The notes under the pieces are model-generated. The model saw only the letters and a program-made list of their open reading frames with translations, searched no databases and was not told where the DNA came from. Of a stretch of DNA of 64,000 bases, positions 1-64,000 are shown one piece after another (position 1 is the first letter of the stretch; every line of letters begins with the position of its first letter). The position numbers were made by a program, and so were the translations under genes. This stretch comes from Bryobacterales bacterium (GTDB taxonomy: Bacteria > Acidobacteriota > Terriglobia > Bryobacterales > UBA6623): positions 1 to 64,000 of the forward strand of contig JAJDZN010000031.1 in NCBI GenBank assembly GCA_022824585.1, in the 5' to 3' direction.

Positions 1-1321
1 CGCCCCACCAGTTGATGCAGAGCTTGTCGGGGTGCTCCAGCTTCGCACCCATCGCCAGCCCGAGACCGTAGCCCAACTGCGTCGTCTTGCCCCAGCCGAT
101 ATAGCTCAGCGGCTCGACGCTCTGCCAGAACGGAGTCAGCTGGTCCCGCGGGCTGCCCGCGTCGTGGGTGATGATCGTGTTGTTGATATCGACAGTCGCG
201 CCGAGATCCCGGATCACCCTGTAGGGGTTGATCGGGGCATCGGGGCAGTCGAGCTTGGCGCTCCAGCGGGACCGCCACGCGGCATGCTGGGCGGCGATCT
301 CGGCACTCAGCGCAGCGGCACGGCCCCGCGGCTGGGCAAGCCGTTCGCGGACCTCCTTCAACAACGCTGCCAGCGTGAGCCGCGAGTCGCCGACCAAGCC
401 GAGGTCGATCGGCACGTCCTTGTGCAGGTCGGCTGTGTCGATGGTGGCTTGGATCACGCTTGCCTGGCCCAGGTACTTCGGCCATGGGACGCCGAAGCCA
501 GTCTGGGTGAAGCTTGCTCCGATGCCGAAAATGACATCCGCCTTGGACAAGAAGGCGTCGAGCTCGGCGGAATAGGCCCTGCCCCCGGATTGGAGCGAAA
601 GCGGATGCGTCTCGGGGAAGGCGCTCTTGCCCTCGATGCTGGTCGTAACCGGGGCCTCGAGCAGTTCGGCGAGCGCGCGCAGCTCGGGCCACGCTTTGCC
701 GTAATGCACACCCTGACCCGCATAGATCACGGGCAGCTCGGCTTCGACGAGGATCTTCGCCGCCTCGCGCACGGCCGCCGGGTCTGGAGCGCTGAGCGTT
801 CGGATCGACGGACGGTAGTTGAGTTCTCCGGGGAATTCCTCGTTGAACAGGTCCCACGGCACTTCGACCATGCACGGACCGGGCCGCCCGTTCTTGGCTT
901 GGGTGAACGCGCGCCGGATGGCGTTCGGAACCTCTTGCGCGAGCGTGACCTGCTCGACCGACTTGGTGACGTTCTGGAAGTTCACCAGCGAGCTGAAGTT
1001 GGGCTGGACATTCGTCCGTGCCCGCGGGTAGCCTGCCGGGATCACGACCATCGGAACGGATTCGCTGTAGGCTTGGGCCACCCCGCCGAAGGAGTTCTCG
1101 ACGCCCGGGCCGTGCTGCATCGCGAATACGCCCACCTTTCCGGCCGAGCTCAGCCGGCCCGCGGCGTCCGCCATGTGCAGGCCGGTGCGCTCTTGGCGCA
1201 CGATCACGGTGCGGATGTCCTCTTCCGCACAGGCCTCTACGACGGGGTTGACCGGGTAGGCGATGAGGCGATCGACGCCTTCCTGCCCCAGCATCTTGGC
1301 GATGGCGCGCGATACCTTCAC
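1..1321 (-). CDS. Thiamine-pyrophosphate-requiring enzyme (acetolactate synthase / benzoylformate decarboxylase-like), 3' end beyond window
   Basis: Reverse strand from GTG at 1321 reads VKVSRAIAKMLGQEGVDRLIAYPVNPVVEACAEEDIRTVIVRQERTGLHMADAAGRLSSAGKVGVFAMQHGPGVENSFGGVAQA, a typical TPP-enzyme N-terminus. Absent from the ORF track, which lists only antisense ORFs here. Confidence 0.8.
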   Translation of the reverse strand, partial: MKVSRAIAKMLGQEGVDRLIAYPVNPVVEACAEEDIRTVIVRQERTGLHMADAAGRLSSAGKVGVFAMQHGPGVENSFGGVAQAYSESVPMVVIPAGYPRARTNVQPNFSSLVNFQNVTKSVEQVTLAQEVPNAIRRAFTQAKNGRPGPCMVEVPWDLFNEEFPGELNYRPSIRTLSAPDPAAVREAAKILVEAELPVIYAGQGVHYGKAWPELRALAELLEAPVTTSIEGKSAFPETHPLSLQSGGRAYSAELDAFLSKADVIFGIGASFTQTGFGVPWPKYLGQASVIQATIDTADLHKDVPIDLGLVGDSRLTLAALLKEVRERLAQPRGRAAALSAEIAAQHAAWRSRWSAKLDCPDAPINPYRVIRDLGATVDINNTIITHDAGSPRDQLTPFWQSVEPLSYIGWGKTTQLGYGLGLAMGAKLEHPDKLCINWWG

Positions 1322-1583
1322 CTGACGCCCCTCCGCTGACGGCTAGATCCTGTGCGATGACAGCTGCGATCCATGCACTTGATTAGAGCACTTAGCATCG
1401 ATGCTCTGCCTAGAGATCCCCGCAGTATGAAAGGCGGACTGCACCGCGTTCGAAGCCTTGGCAGCATGGCATGGGGCTTAGTCCTCACTGGCCGGAGCGA
1501 CGGCTCGGCGGGCGGCGCTCGGCCTCCAACCTACTGCGCGATCGGCTATCATAGGGCATCGCCAGCCCGGCTAGGAGTTTGCA

Positions 1584-2582
1584 ATGTCGCTTGACGCTAC
1601 GCGCCGCTCGTTCTTCCAAGGCATGTTCGGCAGTGCCGCCGCTGTTGCCATGGCACAGCAGGCGTTGGCGCAGCAGGACAGCGCGAACGGCCTGCCCACC
1701 CGCCGTCTGGGCCGGACCGACGAGCAGGTCTCGATCCTGTGTCTCGGCGGCTGGCATATCGGCGCTGTAGAAGACAAGAACGAGGCCATCCGGATCATGG
1801 ATGCCGCGATCGACGAGGGCATGACCTTCTTCGACAACGCGTGGGACTACCACGATGGCGGTTCCGAAGAGATCATGGGCCGTGCGCTGTCGCGCCAGGG
1901 CAAGCGCGACAAGGTCTTTCTCATGACCAAGAACTGCGAGCGCGATTACGAAGGTTCCATGCGCAACTTGGATGACAGCCTGCGACGGATGCGTACCGAC
2001 CGGATCGACCTGTGGCAGTTTCACGAGATGGTCTACGACTCGGATCCCGACTGGGTCTTTGACAAGGGCGGCCTCAAGGCTGCGCTCGAGGCGCAGAAGG
2101 CCGGCAAGGTGCGCTACATCGGCTTCACCGGCCACAAGGACCCGAGCATCCACCTCAAGATGCTCAACAAGCCCTATGACTGGGCTACGGCGCAGATGCC
2201 CATCAACGTGATGGACGCGCACTACCGCAGCTTCCAGAAGGAGGTCGTGCCGGTGTGCCTGGCCCGAGATGTCGGTGTGATCGGAATGAAGAGCTTTGCC
2301 GGCGGTGACATCCCCGCCAACACGTCGGCCACCTACGAGGAGTGTCGGCGGTACGCCCTGAGCCTGCCGGTAGCCACCCTAGTGGTCGGGATTCGCTCCA
2401 TGGACGAGCTCATGGCCGACATCAAGATCGGACGCGGCTTCAAGCCCATGGCCGATGACCAGAAGGCGGTCCTGCTGTCCAAGGTTGCCGATCAGGCCGG
2501 GGACGGACGCTACGAGCGGTTCAAGTCCACGCAGCGCTTCGACGGTCCCCACCATCGCAAGCAGCACGGGTTCGCAGTCTAG
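1584..2582 (+). CDS. Aldo/keto reductase family protein with Tat-type signal
   Basis: 332 aa; N-term TRRSFFQGMFGSAAAVAMAQQALAQQ; AKR motifs GLPTRRLGRTDEQVSILCLGGWHIG, FFDNAWDYHDGGSEEIMGRAL, VRYIGFTGHKDP. Confidence 0.9.
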   Translation: MSLDATRRSFFQGMFGSAAAVAMAQQALAQQDSANGLPTRRLGRTDEQVSILCLGGWHIGAVEDKNEAIRIMDAAIDEGMTFFDNAWDYHDGGSEEIMGRALSRQGKRDKVFLMTKNCERDYEGSMRNLDDSLRRMRTDRIDLWQFHEMVYDSDPDWVFDKGGLKAALEAQKAGKVRYIGFTGHKDPSIHLKMLNKPYDWATAQMPINVMDAHYRSFQKEVVPVCLARDVGVIGMKSFAGGDIPANTSATYEECRRYALSLPVATLVVGIRSMDELMADIKIGRGFKPMADDQKAVLLSKVADQAGDGRYERFKSTQRFDGPHHRKQHGFAV

Positions 2583-2589
2583 TCCTACC

Positions 2590-2650
2590 CCCCGGCGACC
2601 TCGCAGTGGCAGCGCTACCAGCGCATTCGTGTCAGGTGCCCACTGACGGT
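2590..2650 (-). pseudogene. Possible remnant of a VapC/PIN toxin N-terminus
   Basis: Just downstream of the antitoxin stop the minus strand reads ..QWAPDTNALVALPLRG.., matching the PIN-domain start pattern xxDTNxLVAL, then runs into the aldo/keto reductase 3' end. Confidence 0.3.
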
Positions 2651-2658
2651 CGGAGCCC

Positions 2659-2904
2659 TCACGCGATGCCGTTCTCGTCGAGAGCCTTCTGGACCCGTGA
2701 GGCAGGTATCAGCGGTGTGCCTGGTGGTACGTCGAACGAGGGGAAACGAGATTCCTTCCCCGTTTCGCACATCCGTCGCGTATCGGATCGAAGCGCGTGG
2801 CGGGCCATCTCGGAAAGTACGGCACCGAGGCTCTTGCCCGTCGCCCTAGATTGGCGCAGTGCCTCCCCATAGATGTCGTCATCCAAGGTCACAGTCGTCC
2901 TCAC
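2659..2904 (-). CDS. VapB/CopG-like ribbon-helix-helix antitoxin
   Basis: GTG start at 2904; 81 aa VRTTVTLDDDIYGEALRQSRATGKSLGAVLSEMARHALRS...RFPSFDVPPGTPLIPASRVQKALDENGIA. The 298-aa ORF in the track is an upstream over-extension. Confidence 0.75.
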   Translation of the reverse strand: MRTTVTLDDDIYGEALRQSRATGKSLGAVLSEMARHALRSDTRRMCETGKESRFPSFDVPPGTPLIPASRVQKALDENGIA

Positions 2905-3276
2905 GGGAACCACGATACAGTGGCGCAGGTGCATGGTCAATGGTTCTCGCATTCCCGCACCGCGGGATTGGTAGCGGGCGAAGACACGTGTTCTGCTCTC
3001 CCCTGTACGTCCCGCTCTCGTGGAACGACTCCCCGGCCAGCTGGCCTCTGGGCACTCTCTCCCGCGGGTACGAATCCTCGCCGTAAGCCGCCTCGTGGCG
3101 TCGGACCCGGACGTCTGCAAGCAGTAGCGACTCTCGCCGGCGTCTCGGGAGCCGCTTCGACCGGGTCCGCCACAGGTGCCCGGGAAGCGCCGCATGCCAA
3201 GCGGAAACTCGGAATCCCGCCCGTAGCAGGCGGCTCCTCGACAATCGGGCCCGGCCTCAGTACCATCAACGTCTTG

Positions 3277-4914
3277 ATGCGACGCGTTCAAAGACTCGCC
3301 ACCCTCTCCTGCGCCATCGCGTGTATGGCCGGCGTGCCGGAGGCTCGCGGCAAGCCCAACATCGTGATCATCATGGCCGACGACATGGGCTTCTCGGACA
3401 TCGGCTGCTACGGCGGGGAGATCCGCACGCCAAACGTGGACCGCCTGGCGGAGAACGGACTCCGCTTCACGCAGTTCTACAACGCTGCACGCTGCTGCCC
3501 GACGCGCGCATCGCTCCTCACCGGGCTGTACGCGCACCAGACCGGGATCGGTCACATGACGAGCGAGAACGAGCTACTGCGCTTCGACCTCGGCTATCCG
3601 GGATACCGCGGGTACCTCAACAGAAGCTGCGTGACAATCGCCGAGGCACTGAAGCCGGCTGGCTACAAGACGCTGATGTCCGGCAAGTGGCACGTAGGCA
3701 CGTTCGAGGGGATGTGGCCCGTGGACCGCGGCTTCGACGACTTCTACGGACTCATCCGGGGGGCCTCGAACTTCTTCCGGCCGGCTCCGCGGAAGCTGTT
3801 GGTCCGCAACCGGGAACGCGTGATCCCGGGCGAGGACTACTACACGACCGACGCATTCACCGAGCACTCCATACAGTTCGTTCGGGAGGCGGAGCGGAAC
3901 GACGACCAGCCCTTCTTCCTGTACCTCTCCTACACGGCACCGCACTGGCCGCTGCACGCATGGCCGGAAGATGTCCAGAAGTACCGCGGCAAGTACATGA
4001 TCGGCTGGGACAGGGTCCGCGAGGCCAGGCTCCAGCGCATGCGGTTGATGGGGATCATCGACGACGGCTGGAAGATGACTGTCCGGGATGCCGTGGCGTG
4101 GGAAACCCTCACTCGCGGCAAGAAGGACGAAATGGACCTGCGAATGGCGATCTACGCCGCCCAGGTTGATCGGATGGATCAGAACATCGGCAAGCTACTC
4201 GAGGCCTTGAAGGATTTCGGCGAGCTGGATGACACGCTGGTGTTCTTCCTGTCGGACAACGGCGGCTGCGCCGAGGGGGGCATGCTCGGCCGCGGCCCGC
4301 TCGAGATCCTGACCACCAAGGAAGGCTACAGCCAGTCCTACGGGCAGGCCTGGGCTAACGCCTCCAACACGCCCTTCCGCACGTACAAGCACTGGGTGCA
4401 CGAAGGGGGCATCGCGTCGCCCCTAGTGGTGCACTGGCCCGCGGGGGTGTCCGCGAAGGGCGAATTGCGGGAAGAGCCAACGCACCTGATCGACCTGATG
4501 GCAACGGCCTTGGATGTGGCGAAGGCGGAGTACCCGACTGAATTCGCCGGGAACCGGATCGCGCCGCTCGAGGGCGTCTCCATGGTCCCTGCCTTCGCGG
4601 GTATGCCGCTCGACCGGGAGGCGCTGTACTGGGAGCACGAGGGCAATCGCGCAGTCCGACTCGGCAAGTGGAAGCTCGTCGCGGAGAACCGCGGACCTTG
4701 GGAACTCTACGACATGGACGCAGACCGGACCGAGACCGAGGACGTCATGGCGGCTCACCCGGAGACCGGTCGGCGGATGATCGAGATGTATACGGAGTGG
4801 GCCAAGGACAGGAACGTTCTGCCCGGACGTCCAAGCCGCAAGCCCGGGTACGAGCCGGTCCCGCTTCCTTACCCCGAAACCGCGGAATACGACGCGCCGG
4901 TCACGTCGCCCTGA
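3277..4914 (+). CDS. Arylsulfatase (type I sulfatase)
   Basis: Start MRRVQRLATLSCAIACMAGVPEARG (signal peptide); KPNIVIIMADDMGFSDIGCYGGEIRTPNVDRLA; FGly motif CCPTRASLLTG; GKWHVG. Confidence 0.93.
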   Translation: MRRVQRLATLSCAIACMAGVPEARGKPNIVIIMADDMGFSDIGCYGGEIRTPNVDRLAENGLRFTQFYNAARCCPTRASLLTGLYAHQTGIGHMTSENELLRFDLGYPGYRGYLNRSCVTIAEALKPAGYKTLMSGKWHVGTFEGMWPVDRGFDDFYGLIRGASNFFRPAPRKLLVRNRERVIPGEDYYTTDAFTEHSIQFVREAERNDDQPFFLYLSYTAPHWPLHAWPEDVQKYRGKYMIGWDRVREARLQRMRLMGIIDDGWKMTVRDAVAWETLTRGKKDEMDLRMAIYAAQVDRMDQNIGKLLEALKDFGELDDTLVFFLSDNGGCAEGGMLGRGPLEILTTKEGYSQSYGQAWANASNTPFRTYKHWVHEGGIASPLVVHWPAGVSAKGELREEPTHLIDLMATALDVAKAEYPTEFAGNRIAPLEGVSMVPAFAGMPLDREALYWEHEGNRAVRLGKWKLVAENRGPWELYDMDADRTETEDVMAAHPETGRRMIEMYTEWAKDRNVLPGRPSRKPGYEPVPLPYPETAEYDAPVTSP

Positions 4915-4986
4915 GGGCGTGGCCGACCCATCAGGCTTCCGCCGCGAGGCCCTGCGCACGCGAATGCCGCGTCCGTGTGGGTCCAC

Positions 4987-7932
4987 TCACTCGGCAGTGA
5001 CCCAGATCGGCGAACTCCACGCGACTTGGCGATCTCGGTCCGACTGCCTGACCCGCACGTAGTAGAAGTCCGCTTCCTCGCCCGGCTTGCCCTTGTCCTG
5101 GTATTCGAAATCGGCTGTCTTGGTGCCCGGGGTCTGCCGGTAGACGCGCTGGTTGTTCTTCACGATCTCGATTTCCGCGAGCTTGTCGGTTCCCTCGACG
5201 TGCACGCGGAACGTGGGCGTGCCGGCGATTGCGACCTCTTCGCCCATCAGGTAGTCTCGACCACCCTCCGCAAGCCGGAAATCCACGATGATGTTGTCGG
5301 TCGCGCCGTATGTGTGCCTGGCCCGGATGGCGTCGACCAATCCGGTACGCGAGTTCTCCTCGGCCAGCAGCATCGAATACGACGTGTGCACGGCTAGGTG
5401 GTCGGAGCTGGCCTGCACTCCCAGCCGGTAGCCCTTGGCCCAAGCCACCGATACCATGCCGTCGGGGCGGTAGCCGCCGAACTGCTTCTTCTTCTCGTCA
5501 GTCGGGGCGGAGCGCCAGCAACCCTCGCATTCGTAGCTGTTGCGGTCGCTCTGGTAGATCTCGACGATCGGCTCGACCTCGGGGTCGTAGTCGGCCCAGT
5601 CGGTGCCCATGTCCGTGCCGGACGTGTGCGCCATGGCGATTCCCTTGTACTTGCGCAGGTATGCGAAGAAGCGCTCGGGTCCTTGGCGGGCATAGTTGGT
5701 CGGCAACGACCACTCGTAGTGCTGGTAATCGAGAATCGGAGCGCCCCGGTACGGGAAGACCACGTTGCGGTGACCGTTGGGATACTTGATCGAGCGCTCG
5801 TACGCGTACAGCGGAACGAATGCCGAGCCGACGCGGAAGATGTCGACGTACTTCTGGCTGCGGAACCAGTCGTATTCGTCCGCCACGCCGAAGTTGTGCT
5901 CGGTGATGGCGAGGAAATCCAGCGCGGCCGGATCGATCGCGTAGCGGTAAGTGTCCTCGGTCGATCCGTCGTTGTAGCCGTCCCAAGAGATCTCCGTGTG
6001 GCGGTGCATGTCGCCGCGGTAGATCTTGTAGCGCTTGCCGCCGACATCGTAGACATAGCTGCGGATGCGCGCCACGTCCTGCTCGTCGTTGGGATGCACG
6101 GGTTCGCTGGCGGCCATTTCGCGGCGCGGCCGGTTGGGCGGCTGCCTCGCTGCCTGTACGGGAGGCAGGGTCAGGCTTGTCAGGCGATGGGACCGCGCCA
6201 CGCCCGGCAGGAATGGAAGCCGCGTGGCGAACACGTCGAGCATCACGTTGACGAAATCGCGGAAACTGCGTCGGTCAGTGGGATAGGCAGCGATCAGGCG
6301 GCCCCCTGAGTCTGCTTCGACTTCGAGGCGCATGTCCGTGCGCCCGGTGGAATATGGCAGCAGCATCATCCGGGACCATTTGTCGCCGTCGTAGTAGGAG
6401 GCGTAGATCTCCCACAGCGCATGGTGCGATGGCGTGCGCCAGTAGACGTTGTGCTGCATGGGGCGCCGGTGGCGGAAGAAGACCCAAACGCGGTTGGAGC
6501 CGTCAACGGCCACTTGCGGGTACTCGTAGAAGTTGTTCCCTGGCCCCGGATCTGGCAGCGAGGATTCCAGGCTTGTCACCGGTGCCAGAAGCTGGCCCCG
6601 GTCGTAGACCGCCATTCGGATGTTGCGGGAGCTGTACAGCCCGGTTGCGTTGGCTTGGATATCGAACGGGTAGCCCCAGTCCTTGCCCCAGTTGATGCCT
6701 GACTCGTGCCAAGCCATCCAGATCCGATCCTGCCGGTCGGCCGCCAGCGTGACGTATGCCTCGAAGCGCCCGGTCCGAGCCACCGGGCGCGGCGCGTCCC
6801 ATTCGTCCCCGGCCTTGCGCGCAAGGTAGACGTCATATCCGGTGGACTCGCTGTACTGGTCCCAGGCCACGTAGACGGTGCCGTTGCTGTCGGTGGCGAT
6901 CGATGGTTCCCAGCAATTTCCAGACGAGGAGGAGCTGACGCGCGAGGCAGCGCTCCAACCGCTGGATGGGTCGTAGCTGCGGTGGAAGATGCCAAAGCGG
7001 TCGCTGCGGGCACCCTGCCAGATGAGATGGATCGTGCCGTCCGGGTCCCGCACCGCTTGGTGGTGGATATCTGGCTGGGCGGCGGTCGTCAAGCGCTCGA
7101 TCGAGCCCCAACCCTCGCCGTCGAAAGCCCGGGCGTAGAGATCCCAGTTGCCTTCGACCTGCTCGGACCACACGATCCAGATCTTGCCTTCGGCGTCCTC
7201 CGCTACCGCGGTGCGATAGACATCCCCGTTCGCAGGGCTGACAGCGTGCGGCCCGCCGGCAGACCCGGTCTGGCCGGGCAGGATCCTGTCAGCGAACACC
7301 CGGTCCGCGCCGTTTGCAAATCCGCTGTAGGCGACCCACACCGAGTCATCCGAAGTGACCTCAAGCGATGCGAAATCGTTGTCCGTCAAGCGCTGGTCCG
7401 CTGGGCCCCGGTCACCGCGGCCGAGCAAGATCCCGATGGGCATCCGCGATACGGATGCTCTCCCGTCCAAGAAGCTTACCGGGCTAGAAGTCGGCAGGTC
7501 TCCGACTCTCACGCTGAAGTCGCCCTGCTCTGTGCTGAATTCCACCTCGGTGGCAGACGAGCCGCGCAGGTACACGTAAAACCTAGGCGTGAGATATGTA
7601 TCCGCCGGCAGGTCCACGAGGATGTCCTCGTCGTGATTCCGGCGGTCGAACGGAAACGCCGGCCGCGTCGCCAGCTCCCATCTCCGCGGCGGGTGGATCA
7701 CGTCGCCGAGCCCCATCTCGTAACCGATCAATTCGACCAACTCCCCGTTGCTTACCTGCAGGTCGCCGTCCCAGCCGGTCTCCGATTTGTCGCCGATGCC
7801 AAAGGTCACCAAGAGCGCATGGTCGGCGTCGACCGGCGGATTGCGGAGGGTCGTCTGCGTAGAAGATTGAGCCCACAGGGCGGTGGCGAGCGCCAGAGAA
7901 ATGGCGAAGATGTGGGCGAAACGAGCGGTCAT
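4987..7932 (-). CDS. Secreted protein with BNR/sialidase-like N-terminal repeats and C-terminal DUF3604 (PHP-like) domain
   Basis: 981 aa, signal peptide; repeated VWVAYSG/IWIVWSEQ/HLIWQGAR/VYVAWDQYSE blocks; C-term KIYRGDMHRHTEISWDGYNDGSTEDTYRYA...DFLAITEHNFG...MAHTSGTDMGTDWADYD. Confidence 0.8.
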   Translation of the reverse strand: MTARFAHIFAISLALATALWAQSSTQTTLRNPPVDADHALLVTFGIGDKSETGWDGDLQVSNGELVELIGYEMGLGDVIHPPRRWELATRPAFPFDRRNHDEDILVDLPADTYLTPRFYVYLRGSSATEVEFSTEQGDFSVRVGDLPTSSPVSFLDGRASVSRMPIGILLGRGDRGPADQRLTDNDFASLEVTSDDSVWVAYSGFANGADRVFADRILPGQTGSAGGPHAVSPANGDVYRTAVAEDAEGKIWIVWSEQVEGNWDLYARAFDGEGWGSIERLTTAAQPDIHHQAVRDPDGTIHLIWQGARSDRFGIFHRSYDPSSGWSAASRVSSSSSGNCWEPSIATDSNGTVYVAWDQYSESTGYDVYLARKAGDEWDAPRPVARTGRFEAYVTLAADRQDRIWMAWHESGINWGKDWGYPFDIQANATGLYSSRNIRMAVYDRGQLLAPVTSLESSLPDPGPGNNFYEYPQVAVDGSNRVWVFFRHRRPMQHNVYWRTPSHHALWEIYASYYDGDKWSRMMLLPYSTGRTDMRLEVEADSGGRLIAAYPTDRRSFRDFVNVMLDVFATRLPFLPGVARSHRLTSLTLPPVQAARQPPNRPRREMAASEPVHPNDEQDVARIRSYVYDVGGKRYKIYRGDMHRHTEISWDGYNDGSTEDTYRYAIDPAALDFLAITEHNFGVADEYDWFRSQKYVDIFRVGSAFVPLYAYERSIKYPNGHRNVVFPYRGAPILDYQHYEWSLPTNYARQGPERFFAYLRKYKGIAMAHTSGTDMGTDWADYDPEVEPIVEIYQSDRNSYECEGCWRSAPTDEKKKQFGGYRPDGMVSVAWAKGYRLGVQASSDHLAVHTSYSMLLAEENSRTGLVDAIRARHTYGATDNIIVDFRLAEGGRDYLMGEEVAIAGTPTFRVHVEGTDKLAEIEIVKNNQRVYRQTPGTKTADFEYQDKGKPGEEADFYYVRVRQSDRDRQVAWSSPIWVTAE

Positions 7933-8062
7933 GGCGGGCTCCGTGGAGTGTTACGAGAATACCAAGCGCGTGTTCGGCGGGGAACCCGGCTGCCGCCTCC
8001 AGCGCCGGGTGCGCCGATGGCCCGGCAAGGCGAAGGCTTTCAGCCGGGTTCGGGGTCCGAAC

Positions 8063-9037
8063 TTACTGGTCCGCCTTCTCCATTGCCCGCGCCCCGCCGA
8101 GGACTAGCTCTACGGCCATGTTGCCCTCGTGGCAGGCGTATTCATACATCACGTACCCGGGGTCGTTGGTCAGCGGCATGGCGATCTTCCACGGCGCTGT
8201 GTAGATCTCTGGATCCTCGATGGTGACCTCGTATTGGATCGTGTCCTCGCTCACCCGCGTGAATCGTTCGACGACCTTGAGCTTTTCCGACTGCGGGATA
8301 CCCTTGATCCGCCGCGACGCGGAATTGGACGCGATCCAGCCCTTGTCGGTATAGTTGCTGACCTCGACGACGAGAGTGTCGCCCTCCCAGCGGCCCCGCG
8401 AATCCCCCATCCAGAGACGGATCTCGTCGCCCACGTGGGCCTTGCCGTCCAGCGGGATAATCCGGGCGTCGTGGATCATCTCGTATAGGATCGCTACGTG
8501 GTCTGGAGTCTGCAGGATCCGGTAAGCGTTGTTGTAGCCGGCAGGAAACATCGAGCCGGGCACGCCACGTGAGATGCAGCGGTCCCAGACGCTCATATGC
8601 ACGTAGGAGTCGCCTTGGTGGGCGCGGTTGTAGTCTCGTCTGGCTTCCGCGGATGGGCGCGTGGGCACGCGGCCGTTGGGAGGATCCACCACCAGCGAAG
8701 TCTGGCGGCTCGAGAGGAACTTGTCACCCGAATCCAGCCAGACTTGGTTGTAGCCACCCACGCTGCCCGGCGGGGAAGTTCCGTCCGAGGCGGCTCGCCG
8801 CTTGGCGACACTGTCCTCGATCGACGTGGCTTCCTCGTCACTGAGGACGGTCTTGTCTGCTTGGTCGGCGGGGCGCTCGAACGGAGTGATGGTCTCGTTC
8901 GTCCACATCCCCTGAAGGTCGGGATGGCCCCAGGGCGTTCGTGGAAGGGTCCAGCCGCTGTCCTCCGCCGAGGCAAGCGGTGCAAGCAGGCAAATTCCCG
9001 CGATGAGAGCCGGCAGGGCGAATGCTCGATTGATCAT
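8063..9037 (-). CDS. Secreted hypothetical protein of the 'PRTPWGxPDLQGxW' family
   Basis: MINRAFALPALIAGICLLAPLASAEDSGWTLPRTPWGHPDLQGMWTNETITPFERP...SRGRWEGDTLVVEVSNYTDKG...YEYACHEGN. Confidence 0.8.
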   Translation of the reverse strand: MINRAFALPALIAGICLLAPLASAEDSGWTLPRTPWGHPDLQGMWTNETITPFERPADQADKTVLSDEEATSIEDSVAKRRAASDGTSPPGSVGGYNQVWLDSGDKFLSSRQTSLVVDPPNGRVPTRPSAEARRDYNRAHQGDSYVHMSVWDRCISRGVPGSMFPAGYNNAYRILQTPDHVAILYEMIHDARIIPLDGKAHVGDEIRLWMGDSRGRWEGDTLVVEVSNYTDKGWIASNSASRRIKGIPQSEKLKVVERFTRVSEDTIQYEVTIEDPEIYTAPWKIAMPLTNDPGYVMYEYACHEGNMAVELVLGGARAMEKADQ

Positions 9038-9130
9038 TTTGAGTCTCCTTCCGATGCGTTTGGTCTCAGCCGCTAGCTGCCACACGAGCCAAGGCTTCGA
9101 AGTCTCTGGTTCTTCGACCGCATTGTCGGG

Positions 9131-9550
9131 TTACCGCCGGTCGTCGTACGGTGCGCCTGTGCCTGACGATCCCGCAAACAACCGCGTCCCGTCCGGCAGC
9201 GTAACGTCGCGGCCGTTCGCCTTGTTCGTTCCGTCAATCGCGCGGTAGCCCTCCACCAGCACCTCCACTCCGGGCTTCACCGAATCCTTGCGCCAGCCCC
9301 TGCGCACCAATGCTCCGGGCGGGCCGGCCTCGATCATCCAATTCTCGGTCGCGCCTTCGTCCGTCGCCACCTCGATGTGCATCCAGGCGTGAGGGTTGAT
9401 CCACTCCATCTTGGTGATTTTGCCGCGCAGGCGGACGGGCTGTTCGGCGTCGAACTCCGAGGAGAAGGCGTGATGCGCCGCGAGCGGGCCGATTGCCAGC
9501 AACGCGGCCAGCCCGATTCCGGCCAGAGCAACGGCTGTCTTGCGTGTCAT
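9131..9550 (-). CDS. DUF6152-like secreted protein
   Basis: 139 aa MTRKTAVALAGIGLAALLAIGPLAAHHAFSSEFDAEQPVRLRGKITKMEWINPHAWMHIEV...; typical AHHAFSSEFD / W.NPH.W motifs. Confidence 0.8.
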   Translation of the reverse strand: MTRKTAVALAGIGLAALLAIGPLAAHHAFSSEFDAEQPVRLRGKITKMEWINPHAWMHIEVATDEGATENWMIEAGPPGALVRRGWRKDSVKPGVEVLVEGYRAIDGTNKANGRDVTLPDGTRLFAGSSGTGAPYDDRR

Positions 9551-9564
9551 TCCTTGTCTCCCCG

Positions 9565-11304
9565 TCATTCGCCGGATTCCGCCGCCCGCTTGTCGCGGGC
9601 GCGCGCCCCGCTGAGGGCGTTGAACATGCCGTAATTGCCCTCGTGGCAGGCGTACTCCACCAGTTCGTACTGCGCGTCGTCTAGGTCGAACGCGAACGTC
9701 GCCGTCCACGGCTGCACCCAGACGGTCGGGTCGTCGATGGTGAATTCGTAGCGCAACTTGGTCGGGCCGATGCGCGTGAACCTTTCCGTCAGGCGGGCCG
9801 CCGCGGTCGCGCCGCGATACCCGCCGCGACCATTGAGACGGCCGGTCTCCACCACGAGCGTGTCGCCCTCCCAGCGGCCCTGAGGATCGCCCAGCCAAGA
9901 AGTGAGCTTTTTGCCCACGGGCTTGCGCGGCTTCGTCGGGATCGCGCGCGTTTCGTGAATCATCTCCTTTTGGATGGCCACGAATCCCGGCCCTTGCACG
10001 ATCTGCAGGCCGTTGTTGTAGATCCCCGGCATCATCAGGCCGGGCAGGCCGCGCGTGATGCAGCGGTGATACATGCTCAGGTCTTCGGGGCCATCGGGCG
10101 TCTTGGCCGCGTTCCTTGCCCGCTCGGCCTGGGCCTCAGCGGCCCTGCGCTTGCCGTCGGCAGTCAGGGCTGGCAACCTGCCGTCCGGCGGGTCCACGAT
10201 CATCGCCACTTGCGTGGACGGCGTCATCTTGTCGTATCCCAGGGTGGTGTCGCGCCACTCGCGCTCGTACCCCCAGATGCTGCCCAGCGTGCCCCGCTCG
10301 CGGCGCGCGGCCGCCTGCTCGGGCGTCAGCGCCTCGACATCCTCCAGATCCTGCGGCCGCTCCAGCGGAATGCCGTGAGCGGAATTCCCCGTCCACACGC
10401 CCTGCATGTCGGGCTCGCCCCATGGCGTGCGCGGCACCGCGTAGGGTTCGGCCGCCTCCTGTGCCGCCGCTGCTTCGAACTGGCTTGCGATACCGGCATA
10501 GCCGGACTCCACGACGGCGACTCTCACGTTGTCCGGGCCGCGCACGAATGCCCGCTTGGCCGGGCTGCGGGCGTTGTCAGGTGTCTCCGGCTCGGACTCG
10601 AAATCCGCTCCGCTGCGGCGCATCTCCGGTCCGGCGCGACCGAGGTCGGGCACGTCGAACGCGATGTGGGCCACGGCGCGGGAACGCGTCGGGGCAGGCT
10701 TGCCGTCGGGGTGCTGGGCAGCGAACAGCCACACGTCGCCGAAGCGTAGCGCGTCCTCGCGGCCCTTGAATTTGGCCGGCCTGCCACCCAGCGCCTTGCG
10801 GTACCAGTCCAGTGTCTCGGCCGGATCGGTTGCGCTCAAATGCACTTGGTGGAAACCCTCGTTTTGCGGGTCTTGCAACACTTCGATGCGCGTGCCCCAA
10901 GGGTCGAACACGAACCCGTGCAGGAACATGCCCGGAAGCTCGCGCAGCGTCGCCCCGTCGTCGAAGCGCTGCAGTCGCACGCCCGAACCTCTCACCCCCA
11001 CCGCTTCCAGCTCGGCCATCTTGGACACGACGTCGGCGTAGGAAAACCCAATGTGATTTATGCCTGTCCCTTGCGAGCTGCCCATCGTGGGCTGGACGGC
11101 GAAGATCAGCTGCACGCCGTCGCAGTCGGCGGTGTCTGGCTGGCTGGCCACAGCCGTGCAGTCAAAGTGCCTGCTATACCAGCGCACGGCTTCCGAAGGG
11201 CTGGCAGCGGTGATTTGGATGTGATGCAATTCCGCCGCGAACGTCGCCGGTGCCGAGACGGCTCCGGCCAAGGCGGCGAAAGCGATTGCGCGCAGGCAGG
11301 TCAT
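9565..11304 (-). CDS. Secreted fusion: two VOC (glyoxalase-like) domains plus 'PRTPWGxPDMQGVW' domain
   Basis: ELHHIQITAASPSEAVRWYSRHFDC...GINHIGFSYADVV...GFVFDPWGTRIEVLQD; HQVHLSATDPAETLDWYRKALGG...; then YAVPRTPWGEPDMQGVWTGNS...QGRWEGDTLVVETGRLNG...VEYACHEGNYGM. Confidence 0.82.
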   Translation of the reverse strand: MTCLRAIAFAALAGAVSAPATFAAELHHIQITAASPSEAVRWYSRHFDCTAVASQPDTADCDGVQLIFAVQPTMGSSQGTGINHIGFSYADVVSKMAELEAVGVRGSGVRLQRFDDGATLRELPGMFLHGFVFDPWGTRIEVLQDPQNEGFHQVHLSATDPAETLDWYRKALGGRPAKFKGREDALRFGDVWLFAAQHPDGKPAPTRSRAVAHIAFDVPDLGRAGPEMRRSGADFESEPETPDNARSPAKRAFVRGPDNVRVAVVESGYAGIASQFEAAAAQEAAEPYAVPRTPWGEPDMQGVWTGNSAHGIPLERPQDLEDVEALTPEQAAARRERGTLGSIWGYEREWRDTTLGYDKMTPSTQVAMIVDPPDGRLPALTADGKRRAAEAQAERARNAAKTPDGPEDLSMYHRCITRGLPGLMMPGIYNNGLQIVQGPGFVAIQKEMIHETRAIPTKPRKPVGKKLTSWLGDPQGRWEGDTLVVETGRLNGRGGYRGATAAARLTERFTRIGPTKLRYEFTIDDPTVWVQPWTATFAFDLDDAQYELVEYACHEGNYGMFNALSGARARDKRAAESGE

Positions 11305-11326
11305 GGTGAAAGAACCTCGTCAGTCC

Positions 11327-12142
11327 TCAACGGGTGGGCTCCCTGCGGAGGTGGCCGTACATCAGATCCTCGGCATACTCGACGCACTTGAACTCCAGCA
11401 CGCGGGCATCCTCTTCCAAGCGCCGGTAGAGCGGGAGACGAATCGTCCAAGGGCGAGAGAAGACCTCGGGGTCGGTCAGAGTGGCCTCGTACATGATGGC
11501 GTGCCGGCCGAGCGGCGTGTAGCGTTCCTCCACTCGCAATGAGGAACTGGAGAAGTTGCCCGCGCGGTCAAGCCATGCCTGGCCGTTGAAGCCTTCCGCT
11601 TCCACGACCAGCGTGTCGCCTTCCCAGCGCCCGTGCGAACGCCCCATCCAGCTGTCCAGCGGCGGCGGCTCTGGCGTCTCTTTGTCCATGTGGATGGTGC
11701 GATTGGCCTCGGCGAAGCCGTACAGGACCATGATCTTGCGGTCGCCTTGAATGATCTGCAATGGGTAGGGCAGGTACGTCGCCCGCGGCACGCCCGGCAG
11801 GAAGCACTTCGCTTCCGGATCTTCGGTCATGCGGTTCTCGAAGTTGTTCTGCCGTTGCGGCAGAGCGCTTTCCAAGTACGGGATCTCGCCGCCGACTACC
11901 ACGCCCTGGCCAGGCGGAACCGCCCCGATCGCTCCGAGATCCGGATGCCCGGGACGGGACGGATGGTCCTCCAGGTTCCAGTGGGCCGTGCCGATGGCCT
12001 GCCACACGCCGTTCAGGTCCGGATGCCCGTCGTAGGCCCTTGGAACGGCATCGTCCTGGGCTGCCACCGGCAGGCAAACGGAGAGCGCCGCCGCCGCCAC
12101 GATGGCAAGGCAGGTCCCGACACCCCGGCTGCGACAATCCAT
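11327..12142 (-). CDS. Secreted hypothetical protein, third divergent paralogue of the PRTPWG family
   Basis: DGHPDLNGVWQAIG...KCFLPGVPRATYLPYPLQIIQGDRKIMVLY...GRSHGRWEGDTLVVEAEGFNGQAWLD...LEFKCVEYAEDLMYGHLR. Confidence 0.75.
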   Translation of the reverse strand: MDCRSRGVGTCLAIVAAAALSVCLPVAAQDDAVPRAYDGHPDLNGVWQAIGTAHWNLEDHPSRPGHPDLGAIGAVPPGQGVVVGGEIPYLESALPQRQNNFENRMTEDPEAKCFLPGVPRATYLPYPLQIIQGDRKIMVLYGFAEANRTIHMDKETPEPPPLDSWMGRSHGRWEGDTLVVEAEGFNGQAWLDRAGNFSSSSLRVEERYTPLGRHAIMYEATLTDPEVFSRPWTIRLPLYRRLEEDARVLEFKCVEYAEDLMYGHLRREPTR

Positions 12143-12364
12143 GACGGTTCAATTCTACAGATTCCTGCAAGATTCAGTCAGCCGCGGCCGCTGGATCATG
12201 CGGGATTTGCCGCAGGGCACGCGCCAGGGCAGGGGGTGATTGGCGGATCTGTCACTTCAGCTTGAGAAGGGATCAATCGACAGGTGCAATCCAGCCACGG
12301 GTGTGGCCGCCGGAAGCATGAGCTGCTTGGAAGAGGACGCCGCGGTCGGCTCAACCAGGCGGGA

Positions 12365-13306
12365 TCACGAAGCGAAGCGTCGCTTGCGCGCCACGTCTAG
12401 AGCCACGGCCAAGATGATGACTGCTCCGATGATCACCTGTTGCCAGTACGGATTGATCCCCAGCAAGTCGCTGCCATTGGAAAGCAGGCCCATGATGAAG
12501 GCTCCGATCAATGTTCCGATCACCGTGCCCTCGCCCCCGGTCAGGCTGCCGCCGCCGATCACCACTGCCGCAATCACTTGCAGCTCGTATGTGACGCCCG
12601 CCGTCGGCTGGCCGGTCATCAGGCGGGACGTCTCGATCATCCCGGCCAAGCCGGTCAGCAATCCGCAGATCGCGTAAATCGCCACCTTGAAGCGCCCCAC
12701 GGGAATCCCGGCATAGATCGCCGCCGCTTCGTTGCTGCCAATCGCGTAGGTATAGCGCCCGAGTTTGGTCGAGTGCAGGACGAAGTGCGCCACGAACACG
12801 CAGGCGACCAGGACTACCAGCACGAACGGCGCCGGGCCGATCGTGCCCTCGCCAAGAAAGCCGTGCTCCTTCGGCAGCCCTACCACCGGCAATCCGCCGG
12901 AAATCACCAACGTGAGACCGCGCACGATTCCCAAAGTGCCCAGGGTCACGATGAACGGCGGGATGCGCAGGCGCGCGATCATCAATCCATTCACACAGCC
13001 CCAAAGCGTGCCGGCCAGGACTCCAGCGACCATCCCGAGCATGACTGAGTCGGTCGAGACCATCGTCATCGTCCCGACCACGCCCGAAAACGCGAGGATC
13101 GACCCTACCGACAGATCAATGCCGCCGGAAACGATAACCAGGGTCATGCCCAGCGCCATGATGTTGATCACGGCGGTCTGGCGAATCACGCTGGAGATGT
13201 TCGTCGTCGTCAGGAAGTACGGCGAGACGATCGACAAGATCACGAACAGCGCGGCCAAGCTGATGAACGGCAGGAATCGCTGGACGACTGAATTCTCTCT
13301 CGGCAT
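12365..13306 (-). CDS. Sugar (ribose-type) ABC transporter permease, RbsC-like
   Basis: 313 aa; MALGMTLVIVSGGIDLSVGSILAFSGV...GLTLVISGGLPVVGLP...YAIGSNEAAAIYAGIPV...GGGSLTGGEGTVIGTLIGAFIMGLLSNG. Confidence 0.92.
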   Translation of the reverse strand: MPRENSVVQRFLPFISLAALFVILSIVSPYFLTTTNISSVIRQTAVINIMALGMTLVIVSGGIDLSVGSILAFSGVVGTMTMVSTDSVMLGMVAGVLAGTLWGCVNGLMIARLRIPPFIVTLGTLGIVRGLTLVISGGLPVVGLPKEHGFLGEGTIGPAPFVLVVLVACVFVAHFVLHSTKLGRYTYAIGSNEAAAIYAGIPVGRFKVAIYAICGLLTGLAGMIETSRLMTGQPTAGVTYELQVIAAVVIGGGSLTGGEGTVIGTLIGAFIMGLLSNGSDLLGINPYWQQVIIGAVIILAVALDVARKRRFAS

Positions 13307-13321
13307 CGCTACTCGCTCTCG

Positions 13322-14773
13322 CTACTGTGTGACCGCGTGATGCATGATTTCCTGCTGCGTCGTCTCGCGCGGCAGTTCCGCCACTAGCTCGCCCCCTCGC
13401 ATGACCAAGATCCGGTCGGCGACCTGCAGCAGTTCCGGCAGCTCCGAACTGACCATCAAGATCGCCTTGCCCTGTTTTGCCAGCTCGTCCATCAAGGCGA
13501 ATACCTCGGCCTTCGCGCCCACGTCGATGCCGCGGGTCGGCTCGTCGAACAACACGATGTCCGTATCTCGGAACATCCACTTTGCGATCACGATCTTCTG
13601 CTGGTTTCCGCCGCTCAACTCCGTGGCCTTCTGCTCCACGGAGTCGGCCTGCATCTGGAGCCTTTCGCGCAAGCGCTCGGCAACGTTCCTCTCCTTGGAG
13701 ACCTGTACTACCTCGGCCGTGCACAGTGCGTCCAAGTTCGCTAGCGTGATGTTGGTGCGAATCGAGAGGTCGATGGCCAGGCCCGTGCGCTGGCGATCTT
13801 CTGTCACAAGCGCGATCCCCGCCGCTACGGCATCGTTCGGGGACTGGACATCCACTGGCTGACCGTTGACGATGATGGCGCCGGATTCCGCGGGCGTGAT
13901 GCCGAAGATCGTTTCGCACATCTCGGTTCGGCCTGCCCCGATCAGCCCGGCAACGCCGACGATCTCGCCGGCCCGCAACTCGAACTGTGCACCCGGCAGG
14001 CTCACCTTCAATCGCGTCTCGCCCGGAGATACCTTGCCGCGTTGCATGGACGCGGAGATGTCGCGCCCAACCATGTGGTGCACGATTTCGGCCGTGGTGA
14101 TTTCGGCGGCAGGGCCGCTATGGATCGTCCTGCCATCACGCAGGATCGTCACGCGGTCAGCGATTTCCTCGAGTTCGACTAGGCGGTGCGTGATGTAAAT
14201 GATCCCGATGCCCTTCTCGCGCAGGGCGTGTACCGTCCGAAAGACCTCGGAAGCCTCCGCATCTGAGAGCGACGAAGTCGGCTCGTCAAATATCAGAAGA
14301 GATGACTTGCCGTGCAGGGCGCGGCAGATCTCGACGATTTGCTTTTGGGCGGGGCTCAGCGTCTCGACTTTCCAGTCTCCTTTGACGGGGAAGTGATGGG
14401 CTTGGAGGATCTCGTCCGCGGCCTCGATCATGCCGCGCCGGTCCAAGCGAATGCCGCTCATGCGCTCGCGGCCGAGGAAGATGTTCTGAGCGACCGTCAA
14501 GTGGGGCGCCAGCAGCGACTCTTGGTGGACCATGTGGATGCCCACACGATGCGCCGCGGAGGGCTCGGCGAAATCGACGCTTTCCCCCTTCCAGCGCATG
14601 TCGCCGCCATCGCGGCGCTGCATGCCGGCCACGATCTTCATCAAGGTCGACTTGCCCGCCCCGTTCTCTCCGACTAGGGCATGCACCTGGCCGGAATCGA
14701 CGCGCAGCGTGCCGTCGCGTAGCGCATGCACCCCGCCGAAGCTCTTGCGGATCGACGAAAGCTCCAGAAGCAT
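13322..14773 (-). CDS. Sugar ABC transporter ATP-binding protein (RbsA-like, two ABC domains)
   Basis: MLLELSSIRKSFGGVHALRDGTLRVDSGQVHALVGENGAGKSTLMK...LSPAQKQIVEICRAL...ELSGGNQQKIVIAKWMFRDTDIVLFDEPTRGIDVGAKAEV. Confidence 0.93.
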   Translation of the reverse strand: MLLELSSIRKSFGGVHALRDGTLRVDSGQVHALVGENGAGKSTLMKIVAGMQRRDGGDMRWKGESVDFAEPSAAHRVGIHMVHQESLLAPHLTVAQNIFLGRERMSGIRLDRRGMIEAADEILQAHHFPVKGDWKVETLSPAQKQIVEICRALHGKSSLLIFDEPTSSLSDAEASEVFRTVHALREKGIGIIYITHRLVELEEIADRVTILRDGRTIHSGPAAEITTAEIVHHMVGRDISASMQRGKVSPGETRLKVSLPGAQFELRAGEIVGVAGLIGAGRTEMCETIFGITPAESGAIIVNGQPVDVQSPNDAVAAGIALVTEDRQRTGLAIDLSIRTNITLANLDALCTAEVVQVSKERNVAERLRERLQMQADSVEQKATELSGGNQQKIVIAKWMFRDTDIVLFDEPTRGIDVGAKAEVFALMDELAKQGKAILMVSSELPELLQVADRILVMRGGELVAELPRETTQQEIMHHAVTQ

Positions 14774-14935
14774 GACACTGCCGGAGCCAGCTGCCGGCAA
14801 AAAACCAAGCGTAGCACAGCAAGTCGCGACCGTTGTCTCGGCTCAGTTGTGCCATTCGCAGGACCCATTGCGGCTGTATGCTGCCCGGCAGAACCGGTCA
14901 GACTGGCCGGGGGCCCGCCATGCCCGACACGGCCG

Positions 14936-15676
14936 TCAGTTCTTGAAGCGGACGCCTGTGCTGTGTGTGCCGATTGGCATTTCGTCCCACGTCCGGCCGT
15001 CCAACACCCGTCCAGTGCGCTTCTTGAACACGCCGCCCCATTGCTTGAAGAAGAACGGCACTTGCTGGCAGAGGCATCTGTCGCGAATTTCCCGCACCCA
15101 GTCAGCCTCCATGGGCCGGGCACCCGGGCCAGACTCGCCGCCGGCGATCACCCAGTCCATGTCAGTCAGATCCAGGGAGGAGAGCGGGCCGAGCAGCGGT
15201 TCAAGCGACAGGAACTTCGTCGCGGCCCCTGTTGCCCGCAGGCGCTCGACTCGCCCTAGCCATGCAGCGCTCTCGACGCTGACTCCCAGCCAGATGTTGG
15301 GCGACCAATCGAGAGAGCCACTCATCGCGACGGCCCGGTGGGGCCGCTTGGTCAGAACTTGGAAGGTGTGCCTAGAGGCGCGGTTCATTACCGCGAAGAC
15401 AGACTGTATGAAATCTGTCGGAACCGCATCGTGAAACAGGTCCGACATCGAGTTGACGAAGACGAGGCGCGGCTTGGACCACTTGAGAGGCTCATCGAGT
15501 GTCGTTGGGTGGATAGCGACTTCGAAGCCATTCTGATACTTCGCAGCGCCCATCGCCTGCAGCCGCTTCGCCATCCGTTCGGCGTAGCAGTGCTTGCAGC
15601 CCGGACTGATCTTTGAGCACCCCGTGACGGGATTCCAAGTGGTCTCGGTCCATTCGATCTGCGACGCGGACGACAT
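14936..15676 (-). CDS. DUF5131 / phage Gp37-Gp68 family (three-Cys-motif) protein
   Basis: [41 protein letters not shown]...[23 protein letters not shown]...[27 protein letters not shown]...PFFFKQWGG. Confidence 0.92.
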
Positions 15677-15678
15677 GA

Positions 15679-15804
15679 TCAGATGTGTTCCAAGATGTGT
15701 TTCGCAATCGGCTTTGCTGGACCGATGCCGTTCGGGTTCCCAACGCAGGATGTTAGCTCGAAGAGCGGTGAGTTGTTCGCCGCTAGGATCGTGCGGTTCG
15801 TTCG
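15679..15804 (-). pseudogene. C-terminal remnant resembling three-Cys-motif partner protein (TcmP-like)
   Basis: Minus-strand frame reads [41 protein letters not shown] then TGA, 2 nt before the DUF5131 ATG. No upstream coding body: the frame reaches the TonB-receptor stop codon. Confidence 0.45.
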
Positions 15805-15870
15805 GATCCGCTGGCCTTTTCTGCTAGTTTCCGCTGGCGAACTTGACTGTTTCCTGCATGCCAGCGGTGG

Positions 15871-18800
15871 CTAGAAGAAGAACCGTGCGCCGAGCTGAAG
15901 CTGGAACGGGCTCACGCCCGGTATCTGGCGGTTGCTGCGGTTGTAGGCGCCGTCCTCGTCCTGCAGGCGCATGAAGTTGGGCTGGGGGCCGACCGCCTCG
16001 CCCGTCCGGAGGTCCAAGCCCGGCCCGAATGTCGTGTTGAATCCCGCGAGCTCGACATTGGGCAGATTGAACGCATTGAAGAGCTCTGCCGAGAGCTGGA
16101 CGAACGCCCGCTCGGTGAGGGAGATGCTCTTCATCACCCGCATGTCAAAGTTTCGCAAGCCACGATTGCGGAAGCTGTTGCGGCCCAGGAACACGCCGGG
16201 GGCGCTCATGCCACGATCGCCCCGGCTGGAACGGTCGCCGTTCAAGTCCCTGCCTGCGACGGGGTTGATGGGCGGTCCCGACGTGATGCGGGCGATCCCG
16301 GACCACGAAATCCCGAGCGGCAGCCTCAGCACTGCGTTGGACGTGAACTGGTGCCGAATGTCCTGATTGGCCGGCCCGTAATCGCTGCCGAGCGCGAACG
16401 GGTCGTTATAGCCGAAGCCGGTCGCGCTGCGCTCGTTGTCGTCGTCGGAAAACGTTCGGGACCACGTATAGAAGCCTTCCCACTGCAGGGCGCTTCCCGG
16501 CCGGTACTTCGCCGACATCGTCACGCCCCGGTAGAGCGACCGGGCGGACGATTCGCGGACGGTGACCGATCCGAGCGAGGAGATCGGACGGGCGCGCCCG
16601 TTGATGAACGGGATCATCGCGGGGTCTCCGGCCCGCACCTCGGGGAGCGGCAGGTTGAAGTCCTTGTTCCGTTGCAGGTGGGCGGTGTTGACGTTCTGGA
16701 AGACCGCGCCGACGACGAAGTCCGGAGTGACTTCGTGGTCGATTCCAGCGGTGAACGAGACCGACCGGGGATTCCTGTAGTCGTCTGCGAACGTGATCGG
16801 CTGGGCGCCGGCGAATGGATCCGTTCCGCCGCCCGCAACTTGCTGCACTTGCTCCACCGTGAAGACAGGCATTGCGCCTAGCGGAGTCTGGTTGAGGTCA
16901 ATGCCAGCCGCGCGGAACTGCTGGTAGATCGTGCTTTCGGTAGTCGGAAGCGCAAGCGAAAGGTTGCCGGGCGTCGCGCGGAAGTTGTTGACCGGATCTG
17001 ACAGCAGCAGCAGAGGAGTCGCCCCATAGTAGATGCCGAAGCTGCCCCGCAAGACGGTCCGGTCCGACTTGGAGAAAGGACGGTAGGCAAATCCGAAGCG
17101 CGGCATGATCTGGTCCATGGCGTCAGGGATCACGGCAGGATCCGTGCGCCCGAACGGTAGATCTGCGTCTCGCACGCGCGCGACCAAGTCGCTATTGGTG
17201 GCTTGCGGGTCGGGGTTGTTCTGCGCTTCCCATCGGAGGCCGTAATTGAGCGTGATCCGCGGAGAGATGCGCCAGCTGTCGAGAGCGAAGAGCGCGAGCT
17301 GGCTCTGCTGCATGGCGGTGTATAGGTTGCCGACCTGGCGCAAGTAGAGACCGGCGCAGTCGAACCGATTCGCGACTTGGCCCCCGGCAGACAGGCAATC
17401 CAGGTGCTGGTCGGCGTCGGAGCCGAAGAGGATGAACCGGCCGAACTGGTGGAAGCCGAAGTCCTGGCTGGCCGTCAGCCGGCTGTAATCCACGCCCAGC
17501 TTGACAGTGTGGGATCCGCTCGTCAGCGAGACCGCATCGTTGATCTGGACCCTGGTGTCCTGCTGGGTCGTGGGAAGGAAGCTGCGGGCCCCGAAGCGTC
17601 CGATCGTGGACTGGATCAGCGGGACCGAGGCGTTGTTGAGGCGAGGACGCTCCTCGCCGCTCGCCGTGATCCTCAGCTCGTTGGTCCAAGCCGGTGTCCA
17701 GAGGCTTGTGAGCTGCCCGGTGAAGTAGTGGATCCGGTCCTTCTCAGTTCCGTTGTTGCTCAAGGCCCGGTTCGTGCGCGACTGCCGGGGATTGCCGGTC
17801 GTCGATGTATTGAGCGCGGTGGCGCCGGACGTGTTGTACCGGAACGTCAAGGTCTGCGTGCCGCGGAGATGCAAGTCCGTTTTCGGCGTGAACGCCCAGG
17901 CGTCGTTCGTGGACTCGAAGGGCTCCTCCAAGCTCGCGTAGAGATCGAACGCCTCTGGCCCCGCCTCCCGGGATGCCCCCGCAAGACGCGGGAACTCCAC
18001 TTGCCTGGGGGTGTCGGCAGACTGGCGCTCTAAAGCTACGAAGAAGAACGCCTGATTCCGGACGAGCGGGCCTCCCACGGAGCCGCCCGACTGTCGGAGG
18101 GTCTCGAGCACCTTCGCGCCGAACGGGTCCTCGGCCCCCATGCTGCGGCCGCGGACCTGGTGGAAAGCGTCGCCCCGCAGCTTGTTTGTCCCGCCCTTGG
18201 TGATCACGTTCAGGATGCCGCCGGACGAACGCCCGTACTCGGCGGTGTAGCCCGCGGAGACGGCTTGGAACTCTCGAATCGCGCTCTGAGGCACGGTGAT
18301 CACGTAGTTGGACCGCTCTCCGCCCCGGATTCCTCCGAAGAACGGTTGGTTGTAGTCGGTTCCGTCGACCATTACGTTCGAATTGATGCCGCGCTGGCCG
18401 ACGAACGACAGCTGGCCGCGCTGGCGGTCCACCTGTACCGTCGGCGTGAGCAGCGCGAAGTCTTGGAAGCGGCGGCCGTTAATGGGCAGGTCCCGAATCG
18501 CAGTGCCGTTGACGATGTTGTCCGAGGTCGATTGGGACGGGTCGATCAATGACGCCGCCACGTCAATTTCCGTCCTTGTCTCCTCGATTCGCAGCGTGAT
18601 GTCCGCCCGCACGGTGGTTCCCACGCTGACCAAGATGCCTTCGATCGAGGAGCGCGCGAACCCATCGGTTTCGGCGCGAATCGTGTACGAGCCTGGATCG
18701 ACGCTGGAAGACTGGTATTGGCCGGCCCTGTTGGAGCGCAGTGCGCGCACCACTCCCGTGGTGCTGTTGACGAGCGTGACCTGCGCCTCCGCGACCGAGG

Positions 18801-18912
18801 CGCCAGCCGGATCGAGGACAACACCGATGATCCGGCCCTTGTGAGCGTTAGTCTGGGCGGAGAGCGAGCCGATGCAGATCACCAGCAACAGCACGGGGCG
18901 AACGGGAATCAT
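15871..18912 (-). CDS. TonB-dependent receptor with N-terminal carboxypeptidase-regulatory-like domain
   Basis: 1013 aa; GRIIGVVLDPAGASVAEAQVTLVNSTTGVVRALRSNRAGQYQSSSVDPGSYTIR; plug and beta-barrel pattern; C-term QLGARFFF. Confidence 0.93.
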   Translation of the reverse strand: MIPVRPVLLLVICIGSLSAQTNAHKGRIIGVVLDPAGASVAEAQVTLVNSTTGVVRALRSNRAGQYQSSSVDPGSYTIRAETDGFARSSIEGILVSVGTTVRADITLRIEETRTEIDVAASLIDPSQSTSDNIVNGTAIRDLPINGRRFQDFALLTPTVQVDRQRGQLSFVGQRGINSNVMVDGTDYNQPFFGGIRGGERSNYVITVPQSAIREFQAVSAGYTAEYGRSSGGILNVITKGGTNKLRGDAFHQVRGRSMGAEDPFGAKVLETLRQSGGSVGGPLVRNQAFFFVALERQSADTPRQVEFPRLAGASREAGPEAFDLYASLEEPFESTNDAWAFTPKTDLHLRGTQTLTFRYNTSGATALNTSTTGNPRQSRTNRALSNNGTEKDRIHYFTGQLTSLWTPAWTNELRITASGEERPRLNNASVPLIQSTIGRFGARSFLPTTQQDTRVQINDAVSLTSGSHTVKLGVDYSRLTASQDFGFHQFGRFILFGSDADQHLDCLSAGGQVANRFDCAGLYLRQVGNLYTAMQQSQLALFALDSWRISPRITLNYGLRWEAQNNPDPQATNSDLVARVRDADLPFGRTDPAVIPDAMDQIMPRFGFAYRPFSKSDRTVLRGSFGIYYGATPLLLLSDPVNNFRATPGNLSLALPTTESTIYQQFRAAGIDLNQTPLGAMPVFTVEQVQQVAGGGTDPFAGAQPITFADDYRNPRSVSFTAGIDHEVTPDFVVGAVFQNVNTAHLQRNKDFNLPLPEVRAGDPAMIPFINGRARPISSLGSVTVRESSARSLYRGVTMSAKYRPGSALQWEGFYTWSRTFSDDDNERSATGFGYNDPFALGSDYGPANQDIRHQFTSNAVLRLPLGISWSGIARITSGPPINPVAGRDLNGDRSSRGDRGMSAPGVFLGRNSFRNRGLRNFDMRVMKSISLTERAFVQLSAELFNAFNLPNVELAGFNTTFGPGLDLRTGEAVGPQPNFMRLQDEDGAYNRSNRQIPGVSPFQLQLGARFFF

Positions 18913-19006
18913 GAACGCACTTGTCCGGCTCGCGACGCCGGCGTGGGCTGGCCAACAGGGGAGCCGGCCCGGAGCGGTTTCCGCCGAGCGAATTCCTAGT
19001 GTCCCA

Positions 19007-19087
19007 TCAGAAACGACTCCAGAGCAACGAGCCGCCTGCGCGCATCACGCGGGTCGCGGCGAGGGACGGCCCCCCGCCGCTCGCCAT
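19007..19087 (-). CDS. Short ORF (26 aa), possible leader peptide upstream of TonB receptor
   Basis: Minus strand CGGAAAGGAGGATTACATG: strong Shine-Dalgarno 5 nt from ATG; MASGGGPSLAATRVMRAGGSLLWSRF*; lies upstream of the receptor starting at 18912. Confidence 0.3.
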   Translation of the reverse strand: MASGGGPSLAATRVMRAGGSLLWSRF

Positions 19088-19197
19088 GTAATCCTCCTTT
19101 CCGTGCCGGATGGTGGAACCCCGAGAAGGAACCGGTAGGCGGCAATTGTCTGGCGGTCTGCGTGTGCCGGAATCCGTCGGCACCGCTATACTCAGCC

Positions 19198-19938
19198 ATG
19201 GCCGAATACGACTCGATCGCCTCGGGATACAGCGACTCCAAACAGCTGCCCTTCCGGGACCACGTCGAACGGCACACGCTCTTCCGGACGCTCGGCGACA
19301 TTCGGGGCGCCCGCGTGCTGGACCTTGCGTGCGGAGATGGCTTCTACACCCGGCTGCTCAAGCAAGCGGGCGCTTCGTCCGTAACCGGAGTGGATGTCTC
19401 GGCCGAGATGATCCGCTTGGCGGAGGAGAGCGAGCGCCGGCGCCCGCTCGGATGCACGTATGTCCGAGCCGACGCTGCCGATTTCAGGCCTTCCGAGCCG
19501 GTCGACATTCTGGTGGCCGCGTACCTGCTCAACTACGCAAGGACCGCGGAAGAACTCGTCGGCCTCTGCCGCGTGTGCCGCGACTCGCTGCGCCCCGACG
19601 GACGGTTCGTGGGCCTGAACGACAATCCGTGCGTTCCTCCCGACGGATCGGTAAGCCACCTCAAGTACGGGTTTGACCGACGGTGCGATCGCTTCCCGCC
19701 TCGGGAGGGTGACCCGATCCGCTACATGTTCCCGGCGGCGGATGGGAGTTCCATCGAATTCGCGAACTACTACCATTCCCCGGCAACCTACCAAGCTGCG
19801 TTCCGCGACGCTGGATTCCGGGACTTTCGCTGGGCACCCGTTTCGCTCGACCCTGCACAGGCAGGAGATTCCTTCTGGGACGATTTCATGCGGAGCCCGC
19901 CGATCATCGCGTTCTCGGCCGCGACTTCGGCCGGATGA
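19198..19938 (+). CDS. Class I SAM-dependent methyltransferase
   Basis: MAEYDSIASGYSDSKQLPFRDHVERHTLFRTLGDIRGARVLDLACGDGFYTRLLKQAGASSVTGVDVSAEMI. Confidence 0.92.
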   Translation: MAEYDSIASGYSDSKQLPFRDHVERHTLFRTLGDIRGARVLDLACGDGFYTRLLKQAGASSVTGVDVSAEMIRLAEESERRRPLGCTYVRADAADFRPSEPVDILVAAYLLNYARTAEELVGLCRVCRDSLRPDGRFVGLNDNPCVPPDGSVSHLKYGFDRRCDRFPPREGDPIRYMFPAADGSSIEFANYYHSPATYQAAFRDAGFRDFRWAPVSLDPAQAGDSFWDDFMRSPPIIAFSAATSAG

Positions 19939-20044
19939 TCCGTCAGAGGCTGGGACTGGCCTGCGCGTCTAGACGCCTGCCAAGTAGCCCGTCTCGAGCT
20001 TGTCGCGGATTGCGTGCGCCCGAGCCGGCTCTGAAACTAGACCG

Positions 20045-23000
20045 CTAGAACGTGAACCGGAGAACGAGATGGATCTCCCTCGCGTGACTGTCGTAGACCT
20101 GATCCGGTCGATCGAACAGCCGGTGGCCGGGGATCAGATTGTTGCGCGTGTCTCGAGACGCCACGGCTCGCGTGCTGTTCAACGAGCCGGGCGTGTACTG
20201 CGGATGGTTGAGCGCGTTGTAGAAGGCGGCCCGGAACTCGATGGCCTTGGACTCGCCCACCGAGAATCGCTTGCTGACGCTCACGTCGAAGTTGTTGATC
20301 CCTCGTAGGGGCAGCGTGTTGCGCCCGCCATCGGGATGCACGCCGGGCCCGGCCTTGACGTAGCGAGCGTTCGGGTTGTCCGCGAGGTATCCGACTACGT
20401 CGCCGTCACTGTTCATGAGCGCCGTCACGTCGCTTCCGGTGCGGTCTGCGCCGCGCGGATTCACCACGACCCTGTCGGTGGCGCCGTCTAGGTTCCGGTT
20501 GGAGTCGAGCCCGCTTTGGACCGTGGCGTACTGGGGCGACTCGGCCGTGTACATGCCGGAAAGCACCCAATTGCCCAGCAGGTTCTTCCGGAACCATCGC
20601 GTGGAATTTCCGAACCACGGCACCTCGTAGACCCAGGCCACGGTGAAACGGTGCGTGCGGTCCAGGAACGAGCGCGCTCGCTCGGCGCGCATGTCTTGGA
20701 AGTCCTGCGGCCGTCGCGGGGAAAGCAGCGTGGAGAACAGGTCGGCGGTGCTGTCGTCGATGTTCTTGCTCCAGGTGTAGGCGCCGACAAACTGCAGGCC
20801 GTTGGAGAACCTTCGCTTCGCCTCCAGCGCGAGGCCGTGATACACCGAGTTGCCGCGGTTCGGGAACGAGAAGATGAACGGGCTGAAGCCCGCCTCGGAA
20901 AACACCGGCAGGGAGATCGGTTCCGCATCGATGTCTGCGAGGGTCAAGCCGAGCGTGTCCAGCTCCGACTGGCCCGGCCGCTCGTAGAACGTGGGCAGCG
21001 AACGCCGGGGAGTCGCCCTGGCTACGAGCGGGAGGATGCTTTGCGTGAACAGGCGGACTCCGCGAGTGCCGAGATAGCGGGCCGAAACGGTGTAGTCGCG
21101 CGCCAATACCTGCTCGATTCCGAAGTTCCACTGCATGGAATAGGGAAGATGCTGGTGCTGTATATAGGTGGAAGTCAGCGAGCGAGCCGCTGCTTCGTCA
21201 AGTTCGTCCGGTCTCTGATCGGGCCGGATGCCGCCGTTCGCAAGGTAATTCGGCGTATCGACGGTAGGGTCGCCCCGGAACGTGTTCTCCACTTGGGGCG
21301 GCTTGGATAGCTGCCCGAGGTTGGTGAAATACGAGTCGTAGGCGATCCCGAACCCGGCCCGGATGACGGTATTGCCCTCCGAGCCGGGGGAGTAGGCCAG
21401 TCCCGCTCTGGGCGCAAAGTTAAGCCTCTGCGCTCTCGGCTCGCCGAAGGTCAACACTCCCGGCACGCTCGACAGGGCGTTGAGGCGTTGCAGCTTGTCC
21501 CCGTACGGCACGCCCTTGTACTCGTGTCGCAAGCCGAGCGTGAGCGTGAGGTTCCGCAGGATCTTGGTCTCGCTGCTCACATACCAGTACAGCTCGGTGT
21601 TGTTGCCGTGGTAGATGCCGCCTCCCGTGTTGCGTTCCGCTTGGATGTCAGGGCTCAAGTCGAGCAGGAAACGCTCCAGAGTGGAATAGTTGTAATCGCC
21701 GCGCTGGCGTTGCACGAACAGGTCCGAGGAGATGTTCCGCCTGGCATCGACACCGAATCTCAGGGTGTGGCGCCCTTCGATGAAGGTGGTGTTGTTCACG
21801 AGCTGGTAGGTATTCTGCGCCCCTCTCTGGGGCGCGACCTCGTACGGGCCGATCTGGATATCGAGATCCTGCTCGATCGTGATGTTCGGGAAGGAATCCA
21901 GCCCCGGAAACTCGAAATCCCCCGCGGGAATGCTGGAGGAAGAGCGGCTGAATCCGAGCCGCGTCTCGTTGAACCACCGCGGCGAAAAGGCTCGGAAGTA
22001 CGAGAGTGTTGCCAGCTGCCGGCTGGCCGTGCTCTTGCTTATGAACGTTGGCAGATCCGGGGCAGTTCCGGGGTCGAGGGCGTCGCTCGCGTTGCGGATC
22101 GTGCGAAACCGCAACTGGTCGCCCCCCTTGCGGTTGTAGTCGACGCTAGCCAGCCAGGTGTGGTTGTTTTGGTACGTTGGCACGTTGATCGGCAGCACGC
22201 CGATCGGGACTTCTTCGCCCAGCACCGTTGCGGTGCCGGTGGCGGCGGGAGCCGGCGGGACGTATTGCTTCAACACATCGCGGTTCGTGCTTGACAGGCC
22301 CTGGATGCGATCCAAGATTGCGTAACCCTCGGCTGTCGGCGAGGAGAACGGCCGTCCCGGAGTCGAGGCTTGGCCGACCGGATTCCGCTGGTATGTCCCG
22401 AAGTAAAAGAGCCTGTTCCTGATGACAGGCCCACCGATGGTGGCCCCGAAGCGGTTGTCGTCGAGGCGCGGCTTCTCCGTGATGCCCCGCCGCTTGTTGG
22501 ACTGGTCCAGCGCGTTCAGCGTGCGGTTCGCGAAGTACTCGTACAGGGAGCCGTGGACATCGTTGCTCCCGCTGCGGACCACCGTGTTGAACTGGCCGCC
22601 GGTGGAGCGCCCGAATTCCGCGCCGTACTGGTTCTGCAGCAACGAGAACTCCGCCACCGCCTCGTTCGGCACGTCCACGACACGCCCCGTGACGCCCTTG
22701 TGGTTGTTGTCGACGCCCTCGATCATGAAGTTGTTGTTGCGCGGCCGCTGGCCGCCAATGGAGGGGCCCTCGCCCAGTCCCGTGCCGCCGCTGGAGGCGA
22801 CGCCCGCGCCCTGTAGCGAGAGGTTCAGCACGCCCAGGGCGAGGTCCGAACTCGGGCTGTAGAGCGCTTGGCGCGAATCGAACGAGCCGCCGACCGTCGA
22901 AGTGGTCGTGTCGATCTGCGCCGAGGCGGCGGTGACCTCGACCTCCGTTTGCACCTCGCCGACTTCAAGGGTCAGATTCACGGTGCTTGTGCGGTTGAGC

Positions 23001-23317
23001 GCAACGGCGATGCCGGACAGCATCGCAGGGGCGAAGCCTGCCGCCTCCGCCGAGAGCGTGTAGTCTCCGACGGGAAGGTTGTTGAAACGGTATGCGCCCA
23101 GTTCGTCGGTCCGCCGGTTCCAGCTCGCCCCGGTGTTGACATTCACGACCGTGACGGTTGAGCGGGGAATCGACGCGCCGGTTTGATCCAGCACCGTACC
23201 TAGGAGGTGGCCGTCCGTCGCTTGGCCCCGGACGGAGTTCGCTGCCGCAAGCAGCAACGCGACGGATAGCAGCGCTTGACCTGCAATCTTCGTCGTTGCG
23301 AATGCGCCTGTCTGCAC
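20045..23317 (-). CDS. TonB-dependent receptor with carboxypeptidase-regulatory-like domain
   Basis: 1090 aa, GTG start; GHLLGTVLDQTGASIPRSTVTVVNVNTGASWNRRTDELGAYRFNNLPVGDYTLSAEAAGF; Oar-type barrel; C-term HLVLRFTF. Confidence 0.93.
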   Translation of the reverse strand: MQTGAFATTKIAGQALLSVALLLAAANSVRGQATDGHLLGTVLDQTGASIPRSTVTVVNVNTGASWNRRTDELGAYRFNNLPVGDYTLSAEAAGFAPAMLSGIAVALNRTSTVNLTLEVGEVQTEVEVTAASAQIDTTTSTVGGSFDSRQALYSPSSDLALGVLNLSLQGAGVASSGGTGLGEGPSIGGQRPRNNNFMIEGVDNNHKGVTGRVVDVPNEAVAEFSLLQNQYGAEFGRSTGGQFNTVVRSGSNDVHGSLYEYFANRTLNALDQSNKRRGITEKPRLDDNRFGATIGGPVIRNRLFYFGTYQRNPVGQASTPGRPFSSPTAEGYAILDRIQGLSSTNRDVLKQYVPPAPAATGTATVLGEEVPIGVLPINVPTYQNNHTWLASVDYNRKGGDQLRFRTIRNASDALDPGTAPDLPTFISKSTASRQLATLSYFRAFSPRWFNETRLGFSRSSSSIPAGDFEFPGLDSFPNITIEQDLDIQIGPYEVAPQRGAQNTYQLVNNTTFIEGRHTLRFGVDARRNISSDLFVQRQRGDYNYSTLERFLLDLSPDIQAERNTGGGIYHGNNTELYWYVSSETKILRNLTLTLGLRHEYKGVPYGDKLQRLNALSSVPGVLTFGEPRAQRLNFAPRAGLAYSPGSEGNTVIRAGFGIAYDSYFTNLGQLSKPPQVENTFRGDPTVDTPNYLANGGIRPDQRPDELDEAAARSLTSTYIQHQHLPYSMQWNFGIEQVLARDYTVSARYLGTRGVRLFTQSILPLVARATPRRSLPTFYERPGQSELDTLGLTLADIDAEPISLPVFSEAGFSPFIFSFPNRGNSVYHGLALEAKRRFSNGLQFVGAYTWSKNIDDSTADLFSTLLSPRRPQDFQDMRAERARSFLDRTHRFTVAWVYEVPWFGNSTRWFRKNLLGNWVLSGMYTAESPQYATVQSGLDSNRNLDGATDRVVVNPRGADRTGSDVTALMNSDGDVVGYLADNPNARYVKAGPGVHPDGGRNTLPLRGINNFDVSVSKRFSVGESKAIEFRAAFYNALNHPQYTPGSLNSTRAVASRDTRNNLIPGHRLFDRPDQVYDSHAREIHLVLRFTF

Positions 23318-23353
23318 AGGAATTACTCTAGACCTAGTCCAACAGACGGTGCT

Positions 23354-23430
23354 TGGTGGGCGGCACTGGACTCGAACCAGTGGCCTCCTGCTTGTAAGGC
23401 AGGCGCTCTAACCAACTGAGCTAGCCGCCC
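23354..23430 (-). tRNA. tRNA-Val (anticodon TAC), CCA encoded
   Basis: Reverse strand GGGCGGCTAGCTCAGTTGGTTAGAGCGCCTGCCTTACAAGCAGGAGGCCACTGGTTCGAGTCCAGTGCCGCCCACCA: acceptor GGGCGGC/GCCGCCC, anticodon stem CCTGC/GCAGG with loop CTTACAA, T-arm ACTGG-TTCGAGT-CCAGT. Confidence 0.96.
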
Positions 23431-23706
23431 TGGGGATGGCGAGGGGCAGTCTTGCGTCACAGCTTAGGCAGATCGCGGTCGCGGGACGGGCGGCCCCTTT
23501 CCAGTCTGACAGATGGGGGGGCGATCCCGTCGCCGTTCGAGCTGCGGTGTGCGATTCTCCGACATTCAGCCCGAGTACGCCGACTCGGCCACGTGGATCG
23601 GTGATCCGCGGGACAATCATTATGTTGCGCCACCGGAGCGTGTCGGTAGATGTTGCCTCGTTGATCGCCAAGAGAGGCGGCTGGTCCTGATGGGAGGACT
23701 GTAATC

Positions 23707-24093
23707 ATGAACCGATATCCCGCACTGATCGACGGCGAGAAAGGGGCGTACGGCGTCATGTTTCCCGATTTGCCAGGGATTGTCGCGATGGGCTCGACGA
23801 TTGAAGAAGCAATGACACATGCCGAGGAGGCTCTGCGCGACTACGCGATCGAGGCAAGCAAGGACGGTTCCGTCCTAAGGCCGCCGACTGCGATGGAGAA
23901 CGTAGCGGCCCCGCGTGGTCACACGCTGGCCTCGGTTCCGCTGACAGCACCTACCGGTCGAAGCGTCCGTGCGAACCTCTCGTTGGATGAGGGAGTCGCC
24001 GAGTTCATCGACACGGAGGCGCGCCGGCGCAAGATGACGCGAACGGCATACGTCGAATGGATGGCGCGGCGAATTGCGCAAATGGGGGGTTAA
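23707..24093 (+). CDS. HicB-family antitoxin
   Basis: MNRYPALIDGEKGAYGVMFPDLPGIVAMGSTIEEAMTHAEEALRDYAIEA...VRANLSLDEGVAEFIDTEARRRKMTRTAYVEWMARR; preceded by GGGAGGA. Confidence 0.85.
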   Translation: MNRYPALIDGEKGAYGVMFPDLPGIVAMGSTIEEAMTHAEEALRDYAIEASKDGSVLRPPTAMENVAAPRGHTLASVPLTAPTGRSVRANLSLDEGVAEFIDTEARRRKMTRTAYVEWMARRIAQMGG

Positions 24094-24273
24094 GGCTGTC
24101 CGAGTATGCGGGGAGAGCTTGTGCCGAGCTCGCGGTACTTGAGCCCCGCCCCCCCATCGCTTACTCGGGCTCCGAGGGTGCCATTGGAACAACCGGCCGA
24201 GGGCGGCAGCGGCCAATTTCAACCGCATCCGAACCAACCCGCTCGCGGCGGCCTCCGTGCTAACCTTTTCCTG

Positions 24274-25470
24274 ATGTCCAACTTGATTCAACGGCGCACG
24301 TTCTTCAGCGCGGCGGCAGCCTTCACCGCCGCTTCTTACAGCCGCATCCTCGGGGCCAACGAGAAGGTCAACATGGGCTTGATCGGCTGTGGCGGCCGCG
24401 GCCGGGGAGTGCTGCGAAGCTTCATAGCGAATCCGAATGTCAACGCCACTGCGCTGTGCGACGTCTTCAGCGCGCGCATCGACGAGGCGGCCCAGGTAGC
24501 GCCCAACGCCAAGGGCTACAAGGCGCATGAGGATCTGCTCGCAGCCAACGACGTTGACGCGGTTCTGATCGCCACTCCCGACCACTGGCATGCCGGCACC
24601 TGCGTTGACGCCGCCAATGCTGGCAAGGACATCTACTGTGAGAAGCCGCTCACGTTGCGGATCGAGGAAGGCCCGCAAATCGTAAAGGCCGTGCGCCTCA
24701 ACGAGCGCGTGTGCCAAGTGGGCATGCAGCAGCGCTCGGCGAAGCACTACCTCATGGCCAAAGAGAAGTTCTTCGATTCGGGCAAGATCGGCAAGGTCAC
24801 GCTGGCGCGGACTTGGTGGCACGGCAACGGCGCCCACCTGCGTCCGTTTCCCGAGCAGTACACAGAGCAGCCTTCGAATCTGGACTGGGGACGGTTTCTC
24901 GGCCCGGTGTCGTGGCGCGAGTACGATCCGAAGCAGTACTTCAACTTCCGAGCCTACCTAGAGTACGGCGGCGGGCAGATCACCGATCTCTTTACGCACT
25001 GGATCGACGCTGTCCATCTGTTCATGGGCCAGGACGACCCGGTCGCGGCCGTGGCTTCGGGCGGCATCTACCACTACAAGGACGGGCGCACCGCTCCCGA
25101 CACGATCAACTGCCTGCTGGACTACCGCCAAGAGTGGACAGCCACGTTCGAGGGCACGCTCGCGCCGGGCCTGCGCGGTGCAGGAGTGGAGGTGATCGGA
25201 ACCGAGGGGCGGCTATGGATCACGCGGGGCCGCTACGAGTGGTACTTGCCTCGCCAGGACGAGCCGGCCGAGGTCCAAGAGGCAATCGGCAACATGACGC
25301 AGGATCACGTCGACAACTTCATCGACTGCGTCAAGAGCCGCGAGCGGCCGAATGGGGACGTATGGGTCGGCCACCGGTCCGCGCAGGCCTCCCACTTGGG
25401 GAACATCGCGTATCTGCAGAAGCGGCGGCTGAAGTTCGACCCGGACCGCGAAGAGATCCTGCCGCTCTAA
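24274..25470 (+). CDS. Gfo/Idh/MocA family oxidoreductase, Tat-type signal
   Basis: MSNLIQRRTFFSAAAAFTAASYSRILGANEKVNMGLIGCGGRGRGVLRSFIANPNVNATALCDVFSARIDEA...DAVLIATPDHWHAGTCVDAANAGKDIYCEKPL. Confidence 0.93.
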   Translation: MSNLIQRRTFFSAAAAFTAASYSRILGANEKVNMGLIGCGGRGRGVLRSFIANPNVNATALCDVFSARIDEAAQVAPNAKGYKAHEDLLAANDVDAVLIATPDHWHAGTCVDAANAGKDIYCEKPLTLRIEEGPQIVKAVRLNERVCQVGMQQRSAKHYLMAKEKFFDSGKIGKVTLARTWWHGNGAHLRPFPEQYTEQPSNLDWGRFLGPVSWREYDPKQYFNFRAYLEYGGGQITDLFTHWIDAVHLFMGQDDPVAAVASGGIYHYKDGRTAPDTINCLLDYRQEWTATFEGTLAPGLRGAGVEVIGTEGRLWITRGRYEWYLPRQDEPAEVQEAIGNMTQDHVDNFIDCVKSRERPNGDVWVGHRSAQASHLGNIAYLQKRRLKFDPDREEILPL

Positions 25471-25735
25471 ACGGCAGGGTTGAGACAGGGATCCTGATCA
25501 CCGCCCCCTCGCCGGGCAGCTTGGCGCTCGGGTTCGTCTGTGGGCCCGGATCCGCGGCAACCGCGGGGAAACCGAGCTCCGTGCAGGTCTAGGGCACTAG
25601 TGGCGCCGGCGTCGCATCGTCGACGCCCCCGTGCCGTCGAAGCAGGCACGCGCGCCACCGGTCCGGCCCTGATATTCGGCAATGCGCGGGCAGGCTTGGA
25701 CGTGAACTCCGCCCGCGGACATCCATCTGCGACCC

Positions 25736-26578
25736 TTAGCGCAGCAAGCCTTCCACAAACGGCACTTCGAACACCTTGTCGTGCTGGATCGGGCCGTGCC
25801 CGAAGTACCCGTCCTCGCCAAACAGCTCGCCGTGATCTGCGGTGATCGTGATGTAGGTGTTCTCCGGCACTAGATCGAAAAGTTCCTCCACGACGCGATC
25901 GAGGTACTCGACCGCCTTGATCTGCCTGTCGCGCAGCGTGTCGAGCTTGCCCTGGTCGAAGAATTCCTCGCTGCCCTCGGTCAGCTTTCCGCCCACGATA
26001 TGGTCGTCCAGATGGCGGAACACGCCGTGAACTCCGCTGACCCTCGGCCACTTCTCGGGAGGCTCGTCGGGCAGCGCGTAAGGATAGTGGGTCTCGCCCA
26101 CGTTGAGGATGTAGAACGACGGCCGGTCTTCCGGAAAGCGCATCTCCCTGAGCATGGCTCGCATGTCGTTGTGCTTGGGCATCAGCCGATACGTGTCGAA
26201 TCCCGTGTTGAGGATGGTCCTCGGGTTCAGGACCGGCAGGGAGACCATCGCGTGCGTGCGGTAGTTGAACTGTTTTTGCAGGAAGGTCGGGAAGTAAAGC
26301 TGCGGCACCAAGGACTTGAAGCCCACGTTCTCCACGCCCAGCCGCTCGTTGAACTTGAAGAAGTCCTTCTTGTAGTACTCCGATGCGTACACGTGCGCCG
26401 GGCTGCTGTGGGGCAGCAGGCCCATGAGCAGGTTGTAGTGCGAAGGGGCCGTCCAAGAGGCGTACGACCAGCGCTGCTCGACGGCGCCGAGCTTGGCGAT
26501 GGTCTTCGGTGCAGCGGCCGCGAACGAATCGAACCGGCAGCTGTCGAAGATTACCAGGACATAGTTGTGCGGACGCAT
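25736..26578 (-). CDS. Sulfatase/alkaline-phosphatase-superfamily protein without FGly cysteine motif
   Basis: NYVLVIFDSCRFDSF...SYASWTAPSHYNLLMGLLPH...NTYITITADHGELFGEDGYFGHGPIQHDKVFEVPFV. Confidence 0.8.
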   Translation of the reverse strand: MRPHNYVLVIFDSCRFDSFAAAAPKTIAKLGAVEQRWSYASWTAPSHYNLLMGLLPHSSPAHVYASEYYKKDFFKFNERLGVENVGFKSLVPQLYFPTFLQKQFNYRTHAMVSLPVLNPRTILNTGFDTYRLMPKHNDMRAMLREMRFPEDRPSFYILNVGETHYPYALPDEPPEKWPRVSGVHGVFRHLDDHIVGGKLTEGSEEFFDQGKLDTLRDRQIKAVEYLDRVVEELFDLVPENTYITITADHGELFGEDGYFGHGPIQHDKVFEVPFVEGLLR

Positions 26579-26703
26579 CGGACCCGAGCTTCGATTGTAC
26601 GAACACGAGGCGCAGGCGCTCCGCGCACGATTCTGTCGGCGCGCGGTCGCGCTGATTCGATCTGTTGCGGTATGGTTGCAGCGGCAACCGCAGGGGATCC
26701 GCT

Positions 26704-28128
26704 ATGTCGCTTCGAAGTCTTGACCGCCGGCAGTTTTTCGGGGCTGCTTCTGCGCTGCTTCCCGCCGCCGCGTCGGTGCGCGGCCAGTCTGCGTCGCGGC
26801 GGCCCAACATCGTCTTCTTGATGACTGACAACCACCGCTGGGACCTGCTCGGCTGTGCGGGGAACGAAATCATCCAGACGCCGAACATCGACCGGCTCGC
26901 CGAGCGCGGGACTCGCTTCGCCAACTCGTTCTGCACCACGTCGATCTGCGCGGCGACGCGGGCCAGCATCCTGACCGGCGAGTTCCGCCGCGAGCACGGC
27001 TACACGTTCACGATGCCCGCCATGAGCGTGCAGCGCATGGATCGCAGCTATCCGACCCTGCTCAAGCAGTCCGGCTATCGCACGGGCTTCGTGGGCAAGC
27101 TCGGAGTCGAGGTGGACCCGCGCGCCCCGGAGCGCATGTTCGACTTTTACCGCCCTCGCATCGCCAGCTCAACCCGCAACCCGTACTACCGCGAAGCAGA
27201 CGACGGAACAGTCAAGCACGTCACCACCATCAACGGGGACGATGCCGTCGAATTCATTCGGACAAGCTCGCAGGACCAGCCGTTCTGCCTGTCCGTCAGC
27301 TTCAGCGCGCCGCATCCGGAAGACGACCACATCGATCAGTACATCTTTGACAAGGAGCTGCGCGCTCTCTACGAGCGAGATGTCATTCCGCCCCCGCCAA
27401 TCCAAGAACACGAGCACTTTCACCGGCTGCCGGGATTCATCCAAGTCTCGATGAGCCGGCAGCGCTGGTTCCGTCGGTTCGACACGCCCGAGAAGTACCA
27501 GCGAATGATGAAGGGAATGTACCGGCTCATCACCGGGGTTGACCGCCAGGTCGGCCGCGTCGTGGCCGAGCTCGAGCGACGGGGATTCGACGACAACACC
27601 GTGGTTGTCTTCACCGGCGACAACGGGATCATGATCGGCGAGCACGGCTTGACCGGGATCTGGCTGATGTACGAAGGCTCCATCCGCAAGCCCCTGATCA
27701 TCGCCGACCCGCGGTTGAGCGAATCCCACCACGGAGTGACCGCTGAACAGATGACGCTCAGCTTCGACTGTCCGGCGACGATGCTCGATCTGGCCGGAGT
27801 TCCGATCCCCGAGCAGATGCGCGGCCGCAGCTTGGTGCCCTTGATGCGGGGCGAGGCTCCGGACTGGCGCGAGGATTTCTTCTACGAACACCTGTACGAG
27901 CGCGAGACCATCCCCAAGAGCGAGGGCGTGCGCACGGAGCGGTTCAAGTATGTGCGCTACTTCGAGCGCAATCCCGTGTACGAGCAACTCTTTGACCTAG
28001 CGGCCGATCCTAACGAGATCACCAATCTCGCGGGCGATCCAAAGCATGGCGCGACCTTGCTAGCGCTGCGCGCGCGGTGTGACGAGCTCCGCGACAGCGT
28101 CGGCGGGCCCTACGTGCGGGGGATGTAG
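26704..28128 (+). CDS. Sulfatase with CxAxR-type motif
   Basis: Tat-like start MSLRSLDRRQFFGAASALLPAAASVRGQ; RPNIVFLMTDNHRWDLLGCAGNEIIQTPNIDRLAERGTRFANSFCTTSICAATRASILTGEF; VVVFTGDNGIMIGEHG. Confidence 0.92.
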   Translation: MSLRSLDRRQFFGAASALLPAAASVRGQSASRRPNIVFLMTDNHRWDLLGCAGNEIIQTPNIDRLAERGTRFANSFCTTSICAATRASILTGEFRREHGYTFTMPAMSVQRMDRSYPTLLKQSGYRTGFVGKLGVEVDPRAPERMFDFYRPRIASSTRNPYYREADDGTVKHVTTINGDDAVEFIRTSSQDQPFCLSVSFSAPHPEDDHIDQYIFDKELRALYERDVIPPPPIQEHEHFHRLPGFIQVSMSRQRWFRRFDTPEKYQRMMKGMYRLITGVDRQVGRVVAELERRGFDDNTVVVFTGDNGIMIGEHGLTGIWLMYEGSIRKPLIIADPRLSESHHGVTAEQMTLSFDCPATMLDLAGVPIPEQMRGRSLVPLMRGEAPDWREDFFYEHLYERETIPKSEGVRTERFKYVRYFERNPVYEQLFDLAADPNEITNLAGDPKHGATLLALRARCDELRDSVGGPYVRGM

Positions 28129-28291
28129 CGTGACCTGTAATCGTTAGGCCGTTTCGACCGATCTGCGCCTGCCAGTTCCGCCGGTCCGGTCGCTTGGCCT
28201 GCCCGGCCGGGCGTTCGGTCCGGGCTAGCCGACCCGGCATGTTCCGGCCCCGGCGTTTGAACGCCTTCGACAGGTTGCGCCACACTAAGAG

Positions 28292-28660
28292 TTGGCGCTG
28301 AAGGGCAATCGGTTTCACAAGGCTGTCGGCATCGAATTCGTCGAACTCCACGAAGACGGGGCGACGATGCGCCTTGAAGTCGCCGAAGGGCATCTCAACG
28401 GCGCGGGTGTGGTCCACGGCGGTGTGACGTTCACGCTCGCCGATTCCGCGTTGGGCTACGGCATCTACAAGTTCGTCGGCAAGCCCTGCACAACCGCCGA
28501 AATGAAGATCAACTACCTCAAGCCGGTTTCTTCCGGCGTGCTGACGGCGCGTTCCTATATCTTGCGTGCGGGCCGCAGGCTGGTCGTGGCGCGGGCCGAG
28601 GTCTGCTGCGGCGACGAGGCCGTCGCCGAAGTGCTCTCCACGTTCGCGGTTCTCGGCTGA
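28292..28660 (+). CDS. PaaI-like hotdog thioesterase (copy 1), TTG start
   Basis: MALKGNRFHKAVGIEFVELHEDG...LNGAGVVHGGVTFTLADSALGYGIYKFVGKPCTTAEMKINYLKPVSSGVLTARSYILRAGRRLVVARAEV. Confidence 0.88.
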   Translation: MALKGNRFHKAVGIEFVELHEDGATMRLEVAEGHLNGAGVVHGGVTFTLADSALGYGIYKFVGKPCTTAEMKINYLKPVSSGVLTARSYILRAGRRLVVARAEVCCGDEAVAEVLSTFAVLG

Positions 28661-28708
28661 GGCGTGGCAGGCAGCAGGGGCCCGGGCGGGGGCGAGGCGG
28701 TCACTAAG

Positions 28709-29137
28709 ATGGGCACTGTGAAGTCCTCTACCGCGCTATCTGGCGAGGCGCTCGACCAACTGCATCGCAGCTACATGAACGCCCCGTTCAACCGGCTGCT
28801 GGGAATCGAGTTCGGCGAGTACCACGATGACGGCGGCGTAACGCTGCAACTCGCGCTCGACGACCACCACCAGAACGGCGCAGGCGTGGTCCACGGCGGC
28901 GTCATGCTGACCTTGGCTGACGCGGCAGTGAGCTACGGGATCGCGCGGTCTATCGGCAGCCGCTGCACGACCGTCGAGATCAAGATCAATTACCTCAGGC
29001 CGGTCACCGGAGGCGTGCTCACGGCCCGGTCGCATCTGGTGCGGGCGGGCCGCAGGCTGGTTGTGGCTCGCGGGGAGGTCCACTGCGAGGGCAAGCAGGT
29101 GGCCGAGGTGCTCAGCACGTTCGCGTTGCTGGACTAG
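28709..29137 (+). CDS. PaaI-like hotdog thioesterase (copy 2)
   Basis: NAPFNRLLGIEFGEYHDDG...QNGAGVVHGGVMLTLADAAVSYGIARSIGSRCTTVEIKINYLRPVTGGVLTARSHLVRAGRRLVVARGEV. Confidence 0.9.
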   Translation: MGTVKSSTALSGEALDQLHRSYMNAPFNRLLGIEFGEYHDDGGVTLQLALDDHHQNGAGVVHGGVMLTLADAAVSYGIARSIGSRCTTVEIKINYLRPVTGGVLTARSHLVRAGRRLVVARGEVHCEGKQVAEVLSTFALLD

Positions 29138-29175
29138 CGTCGCTCGCGGATCGAAGGATGCCGCCCGGCCATATA

Positions 29176-31704
29176 ATGGCGAGCGTGACGCGTTCTCGCG
29201 CTTTCGTGTTCCGGATTTCTGCCTGGCTGCTCCCCTTGGCGCCAGCCGCGGCCGCCGTCGACTACGCCCGCGACATCGAACCGATCTTGCACGAGCGCTG
29301 CTATCTCTGCCACGGGGCGCAGCAGCAGATGTCCGGCCTCCGGCTCGATAGCCGGGAAGCCGCGTTCAAGGGCGGAGCGACTGGCGCTGTCATCGTTCCC
29401 GGAGATCCGACTGAGAGCAAGCTGGTCGCGCGCATCAGCAGCAGCAGCGATGGCTTTCGAATGCCGCCCGGCGGCGAGCCGCTGAGCGCATCCGAGACCT
29501 CTCTGATCAGCGCTTGGATCGCTGGCGGCGCGGTGTGGCCCGACAGCCATTCCGGCCCCGAGGCCCGTGCCCGCCAGCGGGAGTCCGCCGCCGATTCGCA
29601 CTGGGCGTTCCAGCCGGTCCGGCGTCCAGACCCACCCGACGTCAACGCGACCGACTGGGTGCGCAATCCGATCGACAGATTCGTGCTTGCCAGACTCGAG
29701 GCGGAGGGCCTAGCCCCGTCGCCCGAAGCGGCCCCGGAAACCCTCCTCCGCCGAATCCACTTGGATCTGGTCGGCTTGCCGCCCGGCGGCCTCGCCGAGC
29801 CTTCCGGCAGCGACCGGTCTTCTGCTTACGAAGAGGTGGTGGACGGGTTGCTGCGATCGCAGCACTTCGGCGAACGCTGGGCTCTGCAGTGGCTGGATCT
29901 GGCGCGATATGCCGACAGCGAAGGCTACGAGCGCGACCCGCTGCGCCCCCACGCGTGGCGCTGGCGGCACTGGGTTATCAACGCGATCAATCAAGACATG
30001 CCGTTCGACCGGTTCACGATCGAGCAGATCGCGGGCGACCTGCTGCCGCGAGCCACCACGGAGCAGCGCGTCGCCACGGGATTCTTGCGCAACGGCATCA
30101 AGAACCGCGAAGCCGGCACCAAGAATGCACAGAAGCGCTTCGAGGAGACAGTTGACCGCGTCAACACGGTGGCCAACACCTGGCTGGGCCTGACAGTCGG
30201 TTGCGCCCAGTGCCACGACCACAAGTACGACCCGATCTCCCAGCGCGAGTTCTTCGGGATGTTCGCGTTCTTCCACAACGCCGTCGAGCGCGATCTCGAA
30301 GCTCCGCTGCCGGGGGAGCTGGGGCCGCACCTGCGCACCGAGCCGGCTTACAAGCGATCGGTGGAGGAGATTCGCGAGCGCCACGGCATTCCCGCGCTGC
30401 AGGCCGAGTGGCACGAGCGCATGCTGTCTGCCATGGACCACCCGGGCGTGCGCACCGACTGGGATCACTCCGTCACCGAGTGGCGCGCTGCGAACGACCG
30501 CGCCGACTGGCTGCTGAGAGCCCCGCGAGAGCAGCTATCCGAACTCGAGCGCGAGAAGGTCAAGGCGTGGTTCCTGCGCGGCGGCGGCCCGGACTTCGCC
30601 AAGGACGAGGACGCCAAGGGCCGCATTGCACAGGCTCGCAAGGAGATCGCCGAATCGGCCGAGGGCCGCTATCCGGTCTCCCGCGCCTACGCCATGGTGG
30701 AGCGGACCGAGCCGCTGGCGGCGCGGCTAGCCCTGCGCGGCGACTACCGCGCGCTGGGCAGCGAGGTGTCTCCCGGAGTGCCGGCCGTGCTGCCTGACCT
30801 GCCGGCCTCTGCGAGGCCCGTGCGCCTGCTGCTGGCCGAGTGGATCGCGTCCGAGGACAACCCGCTGACTGCCCGCGTCGAGGTCAACCGCATTTGGCAG
30901 GAGCTCTTCGGACAGGGCTTGGTCGAGACCTCGGAGAACTTCGGCACACAGGGCGAGCCGCCGTCGCATCCGGAACTGCTCGACTGGCTCGCTAGCGAGT
31001 TCGTGGCATCGGGCTGGAGCCGCAAGGCGATCGTGCGGATGATCGTTACTTCGGCGACCTATCGCCAGGCCTCTGACGACCGAGCCGATGCTCGCGAGCG
31101 CGACCCTGGCAATGCGTGGATCGCCCGCCAGAACCGGCTGCGGTTGCCAGCAGAGCTGATTCGTGACAACGCCCTGGCAGTGAGCGGCCTGTTGAACCCA
31201 GCGATCGGCGGCAAGAGCGTCTTCCCGCCGCAGCCCGGCGGTATTTCGGAATTGAGCTACTCCAAGAAGGACTGGGACGAGGACGCCGGCCCCGATCGCT
31301 ACCGCCGCGGCTTGTACGTCTTCCTGCGCCGGACTTCGCCCTATCCGATGCTGGTCAACTTTGACGCCCCGGACACGCTGACCAGCGTGTCCCGCAGGGA
31401 GCGCTCCAACACTCCGCTGCAGGCTCTCAACCTGCTGAACGACCCCGTTTTTCTCGAGGCGGCCGATGCCTTGGCTTACCGTCTCGTGCAGGGCGAGCCG
31501 CCCGAATTCGAGGCCAGGTTCGAACGCCTGACCCAGTGGTGCCTGAACCGCTCCCCGATCGCTGCCGAGACGATTCATGCCAAGCGTTTCCATGCCGCGC
31601 AGCTGGAACGTTACGAAGCCCGCGGCGCCGGTGCCGAGCGGGCTGCCTGGCGCGAGTTGAGCCGGGCAATGCTCAGCCTGGACGAGTTCATCACGCGCGA
31701 ATGA
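29176..31704 (+). CDS. PSD1 / DUF1549-DUF1553 protein with planctomycete-type cytochrome c domain
   Basis: VDYARDIEPILHERCYLCHGAQQQMSGLRLDSREAAFKGG...NPIDRFVLARLEAEGLAPSPEA...GCAQCHDHKYDPISQREFFGMFAFFHN...EVNRIWQELFGQGLVETSENFGTQGEPPSHPELLDWLASEFV. Confidence 0.95.
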   Translation: MASVTRSRAFVFRISAWLLPLAPAAAAVDYARDIEPILHERCYLCHGAQQQMSGLRLDSREAAFKGGATGAVIVPGDPTESKLVARISSSSDGFRMPPGGEPLSASETSLISAWIAGGAVWPDSHSGPEARARQRESAADSHWAFQPVRRPDPPDVNATDWVRNPIDRFVLARLEAEGLAPSPEAAPETLLRRIHLDLVGLPPGGLAEPSGSDRSSAYEEVVDGLLRSQHFGERWALQWLDLARYADSEGYERDPLRPHAWRWRHWVINAINQDMPFDRFTIEQIAGDLLPRATTEQRVATGFLRNGIKNREAGTKNAQKRFEETVDRVNTVANTWLGLTVGCAQCHDHKYDPISQREFFGMFAFFHNAVERDLEAPLPGELGPHLRTEPAYKRSVEEIRERHGIPALQAEWHERMLSAMDHPGVRTDWDHSVTEWRAANDRADWLLRAPREQLSELEREKVKAWFLRGGGPDFAKDEDAKGRIAQARKEIAESAEGRYPVSRAYAMVERTEPLAARLALRGDYRALGSEVSPGVPAVLPDLPASARPVRLLLAEWIASEDNPLTARVEVNRIWQELFGQGLVETSENFGTQGEPPSHPELLDWLASEFVASGWSRKAIVRMIVTSATYRQASDDRADARERDPGNAWIARQNRLRLPAELIRDNALAVSGLLNPAIGGKSVFPPQPGGISELSYSKKDWDEDAGPDRYRRGLYVFLRRTSPYPMLVNFDAPDTLTSVSRRERSNTPLQALNLLNDPVFLEAADALAYRLVQGEPPEFEARFERLTQWCLNRSPIAAETIHAKRFHAAQLERYEARGAGAERAAWRELSRAMLSLDEFITRE

Positions 31705-31735
31705 GCATGAGCCGTGCCTGCGATACGCTGGAGCC

Positions 31736-33604
31736 GTGCGTATCGCAAGCTTGGTGATCCCCTTCATGCTGATTTCCTGCACGCCAGTTTCGGTGGATGA
31801 CCCGCCAGATCCCGCGACGGACCTGCATTCCTACGCGAACGTGTCTGCCGTGCGGATGACGCACGTGGACTTGGACCTCGATGTGGACTTCGAGTCCCGG
31901 CAGTTGCGGGGCACCTGCACATTGGATGTGGAAGGCCAGCAAGGCGACCTCGTCCTCGACACGAGCGAGTTGGCTATCGAGCGCGTCGAAGTCTCGGCCG
32001 ACGGCGAGTCCTACCAAGAGGCTCCCTTCGATCTCGGGCCGGAACATGCCTTCTTGGGCGCGCCGCTGCGCATCGAGCGCGGCGCAGCCTCCAAGGTGCG
32101 CATCATGTACTCGACAGCCGCGGACGCCAGCGGGCTGCAGTGGCTGGAACCGCGCCAGACCGCCGGGCGCGAGCAGCCGTTCCTCTACAGCCAGTCCCAA
32201 GCGATCCACGCCCGCAGCTGGATCCCGCTGCAAGACACTCCGGGTGCGCGGGTAACGTATTCCGCCCGGGTCCGCGTTCCGCCCCAGCTCTTGGCGGTTA
32301 TGAGCGCCGAGGTGGCACCGGCGGACCCGGCCGGCGGCGTGTTCGTCTTTAACATGCCTCTGGCGATTCCGTCGTACCTGATCGCCCTGGCGGTCGGCGA
32401 TCTGGCCTTCGAGCCGACCGGCGAGCGCACCGGCGTCTATGCCGAGCCCAGCGTGGTCAAGGCTGCCGCGCAGGAGTTCGAGGACACGGAGGCGATGATC
32501 CAGACATCGGAATCCCTATACGGGCCGTACCGCTGGGGCCGCTACGACATCTTGGTGCTGCCGCCGGCGTTCCCGTACGGCGGCATGGAGAATCCGCGGC
32601 TGACGTTTGTCTCTCCGACCACCATCGCGGGAGACAAGAGCTTGGTCAGCATCATTGCGCACGAACTGGCGCATTCTTGGTCCGGCAACTTGGCCACGAA
32701 CGGAACATGGCGGGATTTCTGGCTCAATGAGGGCTTCACCGTCTACATCGAAGAGCGCATCCAGGAAGCGGTGTACGGCGCGGAGCGGGCCGCGATGGAC
32801 TCGTCCCTCGAAATTCAGGCCTTCAAGTACGAATTGCAACGCTTGGACCCGCGCGACCAGGTCTTGCATGTAGATCTGGCCGGGCGCGACCCCGGCGAGG
32901 GCTTCACAGGCGTGCCGTACGTCAAGGGAGCGATGTTCCTGCGCACCATCGAGCGAGAGGTCGGGCGGGACGCATTCGACGTTTTCCTGCGGGGCTACTT
33001 CGACGAGTTCGCCTTCCGCAGCGTCACCACCGGACAGTTCGCGGACTACTTGGACGCTCATTTGCTGTCCAAGCACCCAGAGGCCGAGCAGGCCATCCCG
33101 GTCCGGCAGTGGCTGGAGGAGCCCGGCCTGCCGGACCATCGTCACGAGCACGTCTCAAGCGCCTTGCAAGTTGCTGACTCCGCTGCCGCGGAATGGTTCG
33201 CAGGCAGCACCCCGGCCCGCGGCCTCGATACCGCCGATTGGACCACCCAGCACTGGATCCGGTTCGTGCGGGCGATCCCGGAGGACGCGGGAGAGGGACG
33301 TTTGTCCGAGCTGGACAGCGCCTTCAACCTAACCGCGTCGACGAATGCGGAGATTCTCTGCGAATGGCTGGTGGTGGCGATCCGGAGCGGCTATGCTGCC
33401 GCCGACGCGGCCCTGAAGCAGTTCCTGACGGACGTCGGACGGCGCAAGTTCCTCAGGCCGCTATACGCGGAACTGGCAAAGACCGAGGATGGCAAGGCCA
33501 AGGCCCTTGCCATCTATGCAGAGGCCCGGCCGGGATATCACCCCACGACGGTACAGATCTTCGACGAGAGCCTGGGTTGGGCCCAGGACGGCTCGGACGA
33601 GTAG
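31736..33604 (+). CDS. M1-family metallopeptidase (leukotriene-A4-hydrolase-like aminopeptidase), GTG start
   Basis: LPPAFPYGGMENPRLTFVSPTTIAGDKSLVSIIAHELAHSWSGNLATNGTWRDFWLNEGFTVYIEERI: GxMEN and HExxH-18-E motifs; lipoprotein-like N-term FMLISCTP. Confidence 0.93.
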   Translation: MRIASLVIPFMLISCTPVSVDDPPDPATDLHSYANVSAVRMTHVDLDLDVDFESRQLRGTCTLDVEGQQGDLVLDTSELAIERVEVSADGESYQEAPFDLGPEHAFLGAPLRIERGAASKVRIMYSTAADASGLQWLEPRQTAGREQPFLYSQSQAIHARSWIPLQDTPGARVTYSARVRVPPQLLAVMSAEVAPADPAGGVFVFNMPLAIPSYLIALAVGDLAFEPTGERTGVYAEPSVVKAAAQEFEDTEAMIQTSESLYGPYRWGRYDILVLPPAFPYGGMENPRLTFVSPTTIAGDKSLVSIIAHELAHSWSGNLATNGTWRDFWLNEGFTVYIEERIQEAVYGAERAAMDSSLEIQAFKYELQRLDPRDQVLHVDLAGRDPGEGFTGVPYVKGAMFLRTIEREVGRDAFDVFLRGYFDEFAFRSVTTGQFADYLDAHLLSKHPEAEQAIPVRQWLEEPGLPDHRHEHVSSALQVADSAAAEWFAGSTPARGLDTADWTTQHWIRFVRAIPEDAGEGRLSELDSAFNLTASTNAEILCEWLVVAIRSGYAAADAALKQFLTDVGRRKFLRPLYAELAKTEDGKAKALAIYAEARPGYHPTTVQIFDESLGWAQDGSDE

Positions 33605-33620
33605 GCGCCGGCCTCTCCGC

Positions 33621-35129
33621 TCACGCTTTCGCCGAGTTGGTGTCGGCGTGCCGACCGGCCTCGTCCACCGCCCGCACCTTGTAGTACAGGCCGCCGCTGT
33701 GCCCTGAGGGCGCGGAGCTGTCGACGAATTCGAACGGAGCCAAGCTGGTCTGCGGCCGGAACGGCACCGTGCCGATGCGCTCGTGGCGCCGGTACACCTC
33801 ATACCGCACGATCGGGTCGCCGGCGGCGAACGCGGTGTCCCACTGCAGCTTGACCTTGCTGCCAGACACGCGCTCGGCGGTGAACCCTTGGGCGGGCTGG
33901 AAGCCGACCGAGGGCTGCTGGAAGAAGTTGGTCCGCGTGCCGTGCAGGTCCGCCACCGTCTGCTCGATGTCGCTCTTCTCTTGCCGCGACAGCGGCGTGG
34001 TGACCTGCGCAGCGGCAAGGTTGGCTACCAGTTGGTCGCGCTCGGGATCATTGTCCTTGTCAATCAGGCCGATGCCCGTGATCAGGGTCGCCATGCCCGC
34101 GGGATTGAGCGAATAGCGGATGAAGTCCTCGTAGGGCAGCTTGTCGGGCTGGCCCACGGTCGGCACGCTCTGGCCCGGCCGGTGGGCGTACTCTTGCTTC
34201 AATCCATACATCACGCCGTCCGCGAAGACCTTCATGCCGATAATGCCCATGCCTTTGGCGTGGGCCACCGGGATGGAGTTCGTCTGGTGGCAGAAATAGC
34301 GTGGATCGTTGGGATTGACGGATACCAGCAGCGTGTCGAGGATATTGCGCGTGTCGCGCTGTATGGCGTACATATGCGCCGCCGGGCTCTCGTGCCCGGT
34401 GATGCCGATGTGGCGGATCCACTTGCGGTGCTTGGGGTTCAGCCCGGTTTGGTTGGTGCCGTCGCGGTAGTCGAGCAGGCAGGCGATCGCGCCCACCCGC
34501 GGCAACGACTTGTCGCCGGGATTTTCGAGGCCCTCGTAAGCGGCATCGACCTCTTCCTTGCTGCCGATGTGGTGCACTTGCATCAGATCGAGGTACGCCC
34601 CTTCCGGGATGTGGCCCTTGCCGTCCCCGAAGAACTGCGTCAAGGAGCGCTCGATGTCTTCCAGAGCCAGCTTCCCGCCTCCGGACGATCTGCCCATCGG
34701 CTCGGAGCCGTCGCGCACGATGGCGTGGCGCAGCGCCGTCTTGGTGGCGATGAACAGGCGACCGCGCAGGCTGTGGTCGTAGCCGGGCAGGCCAGGCTTG
34801 AGGTTCAAGATGCCGAATGCCTTGCCCATCTTCTCTTGGCTGAGGAAGTAGTTGTTGGCGGTCTCGATGTAGGTCATGCCCGCCCGCACGGCCTTGACCA
34901 CGATCTGCACGGCCTCGTCGCCGGGCAGGTCCCACTGGACCTTGTTGCCGCCGGCCAGGCCGAAGGTGGTCACCTCCCGCCCGGTACGCCCCAGCAAGCG
35001 TGTGGCGAGGGGTTTTTCGGCCGGGTGCGACCAAGCCGCGAACTTGCCGCCGAACGGCAGGAACGTGGTCGCCATTGCCGCGCCGCCCGCCCAGCGGATC
35101 GCGTCGCGCCTTGAGAAGTCTCTCGCCAT
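33621..35129 (-). CDS. Tat-exported aldo/keto reductase with C-terminal fibronectin-III-like domain
   Basis: FSRRDAIRWAGGAAMATTFLPFGGKFAA; TRLLGRTGREVTTFGLAGGNKVQW...WIRHIGITGHESP; C-term VSGSKVKLQWDTAFAAGDPIVRYEVYRRHERIGTVPFRPQTSLAPFEFVDSSAPSGHSGGLYYKVRAVDEAGRHA. Confidence 0.88.
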   Translation of the reverse strand: MARDFSRRDAIRWAGGAAMATTFLPFGGKFAAWSHPAEKPLATRLLGRTGREVTTFGLAGGNKVQWDLPGDEAVQIVVKAVRAGMTYIETANNYFLSQEKMGKAFGILNLKPGLPGYDHSLRGRLFIATKTALRHAIVRDGSEPMGRSSGGGKLALEDIERSLTQFFGDGKGHIPEGAYLDLMQVHHIGSKEEVDAAYEGLENPGDKSLPRVGAIACLLDYRDGTNQTGLNPKHRKWIRHIGITGHESPAAHMYAIQRDTRNILDTLLVSVNPNDPRYFCHQTNSIPVAHAKGMGIIGMKVFADGVMYGLKQEYAHRPGQSVPTVGQPDKLPYEDFIRYSLNPAGMATLITGIGLIDKDNDPERDQLVANLAAAQVTTPLSRQEKSDIEQTVADLHGTRTNFFQQPSVGFQPAQGFTAERVSGSKVKLQWDTAFAAGDPIVRYEVYRRHERIGTVPFRPQTSLAPFEFVDSSAPSGHSGGLYYKVRAVDEAGRHADTNSAKA

Positions 35130-35415
35130 GTTTGGAACCCTCCGAGTGCCTGAGTGGGTCAGAACCTACCAGAATGTACCACGGCTGACCTCGTCGAGCA
35201 GGATTCGAAGGACCGCGATCCTGCTCCTGACAGAGCTGGTTTTCCGCCATGCAATGCGCCCGCGAGGGGTTCCGGGTGCCGCGCGCGTAAGGCCTGCGCT
35301 GCCGCCCAGAGCCCGCCGGTCAAGCCAGGCCTTTCCGCGGCTCGCAGCATCGCCGCGACAACGGCCGGGACGCTCTTTGCCACTCGCCTGGGAAGCCGCG
35401 CCAGTTGCACTATAG

Positions 35416-37734
<2,319 letters not shown>

Positions 37735-37915
37735 TCCTGGCGGCTCAGGCTAGGGACTCTTCCACTAGGCGCCAGCGTATGTTGCATCATGCGCCCGACA
37801 TGGGGCGCCATCGGGAGCACGCTCGGTGGAATCCGATGGAAGGGCCGTGCTTTGGAGCCGGACCGACGCGGCGTCGCGCGTTCGATCCGCTGCGGCGTCG
37901 CGGTCGTTAGGCTAG

Positions 37916-38662
37916 TTGGATATGGCGAAGTCCGACCAGGGTTGCGACCTGCTCGTCTTCTCGGCTCATCCCGACGATGCCGAACTGTGCTGCGGAGGGC
38001 TTCTGCTCGTGGCCCGCGCCAACGGATGGAAGACGGGTGTGGTAGACCTCACGCGCGGCGAATCTGGCACCCTTGGTACGCCTGAGACTCGACTGAGCGA
38101 GGCGCGCCGCGCGAGTGATCTCCTCGGCTTGTCGGTCAGGCGCAATCTGGGGCTGCCGGACGGACGGGTGCGCGACACCGATGCCAACCGCAAGCTCATC
38201 GTGGAGACCGTCCGCGAACTGAAGCCGCAGGTCCTGGTAGGCCCGCCGCACGAGGACCACCACCCCGACCACATGGCGACCGCCGAACTCTTGCAGCGGA
38301 GCTTGTTCCTGTGCGGGGTGAGAAAGTACGCTCCGGGCAGCGCGCCTTGGAGGCCCAAGGCCCTCTTGAAGCACTTCGGCAGCCGGTGCGTTGCACCGCA
38401 GCTCGTCGTCGATATTTCGGATGTCTTCGAGCAGCGCATGAAGGCTGTGCGGGCGTATGAATCGCAATTCGGAGTCGACCAGCCGGAGGACTTCCCGGTG
38501 CGCCTGGCTTCGGCAAGGTTCCTCAAGTCCATCGAGGCGACCTTGGCATACTACGGCTCGCTGATCGGCGTCGCCTACGGCGAGCCGTTCACGAGTGAGG
38601 TCCCTTTGCCGGTCCGGGATCTGGTCGGCCTGTTCAGCAACGAGCCGTGGAAAGACCGCTGA
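37916..38662 (+). CDS. bshB1: Bacillithiol biosynthesis deacetylase BshB1-like
   Basis: CDLLVFSAHPDDAELCCGGLLLVARANGWKTGVVDLTRGESGTLGTPETRLSEARRASDLLGLSVRRNLGLPDGRV...GPPHEDHHPDHMATAELL; adjacent to bshA. Start may be ATG at 37922. Confidence 0.9.
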   Translation: MDMAKSDQGCDLLVFSAHPDDAELCCGGLLLVARANGWKTGVVDLTRGESGTLGTPETRLSEARRASDLLGLSVRRNLGLPDGRVRDTDANRKLIVETVRELKPQVLVGPPHEDHHPDHMATAELLQRSLFLCGVRKYAPGSAPWRPKALLKHFGSRCVAPQLVVDISDVFEQRMKAVRAYESQFGVDQPEDFPVRLASARFLKSIEATLAYYGSLIGVAYGEPFTSEVPLPVRDLVGLFSNEPWKDR

Positions 38663-39780
38663 CGATTGCCATCATCTGCCACCCGACTCTGGGCGGCAGC
38701 GGCGTGGTGGCCACGGACCTTGGCACGGCGCTGGCAGAGCGCGGCCACAAAGTCCATATCGTGAGCCACCGGCGCCCGGTCCGTATCGCCTCGCCCCATC
38801 CGCGGGTCCGCTTTCATGAAGTGCCGGTCACCCGCTATCCGCTGTTCACCTACCCTCCCTACACATTGGCCTTGGCTACCAAGCTCGCCGCCTTGTGCCG
38901 GGAAGAGCGGATCGACGTGCTCCACGCGCACTATGCGATCCCGCACGCCATCAGCGCGTACCTCTGCCGCCAGATGCTTGGCCGCGACGCGCCGAAGATC
39001 GTGACAACGCTTCACGGGACGGACATCACGTTGGTCGGGCTCGACGACTCGTTCTACGAGATCACACGTTTCAGCCTGCTCGAAAGTGATGGCGTGACGG
39101 CCGTGTCCAACTACTTGGCCCGCCAGGTCAGGCAGCGCTTCAAACTGGAGAGCGAGGTCACGACGATCTACAACTTCATTGATCTCGAGCGATTCTCGCC
39201 CTCCAACCGCGACGGCGCCGTGCGGTCCCGCTTCGCTTGCGGTGACGAGGCCTTGGTCGGGCACCTGTCGAACTTCCGCTGGGTGAAGCGCGTCCCAGAC
39301 GTCGTGAGGGTGTTTCAGCGCATCGTGCTGCGTGTTCCGGCGTGCTTGGTGATGATCGGCGATGGTCCCGACCTTCCCGCCGTGAAACTGGTGGCGGACG
39401 AGTTGGGAGTGCTCGACCGGATCAAGTTCTTGGGGTCCGAGCAGGATGCGGCGGCGCTGCTGCCGGAACTGGACCTGTTCTTGTTGCCCAGCGAGCAGGA
39501 GAGCTTTGGACTGGCGGCCTTGGAAGCCATGGCCTGCGGCGTGCCCGTGATCGCATCGAATGTCGGCGGCCTGCCGGAACTTGTGACGGAAGGCGGGGCC
39601 GGCCACTTGTTTCCTTTGGGGGCTGTGGCGGCCATGGGTGAGAAGGCTGCGGACATCCTTGCCGACCGAGCCGAGCATGCCCGCCTCCGGGCCGGAGCGC
39701 GCACGCGGGCAGAGGACTTTCGCCAGGACGGGCTCGTTGGGCAGTACGAAGCGTTCTATCGGTCTGTGCTTTCGCGCTAG
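38647..39780 (+). CDS. bshA: N-acetyl-alpha-D-glucosaminyl L-malate synthase BshA
   Basis: LTIAIICHPTLGGSGVVATDLGTALAERGHKVHIVSHRRPVRI...VLHAHYAIPHAISAYLCRQML...IVTTLHGTDITLVGLDDSFYEITRFSLLESDGVTAVSNYL; overlaps end of bshB1. Confidence 0.93.
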   Translation: MERPLTIAIICHPTLGGSGVVATDLGTALAERGHKVHIVSHRRPVRIASPHPRVRFHEVPVTRYPLFTYPPYTLALATKLAALCREERIDVLHAHYAIPHAISAYLCRQMLGRDAPKIVTTLHGTDITLVGLDDSFYEITRFSLLESDGVTAVSNYLARQVRQRFKLESEVTTIYNFIDLERFSPSNRDGAVRSRFACGDEALVGHLSNFRWVKRVPDVVRVFQRIVLRVPACLVMIGDGPDLPAVKLVADELGVLDRIKFLGSEQDAAALLPELDLFLLPSEQESFGLAALEAMACGVPVIASNVGGLPELVTEGGAGHLFPLGAVAAMGEKAADILADRAEHARLRAGARTRAEDFRQDGLVGQYEAFYRSVLSR

Positions 39781-39977
39781 CCTTCCCGCGCTTCTGAGGA
39801 GAGGCGGCTCGCGACTCGATCTCCCGCAACCCTTGGTCGTTTGAGCGGAGCACTCCGGCAGCTGCTCCCTGTATGCCGCGGGGCGTATCGATGCTGGCTG
39901 CTGGCGCTGTCCAGTTCGGCGCGCCCGGCCCGACCGAAGTCGAGGCTCTGTTACTGGCCAGCATCTGCCCGGCGGTA

Positions 39978-40394
39978 TCAGGAGGTTTCTCGTGATTTCA
40001 CGATAGCCCCTACCAGTGCACCCGCCAGCACGTAATTGATCAAGATGCCGAGGAACCAGCCCCAGGCCAGAGACAGCGGGATCGGCATGAAGCCGTAGAA
40101 GCCCCAGCCCATCGAGATGCCGGAGGCGAGGCCGAACAAGGCGCCGAGCTTTAGGCCGGCCGCGAGGGACTTGCGCGTGACCAAGCATGTGTAGATCATC
40201 ACGAAACAGGCCGCCGTCGCAAGCGCGATGGAGTACATGAGCGCCATATTCATCTCTTCCATGGGGCGCCACAGGTCGGCAGTGGCCTGATAGATGGGGT
40301 CTAGCAGCATGCCGTGAGTGACGACGTCGACTATCGACCACGTCAAGAACACGGCAACGACGGCTAGGATGGGTCGCGGTGACATCTCGTCCAC
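39978..40394 (-). CDS. Small integral membrane protein, unknown function
   Basis: 138 aa with about four hydrophobic segments: ILAVVAVFLTWSIVDVVTHGMLL...ALMYSIALATAACFVMIYTCLV...LGALFGLASGISMGWGFYGFMPIPLSLAWGWFLGILINYVLAGALVGAI. Confidence 0.75.
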   Translation of the reverse strand: MDEMSPRPILAVVAVFLTWSIVDVVTHGMLLDPIYQATADLWRPMEEMNMALMYSIALATAACFVMIYTCLVTRKSLAAGLKLGALFGLASGISMGWGFYGFMPIPLSLAWGWFLGILINYVLAGALVGAIVKSRETS

Positions 40395-40797
40395 CTCCCT
40401 TCATCGGGCAGCCGCGCCCGGTGCGGGCAGGAGTTTCTGGGAAGCTCTCGCTCGTCAGGTAGGATACACGAGCGTTGGTCAGGGGCGGGTCCGGCCTCCA
40501 GTTGCAGTTTGCGTCGACGCCCTGCTGCGCGGACCGCGTCACCTCGAGAATTCCGGGCGGCGTTGTCAGGCTGACGTGCAGCAGTGTGGCTCAGATCGGG
40601 CGGCGACTGCTGCGAAAAGTGTGCCTGGTGGTGATTCGACCGTGCTGGGGAATGGGATCGGGAGGCCGAGGCGAACAGTGACAATTCCGGACCAAGCCGT
40701 GTCTGCCAATGCGTCCGGCGCCGACTTCCTAGAATAGATAGTTTGCAGCCCGCAGGGGTCGGTCGCCGCCCGGCTCCCGCGATCGCACACGAATCCC

Positions 40798-41733
40798 ATG
40801 CCTGCGCTCGGCGCGACAAGCCGGAACTCTCCGAACGGGGTCGGGCTGTTGGACCTGATCGGCGACACGCCCCTGATCCGCTTGGACAGCCTGACTGGCG
40901 ACCTGCCTGACGTGCGCCTGTACGGCAAGGCGGAATATCTGAATCCCGGCGGCTCCGTCAAGGACCGACCGGCCGCGAACATGATCCGCACGGCGGAGCG
41001 CGAGGGAAAGCTGCGCCCCGGGCAGACCATCATGGATGCCACCAGCGGCAACACCGGCATCGCCTACGCGATGATCGCCGCCGTGCGCGGCTACCCGGTC
41101 AAGCTGTACCTGCCGAGCAACGCCTCGCCGGAGCGCAAGCGCATCCTTGCCGCCTACGGTGCGGAGCTGGTTCTGACGGACCCGGCGCTACAGACCGATG
41201 GCGCCATCCAAGCGTGCCGAGCGGCCTACGAGCAGGATCGCGAGACGTGCTTCTATCCCGACCAATACGGCAATCCCGCGAACTGGAGGGCGCACTACGA
41301 GACGACCGGGCCCGAGATCTGGGAGCAGACCGGCGGCGCGATCACGCACTTCGTCACGGGTCTGGGCACGAGCGGGACGCTGATGGGTACGGGGCGCTAC
41401 TTGCGCGAGCGCAATCCAGACGTGCAGGTCGTTTCCATGCAGCCCTCCACAGGATTCCACGGGCTGGAGGGCCTCAAGCACATGGCGACCGCCATGCAGC
41501 CCGCCATCTACGACCCGTCTCTGGCGGACCGCGAAGTGTTCGTGGACACCGAGGACGCCTACGACATGGTGCGGAAGCTGGCCTGCGAGTCTGGCCTGAT
41601 GGTAGGCATCTCGTCCGGCGCCAATGTCGTGGCGGCCTTGCGGCTTGCACGGCAGGTCGGGCGGGGTGTCATCGTGACGGTGCTCTGCGACGGCGCGGAC
41701 AAGTACCTCAGCGAGCGCTTCTGGGAGGATTGA
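40798..41733 (+). CDS. PLP-dependent cysteine synthase, CysM-like
   Basis: GLLDLIGDTPLIRLDSLTGDLPDVRLYGKAEYLNPGGSVKDRPAANMIRTAEREGKL...IMDATSGNTGIAYAMIAA...THFVTGLGTSGTLMGTGRYL...GISSGANVVAAL. Confidence 0.93.
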   Translation: MPALGATSRNSPNGVGLLDLIGDTPLIRLDSLTGDLPDVRLYGKAEYLNPGGSVKDRPAANMIRTAEREGKLRPGQTIMDATSGNTGIAYAMIAAVRGYPVKLYLPSNASPERKRILAAYGAELVLTDPALQTDGAIQACRAAYEQDRETCFYPDQYGNPANWRAHYETTGPEIWEQTGGAITHFVTGLGTSGTLMGTGRYLRERNPDVQVVSMQPSTGFHGLEGLKHMATAMQPAIYDPSLADREVFVDTEDAYDMVRKLACESGLMVGISSGANVVAALRLARQVGRGVIVTVLCDGADKYLSERFWED

Positions 41734-41740
41734 GCCTGCG

Positions 41741-42163
41741 ATGCTGCGCATTCTCAGGATTCCGTTCGCCGTGATGCGGGCGCATGCCGAGGCGGCCTAC
41801 CCCAACGAGTGCGTCGGCGCCATGCTGGGCAAGACCGGACCGGACGGCAAGACCGTCGGGTTGGCCATGCCGCTGGAGAATTCCGCCGAAGGCTCCCAGC
41901 ACGCCTTCTACCAGCTCTCCAGCGACAGCTTGCTGGCCGCCGACATGGCCGCGCGCCAGATGGGCATGGACATGCTTGGCATCTATCACTCCCATCCGGA
42001 TGCCGACGCCTATTTTTCCGACACCGACTTGAAGCACTCCTGCCCGTGGTACTCGTTCGTCGTGCTGTCGGTGAAGAGTGGCGAATACGATCACTCCAAC
42101 AGCTGGCTGCCGGATTTTGAGCAGACGCGCGCCGAGCGCGAGGAGCTCCAGATCGCCGAGTGA
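41741..42163 (+). CDS. M67-family (JAB/MPN+, JAMM) metallopeptidase, Mec-like
   Basis: MRAHAEAAYPNECVGAMLG...MDMLGIYHSHPDADAYFSDTDL: JAMM ExnHxHx(10)D signature; starts 7 nt after cysM-like gene. Confidence 0.9.
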   Translation: MLRILRIPFAVMRAHAEAAYPNECVGAMLGKTGPDGKTVGLAMPLENSAEGSQHAFYQLSSDSLLAADMAARQMGMDMLGIYHSHPDADAYFSDTDLKHSCPWYSFVVLSVKSGEYDHSNSWLPDFEQTRAEREELQIAE

Positions 42164-42199
42164 CGCGATCGCCGGCTTGCCCTGCGACCCCTGCCGCCC

Positions 42200-43525
42200 A
42201 TGACCATCAATCGCCTGTTCGTCCGCGACATCCGCTTCCCCACCTCCCAGGAATTGGACGGATCGGACGCGATGAATCCGGATCCGGACTACTCAGCCGC
42301 CTATGTCGTGCTGGAGACAGACACCGGCCTGTCCGGCCACGGTCTCACATTCACCTTGGGGCGCGGCACGGAGATCGTGGTAGCCGCCGCCGAGGCCATG
42401 CGCCCATTGGTCTGCGGCCACAGCTTGGAAGAGTTCACGGCGGATATGGGCAGGTTCTGGCGCCGCATGACGGGGGACTCGCAGCTGCGCTGGATCGGGC
42501 CGGACAAGGGCGCGGTCCATCTGGCGGCCGCGGCCGTCGTGAACGCTGTCTGGGACCTGTGGGCCAAGAGCGCTCGCAAGCCTGTTTGGCGCTTGGTGGC
42601 CGAGATGACGCCCGCGGAGTTCGTGCGCTTGATCGACTTCCGCTATCTCACCGACGCGCTGACGCCCCAACAAGCATTGGAAATGCTCGAGGCGCGGTCC
42701 GGCGGCAAGGCGGAGCGGATTGCCAGGATGGAGGCCGAGGGCTACCCCGCCTACACCACCTCGGCCGGCTGGCTGGGCTATTCCGACGACAAGATTCGAG
42801 CTCTCTGCCGCCAAGGCTTGGCGCAGGGTTGGAGGCGGTTCAAGATCAAGGTCGGGCGCGACCCGGCAGACGACCGGCGCCGCTGCGCGATCATCCGCGA
42901 GCAGATCGGCGAGGATGGCATCTTGATGACGGATGCGAACCAAGTCTGGGATGTGCCCCAAGCGGTGGAGCGCATGATTGAGCTCGCGCCTTACCGCCCG
43001 TTGTGGATCGAGGAGCCGACGAGTCCCGACGACGTGCTCGGGCACCGCGCCATCAAGCAGGCGCTGCTGCCGCACGGGATCGCCGTGGCGACCGGGGAGA
43101 TGTGCCAGAACAGGGTGCTGTTCAAGCAGTTCTTGCAAGCGGAAGCCATTGATTTCGTGCAGATCGATGCGACGCGCCTAGGCGGAGTGAACGAGGTCTT
43201 GGCCGTGCTGCTGCTGGCGGCTAAGTTCGGCAAGCCGGTCTGCCCCCATGCCGGCGGCGTCGGGCTGTGCGAGTACGTGCAGCACCTGTCCCTGATCGAC
43301 TACATCTGCGTGTCGGCGACGCTCGATCAGCGCGTGATCGAGTACGTGGATCATCTGCACGAGCACTTTGTCGATCCGGTTCGCATGCGGGACGGGAATT
43401 ACTTGCCTCCGCGGGCGCCGGGCTACAGCATTGAGATGCGGCCGGAATCGCTGGACAAGTACGAGTTCCGGCCGCAGGGGTCATGGGGTAAGCTAGGAGC
43501 GAGACGAGGAGCGCCGTCACGATGA
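42200..43525 (+). CDS. L-fuconate dehydratase-like (enolase superfamily, ENOSF1/FucD type)
   Basis: DPDYSAAYVVLETDTGLSGHGLTFTLGRGTEIVVAA...YTTSAGWLGYSDDKIRALCRQGLAQGWRRFKIKVGRDPADDRRRC...LMTDANQVWDVPQAVERM...LWIEEPTSPDDVLGHRAIKQAL...ATGEMCQNRVLFKQFLQAEAIDFVQIDATRLGGVNE. Confidence 0.9.
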   Translation: MTINRLFVRDIRFPTSQELDGSDAMNPDPDYSAAYVVLETDTGLSGHGLTFTLGRGTEIVVAAAEAMRPLVCGHSLEEFTADMGRFWRRMTGDSQLRWIGPDKGAVHLAAAAVVNAVWDLWAKSARKPVWRLVAEMTPAEFVRLIDFRYLTDALTPQQALEMLEARSGGKAERIARMEAEGYPAYTTSAGWLGYSDDKIRALCRQGLAQGWRRFKIKVGRDPADDRRRCAIIREQIGEDGILMTDANQVWDVPQAVERMIELAPYRPLWIEEPTSPDDVLGHRAIKQALLPHGIAVATGEMCQNRVLFKQFLQAEAIDFVQIDATRLGGVNEVLAVLLLAAKFGKPVCPHAGGVGLCEYVQHLSLIDYICVSATLDQRVIEYVDHLHEHFVDPVRMRDGNYLPPRAPGYSIEMRPESLDKYEFRPQGSWGKLGARRGAPSR

Positions 43526-44934
43526 CACCCACCGTTGCCCTGAACCGACGCGAGCTCATGAAGGTGTTGGGGGGCGGTCTCGCCAACGTCGGGCTGGCCT
43601 CGGTGTTGGCCCGCGACGGCGCGCTGGGGGCATCGGGCGGTAGCGGCGTGCCCGCGCCCCATTTCGCGCCCAAGGCGAAGAGCGTCATCTCGATCTTCTG
43701 CTACGGCGGGCCCAGCCACGTCGATACCTTCGACCCCAAGCCGGAGTTGGACAGGTACGCCGGCGAGGTCATGACCGGCGTCGGCGAAGTGGTCGTCTCG
43801 CAGGGCAATCCCGGAGGGCTGATGCCCTCCCCGTGGAAGTTCAAGAAGTACGGCCAGAGCGGCCTCGAGGTTTCCGAGCTGTTCCCGCAGGTCGCCCAAC
43901 ATGTGGACGATATCGCGGTGATCCGCTCGATGCACACCCTGTCCAACGACCACGGCCCGGCCCTGTACCAGATGAACACCGGCACTGTGCTGGCCGGCCA
44001 TCCCAGCGTGGGCAGTTGGCTGACCTACGGCCTAGGCTCGGAGAATCAGAACCTTCCCGGCTACGTCGTCTTCACGGATCATCGCGGCGGCCCCATCAAC
44101 GGCCAGCCCAACTGGGGCGCGGGCTTCATGCCGGCCGCTTTTCAGGGGACGCAGTTCCGCTCAACCGGCGATCCGATCGTCGACTTGCGTCCGCCGAAGG
44201 AGATCAGCCGCGAGCGCCAGCGCAAGTGGCTTGACCTGCTGCAGGACCTCAACCGCGAGCACTTGGCCCAGAACCCGGAGGACAACGAACTCGCCGCGCG
44301 CATCCAGTCCTACGAGCTGGCCTACAACATGCAGGTGCATGCGACCGAGGCGATCGACATCTCCAAGGAGAGCGAGGCCACCCGCAAGCTGTACGGCTTG
44401 GACGAGGAGCGCACCCGCTTCTTCGGGCGCCAGGCTCTGATGGCGCGGCGCTTGGTCGAGCGCGGCGTGCGCGTAGTGCAGCTGTATTCCGGCGGCGGCA
44501 ATCACGAGCCGACGTGGGACCAGCACTGGTCGCTGAAGCACTTCCACACGATGCATGCCGGTGAGACGGACGGCCCGATCGCGGGCTTGCTGACCGATCT
44601 CAAGCAGCGCGGCCTGCTCGACGACACGCTGGTCGTCTGGCACGGCGAGTTTGGCCGGATGCCGATCAGCCAGCGGCTGGACGGCCGCGACCACAATCCC
44701 TACGGCTTCACGGTCTGGCTGGCCGGCGGCGGCGTCAAGGGCGGCACGGTGGTTGGAGCGACGGATCAGTTCGGCTACAGGGCCGTGGAGAGCCCCAAGT
44801 CGGTCTACGACTTGCACGCCACGCTCATGCACCTGATGGGGCTGGATCACGAGCGGCTGACCTACCACCACAATGGCCGGGACATGCGCCTGACCGATGT
44901 GCACGGCAACCTGATCAGCGAGATCTTCGCGTAG
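43522..44934 (+). CDS. DUF1501 domain-containing protein (secreted, arylsulfatase-like fold)
   Basis: LNRRELMKVLGGGLANVGLASVLA...KSVISIFCYGGPSHVDTFDPKPELDRYAG...PWKFKKYGQSGLEVSELFPQVAQHVDDIAVIRSMHTLSNDHGPALYQMNTG; ATGA overlap with preceding gene. Confidence 0.95.
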   Translation: MTPTVALNRRELMKVLGGGLANVGLASVLARDGALGASGGSGVPAPHFAPKAKSVISIFCYGGPSHVDTFDPKPELDRYAGEVMTGVGEVVVSQGNPGGLMPSPWKFKKYGQSGLEVSELFPQVAQHVDDIAVIRSMHTLSNDHGPALYQMNTGTVLAGHPSVGSWLTYGLGSENQNLPGYVVFTDHRGGPINGQPNWGAGFMPAAFQGTQFRSTGDPIVDLRPPKEISRERQRKWLDLLQDLNREHLAQNPEDNELAARIQSYELAYNMQVHATEAIDISKESEATRKLYGLDEERTRFFGRQALMARRLVERGVRVVQLYSGGGNHEPTWDQHWSLKHFHTMHAGETDGPIAGLLTDLKQRGLLDDTLVVWHGEFGRMPISQRLDGRDHNPYGFTVWLAGGGVKGGTVVGATDQFGYRAVESPKSVYDLHATLMHLMGLDHERLTYHHNGRDMRLTDVHGNLISEIFA

Positions 44935-44957
44935 CTCGATTCGCCCCGGCCGGAAGC

Positions 44958-45731
44958 CTACTGGGCGTTGCGCTCCCGGCGTGCCTGACGGCGGCGGCGC
45001 TTCTGCTCCTTCTCGTCGATGATCGTGAGGTTGAAGTTCACCGCGATCATGGTCACGACCTCGACTACGTTCCCGTTCAAGCGGGTCGGGCGGTAGCGCC
45101 ACTGCGAGACGGCGTCCATGGCCGCCGGGGCGAGCAGCGGGTGCCCACTGATCAGTTTCAGATCGCGCACGCGGCCGTCGATGCCGATGATCGCCTCGAG
45201 CTGGACCTTCCCGGAGACGTACTGCTCGACAGCCTCGGGCGGGTAGACCGGCGGCGGCTTGTGCAGGACCCGCGCGTCTTGGATGTTGCCCCCGATGCGG
45301 ATTGGCGGAGGCAGCGCCAGGTGCTGGCCTGTCGTCGGAAACATCCCGAAGACACCTGCGGCGCTGGAATCGCCCGTGCCGCCCAGCGGTCCGCTCGGAG
45401 CGGGCATGGCCGCCAGCGGCGAGACCGGGCTGCCGATGTCGTTCAAGATCGCGACTTGGTCCGGAATGACCGACGGTGCCCGGAACTCCGTCTCGTAGCG
45501 CTGCGGGGCCGCTCGCGGCGCGGGCGCTGCCCGGGGCGGCGGCGGTGCGGGGGGCGGCGGGGGCGCGAGATAGATCGCCCGCAAGCCCCACTCCCCCAGA
45601 TCGATTTCGTAGGTGTTGAGCAGCGGCAGCAGGATCATGCCGCCGAGGCCGGCCAGCTGTAGGACCACCGACCCGGCGAAGCTCCAGCCTTGGCGGGCGG
45701 GTTGGCCTGCGGTGAAGCTTTGCTCGAACAC
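44958..45731 (-). CDS. Energy transducer TonB family protein
   Basis: Single N-terminal hydrophobic segment, proline-rich PPPPPAPPPPRAAPAPRAAP, C-term ARVLHKPPPVYPPEAVEQYVSGKVQLEAIIGIDGRVRDLKLISGHPLLAPAAMDAVSQWRYRP. Confidence 0.92.
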   Translation of the reverse strand: MFEQSFTAGQPARQGWSFAGSVVLQLAGLGGMILLPLLNTYEIDLGEWGLRAIYLAPPPPPAPPPPRAAPAPRAAPQRYETEFRAPSVIPDQVAILNDIGSPVSPLAAMPAPSGPLGGTGDSSAAGVFGMFPTTGQHLALPPPIRIGGNIQDARVLHKPPPVYPPEAVEQYVSGKVQLEAIIGIDGRVRDLKLISGHPLLAPAAMDAVSQWRYRPTRLNGNVVEVVTMIAVNFNLTIIDEKEQKRRRRQARRERNAQ

Positions 45732-45802
45732 AGAATCCCTTGCTTACTCTTGGGCATGCTCCGCGCCGTTTGGTTACCGGTGCGGCGCTGCCTGCTGGAC
45801 GG

Positions 45803-46591
45803 TCATGTCCCGAGCTTGCGCGCCAGATCGACGAAATCCCTGGCGCTGACGTCGAACTCGCCGTCGACGGACAGGTCAATCTGGCGATTCGGACGCTCGC
45901 GCGGCCGCGGCACGAAGGCCGTGCGCAGGCCCGCCTTGGCCGCGGCTCGCAGGTCGCCCTTGTGGGCGGCAACCATCATCACGGCGCCGGGCTCGAGTCC
46001 GAGCAGGTCGGCGGCCTTGAGGTACACCTCGCGGTCGGGCTTATAGCGGCCGGCCAGCTCCGCGGATAGCACGGCGTCCCATGGCAGGCCCCCGTGCTTG
46101 GCCATGTTGACCAGCAGGGCAACGTTGCCGTTAGACAGGGAGGCGATGATGAAGCGGGACTTGAGCCTGGCGAGGCCCGCGACCGCGTCGGGCCAGGGGT
46201 CGAGTCGGTGCCAGACGCGGTTGAGATCGTCCTTCTCGGCCTCGTCCAAGCCCGTGATCGCGAACCGTTCCAGCAGTCCGTCCAAGATCAGGCGGTGCAA
46301 CTCGTCGATCGTCTTCCACGGCAGCTCGCCGGTCCGCACGCGGTTCATCGCCGGTCCGTAGCCGTCGCGCCAAGCGTCGGCGAACGCGGCCCAGTCCACC
46401 TCCAGCCCCTTGGCCCGGCCGAGCGACCGGCCTTCGCGAATCACGGTTGAGCGCCAGTCGACCACCGTTCCGAAGACGTCGAACGCCAGGGCCTTGACCG
46501 AGTCGGGCTGGAAGGCTTGCAAGAGGGGGGCTCCAGCGGCGCAGAACATCAGCGCCCGGCGCGTGAGCGCCGGAGGGCCGCAACAGCGCAT
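45803..46591 (-). CDS. Haloacid dehalogenase type II (HAD superfamily) with putative N-terminal export signal
   Basis: LTRRALMFCAAGAPLLQAFQPDSVKALAFDVFGTVVDWRSTVIREG...IIASLSNGNVALLVNMAKHGGLPWDAVLSAELAGRYKPDREVYLKAADLLGLEPGAVMMVAAHKGDLRAA. Confidence 0.9.
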   Translation of the reverse strand: MRCCGPPALTRRALMFCAAGAPLLQAFQPDSVKALAFDVFGTVVDWRSTVIREGRSLGRAKGLEVDWAAFADAWRDGYGPAMNRVRTGELPWKTIDELHRLILDGLLERFAITGLDEAEKDDLNRVWHRLDPWPDAVAGLARLKSRFIIASLSNGNVALLVNMAKHGGLPWDAVLSAELAGRYKPDREVYLKAADLLGLEPGAVMMVAAHKGDLRAAAKAGLRTAFVPRPRERPNRQIDLSVDGEFDVSARDFVDLARKLGT

Positions 46592-46688
46592 CGCCTTGAG
46601 TATACGGGCAGTTGGCGGGCAACCTCAGGGGCAAGGCGAAAGCAAGTCGAAGCTTGGTCAAAACGCGCTAAGCTGAGGTGAACGGGTC

Positions 46689-48632
46689 ATGGGCCGCATC
46701 CGCGTACTGACAGACAAGGTCGCGAACCAGATTGCCGCGGGCGAGGTCGTCGAGCGGCCGGCCTCGGTGTGCAAGGAATTGATCGAGAACGCCCTTGACG
46801 CGGGGGCGACCCAGATCCGCGTCGAGCTGCGCGGGGGCGGTCGCAGCCTGATCAAGGTCAGCGACAACGGCTGCGGCATGCACCGTGACGATGCTCTGCT
46901 TGCCTTCGAGCGCCACGCCACCAGCAAGCTGCGCACCGCCGAGGACCTGCTCTCGATCGCGACTCTCGGCTTTCGCGGCGAGGCCCTGCCCTCGATTGCC
47001 AGCGTTGCCCGCGTCACCCTTTCGACGCGGGCCGAGGACGGCGATGCGGGGACTGTCGTCGAGATCAGCGGCGGCACGCTGCGCAACGTGCGCGAGGAAG
47101 CCCGCCCGCCCGGCACTGCCATCGCGGTGCAGAACCTGTTCTTCAACGTGCCGGCCAGGCGCAATTTCCTCCGCACCGAGCGCACCGAGCTTTCCCACGC
47201 GCTGCGCGCGGTGACGCACTACAGCCTGGCCAATCTCGACAAGGCTTTCGATCTGCTTACCGAGCACGGCTCGCAGCTGCACGTCACTCCCGTCTCCACG
47301 CATCGCGAGCGCGTCTACCAGATCTTCGGCGGCGAGCTGCTGGAGCAGCTCGTCCGCATCGATCCCGTGGCAGAGGGGGAGCCCGGCTTGCGGCCGGATG
47401 CCGGGGAGCAAGCGCCAGGGGAGTTGCTCGGCCCGCCGCTGCGCCTCAACGGGTTCGTCTCCGAGCCCCAGCTGCATCGCTCCAACCGCAACTCCTTCTA
47501 CATCTTTGTCAACGGGCGCCTCGTCCGCGACAGCCTGATCCAAAGGGCGATCGCCAGGGCCTACGAGAACTTGATGCCGAGCGGCGTATACCCGTTCGCG
47601 CTGCTGTTCCTTGAGATCGCTCCGGAAGAGGTGGATGTCAACGTCCACCCGGCCAAGACCGAGGTTCGGTTCCGTTCCCCTTCAAGGGTGTTCGACTTCG
47701 TGCGCGACGCGGTCCGCTCCCGGTTGGTCGCCGCCAAGCCGGCCGCCGACCTGCCGCCCGCCGCCGTGATCGACCATGCCCTCTCCGGCATGCCCACCGC
47801 TCTGCCCGGCCCGGTCGCTCCGCCGCCCGGGCCCGGCACGTCCGCGTTTCCGCGTGCCTCCGCCGGTACGCGCGGCACGGCGGCCGACACGTTGGAATTC
47901 CCGGACCGGCCGCACCGGCGCGGCTTCGGGGCGAGCCCGGCGCTGGAGCCATCCGTGCCGCCCCAGCCGTCCGCTGGCGGGCTGGTGCCCGAACCAGCCT
48001 CGCCGCACAGCGGCGAGCCGCTGGCCGACTTGTCGCCGACCAACCTGGGCAAGCTCGCGGACCTGCGTTTGTTGGGCCAGCTTCTCGACAGCTTCATCGT
48101 GGCCGCCGGCGAGGATGGCGTGTGGATCATCGACCAGCATGTTGCCCACGAGCGCATCCTGTTCGAGCAGGTCCTCGCGGCCCGCTTGCACGGGCGCCCC
48201 GACGTGCAGCGGCTGCTCACGCCCATCGTCATCACCCTGACTCCCAGCCAGTCGGCCGTGTACCAAGATCTGGCCGACGAGCTGGAAGGCAGCGGCTTCG
48301 AGATCGAACGCTTTGACGGGCGCTCGGTGGCCGTCAAGGCCGCCCCCGCCGAACTGTCGGCGAAGCAGGTCGAGACGCTGCTGCGGGAGTTGCTGGACGA
48401 CTCCGTAGATGGCACCGCCGCCATGAGCCTGGGAGACCTGCGCCGGCGCATGGCCGCGACGATCGCCTGCCATGCGGCGATCAAGATCAACATGCCGCTG
48501 AGCGAGGAGAAAATGCGCTGGTTGCTGGTCGAGCTGGCCAAGTCCGACTGCCCCATGGCCTGTCCTCACGGACGGCCTATCGCCCTGCGCTACGGCACCC
48601 GAGAGATCCTCAAGGCGTTTCACCGCATCTAG
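46689..48632 (+). CDS. mutL: DNA mismatch repair endonuclease/ATPase MutL
   Basis: GRIRVLTDKVANQIAAGEVVERPASVCKELIENALDAGATQIRVELRGGGRSLIKVSDNGCGM...FRGEALPSIASVARV...NVHPAKTEVRF...CPHGRPI. Confidence 0.98.
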   Translation: MGRIRVLTDKVANQIAAGEVVERPASVCKELIENALDAGATQIRVELRGGGRSLIKVSDNGCGMHRDDALLAFERHATSKLRTAEDLLSIATLGFRGEALPSIASVARVTLSTRAEDGDAGTVVEISGGTLRNVREEARPPGTAIAVQNLFFNVPARRNFLRTERTELSHALRAVTHYSLANLDKAFDLLTEHGSQLHVTPVSTHRERVYQIFGGELLEQLVRIDPVAEGEPGLRPDAGEQAPGELLGPPLRLNGFVSEPQLHRSNRNSFYIFVNGRLVRDSLIQRAIARAYENLMPSGVYPFALLFLEIAPEEVDVNVHPAKTEVRFRSPSRVFDFVRDAVRSRLVAAKPAADLPPAAVIDHALSGMPTALPGPVAPPPGPGTSAFPRASAGTRGTAADTLEFPDRPHRRGFGASPALEPSVPPQPSAGGLVPEPASPHSGEPLADLSPTNLGKLADLRLLGQLLDSFIVAAGEDGVWIIDQHVAHERILFEQVLAARLHGRPDVQRLLTPIVITLTPSQSAVYQDLADELEGSGFEIERFDGRSVAVKAAPAELSAKQVETLLRELLDDSVDGTAAMSLGDLRRRMAATIACHAAIKINMPLSEEKMRWLLVELAKSDCPMACPHGRPIALRYGTREILKAFHRI

Positions 48633-48653
48633 CCCCGCGCCACGGGGCCAGCC

Positions 48654-50168
<1,515 letters not shown>

Positions 50169-50190
50169 AACACTCGGCTACCGCATTCGC

Positions 50191-50472
50191 TCAACGCTTG
50201 CGCGCCAGCCGCTTGGCCCGGCGGAAAGAATCGAGGCCGAACCAGACGAATACCACCGACACGACGGCCGCCACCAGCAGCCGGTCCATGCTCTCGGGCA
50301 GCCTGCGATACGCCTGGATCAATCCGAACGGACCGAACACGAAGAAGGCGGCAAAGGCCAGGAACATGAATCCCACCACTTCCAGCGCGAGTTCGCGCGC
50401 GAGCGAGATGAAACGGGGCACCGTGCCGCGCAGGGCGTTCAATCCAGCGCTGAGCGCCTTGCCGGCATTCAT
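50191..50472 (-). CDS. Small membrane protein, unknown function
   Basis: 93 aa: LALEVVGFMFLAFAAFFVFGPFGLIQAYRRLPESMDRLLVAAVVSVVFVWFGLDSFRRAKRLARKR; two TM segments. Confidence 0.7.
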   Translation of the reverse strand: MNAGKALSAGLNALRGTVPRFISLARELALEVVGFMFLAFAAFFVFGPFGLIQAYRRLPESMDRLLVAAVVSVVFVWFGLDSFRRAKRLARKR

Positions 50473-50704
50473 ATCGAAAATGCTAGCAGTGTGGGACCTG
50501 GCATGCCGTTTCGGGACTTACGGGCGCCGAGAAAGTCCCGGCCTGCACGAACGTCGGAGCGGACCGTGACATGTGCAGGGCGAAGCTACTGACGGGGGCA
50601 CTTGCGAACTTGGCCGAAGGGGCGGAGAAGCCATTGTCCGCCTGAACCGCAGCCCCGCCTAGGCCAGGGACTGGTCGGTTGCCCCGGTGCTGACCCCGGG
50701 CCTG

Positions 50705-53188
50705 TTAGTTCTGGCGCAGCGCCTGGGACGGACTGACGCGGCCCGCCCGCAACGCGGGTACGGCGGTCGCTATGAGCGCGCATACCGACACGGCAAGGGC
50801 CGCCAGCGCGATGATTCGCCATTCGAAGGGGCTGACCTCGTAGAAGAACCCTGCTGCGAGCCTGCCTGCCGCCACAGATGCCCCCAGCCCGACCACGATG
50901 CCGCACGCCGTTAGCACTGCCGCGCGGCGGAAGACCATCCATCGAAGTCTGTGCTCGGATGCGCCGAGTGCCGCTTGGACTCCGATTTCCGCCGCCCTGA
51001 TTCGAACCATGTAGCTGCAGACTCCGAACAGGCCCAGACCGGACAGCAGCAGTGTGACGCACGCGAAAGCACTCACCAGCTTGCCGATCATGCGCTCCAG
51101 CGCGATCGCGTCCTCGAGGTGCAGGGCGACCGTGTCGTATCCCGGCGCGATCGGCAACCCCGGAACTTCCTCCTCGATGGCCTGACGCACGGCTGCGGCC
51201 AACGCGGCCGAAGGCATGGATGAGCGCACAGCGAGGGTTTGCAAGAATCCTTCGTAGCCCACGCTGGATTGATAGACGAGGGCCGGGGGATCATCGCGCG
51301 GGTTGACGTGGCGCACGTCTGCCACGACCCCCTTGATCCGCTTGCTCCCGTCGATCACGGCTCCCAATGCGGAGGAACCGGCGAAGAACTTGTCCGCGAA
51401 CGCTTGGTTTACGACCACCACGTCCCGCTCGCCCAGTCCGGGCGTGCCGCCCTGCAAGACCCTAATGCCGAGAGTCTCGAAATAGCCCGGAGAAGCCCAA
51501 ACGTGTATCACGCCCATGTCCTCGCCTTCGGCGGGAGTGTAGCCCGAGACCTCGATCGTCCTTCTTCCATAGTTGCCGCGCAAGGGCAAGGAGCCGGTGA
51601 ACGAGGCGGTCTCGACGCCGGGAAGGGACCGGACGCGATCTAGGATCCGCTGTCGCATGGAGGGCTGGCCCGACGCCGGAAGGCCGCCGCCCCTTGGGTC
51701 GACGAGGATCCCGACCACGTTTTCCGCGTCCAAGCCGAAGTCGGCGGCCCGCAGTTCGGCCAGTGTCTTCAAGACCAAGCCGGCCGCAGTCAGAAGGACG
51801 AATGCCATAGCGCACTGCGCCGCGACGAGGAGCGCCTGTGCCCGAGTCTCGGCGATTCCGGAGGATCCGACCGATTGACCTGCCCGAATGTGGTGCGCCA
51901 GGGGCCGACGCGCCAGTCGCGCGGCCGGCACCAACCCGACTAGCAGCAGCGTCAGGACTCCAATTCCCGCGGCGAAGGCGAGCACCGGCCATGTCAGGCC
52001 GGCATCGAGAGTGTCCACCCCTCGGATCGCTCCCAGCCAGCGCACCAATAGCGGGATGATCTGGACCGCCAGAGTGCCGCCGAGCAGCGTCCCGGCGGCG
52101 GCCAGCACGATGCTCTCGGCCAACAGCGTGCGCAGGATGTCGCCGCGGCTCGCCCCGAGCGCTCTCCTCACGCCCACCTCTCCAGCCCGTTCGGAGGCAC
52201 GGACCAGCAGCAGGTTGCCAAGGTTGGCGCACGCCACGAGAAGGACCAGCCCGGTGGCGGCCCACAGCAGCCCGAGCGGCCGCTGGGCCGAGTCCCGCAG
52301 CCTCGACAGGCCACGGTCCAAATTGGTCGCGGCAATCCGGACCTGGTCAAGCCTTTCCCGGCGCTCGTCCGAGATCCCTTCGCCCGCTCGCTCTAGGAAA
52401 ACTTGCCGCAGTCGCAGGTTGACCGCTGCGCCAGCTTCGTCGAGCGACGAGCTAGGGCGGACTCGCAGCAAGATATTGAGCCAATATGTCTCAATCGGGA
52501 AACCGGGCTCCAGCCTGGAAGGCCCACCCGTCACGTCTTCTTGCATTGACAGGGGCACCCAGATGTCGGGGCTGGCTCCGACCACGTGACCCCGGAACGA
52601 GGGTGGTGCGATGCCAAGGACGACGTACTGCCGGTCCTGCAGCCGAATGGTCGACCCGACCGCGTCAGGGTCAGAATCAAGCCGCCCGGCCCAGAACGGG
52701 TAGCTCACGACTGCGACCGGATTCCCGCCGGGCGCGGTGTCATCCTCCGGGCCGAGCATTCTGCCCAAGAACGGCCGGACGCCAAGCAGCGGGAAGTACG
52801 AGCCGGAAACCAGTTGGCAAGAGGCCCTCTCCAGCTCGCTCCCGGCGACGATCCGGTCGCCCAAGTAGACAGTCTGGACGAAGGTCGCCGCTGCCGCCGC
52901 GGCATCCAGCGCACTCGGGCTGTCTTGGCGCAACGCTTGGTATTGGTGGTAGGAAAACACCTCGGACTGAGGCACGTCGCTGCGGCTGAAGACTCCGACC
53001 GCGCCTGGCCCGAGAATTGCCAGCTCCTGCGGACGCTCCACAGGAAGGAGGCGCAGAAACAAGGCCTCGAACAGGCTGAATACGGCAGTGTTGGCGCCGA
53101 CCCCCAAGGCAAGCGTCAGGGACGCAATTGCAAGGTAAGCGGGTTTCCTCAGCAGTGACCTGAGCGCTATGCGAAGATCGGACGCCAT
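50705..53188 (-). CDS. ABC transporter permease, MacB/FtsX type (acidobacterial duplicated orphan permease, ADOP-like)
   Basis: MASDLRIALRSLLRKPAYLAIASLTLALGVGANTAVFSLFEALFLRLLPVERPQELAIL...two FtsX-like 4-TM units; C-term ALRAGRVSPSQALRQN; no ATPase neighbour. Confidence 0.9.
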   Translation of the reverse strand: MASDLRIALRSLLRKPAYLAIASLTLALGVGANTAVFSLFEALFLRLLPVERPQELAILGPGAVGVFSRSDVPQSEVFSYHQYQALRQDSPSALDAAAAAATFVQTVYLGDRIVAGSELERASCQLVSGSYFPLLGVRPFLGRMLGPEDDTAPGGNPVAVVSYPFWAGRLDSDPDAVGSTIRLQDRQYVVLGIAPPSFRGHVVGASPDIWVPLSMQEDVTGGPSRLEPGFPIETYWLNILLRVRPSSSLDEAGAAVNLRLRQVFLERAGEGISDERRERLDQVRIAATNLDRGLSRLRDSAQRPLGLLWAATGLVLLVACANLGNLLLVRASERAGEVGVRRALGASRGDILRTLLAESIVLAAAGTLLGGTLAVQIIPLLVRWLGAIRGVDTLDAGLTWPVLAFAAGIGVLTLLLVGLVPAARLARRPLAHHIRAGQSVGSSGIAETRAQALLVAAQCAMAFVLLTAAGLVLKTLAELRAADFGLDAENVVGILVDPRGGGLPASGQPSMRQRILDRVRSLPGVETASFTGSLPLRGNYGRRTIEVSGYTPAEGEDMGVIHVWASPGYFETLGIRVLQGGTPGLGERDVVVVNQAFADKFFAGSSALGAVIDGSKRIKGVVADVRHVNPRDDPPALVYQSSVGYEGFLQTLAVRSSMPSAALAAAVRQAIEEEVPGLPIAPGYDTVALHLEDAIALERMIGKLVSAFACVTLLLSGLGLFGVCSYMVRIRAAEIGVQAALGASEHRLRWMVFRRAAVLTACGIVVGLGASVAAGRLAAGFFYEVSPFEWRIIALAALAVSVCALIATAVPALRAGRVSPSQALRQN

Positions 53189-53476
53189 GGCCGTGGGGGC
53201 TAAGCGAGGCGCGTCCAAGCGGGTCTGTTGTCCCACTGGATGGCCTTGCCCCCTACTTTAGGTTGGACGCCTGATCAGATGCTTCGGCATGTCGGAATCG
53301 GACTGTTGTTAGGATTCTAGGGATGCCTCAGCGCCGTCTCTCGGGCGACGGGTGACGCCAGATTCGGGATCGCGTAGCGCCGTGTCGATCCCTTCCCGGA
53401 CGAATCCGAAGAGCCTTCAAGGGTTGGGTTGTCCCGCGCGACACTGGGCGGCGCTGCGCCGCAGCGCGCTCCTCAT

Positions 53477-53508
53477 CCGACCCTGCGGGCGGCCTTCCGC
53501 AGGGTCGG
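53477..53508. terminator. Strong hairpin (possible terminator) 3' of the TonB receptor
   Basis: CCGACCCTGCGG (53477-53488) and CCGCAGGGTCGG (53497-53508): 12-bp perfect inverted repeat with 8-nt loop, between two minus-strand genes; no obvious U-tract. Confidence 0.45.
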
Positions 53509-53544
53509 ACCGGCCGCGGCACCGCCCGCAGGGCGAGGGTACGC

Positions 53545-56500
53545 CTAAAAGTAGAATTTCAGGCCCAGCTGCATTTCGCGGTGCGAGTTGCCGGCGTTGA
53601 CGACGCCGAAGCCGGACTGGCCGACTTGATCCCTCGGGTTGTTGAATTCCGGGGTGTTGAAGCTGTTGAACGTCTCCAAGCGGAACTGCATCCGGAGTCG
53701 CTCAGTGATCTGGGTGTTCTTCGACAGGGCAATGTTGAAAATGTGCGGAGTACCCGGGCCCAGCGTGCCGCGCACCTTGCGCCCGGCGTTGCCCAGCGTG
53801 AACGGTGCGGGCGCTTCGAACCCTGCTTCGTTGGTCCAGAGCACGCCCCGGCGGCCGCCGAGAGCCGGATCGCCGCGGTTCGGATGATTGGGGTCACCGA
53901 TGAGATTGGCGTAGAGCGTCGCATCGGCCGCGTTGTCGCCCTTGAGGTCTCGAGCTCCGTTCAGGACCGTGACTCCGAACGGGGAGCCGCTCTGGAAGGT
54001 ATAGATACCGGAGACCTGCCAGCCGCCGAGAATCACGTTCACAGGACCGCTCAGGTTGACAAACTTGCCTCGCCCGAACGGCAGTTCGTAGACCGGGCTG
54101 AACACGATCCGGTGAGGCGCGTGGTTGCCCGAGAGCGACCACTCGGAAGCACGGTCATAGATGTTCTGAAACCAGTCGTGATCGCCGAGAGAGGCGGCGT
54201 TCTCTCCCACGAAGGGTGCGTTGTCGTACCACCTTGAGAACGTGTAGAGGAAGATGTAGCCGACTCCCTGGTTGAATCGTCGCTCGGTCTTGAACGTGAT
54301 TCCTTGATAATCCGAACTGAAGAAGTTCGGATTGTTCATTCGGATCTGTCCCGTACCGCCGTACTGGGTGAACGGCTTGAGCAGACGCTGGGTTTGGTTG
54401 CCAAACTCGTTGAGACCGACCCTAGGCAGGTTGAGCGGGTGGATCTGGTTGATGTTCATCCGGCGCAGGTTCACCTTCTTGGCAAACTTCGCGTAGTAGC
54501 GCACCTCGAAGAGCTGCTCGCCGGCCTGGTGCTGGAATGTCAGGTTCCAGTCGAACGCATACGGAGTGCGGTGGTAGCGGTCTACGAAGTCGACGCGGCC
54601 TTGCACGAAGTTCGTGCCGCGCGTTCCGAAGTTGTGGTTCAGCTCCGAGGCATCAGGAATCTGGAGAAAAGTGGAGGGCATCCCGTCCTTGAGCAGCGGG
54701 ACCTGCCCGCCGCCGATGTTGCCGGCGCCGCCAAACCCCTGGCTGCCGGTTTGCAGGACGTTGCCGTCGTAGTTGCCACCGAACATGACGGCGAAGCCGC
54801 CGCGCACCACCGTGTTGCTCGCCCCGCCGGGCTTGATAGCGAATCCAAACCGGGGCCCGAAGTTATTCCTGTCGGCATTCACCGGGTTTCTCGGGAAGCC
54901 ATCGCGGCCTGCGAAGAAGAACGCGCCTTTCTGGTCGGGGCGGATGCCGTTCGTGCCGGCGGCGGGCAGCGGCAGCTCTGGGTCCCAGCCTGCGACCCGG
55001 TCCGCCACTTCGGTGAACGGACCTTCGTATTCATAACGCAATCCCAGATTCAGCGTCAGCTGGCCGTTGACGCGCCAATCGTCTTGGAAGAAACCCGCGA
55101 CGTAGGCCGACCGGCGCCCGAACGACGGATTGGCTTGGACGCGCGCCCGGTCGGCCTGGCCGATCAGGAACGAGGCCAAGTCCGCGCCGGTCCCCGAGAT
55201 CACGCTGCCGTCCGGATTGAGGCCGCGCGTGTCGGTGTTGGCGAAGTCAAAGACGCCCGAGGCCGTCTGCCGGCCCAGTTCGCTGCCCTGGTATTTCCGG
55301 TAGTCGATGCCGAACTTGAATGTCTGATTGCCAGCCACCTTCGTGAAGTGGGCCGTGTACTCGAAGTTCGTGAACGCGAACAGCCGCCGAGACAACCCCG
55401 CCCCAATGCTTGTAATGCTTGGATTGCCCCCGATGTTGAATCGCGGGAAGGCGTCCGGCCCCACGCCAGTCAGGCCGATCTGGGACGCCAGGTCCTCGTT
55501 CAGGTTGACGCCTTGGATGTCGTTGCGGTACCGGAAGAAGCCGCCGGTTGCGGTCATGAAGAAGGTCGGCGAAAACAGCTTCGTATACGAGAGCAGTATG
55601 TTCTGTTGCCGTTGAGGAAGGAGTCTGGCGTTCGGGTCGGCTGGACCCCAGTCTGGCGACGCAACGAAGCCGTCCGTCACCGGCATGAACAGGTTGTATC
55701 GGAACGTCAGCTTGTCGTTGGGATCAACTTCGTAATCTACCCGCATGGTGTGGCTGGTGCGGCGGAGCTCGCGTGGCAGGTTGGCGACCCAGTTCCCCTC
55801 ATTCGATACATCAACCTCCGTGCGGTTCGCTGTGGGCACGAATGCGATCGCCGCCTGCGCGACCGGATCCAGCCGGCTGCTGGGAATCACGTTGTTCGCG
55901 AACTGCATCTCCCCTCCGCGCCCGGTCGACGTGAGCGGATCGTATACCCTGCGGAGCACGCCGTTCGACTGCAGCATCGTCGACAGGTCGCCGGTCTTCC
56001 ATTCGGGCAGGCCTACGCTGCGAACTCGCAGGTCCTCGAGGTTCTGGATCGTGATGTCGTAGTTGTAGAAGAAGAACGCCTTGTTCTTGACGATCGGGCC
56101 TCCGATCGTTCCGCCGGGCACATTGCGGCGCAGCTTCGTCCTGCTCTTCGCATCCCATCCGCGAGCGCTAAACGCGTCGTTGCGCATGAACCAGTAGCCC
56201 GAGCCGTGAAACTCGTTGGTGCCGGACTTGGTGGTGGCATTCATGAATCCCGCGGCCGAGCGTCCGTACTCGGCGGTCGGCGCGTTCGCTTCCACTCGGA
56301 CTTCTGAGATCGCGTCCACCGGCGGGCTCAGCTCGGTGATCGTCGCGCCGATGCCCGTCCGGCTATTCACCACTCCGTCGATGAAGACGCCGGCAGATCT
56401 GGTGCGCCCTCCGGCGATCGTGACGTCGCCGCCTCCCGCACGATTGCTGTTGCGCATCCGCTGCGCGCCGGGTGTCAGGTCGATGAGGTCGAAGACCTCT

Positions 56501-56955
56501 CGATTGACCAAGGGCAGCTCGAGAACGCGCTTGTTCTCAACCACGGCGGCGAGGGAGCCGCGAGATGTCTCGACGAGCGGGCTCGCCGCTTCCACCGTAA
56601 CCGTTTCGGTGATCGCGCCGAGCTCTAGCACGGCGTCATATGTCAGGACGCTGCCGACTTCAACGCGCAGGTTGCTGACCTGGTGAGGCCGGAACCCGTC
56701 CGACTCCATGCGGATCGAATACGACCCTGGCAAGACGCCGGGCAGGTAGTACGTCCCGTCCCCTTGCGTTTCCACCATGTTCGAGGTCCCCTGATCCTCG
56801 TTGGTGATTTCCACTTGGACTCCCGGGATGACCGCTCCGGTGTTGTCGGTTGCGGTGCCCAAGATCGTGCCCAGCGTCTGCGAAGGTGCCGGGCTGGTCA
56901 GGGCAGCCAATACGGCCGTTGCTAGTAGCAACCGAGAGAAGGTATTCAGCGACAT
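53545..56955 (-). CDS. TonB-dependent receptor with carboxypeptidase-regulatory-like domain
   Basis: MSLNTFSRLLLATAVLAALTSPAPSQTLGTILGTATDNTGAVIPGVQVEITNEDQGTSNMVETQGDGTYYLPGVLPGSYSIRMESDGF; C-term MQLGLKFYF. Confidence 0.93.
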   Translation of the reverse strand: MSLNTFSRLLLATAVLAALTSPAPSQTLGTILGTATDNTGAVIPGVQVEITNEDQGTSNMVETQGDGTYYLPGVLPGSYSIRMESDGFRPHQVSNLRVEVGSVLTYDAVLELGAITETVTVEAASPLVETSRGSLAAVVENKRVLELPLVNREVFDLIDLTPGAQRMRNSNRAGGGDVTIAGGRTRSAGVFIDGVVNSRTGIGATITELSPPVDAISEVRVEANAPTAEYGRSAAGFMNATTKSGTNEFHGSGYWFMRNDAFSARGWDAKSRTKLRRNVPGGTIGGPIVKNKAFFFYNYDITIQNLEDLRVRSVGLPEWKTGDLSTMLQSNGVLRRVYDPLTSTGRGGEMQFANNVIPSSRLDPVAQAAIAFVPTANRTEVDVSNEGNWVANLPRELRRTSHTMRVDYEVDPNDKLTFRYNLFMPVTDGFVASPDWGPADPNARLLPQRQQNILLSYTKLFSPTFFMTATGGFFRYRNDIQGVNLNEDLASQIGLTGVGPDAFPRFNIGGNPSITSIGAGLSRRLFAFTNFEYTAHFTKVAGNQTFKFGIDYRKYQGSELGRQTASGVFDFANTDTRGLNPDGSVISGTGADLASFLIGQADRARVQANPSFGRRSAYVAGFFQDDWRVNGQLTLNLGLRYEYEGPFTEVADRVAGWDPELPLPAAGTNGIRPDQKGAFFFAGRDGFPRNPVNADRNNFGPRFGFAIKPGGASNTVVRGGFAVMFGGNYDGNVLQTGSQGFGGAGNIGGGQVPLLKDGMPSTFLQIPDASELNHNFGTRGTNFVQGRVDFVDRYHRTPYAFDWNLTFQHQAGEQLFEVRYYAKFAKKVNLRRMNINQIHPLNLPRVGLNEFGNQTQRLLKPFTQYGGTGQIRMNNPNFFSSDYQGITFKTERRFNQGVGYIFLYTFSRWYDNAPFVGENAASLGDHDWFQNIYDRASEWSLSGNHAPHRIVFSPVYELPFGRGKFVNLSGPVNVILGGWQVSGIYTFQSGSPFGVTVLNGARDLKGDNAADATLYANLIGDPNHPNRGDPALGGRRGVLWTNEAGFEAPAPFTLGNAGRKVRGTLGPGTPHIFNIALSKNTQITERLRMQFRLETFNSFNTPEFNNPRDQVGQSGFGVVNAGNSHREMQLGLKFYF

Positions 56956-57441
56956 GGTGAGAGCCTCCTTCTGTTTTTCAGGACTCAAGACGCGGCCAAT
57001 GCGCCAACAGGCTAGTGCCGGTTCCGGTGGAGTTCAACCGCGTTTGGACAAAAAACCGTACGTTTTCAGCAGAAAACACAGGAACATGGCCGGTTTTTTG
57101 GCCAAGCCGACCGAATCGCGAGGCTGCGGAGCGGCCAACGGCTTGGGCTTTGCCGTGGCCGCACGAATCGCCGCAGACGCCGCTAGGCCTGCCTCCGTCC
57201 GTCCGTTGACCACAGCCAGATCATGGCGTTTCGGGGCGGTCAATCCGACTCGGGGAACTCCCCTCGATGCTCGGGAAGTTCAGCCCGGCGTGGACGGCTC
57301 GCAGGGAGGAGCGGGCGGTCCAGTCTAGGGAACGAGTGGGCACCCCTGCGTCGGCCGAACATCCATGTCGAAGGAGTTCCTGATCTTGCCGCCCGAGAGC
57401 GGGCCGCAAACGCCGGAGGGGGGCTTGCTAGACTGCTGGCC

Positions 57442-58935
57442 ATGCGCCGGTGGCAAGCGATCTTGTTGCTTCTAACTCTGTTTGCGGCAGTCGCTCGTGC
57501 ACAGCTGCCGAACATCGTTGTTGTGTTGGCGGATGACATGGGCTGGGGCGACCCGCAGTCGTACCAGCCCGCGTCCAAGATTCCCACGCCCAACATCGAC
57601 AGGCTGGCGCGCGAGGGCATGCGCTTCACCGATGCCCACAGCCCGTCGGCGGTCTGCACCCCGACGCGTTACGGCTTGCTGACCGGGCGCTATGCGTGGC
57701 GGACGTCGCTCACCAGCGGGGTCTTGGACGGGTTCGGCCCGCCGCTGATCGACCCGCAGCGGGACGACACTGTCGCGCTGCTGCTGAAGCGTTCCGGCTA
57801 CCGTACCGCGGCCGTGGGCAAGTGGCATCTCGGCATGCGCTGGTTCGACAAGCGCGGCGATCCGATGCCGCGCCGGACGGGCGGGTTTCGCCCAGGCGAC
57901 GATGTGGACTACACGGCTGAACTGCGGGGAGGCCCCTTGGACGTTGGATTCGACACGTTCTTCGGGATTTCCGCCTCGCTTGACATGAGCCCGTACTGCT
58001 TCCTGCGGAACCGCTCCGTGGAGATGATTCCAGACATACCCGTTCCGGCCAGCAGGGCGGACATCTTTTCGGGCTTGGCGGCTGGCGTGCGCTCGCGAGG
58101 CTTTCGAGTGGAGGACGTGCTGCCGAGGCTGGCCGAGGAAGCCGAGCGCCTGATCGACCAGCAGGCCGGCCGGGACGAGCCCTTCTTCCTGTACATGCCG
58201 CTGGCGTCACCACACCTGCCGGTCGCGCCGGTTAGCCCCGGTAGCAGTCGCGCCGGTCTCTATGGTGACTTTGTCTTCGAGACGGACCGGGCGCTCGGTA
58301 GGGTCTTGGAAGCGTTGGATCGAAACGCGCTGAGCGACGGCACGCTCGTGCTCTTCACCAGCGACAACGGCGGCTTGTGGCACTGGTGGGACTTTCGCGC
58401 CGCCGATGACGGCGGAGCCTCCCCGCGCACGGCGCGAGGGGATTATGTCCGCGGCTACGGACACCAGAGCAACGCGACCTTGCGCGGCACAAAGGCGGAC
58501 ATCTTCGAGGGTGGCCACAGGGTGCCGTTCGTCGTCCGCTGGCCGGGCCAGGTCGCAGCCGGCACCACCAGCGACGCGCTGGTCGTGCTGACCGACCTAT
58601 ACGCCACAGTGGCGGAGATTGCCGGCACGGAGGCGCAGGGCACTTCGGGCCAAGACAGCCATTCGCTGGTACCCGTGTTGCAAGGGAGCGGCGGCTCGGG
58701 GCGGACCTCAGCCGTTCACCACTCTTCCCGAGGCATGTTCGCCATCCGCAAGGGTGACTGGAAGCTGGTTGCCGGCCGCGGCTCTGGCGGGTTCACCGTT
58801 CCTCGCGAGATCGACGGGTCGGGCGGCCAGCTCTACGACTTGGCGGCCGATCCGCAGGAGACTGAGAACCTGTATGGCTCCCGGCCCGAGGTCGTCGCGG
58901 AACTTGAGGAACTGCTGCGGGCGATCCGGCAGTGA
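57442..58935 (+). CDS. Arylsulfatase (type I)
   Basis: MRRWQAILLLLTLFAAVARAQLPNIVVVLADDMGWGDPQSYQPASKIPTPNIDRLAREGMRFTDAHSPSAVCTPTRYGLLTGRYAWRT; GKWHLG; TSDNGG. Confidence 0.94.
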   Translation: MRRWQAILLLLTLFAAVARAQLPNIVVVLADDMGWGDPQSYQPASKIPTPNIDRLAREGMRFTDAHSPSAVCTPTRYGLLTGRYAWRTSLTSGVLDGFGPPLIDPQRDDTVALLLKRSGYRTAAVGKWHLGMRWFDKRGDPMPRRTGGFRPGDDVDYTAELRGGPLDVGFDTFFGISASLDMSPYCFLRNRSVEMIPDIPVPASRADIFSGLAAGVRSRGFRVEDVLPRLAEEAERLIDQQAGRDEPFFLYMPLASPHLPVAPVSPGSSRAGLYGDFVFETDRALGRVLEALDRNALSDGTLVLFTSDNGGLWHWWDFRAADDGGASPRTARGDYVRGYGHQSNATLRGTKADIFEGGHRVPFVVRWPGQVAAGTTSDALVVLTDLYATVAEIAGTEAQGTSGQDSHSLVPVLQGSGGSGRTSAVHHSSRGMFAIRKGDWKLVAGRGSGGFTVPREIDGSGGQLYDLAADPQETENLYGSRPEVVAELEELLRAIRQ

Positions 58936-59087
58936 TGCTTGCAAGCGGGAGGCGGCTGCGAGAGCGGATCTTTCAGCTGCTCAGGGTGCGCCGGAATCTC
59001 GGGGATTCTCGTGCCCCGATTTGCTGAGGCTGCATCCCAGAGCGTCGCGTCTGCGGGCATGGCCGAGGACGCACTCGTTGAGAAACT

Positions 59088-59969
59088 TCAGGCGCCTGTC
59101 AGGTCGCGCAGAGCTTTTCGGTCGCGAACGAACGCATCCATGCACTCGCGCTGTTTCGCGGGGTCGCGATGGTCGATGTACTCCATATGCAGCGACACGG
59201 GCGTTCCCGCGCTGACCTCGGCGCTCACCATTTCGAACAACTCCGGGTCGACTTGCCCGGTTCCCAGGGGCACGTTGACGGCCTTGCGGCCTTGCCAGCT
59301 GAAATCCTTCATATAGACCACGCGGACGCGACTGCGGATCACTCGCCACAGCACCGGCCACGACAGGCCAGCTTCGGCGGTGGCGTGGCGAAGATCGAAG
59401 ATTGCCGATACCTGCTTCTCGGGAACTCCCTCCAGAAGCCGGTGAGTGTCCCAAACAGTTCCGCCGACGATGCTCCTGCCGGCGTGGTTTTGGTAAAGTC
59501 CCGCGAGCCGAAACCGGCTCAGGTAGTCGGCGAGACGCAGCACAGTCTGGCGATGCTCGTCGAGCTGGGCGAGGATAGGGCGCTTGAAATCGTAGCGGTA
59601 GTAGGCCATGCGGAACCACTTGATGCCGAGGCTGTCTGCGGTCTTGATCACTCGCTGCGAGAGCGGATCGTCGGCGTCCTTGATGTCGGTGGTGATCATT
59701 GTGACGCTTCGGTTGCGCTTCTCGAGAGCCCGGACCAGCAGTGGCAGATCGCGTTCGACGTGCTCCGGTTCGACCTGTCCGCCTTTGCGGACGGTGGCTT
59801 CGATGCCGTCGAGGTCGTTTTCTTCGAGAAAGGCCGCGACCTCATCGAAGGAGAGCCACTGCAGGTGCTTGGCAAACGCGAGCACCGGTCCAAAACGCTG
59901 ATCGGAAGCCGGCACGGCGCTGGCAAGGGCGGCGCCCGCGCCCAGTTTCACGAGTTCTCTTCTGTTCAT
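59088..59969 (-). CDS. Sugar phosphate isomerase/epimerase (xylose-isomerase-like TIM barrel), Tat-type signal
   Basis: MNRRELVKLGAGAALASAVPASDQRFGPVLAFAKHLQWLSFDEVAAFLEENDLDGIEATVRKGGQVEPEHVERDLPLLVRALEKRNRSVTMITTDI...GGTVWDTHRLLEGVPEKQVSAIFDLRHA. Confidence 0.88.
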   Translation of the reverse strand: MNRRELVKLGAGAALASAVPASDQRFGPVLAFAKHLQWLSFDEVAAFLEENDLDGIEATVRKGGQVEPEHVERDLPLLVRALEKRNRSVTMITTDIKDADDPLSQRVIKTADSLGIKWFRMAYYRYDFKRPILAQLDEHRQTVLRLADYLSRFRLAGLYQNHAGRSIVGGTVWDTHRLLEGVPEKQVSAIFDLRHATAEAGLSWPVLWRVIRSRVRVVYMKDFSWQGRKAVNVPLGTGQVDPELFEMVSAEVSAGTPVSLHMEYIDHRDPAKQRECMDAFVRDRKALRDLTGA

Positions 59970-60055
59970 CCCTTCATTTCCTCTGTAGGCCGGCCGTCTG
60001 GCTCAGCAGCCGGTTGCCTGACAGGGTAGCTCATGGTGCCGGTTGCCGAGGCGGC

Positions 60056-60811
60056 TCAGGCGGAATTCTGCAATCCAAGGCGGCGCGATGTCGAGGGCAG
60101 GCCGCCGTAGCGCCGCTCGCGGCGGCGAAAGGATTCAACCGCCCGGCGCAATTCCTCGCCGCCAAAGTCCGGCCACAGCGTTTCGACGAACACCAATTCC
60201 GCGTAGGCCGATTCAAACAGCAGGAAATCGCTCAGTCGCTGTTCGCCGCTCGTGCGGATGATCAGGTCGACCGGCGGCGTCTCGGGATCGGAGTGGCAGG
60301 CGCGGTTGACCTGTCTCAGGAAGCCGCGCTCATCGCAGGGCTCGTCCGCCCTGAGCCCGGCGGCCGCGCCCAGAATGGCTGAGCGTCCGGAATAGTCGAC
60401 GGCCAACCGCAGGTAAAGCCGCGGCCCGTCTCGTGTCGCGAGTTCGGCCGTCTCGATCGCACGGACTAGGGCGGGCGACAAGCGGTCTCGTCGGCCGATC
60501 AACCCGATCCGCACTCCGCGCCGACGACAGTTCGTTCGCTCGCGGACTAGGAACGACTCGAGCAACCCCATCAGCACCGACACCTCGTTGGCTGGCCGTC
60601 GCCAGTTGTCGGCAGAGAATGCGTAGAGCGTCAGCGTTGTGATCCCAAGCGCAGGAGCGGCTTCCACCGCGCGTCGCACTGCGTCGGCCCCGCGCCCGTG
60701 CCCCTCCGTGCGCGGGAGCCCACGCGCTTGGGCCCAGCGGCCGTTGCCGTCCATGATCAGGCCGACGTGCAGCCCTTCGTTAGGCGATCTGGCCATCTTG
60801 TGTTTCCTCAT
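60056..60811 (-). CDS. uppS: Isoprenyl (cis-prenyl) transferase, UppS-like
   Basis: LHVGLIMDGNGRWAQARGLPRTEGHGRGADAVRRAV...LTLYAFSADNWRRPANEVSVLMGLLESFL...VDLIIRTSGEQRLSDFLLFESAYAELVFVETLWPDF. Start ATG at 60811 or 60796. Confidence 0.92.
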   Translation of the reverse strand: MRKHKMARSPNEGLHVGLIMDGNGRWAQARGLPRTEGHGRGADAVRRAVEAAPALGITTLTLYAFSADNWRRPANEVSVLMGLLESFLVRERTNCRRRGVRIGLIGRRDRLSPALVRAIETAELATRDGPRLYLRLAVDYSGRSAILGAAAGLRADEPCDERGFLRQVNRACHSDPETPPVDLIIRTSGEQRLSDFLLFESAYAELVFVETLWPDFGGEELRRAVESFRRRERRYGGLPSTSRRLGLQNSA

Positions 60812-61085
60812 GTCGCCTCGCGACCCGCGCACGCAGGTCGCCGGTGTCGTCGCGGGACGCGGCTGGTTCCGCCTCCCGGCCGAAGCTGCGCAGGACTTGC
60901 TCCAAGACGGGGCGCATTCGTAGCACCCGTTTGCTTCGGATTGCCCAGTCCCAGAGTGGCTCGAAGTTCGTCCACTCGGCGGGGAAGTTGCAGCGCCATC
61001 GTTCTCGCTCCTTGTGTGTGGCGGGGCCGCCAAGGGAACCGCTCGAGGTCAGTATCGGCAGCGTGCCGCGCCAATACGTGAGCAA
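60780..61085 (-). CDS. Hypothetical small protein overlapping the uppS start
   Basis: ORF ...HKERERWRCNFPAEWTNFEPLWDWAIRSKRVLRMRPVLEQVLRSFGREAEP...; composition less Arg/Pro/Ala-biased than shadow ORFs; stop overlaps UppS start region. Confidence 0.3.
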   Translation of the reverse strand: MLTYWRGTLPILTSSGSLGGPATHKERERWRCNFPAEWTNFEPLWDWAIRSKRVLRMRPVLEQVLRSFGREAEPAASRDDTGDLRARVARRHEETQDGQIA

Positions 61086-61108
61086 AAAGTGAGGGTTTGG
61101 TGATCTTT

Positions 61109-61136
61109 CGCTGAAACCGGTTGAAACCGGTTCAGC
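61109..61136 (-). terminator. Hairpin overlapping stop codon of the winged-helix gene
   Basis: CGCTGAAACCGG-TTGAAA-CCGGTTCAGCG: near-perfect stem with one bulge, followed on the minus strand by ...CACTTTTTGCTC. Confidence 0.4.
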
Positions 61137-62508
61137 GGGGCCGCTTGGTCAGCCCGGCAGACAGGCCTGAGCCGAACATGAGGCCTTCGAAGACGCTGAT
61201 GGCGACCTTGGTCACTGTCCCTGGCTCCTGCTCCCCGAGCAAACGGGCCAATGGCCCGAGGCCGACCTGGGATCCGGGGAAACTCTGCGCCATGAAATCG
61301 AGGCTTAATGCCCCGAGGGCGCGGCCGCTCCAACCCAGTATCCCGGCCCCGAATGCGCAGGCGAGGCCGGTCAGGAGAGCCACCCGGGCCCGGTCGAGCC
61401 CATGCGGCGTGGCCATGCCACCCTCTGCGGTCGGCGTGCCCAGCCCGTACCCTAGACCGACGGCGCCGCCGAGGACCAAGCCCTCCACCGCACCGGCCAG
61501 CGGCGAGAGATCGCGGCCGAACAGACCCTCGAGCACGAGCCGTCCCACGAGATGTGCGGCCGCGCCGACCGCCAGGCCGCTGGAGGCGCCCGCCACTGCG
61601 AGCGCCAGCCGGCGCTGAGCGCGAAATGCGGCTTCCGCGGTGGCGAGCCCGGCCCCGACTCCTGCGGCTGCGATACCGCCGACTACCATTCCGAGTAGCG
61701 GGAGGACAGCCAGCACTCCGTTGTCCGCTGTCGACCCAGGCCCGAAGCGAAGGACAAGGCTGCCGACGAAACCGGCGATCGCACCAGCCGCTGCTCCACC
61801 GGCCGCCGCGGCCATCCACCGACGACGGGCCAGCCCGGCCGCGCCTCGGATACGAAGCAAGAATAGGGTCGCCGCGGCAGTTAGCCATCCCCGCCTTCCT
61901 AACAACGGAACCGGCCCCGCCGCTGGTACGTCCCACCGGGTCTCGCGCAAATATGCGAGCGCCACGGCGTGGCCCTCGCTGCTGTCTAGCCTGTCCAGAG
62001 CCTTCTGCGTGCCCAGCTCATGCAGGGTCTCGGCGGCCTGTCGCATTCGGTCGTCCGCAGCTTCTCCGGCGTCGGACTTGGCAGCGAGCAATGCTTCCAG
62101 CGCCTTGTCGAGGGAGGCGCTCGCGTCGGGTTCCTCAGGGGTGTCCCGTACAGGCTCCAAAGGCCCCACATCCGGCTCTTCGACGACGTCGTCGCGTACA
62201 AAGCGATAGCCGTGCCTCGGCACCGTGCGAATAAAGGTCGGCTCCCGCGGGTCGTCACCGAGAGTGCGTCGGAGGGTCCGGACCGCTTGGCTCAAAGCGC
62301 CATCGCTGACCACTACGTCGCTCCAGACCGCATCGAGGATGTCGATCCGCGAGACGGCCTCGTCGCGCCGTTCGATGAGCAGGACCAGCAGGTCGAAGCA
62401 ACGCGGGATCAGCGGCAGCTCGCGGCCATCGCGGACTAGCGCCCGTCGGGCGGGGGACAAGATGTGGCCTGAGAACCGGTAGCGGGGTTTGCCCGGCGAT
62501 GATCGCAT
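61132..62508 (-). CDS. Winged-helix (OmpR/CadC-type) DNA-binding protein with polytopic membrane C-terminal domain
   Basis: RYRFSGHILSPARRALVRDGRELPLIPRCFDLLVLLIERRDEAVSRIDILDAVWSDVVVSDGALSQAVRTLRRTLGDDPREPTFIRTVPRHGYRFV; C-terminal half has multiple Gly/Ala-rich hydrophobic segments. Confidence 0.85.
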   Translation of the reverse strand: MRSSPGKPRYRFSGHILSPARRALVRDGRELPLIPRCFDLLVLLIERRDEAVSRIDILDAVWSDVVVSDGALSQAVRTLRRTLGDDPREPTFIRTVPRHGYRFVRDDVVEEPDVGPLEPVRDTPEEPDASASLDKALEALLAAKSDAGEAADDRMRQAAETLHELGTQKALDRLDSSEGHAVALAYLRETRWDVPAAGPVPLLGRRGWLTAAATLFLLRIRGAAGLARRRWMAAAAGGAAAGAIAGFVGSLVLRFGPGSTADNGVLAVLPLLGMVVGGIAAAGVGAGLATAEAAFRAQRRLALAVAGASSGLAVGAAAHLVGRLVLEGLFGRDLSPLAGAVEGLVLGGAVGLGYGLGTPTAEGGMATPHGLDRARVALLTGLACAFGAGILGWSGRALGALSLDFMAQSFPGSQVGLGPLARLLGEQEPGTVTKVAISVFEGLMFGSGLSAGLTKRPR

Positions 62509-62573
62509 CGACTTCAGGCAGTATACGCGGCCGGGACAACCACCCTCTCACTGGCAAGACGCGAAGCGTCCGG

Positions 62574-64000
62574 TCAGTCTCCTGCACGACGCAAGAGCGC
62601 AACCCAGTCCTTGGCGGCATCGCCCGGTGCCGGCCCGATCTGGACCGTTCCTGGCCCGGACACGGCGACGCCATCGGCCAAGGGCCCGCCGTCGGACGGA
62701 TCGAACCAAGAAACTTTGAACTCACCCTCGGTGCTTTCCAGGTCTAGGCTTGCGCTCCCACCTGACGGAATGTAGACGGCATAGATCTCGCCCGGCTTCG
62801 CCAGCACAAATGCCCCACTGCTCGGCGCGAGCTGATCGGCCGGGAGCATCTCTTGGAACGGCAGGTGCCTGTGGAAGAACTCGAGCGCGTGGCGGGTCAT
62901 CGACCAGATCTGAGAGCGGGAGCGAAAGTCCTCGAGGTTGAGGTCATTGTGGGGATACATGTACCCGAAGTACCATTCAATCCCCCAGCTTCCCGCCATG
63001 AGAGTCGCCCAGAGATGGTCGCGACGCTCATCGTGCCGGGACTCGTCTTCCGAGTCGGGCGCGACGCCGTCCCGTCCCGTGCGCTGCTCGTCGAAGGACA
63101 CCAGCCATGGCCGGCCTGCCTCGCGGGATCTGCGCATCCATTCGATGAGCGCCGTGTGCACGACCGGGTCTTCGCGGATCTGCATTGACGCGCCTTCGAA
63201 ATCCTCGAACCCGAGCAAGGGCGCGTAGTGCCTTTCGTGGTGTTCGACGGTCGCATGCGTGTGCATGACAACGGGATGGTCGTACGGATCCAGCCGGCGC
63301 AGGGCCGACGCATGGGCCTTGCGCTGCTCGGTGGAATTCGTGTTTTCCTCCCCGAGGTTCCAGATCAGAGCGGGATGGTGGGCGAAACGGGCGACGAGTT
63401 CTCGGTAGTAGAGCTTGCGGTCCGGCCCCAGATCGCCATCGTCCAGCAGGTGGTCGTTCTCCGTCTCCGCCGTGACAACGTGCAGCAGGATCCCCAATCG
63501 GTCGGCGTGTGAAAAGACAATCTCCCACTGCTCGAGCTTGCTCACGTCGAATCGATCGAAAGTCGCGGGGTCGATCCACGGCCAAGCGTCGTCACCGTCC
63601 CCGCTGACGTTCTGCGGCAGGAAGTAGATCGAATTCACGCCCTCCGAGGCCAGGTAATTGAGCGCACCGATCAGCCCCTTGCCCTTGCCGTCCTGCCAAG
63701 AGGGATCGCCTTCGCGCCAGTCGCGGAGGTGCGGCTCGTAGCGGTGCAGGAACGCCTCTCGGCGGCCTGTCTCGGCATCGCGGTCGCGAGTCCCGTCGAA
63801 GTCTGCGTAGGCCAGTAGGTTCTCCGGGCTGTCCGCGCCGCCCTTGAGAAAGTAGCCGCCGTCTCCCGCGAACCTCGGGTAGCGCTCTCCGACGTATTCG
63901 AGTCGTCCGCGGGAGCGGAAGTCAGGAGGCTGCTTGTCGGACCCGGCAACTATGAACTCGCCCGTCGCTCCGTCGAATGCCGCCGGCTGGCCGGCCGCGT
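62574..64000 (-). CDS. DUF5060-type glycoside-hydrolase-like protein with C-terminal putative collagen-binding domain, 5' end beyond window
   Basis: Frame stays open upstream of the track's GTG at 63638: ..RDWREGDPSWQDGKGKGLIGALNYLASEGVNSIYFLPQNVSGDGDDAWPW..; LIWNLGEENTNS; C-term GEIYAVYIPSGGSASLDLESTEGEFKVSWFDPSDGG. Confidence 0.85.
   Translation of the reverse strand, partial: AAGQPAAFDGATGEFIVAGSDKQPPDFRSRGRLEYVGERYPRFAGDGGYFLKGGADSPENLLAYADFDGTRDRDAETGRREAFLHRYEPHLRDWREGDPSWQDGKGKGLIGALNYLASEGVNSIYFLPQNVSGDGDDAWPWIDPATFDRFDVSKLEQWEIVFSHADRLGILLHVVTAETENDHLLDDGDLGPDRKLYYRELVARFAHHPALIWNLGEENTNSTEQRKAHASALRRLDPYDHPVVMHTHATVEHHERHYAPLLGFEDFEGASMQIREDPVVHTALIEWMRRSREAGRPWLVSFDEQRTGRDGVAPDSEDESRHDERRDHLWATLMAGSWGIEWYFGYMYPHNDLNLEDFRSRSQIWSMTRHALEFFHRHLPFQEMLPADQLAPSSGAFVLAKPGEIYAVYIPSGGSASLDLESTEGEFKVSWFDPSDGGPLADGVAVSGPGTVQIGPAPGDAAKDWVALLRRAGD

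Follow-up and report, generated by a model that had tools for sequence, protein, structure and literature searches.

A recurrent gene cassette of secreted core proteins and DUF6152 in Bryobacterales, a candidate part of a periplasmic redox- or metal-linked module

Organization of the locus

The window considered here, that is, the whole 64,000-nucleotide stretch of contig JAJDZN010000031.1 from a Bryobacterales bacterium, contains four consecutive minus-strand ORFs, termed genes A, B, C and D, with gaps of 22, 14 and 93 nt between neighbours, an arrangement given in a preliminary description and recovered with the same ORFs and gaps. Gene A (11327..12142), delimited by its ORF and its core match, encodes a short-type (S) core protein of 271 residues. 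Gene B (9565..11304) encodes 579 residues comprising a signal peptide, two VOC domains and a long-type (L) core, and gene C (9131..9550) encodes a DUF6152 protein of 139 residues. Gene D (8063..9037), defined by its ORF and modelled with AF2, encodes a long-type core protein of 324 residues; its start was placed at an ATG preceded by an AAGGAG ribosome-binding site, while a longer GTG-initiated ORF reaches position 9085. Sec-type signal peptides, judged by eye, are found at the start of all four proteins, as had been claimed.

Genes A, B and D were formerly regarded as three plain core paralogues. The core is indeed common to all three, but gene B is a fusion, a fact overlooked in the preliminary description: its residues ~27–263 form two domains of the VOC (glyoxalase/dioxygenase) superfamily, matched by PF00903 in two stretches (2.9e-17; 63.6 bits against a cut-off of 20.6). 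The first domain (10990..11226, residues ~27–105) corresponds to a PF13669 stretch and the second (10516..10854, residues ~151–263) to the PF00903 stretch, followed by the core domain (9568..10488), which starts at residue ~273. Such VOC-core fusions recur in some cassettes, namely in Bryobacterales and in genomes G105 and G068, whereas the remaining core proteins are without VOC domains. A general partnership with VOC proteins, which had been proposed for checking, was not borne out, since apart from these fusions only one stand-alone VOC neighbour was found.

The source genome carries core genes on three other contigs, one of them with two more core-core-DUF6152 sets; thus, the cluster in the window is no one-off accident.

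The core family and its predicted fold

The core of gene D shares 43% identity with that of gene B and 30% with gene A, and the GRWEGDTLVVE block is invariant across the three. Gene A represents a distinct short subfamily that keeps both cysteines and lacks equivalents of the long-type residues H165, H279 and N282. Accordingly, of the CHEGN and KCVEYAE(D) motifs formerly ascribed to all three proteins, gene A has KCVEYAE and lacks CHEGN. In the long type, the ACHEGN motif (8120..8137 in gene D) is strongly conserved: across 113 aligned core domains A277, C278, H279, E280 and N282 are invariant and G281 nearly so.

A characterised family that already covers the core, which would have spoken against the preliminary interpretation, was found in none of the resources searched. 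Pfam and NCBIfam returned no family for proteins A and D and only VOC-type matches for B, the 113 core relatives gave only weak, scattered matches to the same collections (best 0.0091), and neither phmmer nor a profile hmmsearch found a relative in the PDB; a known family for the core was therefore rejected.

From the AF2 model of gene D (pLDDT 91.4, pTM 0.89), which adopts a calycin-like barrel of the lipocalin/FABP type, we infer that the core proteins are secreted barrels of this kind. Foldseek places the model closest to SAHS, CRABP, FABP and UnaG, along with nitrophorin, with a probability of 1.0 and an E-value of 5.6e-4, the TM-scores indicating only partial superposition (about 0.25 (0.24) when normalised to the query, 0.46 to the target). 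Although the predicted topology resembles that of calycins (FABP/CRABP, SAHS, lipocalins and nitrophorins), the core shows no sequence match to lipocalin/FABP families, carries an extra N-terminal region of ~140 residues (PRTPWG.PDLQG.W) and has a probable disulphide and the invariant ACHEGN motif; moreover, core proteins are secreted and massively duplicated. Copy numbers of 81, at least 107, at least 84 and at least 150 per genome were counted for the core, and DUF6152 reaches dozens of copies per genome. A similar expansion, from dozens to more than 100 copies of envelope families with varied enzymes nearby, is seen for SusC/SusD of polysaccharide degraders, to which the core proteins are unrelated; no SusC/SusD partner is among the recurrent neighbours of core genes.

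DUF6152 as a candidate N-terminal-histidine protein

The preliminary assignment of the fourth gene to DUF6152 is confirmed by the match of gene C to PF19649 (3.2e-31; 107.8 bits against a gathering cut-off of 27). Within this family an HH pair and an internal NPH motif are invariant, and the signal peptide is predicted to end exactly before the His-His pair, whose codons lie at 9470..9475 (LAA|HH), so that the predicted mature protein would begin with two histidines. Judged from sequence only, an A-x-A|HH site is present in 73 of 76 DUF6152 proteins, the misses being mostly pattern mis-hits, and a histidine at position +1 occurs in only two of 532 other secreted proteins taken as a control. 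The second invariant histidine of the predicted mature protein, His29 (9389..9391), belongs to the NPH motif and is 100% conserved.

These features make DUF6152 a candidate N-terminal-histidine metalloprotein. Histidine-brace and N-terminal-His metalloproteins (LPMO, CopC, DUF4198, DUF6702, anglerases; PMC12537917, PMC10952591) likewise have a signal peptide cut before an invariant histidine and a second, internal one. In contrast to the Ig-like or LPMO sandwiches of these proteins, the fold predicted for DUF6152 is an OB-fold (AF2 pLDDT 81.9, Foldseek), and the mature protein would begin with His-His. No CopC was found among the 50 Foldseek matches listed, OB-folds being matched instead, and a CopC/LPMO-like fold is thus not supported. 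In the model, residues 8–26 form the long β-strand 1, with His1/His2 before it and His29 after it, so that these histidines perhaps do not belong to a single site. A sequence-profile likeness to ribosomal protein uL6 (6e-4) covers a beta-rich stretch and was taken as chance. DUF6152 is not mentioned in PMC12537917, and in the literature searched no mention was found of DUF6152, DUF6644 or the GRWEGDTL motif.

Co-occurrence and linkage of the two families

Gain and loss of the core family go hand in hand with those of DUF6152, and the genes lie side by side. Among 166 Acidobacteriota genomes, the union of three samples, 44 contain both families and 122 lack both, leaving no genome with one of them alone; in each sample the identical genomes hold both (3/60, 12/50 and 31/61), and presence as well as absence is concordant within genera g80, g91 and g92. 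The link is also physical, with a core gene lying at most 1.4 kb away in 49 of 58 DUF6152-centred loci (0.6–9% expected by chance), co-directional in 45 of the 49 linked loci and most commonly in the order S-L-DUF6152. Of 72,556 plasmid records, core genes are found in eight and DUF6152 genes in the same eight, all of them sphingomonad. The module lies on a plasmid in Sphingobium TomTYG65; tomatine catabolism in this strain was considered, and as the text of the tomatine paper is silent on the module genes, no substrate can be claimed from it.

Standing alone is nevertheless common for long-type cores (96 of 216 counted), so that DUF6152 might act in trans for many cores, or some cores might do without it. 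The four genes are best explained as one instance of a conserved periplasmic cassette of short core, long core and DUF6152, which is often present in multiple copies. The earlier proposal of an uncharacterised periplasmic system thus stands insofar as genomics shows its parts to belong together; that they also act together physically is what we infer. No description of a function for the pairing of barrel and DUF6152 was found in the literature searched.

The DUF6644 pair and other neighbours

A second unit travels with DUF6152, consisting of tandem DUF6644 membrane proteins of about four helices each, often beside a cytochrome c'-like protein. This unit is absent from the preliminary description; in the source genome the DUF6644 pair is separated from the cassette described here, being located on a different contig (C156). 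Of the 12 positive genomes in one class, 11 have DUF6644 above the cut-off, as does a single negative genome, and 51 of 57 DUF6644 genes are in tandem. Of 27 DUF6644 loci, 17 have DUF6152 and 13 a cytochrome-like gene within 3 kb. The match of the latter to cytochrome c' (PF01322) is weak (best 1.1e-6, usually ~0.01, one of ten over the cut-off of 30 bits), with CxxCH present in every one. The unit also occurs in Sphingomonadales, and DUF6644 adjoins DUF6152 in two phyla.

A small periplasmic His protein beside a helical membrane protein is likewise found in the CopC-CopD and DUF4198-HupE pairs; in contrast to these, DUF6644 is a Pfam family of its own, forms a tandem pair, is often accompanied by a c-type cytochrome and is partnered with core barrels. 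Among the neighbours, PQQ beta-propeller proteins recur, and alpha/beta hydrolases, carboxylesterases, beta-lactamase-like enzymes, SMP-30 and PQQ enzymes are found as well, no single enzyme family dominating the tallies beyond PQQ proteins and DUF6644. TonB receptors adjoin the module in three sphingomonad loci; together with the nearby esterases they would be compatible with plain uptake and hydrolysis as well.

Proposed function and alternative explanations

Taken as a whole, these observations are best explained by an undescribed periplasmic redox- or metal-linked module in which the barrels bind or convert small molecules, a reading to which we assign a probability of roughly 0.42. The association itself is observed, and the biochemistry would be as follows. 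Judging from the modelled structure, the core barrels would bind small hydrophobic molecules; proteins of the long type, in which ACHEGN is invariant, would probably convert them as well, and expansion to at least 100 copies would correspond to many different substrates. DUF6152, a small periplasmic OB-fold presumably starting with His-His once the signal peptide is removed, would bind a transition metal, most likely copper, as suggested by this predicted start and the invariant NPH. The DUF6644 pair and the cytochrome c'-like monohaem protein would, by their neighbourhood, tie the cassette to the respiratory chain, in which case the substrate step may itself be redox or be coupled to a redox step. 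A bolder form, in which DUF6152 would be a copper protein of a new, OB-fold class with an N-terminal histidine, driving, together with the DUF6644 pair and the c'-type cytochrome, hyper-expanded secreted calycin-barrel oxidoreductases as an unrecognised redox platform with up to at least 150 substrate-specific subunits per genome, is unlikely.

The calycin-like predicted fold, the SusC/D-like expansion, the VOC fusions and the hydrolase, carboxylesterase, beta-lactamase-like, SMP-30 and PQQ neighbours would all suit catabolism or uptake of hydrophobic natural products, with the cores as lipocalin-like carriers or as hydrolases or isomerases without redox activity and with DUF6644 and the cytochrome as mere neighbours. 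This is rather doubtful, however, as DUF6644 is almost confined to positive genomes and adjoins DUF6152 in two phyla, and as the invariance of His-His in DUF6152 is left hard to explain. That histidine pair, which recalls published N-terminal-His metalloproteins (PMC12537917), would fit acquisition or homeostasis of copper or nickel, whereby DUF6152 would be a metal binder like CopC, DUF4198 or DUF6702, DUF6644 its CopD/HupE-like partner, the TonB receptors of the three sphingomonad loci importers of a metal complex, and the barrels binders of metal-carrying ligands; DUF4198 is known to adjoin TonB receptors, and anglerases are fused to HupE/UreJ (PMC12537917). Yet copy numbers per genome of up to at least 150 for the core and of dozens for DUF6152 far exceed the needs of homeostasis, no metal regulator or P-type ATPase is among the recurrent neighbours, and the predicted OB-fold differs from the CopC fold, which makes this explanation quite unlikely. 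Finally, the genes might have unrelated functions and be neighbours by chance or shared mobility, as the many lone core genes and several plasmid-borne sphingomonad copies could suggest; the absence of discordant genomes among the 166 already contradicts this, as do the preferred order and strand and the conservation across phyla, and chance clustering is very improbable, being ruled out by co-occurrence and linkage.

The strict core/DUF6152 pairing and its wider association with DUF6644 and the cytochrome bring three orphan families together in a single system open to testing, in which DUF6152 gains a clear metal-binding hypothesis. Present in 80 to more than 150 copies per genome of 4–6 Mb, the core family is a major part of host biology, yet one without a family model, and the redox reading, if true, would account for a large fraction of the secreted 'hypothetical' proteins in carrier Acidobacteriota. 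Cultivable hosts that carry the module are found in Novosphingobium, Sphingobium and Croceibacterium.

Cassette organization and the core family

The preliminary description had placed four minus-strand genes in one cluster, three of them with a common core and the fourth encoding DUF6152, and this picture was borne out: genes A (11327-12142), B (9565-11304), C (9131-9550) and D (8063-9037) are separated by only 22, 14 and 93 nt, A, B and D carry the core with its invariant GRWEGDTLVVE block, and C is a DUF6152 protein (PF19649, 3.2e-31). That the three are paralogues stands for the common core but not beyond it, since the first ~270 residues of B are two glyoxalase/VOC domains according to Pfam, and A belongs to a short subfamily, ending with KCVEYAE in place of ACHEGN. 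VOC-core fusions also recur in Bryobacterales and in genomes G105 and G068.

When considered at the sequence level, the core appears as an unclassified family: there was no credible Pfam match for it or for 113 relatives, no NCBIfam match for genes A and D, and no sequence match among PDB chains. One scan of genome contigs returned at least 564 relatives, and the loci kept from it are mostly from Acidobacteriota, plus a few that bear other labels, Gammaproteobacteria among them. In the long type, ACHEGN is invariant and preceded by a nearly invariant His; the short type lacks both, retaining the two cysteines, which probably form a disulphide. Copy number, about 9 in the window's genome, reaches extremes elsewhere: 81, at least 107 and at least 84 in three individually counted genomes, and at least 150 in one 6.2 Mb genome, because all 150 scored candidates (321 were proposed) matched. 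The sampled long cores of one genome have a median pairwise identity of 41%; thus, most are not recent copies. A tandem array in a genome of the same order (G133, C60:75116-81945) holds about nine core genes in 7 kb, matching as short type.

Calycins are typically binders of small hydrophobic ligands, with enzymes among them. The AlphaFold model of the gene D core (113-sequence alignment; pLDDT 91.4, pTM 0.89) has calycin barrels as its top Foldseek matches, namely SAHS, CRABP, FABP, UnaG and nitrophorin (E values starting at 5.6e-4, target-normalised TM about 0.5); since these matches cover less than half of the protein, a calycin-like barrel is a modelling lead rather than a membership.

Pairing of the core with DUF6152

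The suggested check of co-occurrence with DUF6152 was run by searching both families separately in samples of 60 genomes from the phylum, 50 from another class and, as an out-of-sample test, 61 from the window's own order, and the positive genomes were identical for both (3/60, 12/50 and 31/61). Across the union of 166 genomes, 44 hold both families, 122 neither and none only one; these counts are non-independent through shared ancestry, but presence and absence are also concordant within three genera (g80, g91 and g92). The pairing is strict. Among loci fetched via DUF6152 alone, 49 of 58 have a core gene no more than about 1.4 kb away, where core density would predict 0.6-9%, and the nearest core gene is co-directional in 45 of these 49. 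Short core, long core and then DUF6152 is the most frequent arrangement; the window cassette is one form of it, its middle core being fused to VOC domains.

Beyond Acidobacteriota, 8 of 72,556 plasmid records searched by tblastn carry the core, all of them sphingomonad, and a sphingomonad DUF6152 query retrieved the same 8; DUF6152 adjoins the core in all four sphingomonad loci read.

DUF6152 and its putative metal site

The sharpest new clue is offered by the putative His-His start of DUF6152. Every distinct member examined has its hydrophobic signal sequence stopping directly before His-His, nearly always with an A-x-A cleavage pattern, and both this pair and an Asn-Pro-His further inside the protein are invariant; among 532 other secreted proteins from the same loci, a His stands at that place in just 2. 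N-terminal His residues naturally chelate metals. Such a residue is the hallmark both of copper histidine-brace proteins (PMC10952591) and of the N-terminal-His families obtained via signal strapping (PMC12537917), among which DUF6152 is absent. AlphaFold predicts an OB-fold (pLDDT 81.9), matched by Foldseek to SSB, Rim1 and LysRS OB domains, in contrast to the folds of CopC and LPMOs; because strand 1 spans residues 8 to 26, His1 and His29 may not form a classical brace.

The DUF6644 unit and a proposed mechanism

The neighbour survey, in which PQQ beta-propeller proteins were the most frequent named neighbours, also brought out DUF6644 (PF20349), a membrane protein that by eye comprises about four helices and has a nearly invariant His. 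Same-strand tandem pairs account for 51 of 57 DUF6644 genes. Of 27 DUF6644 loci, 17 have DUF6152 within 3 kb, and 13 have within 3 kb a CxxCH protein with weak resemblance to cytochrome c'. In one class, DUF6644 exceeded the cut-off in 11 of 12 DUF6152/core genomes and, marginally, in one other. In the window's own genome, one such pair, accompanied by a cytochrome gene, sits on a contig other than the cassette's.

In Novosphingobium and Sphingobium, the pair lies beside DUF6152 and the core. The Novosphingobium humi pair (L224, 7822-9315) is accompanied by a cytochrome; that of Sphingobium TomTYG65 (L222, 12399-13417) follows monooxygenase, ferredoxin-like and peroxiredoxin genes and precedes a TonB receptor. 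One locus (L237; G028, C15) groups several DUF6152 and DUF6644 genes in a stretch without a core gene, possibly a separate use of this unit.

The likeliest reading is a combined periplasmic module, with core barrels as the parts that would bind diverse small molecules or convert them, DUF6152 as the putative provider of a metal site, and DUF6644 plus the cytochrome as the putative connection to electron transport. Metal handling alone is a possible alternative, as is non-redox uptake and hydrolysis. DUF6152 and DUF6644 are known as Pfam names only, and the core lacks even that; neither of the two DUFs nor the core motif was mentioned in the literature searched. The combined module matches no described kind found, and its chemistry could prove familiar after all.

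Surroundings of the cassette

Adjoining the cassette upstream (12365-14800, minus strand) are a sugar-type ABC permease and a double ATPase, with a same-sized pair in the close relative L019. A 981-aa secreted protein (4987-7932, minus strand) combines BNR/propeller repeats with a metallohydrolase region of CehA/McbA type at its C-terminus (NF038032, scoring below the cut-off), and a gene of similar size comes after the cassette in L019. The gene at 2797-4914 (plus strand) encodes a protein named sulfatase-like by eye from its sequence ([22 protein letters not shown]), near-identical to one near the cassette of another close relative, L020. Finally, 14936-15676 (minus strand) encodes a 246-aa protein ([23 protein letters not shown]) that we take to resemble phage Gp37/68 (DUF5131)-type proteins.
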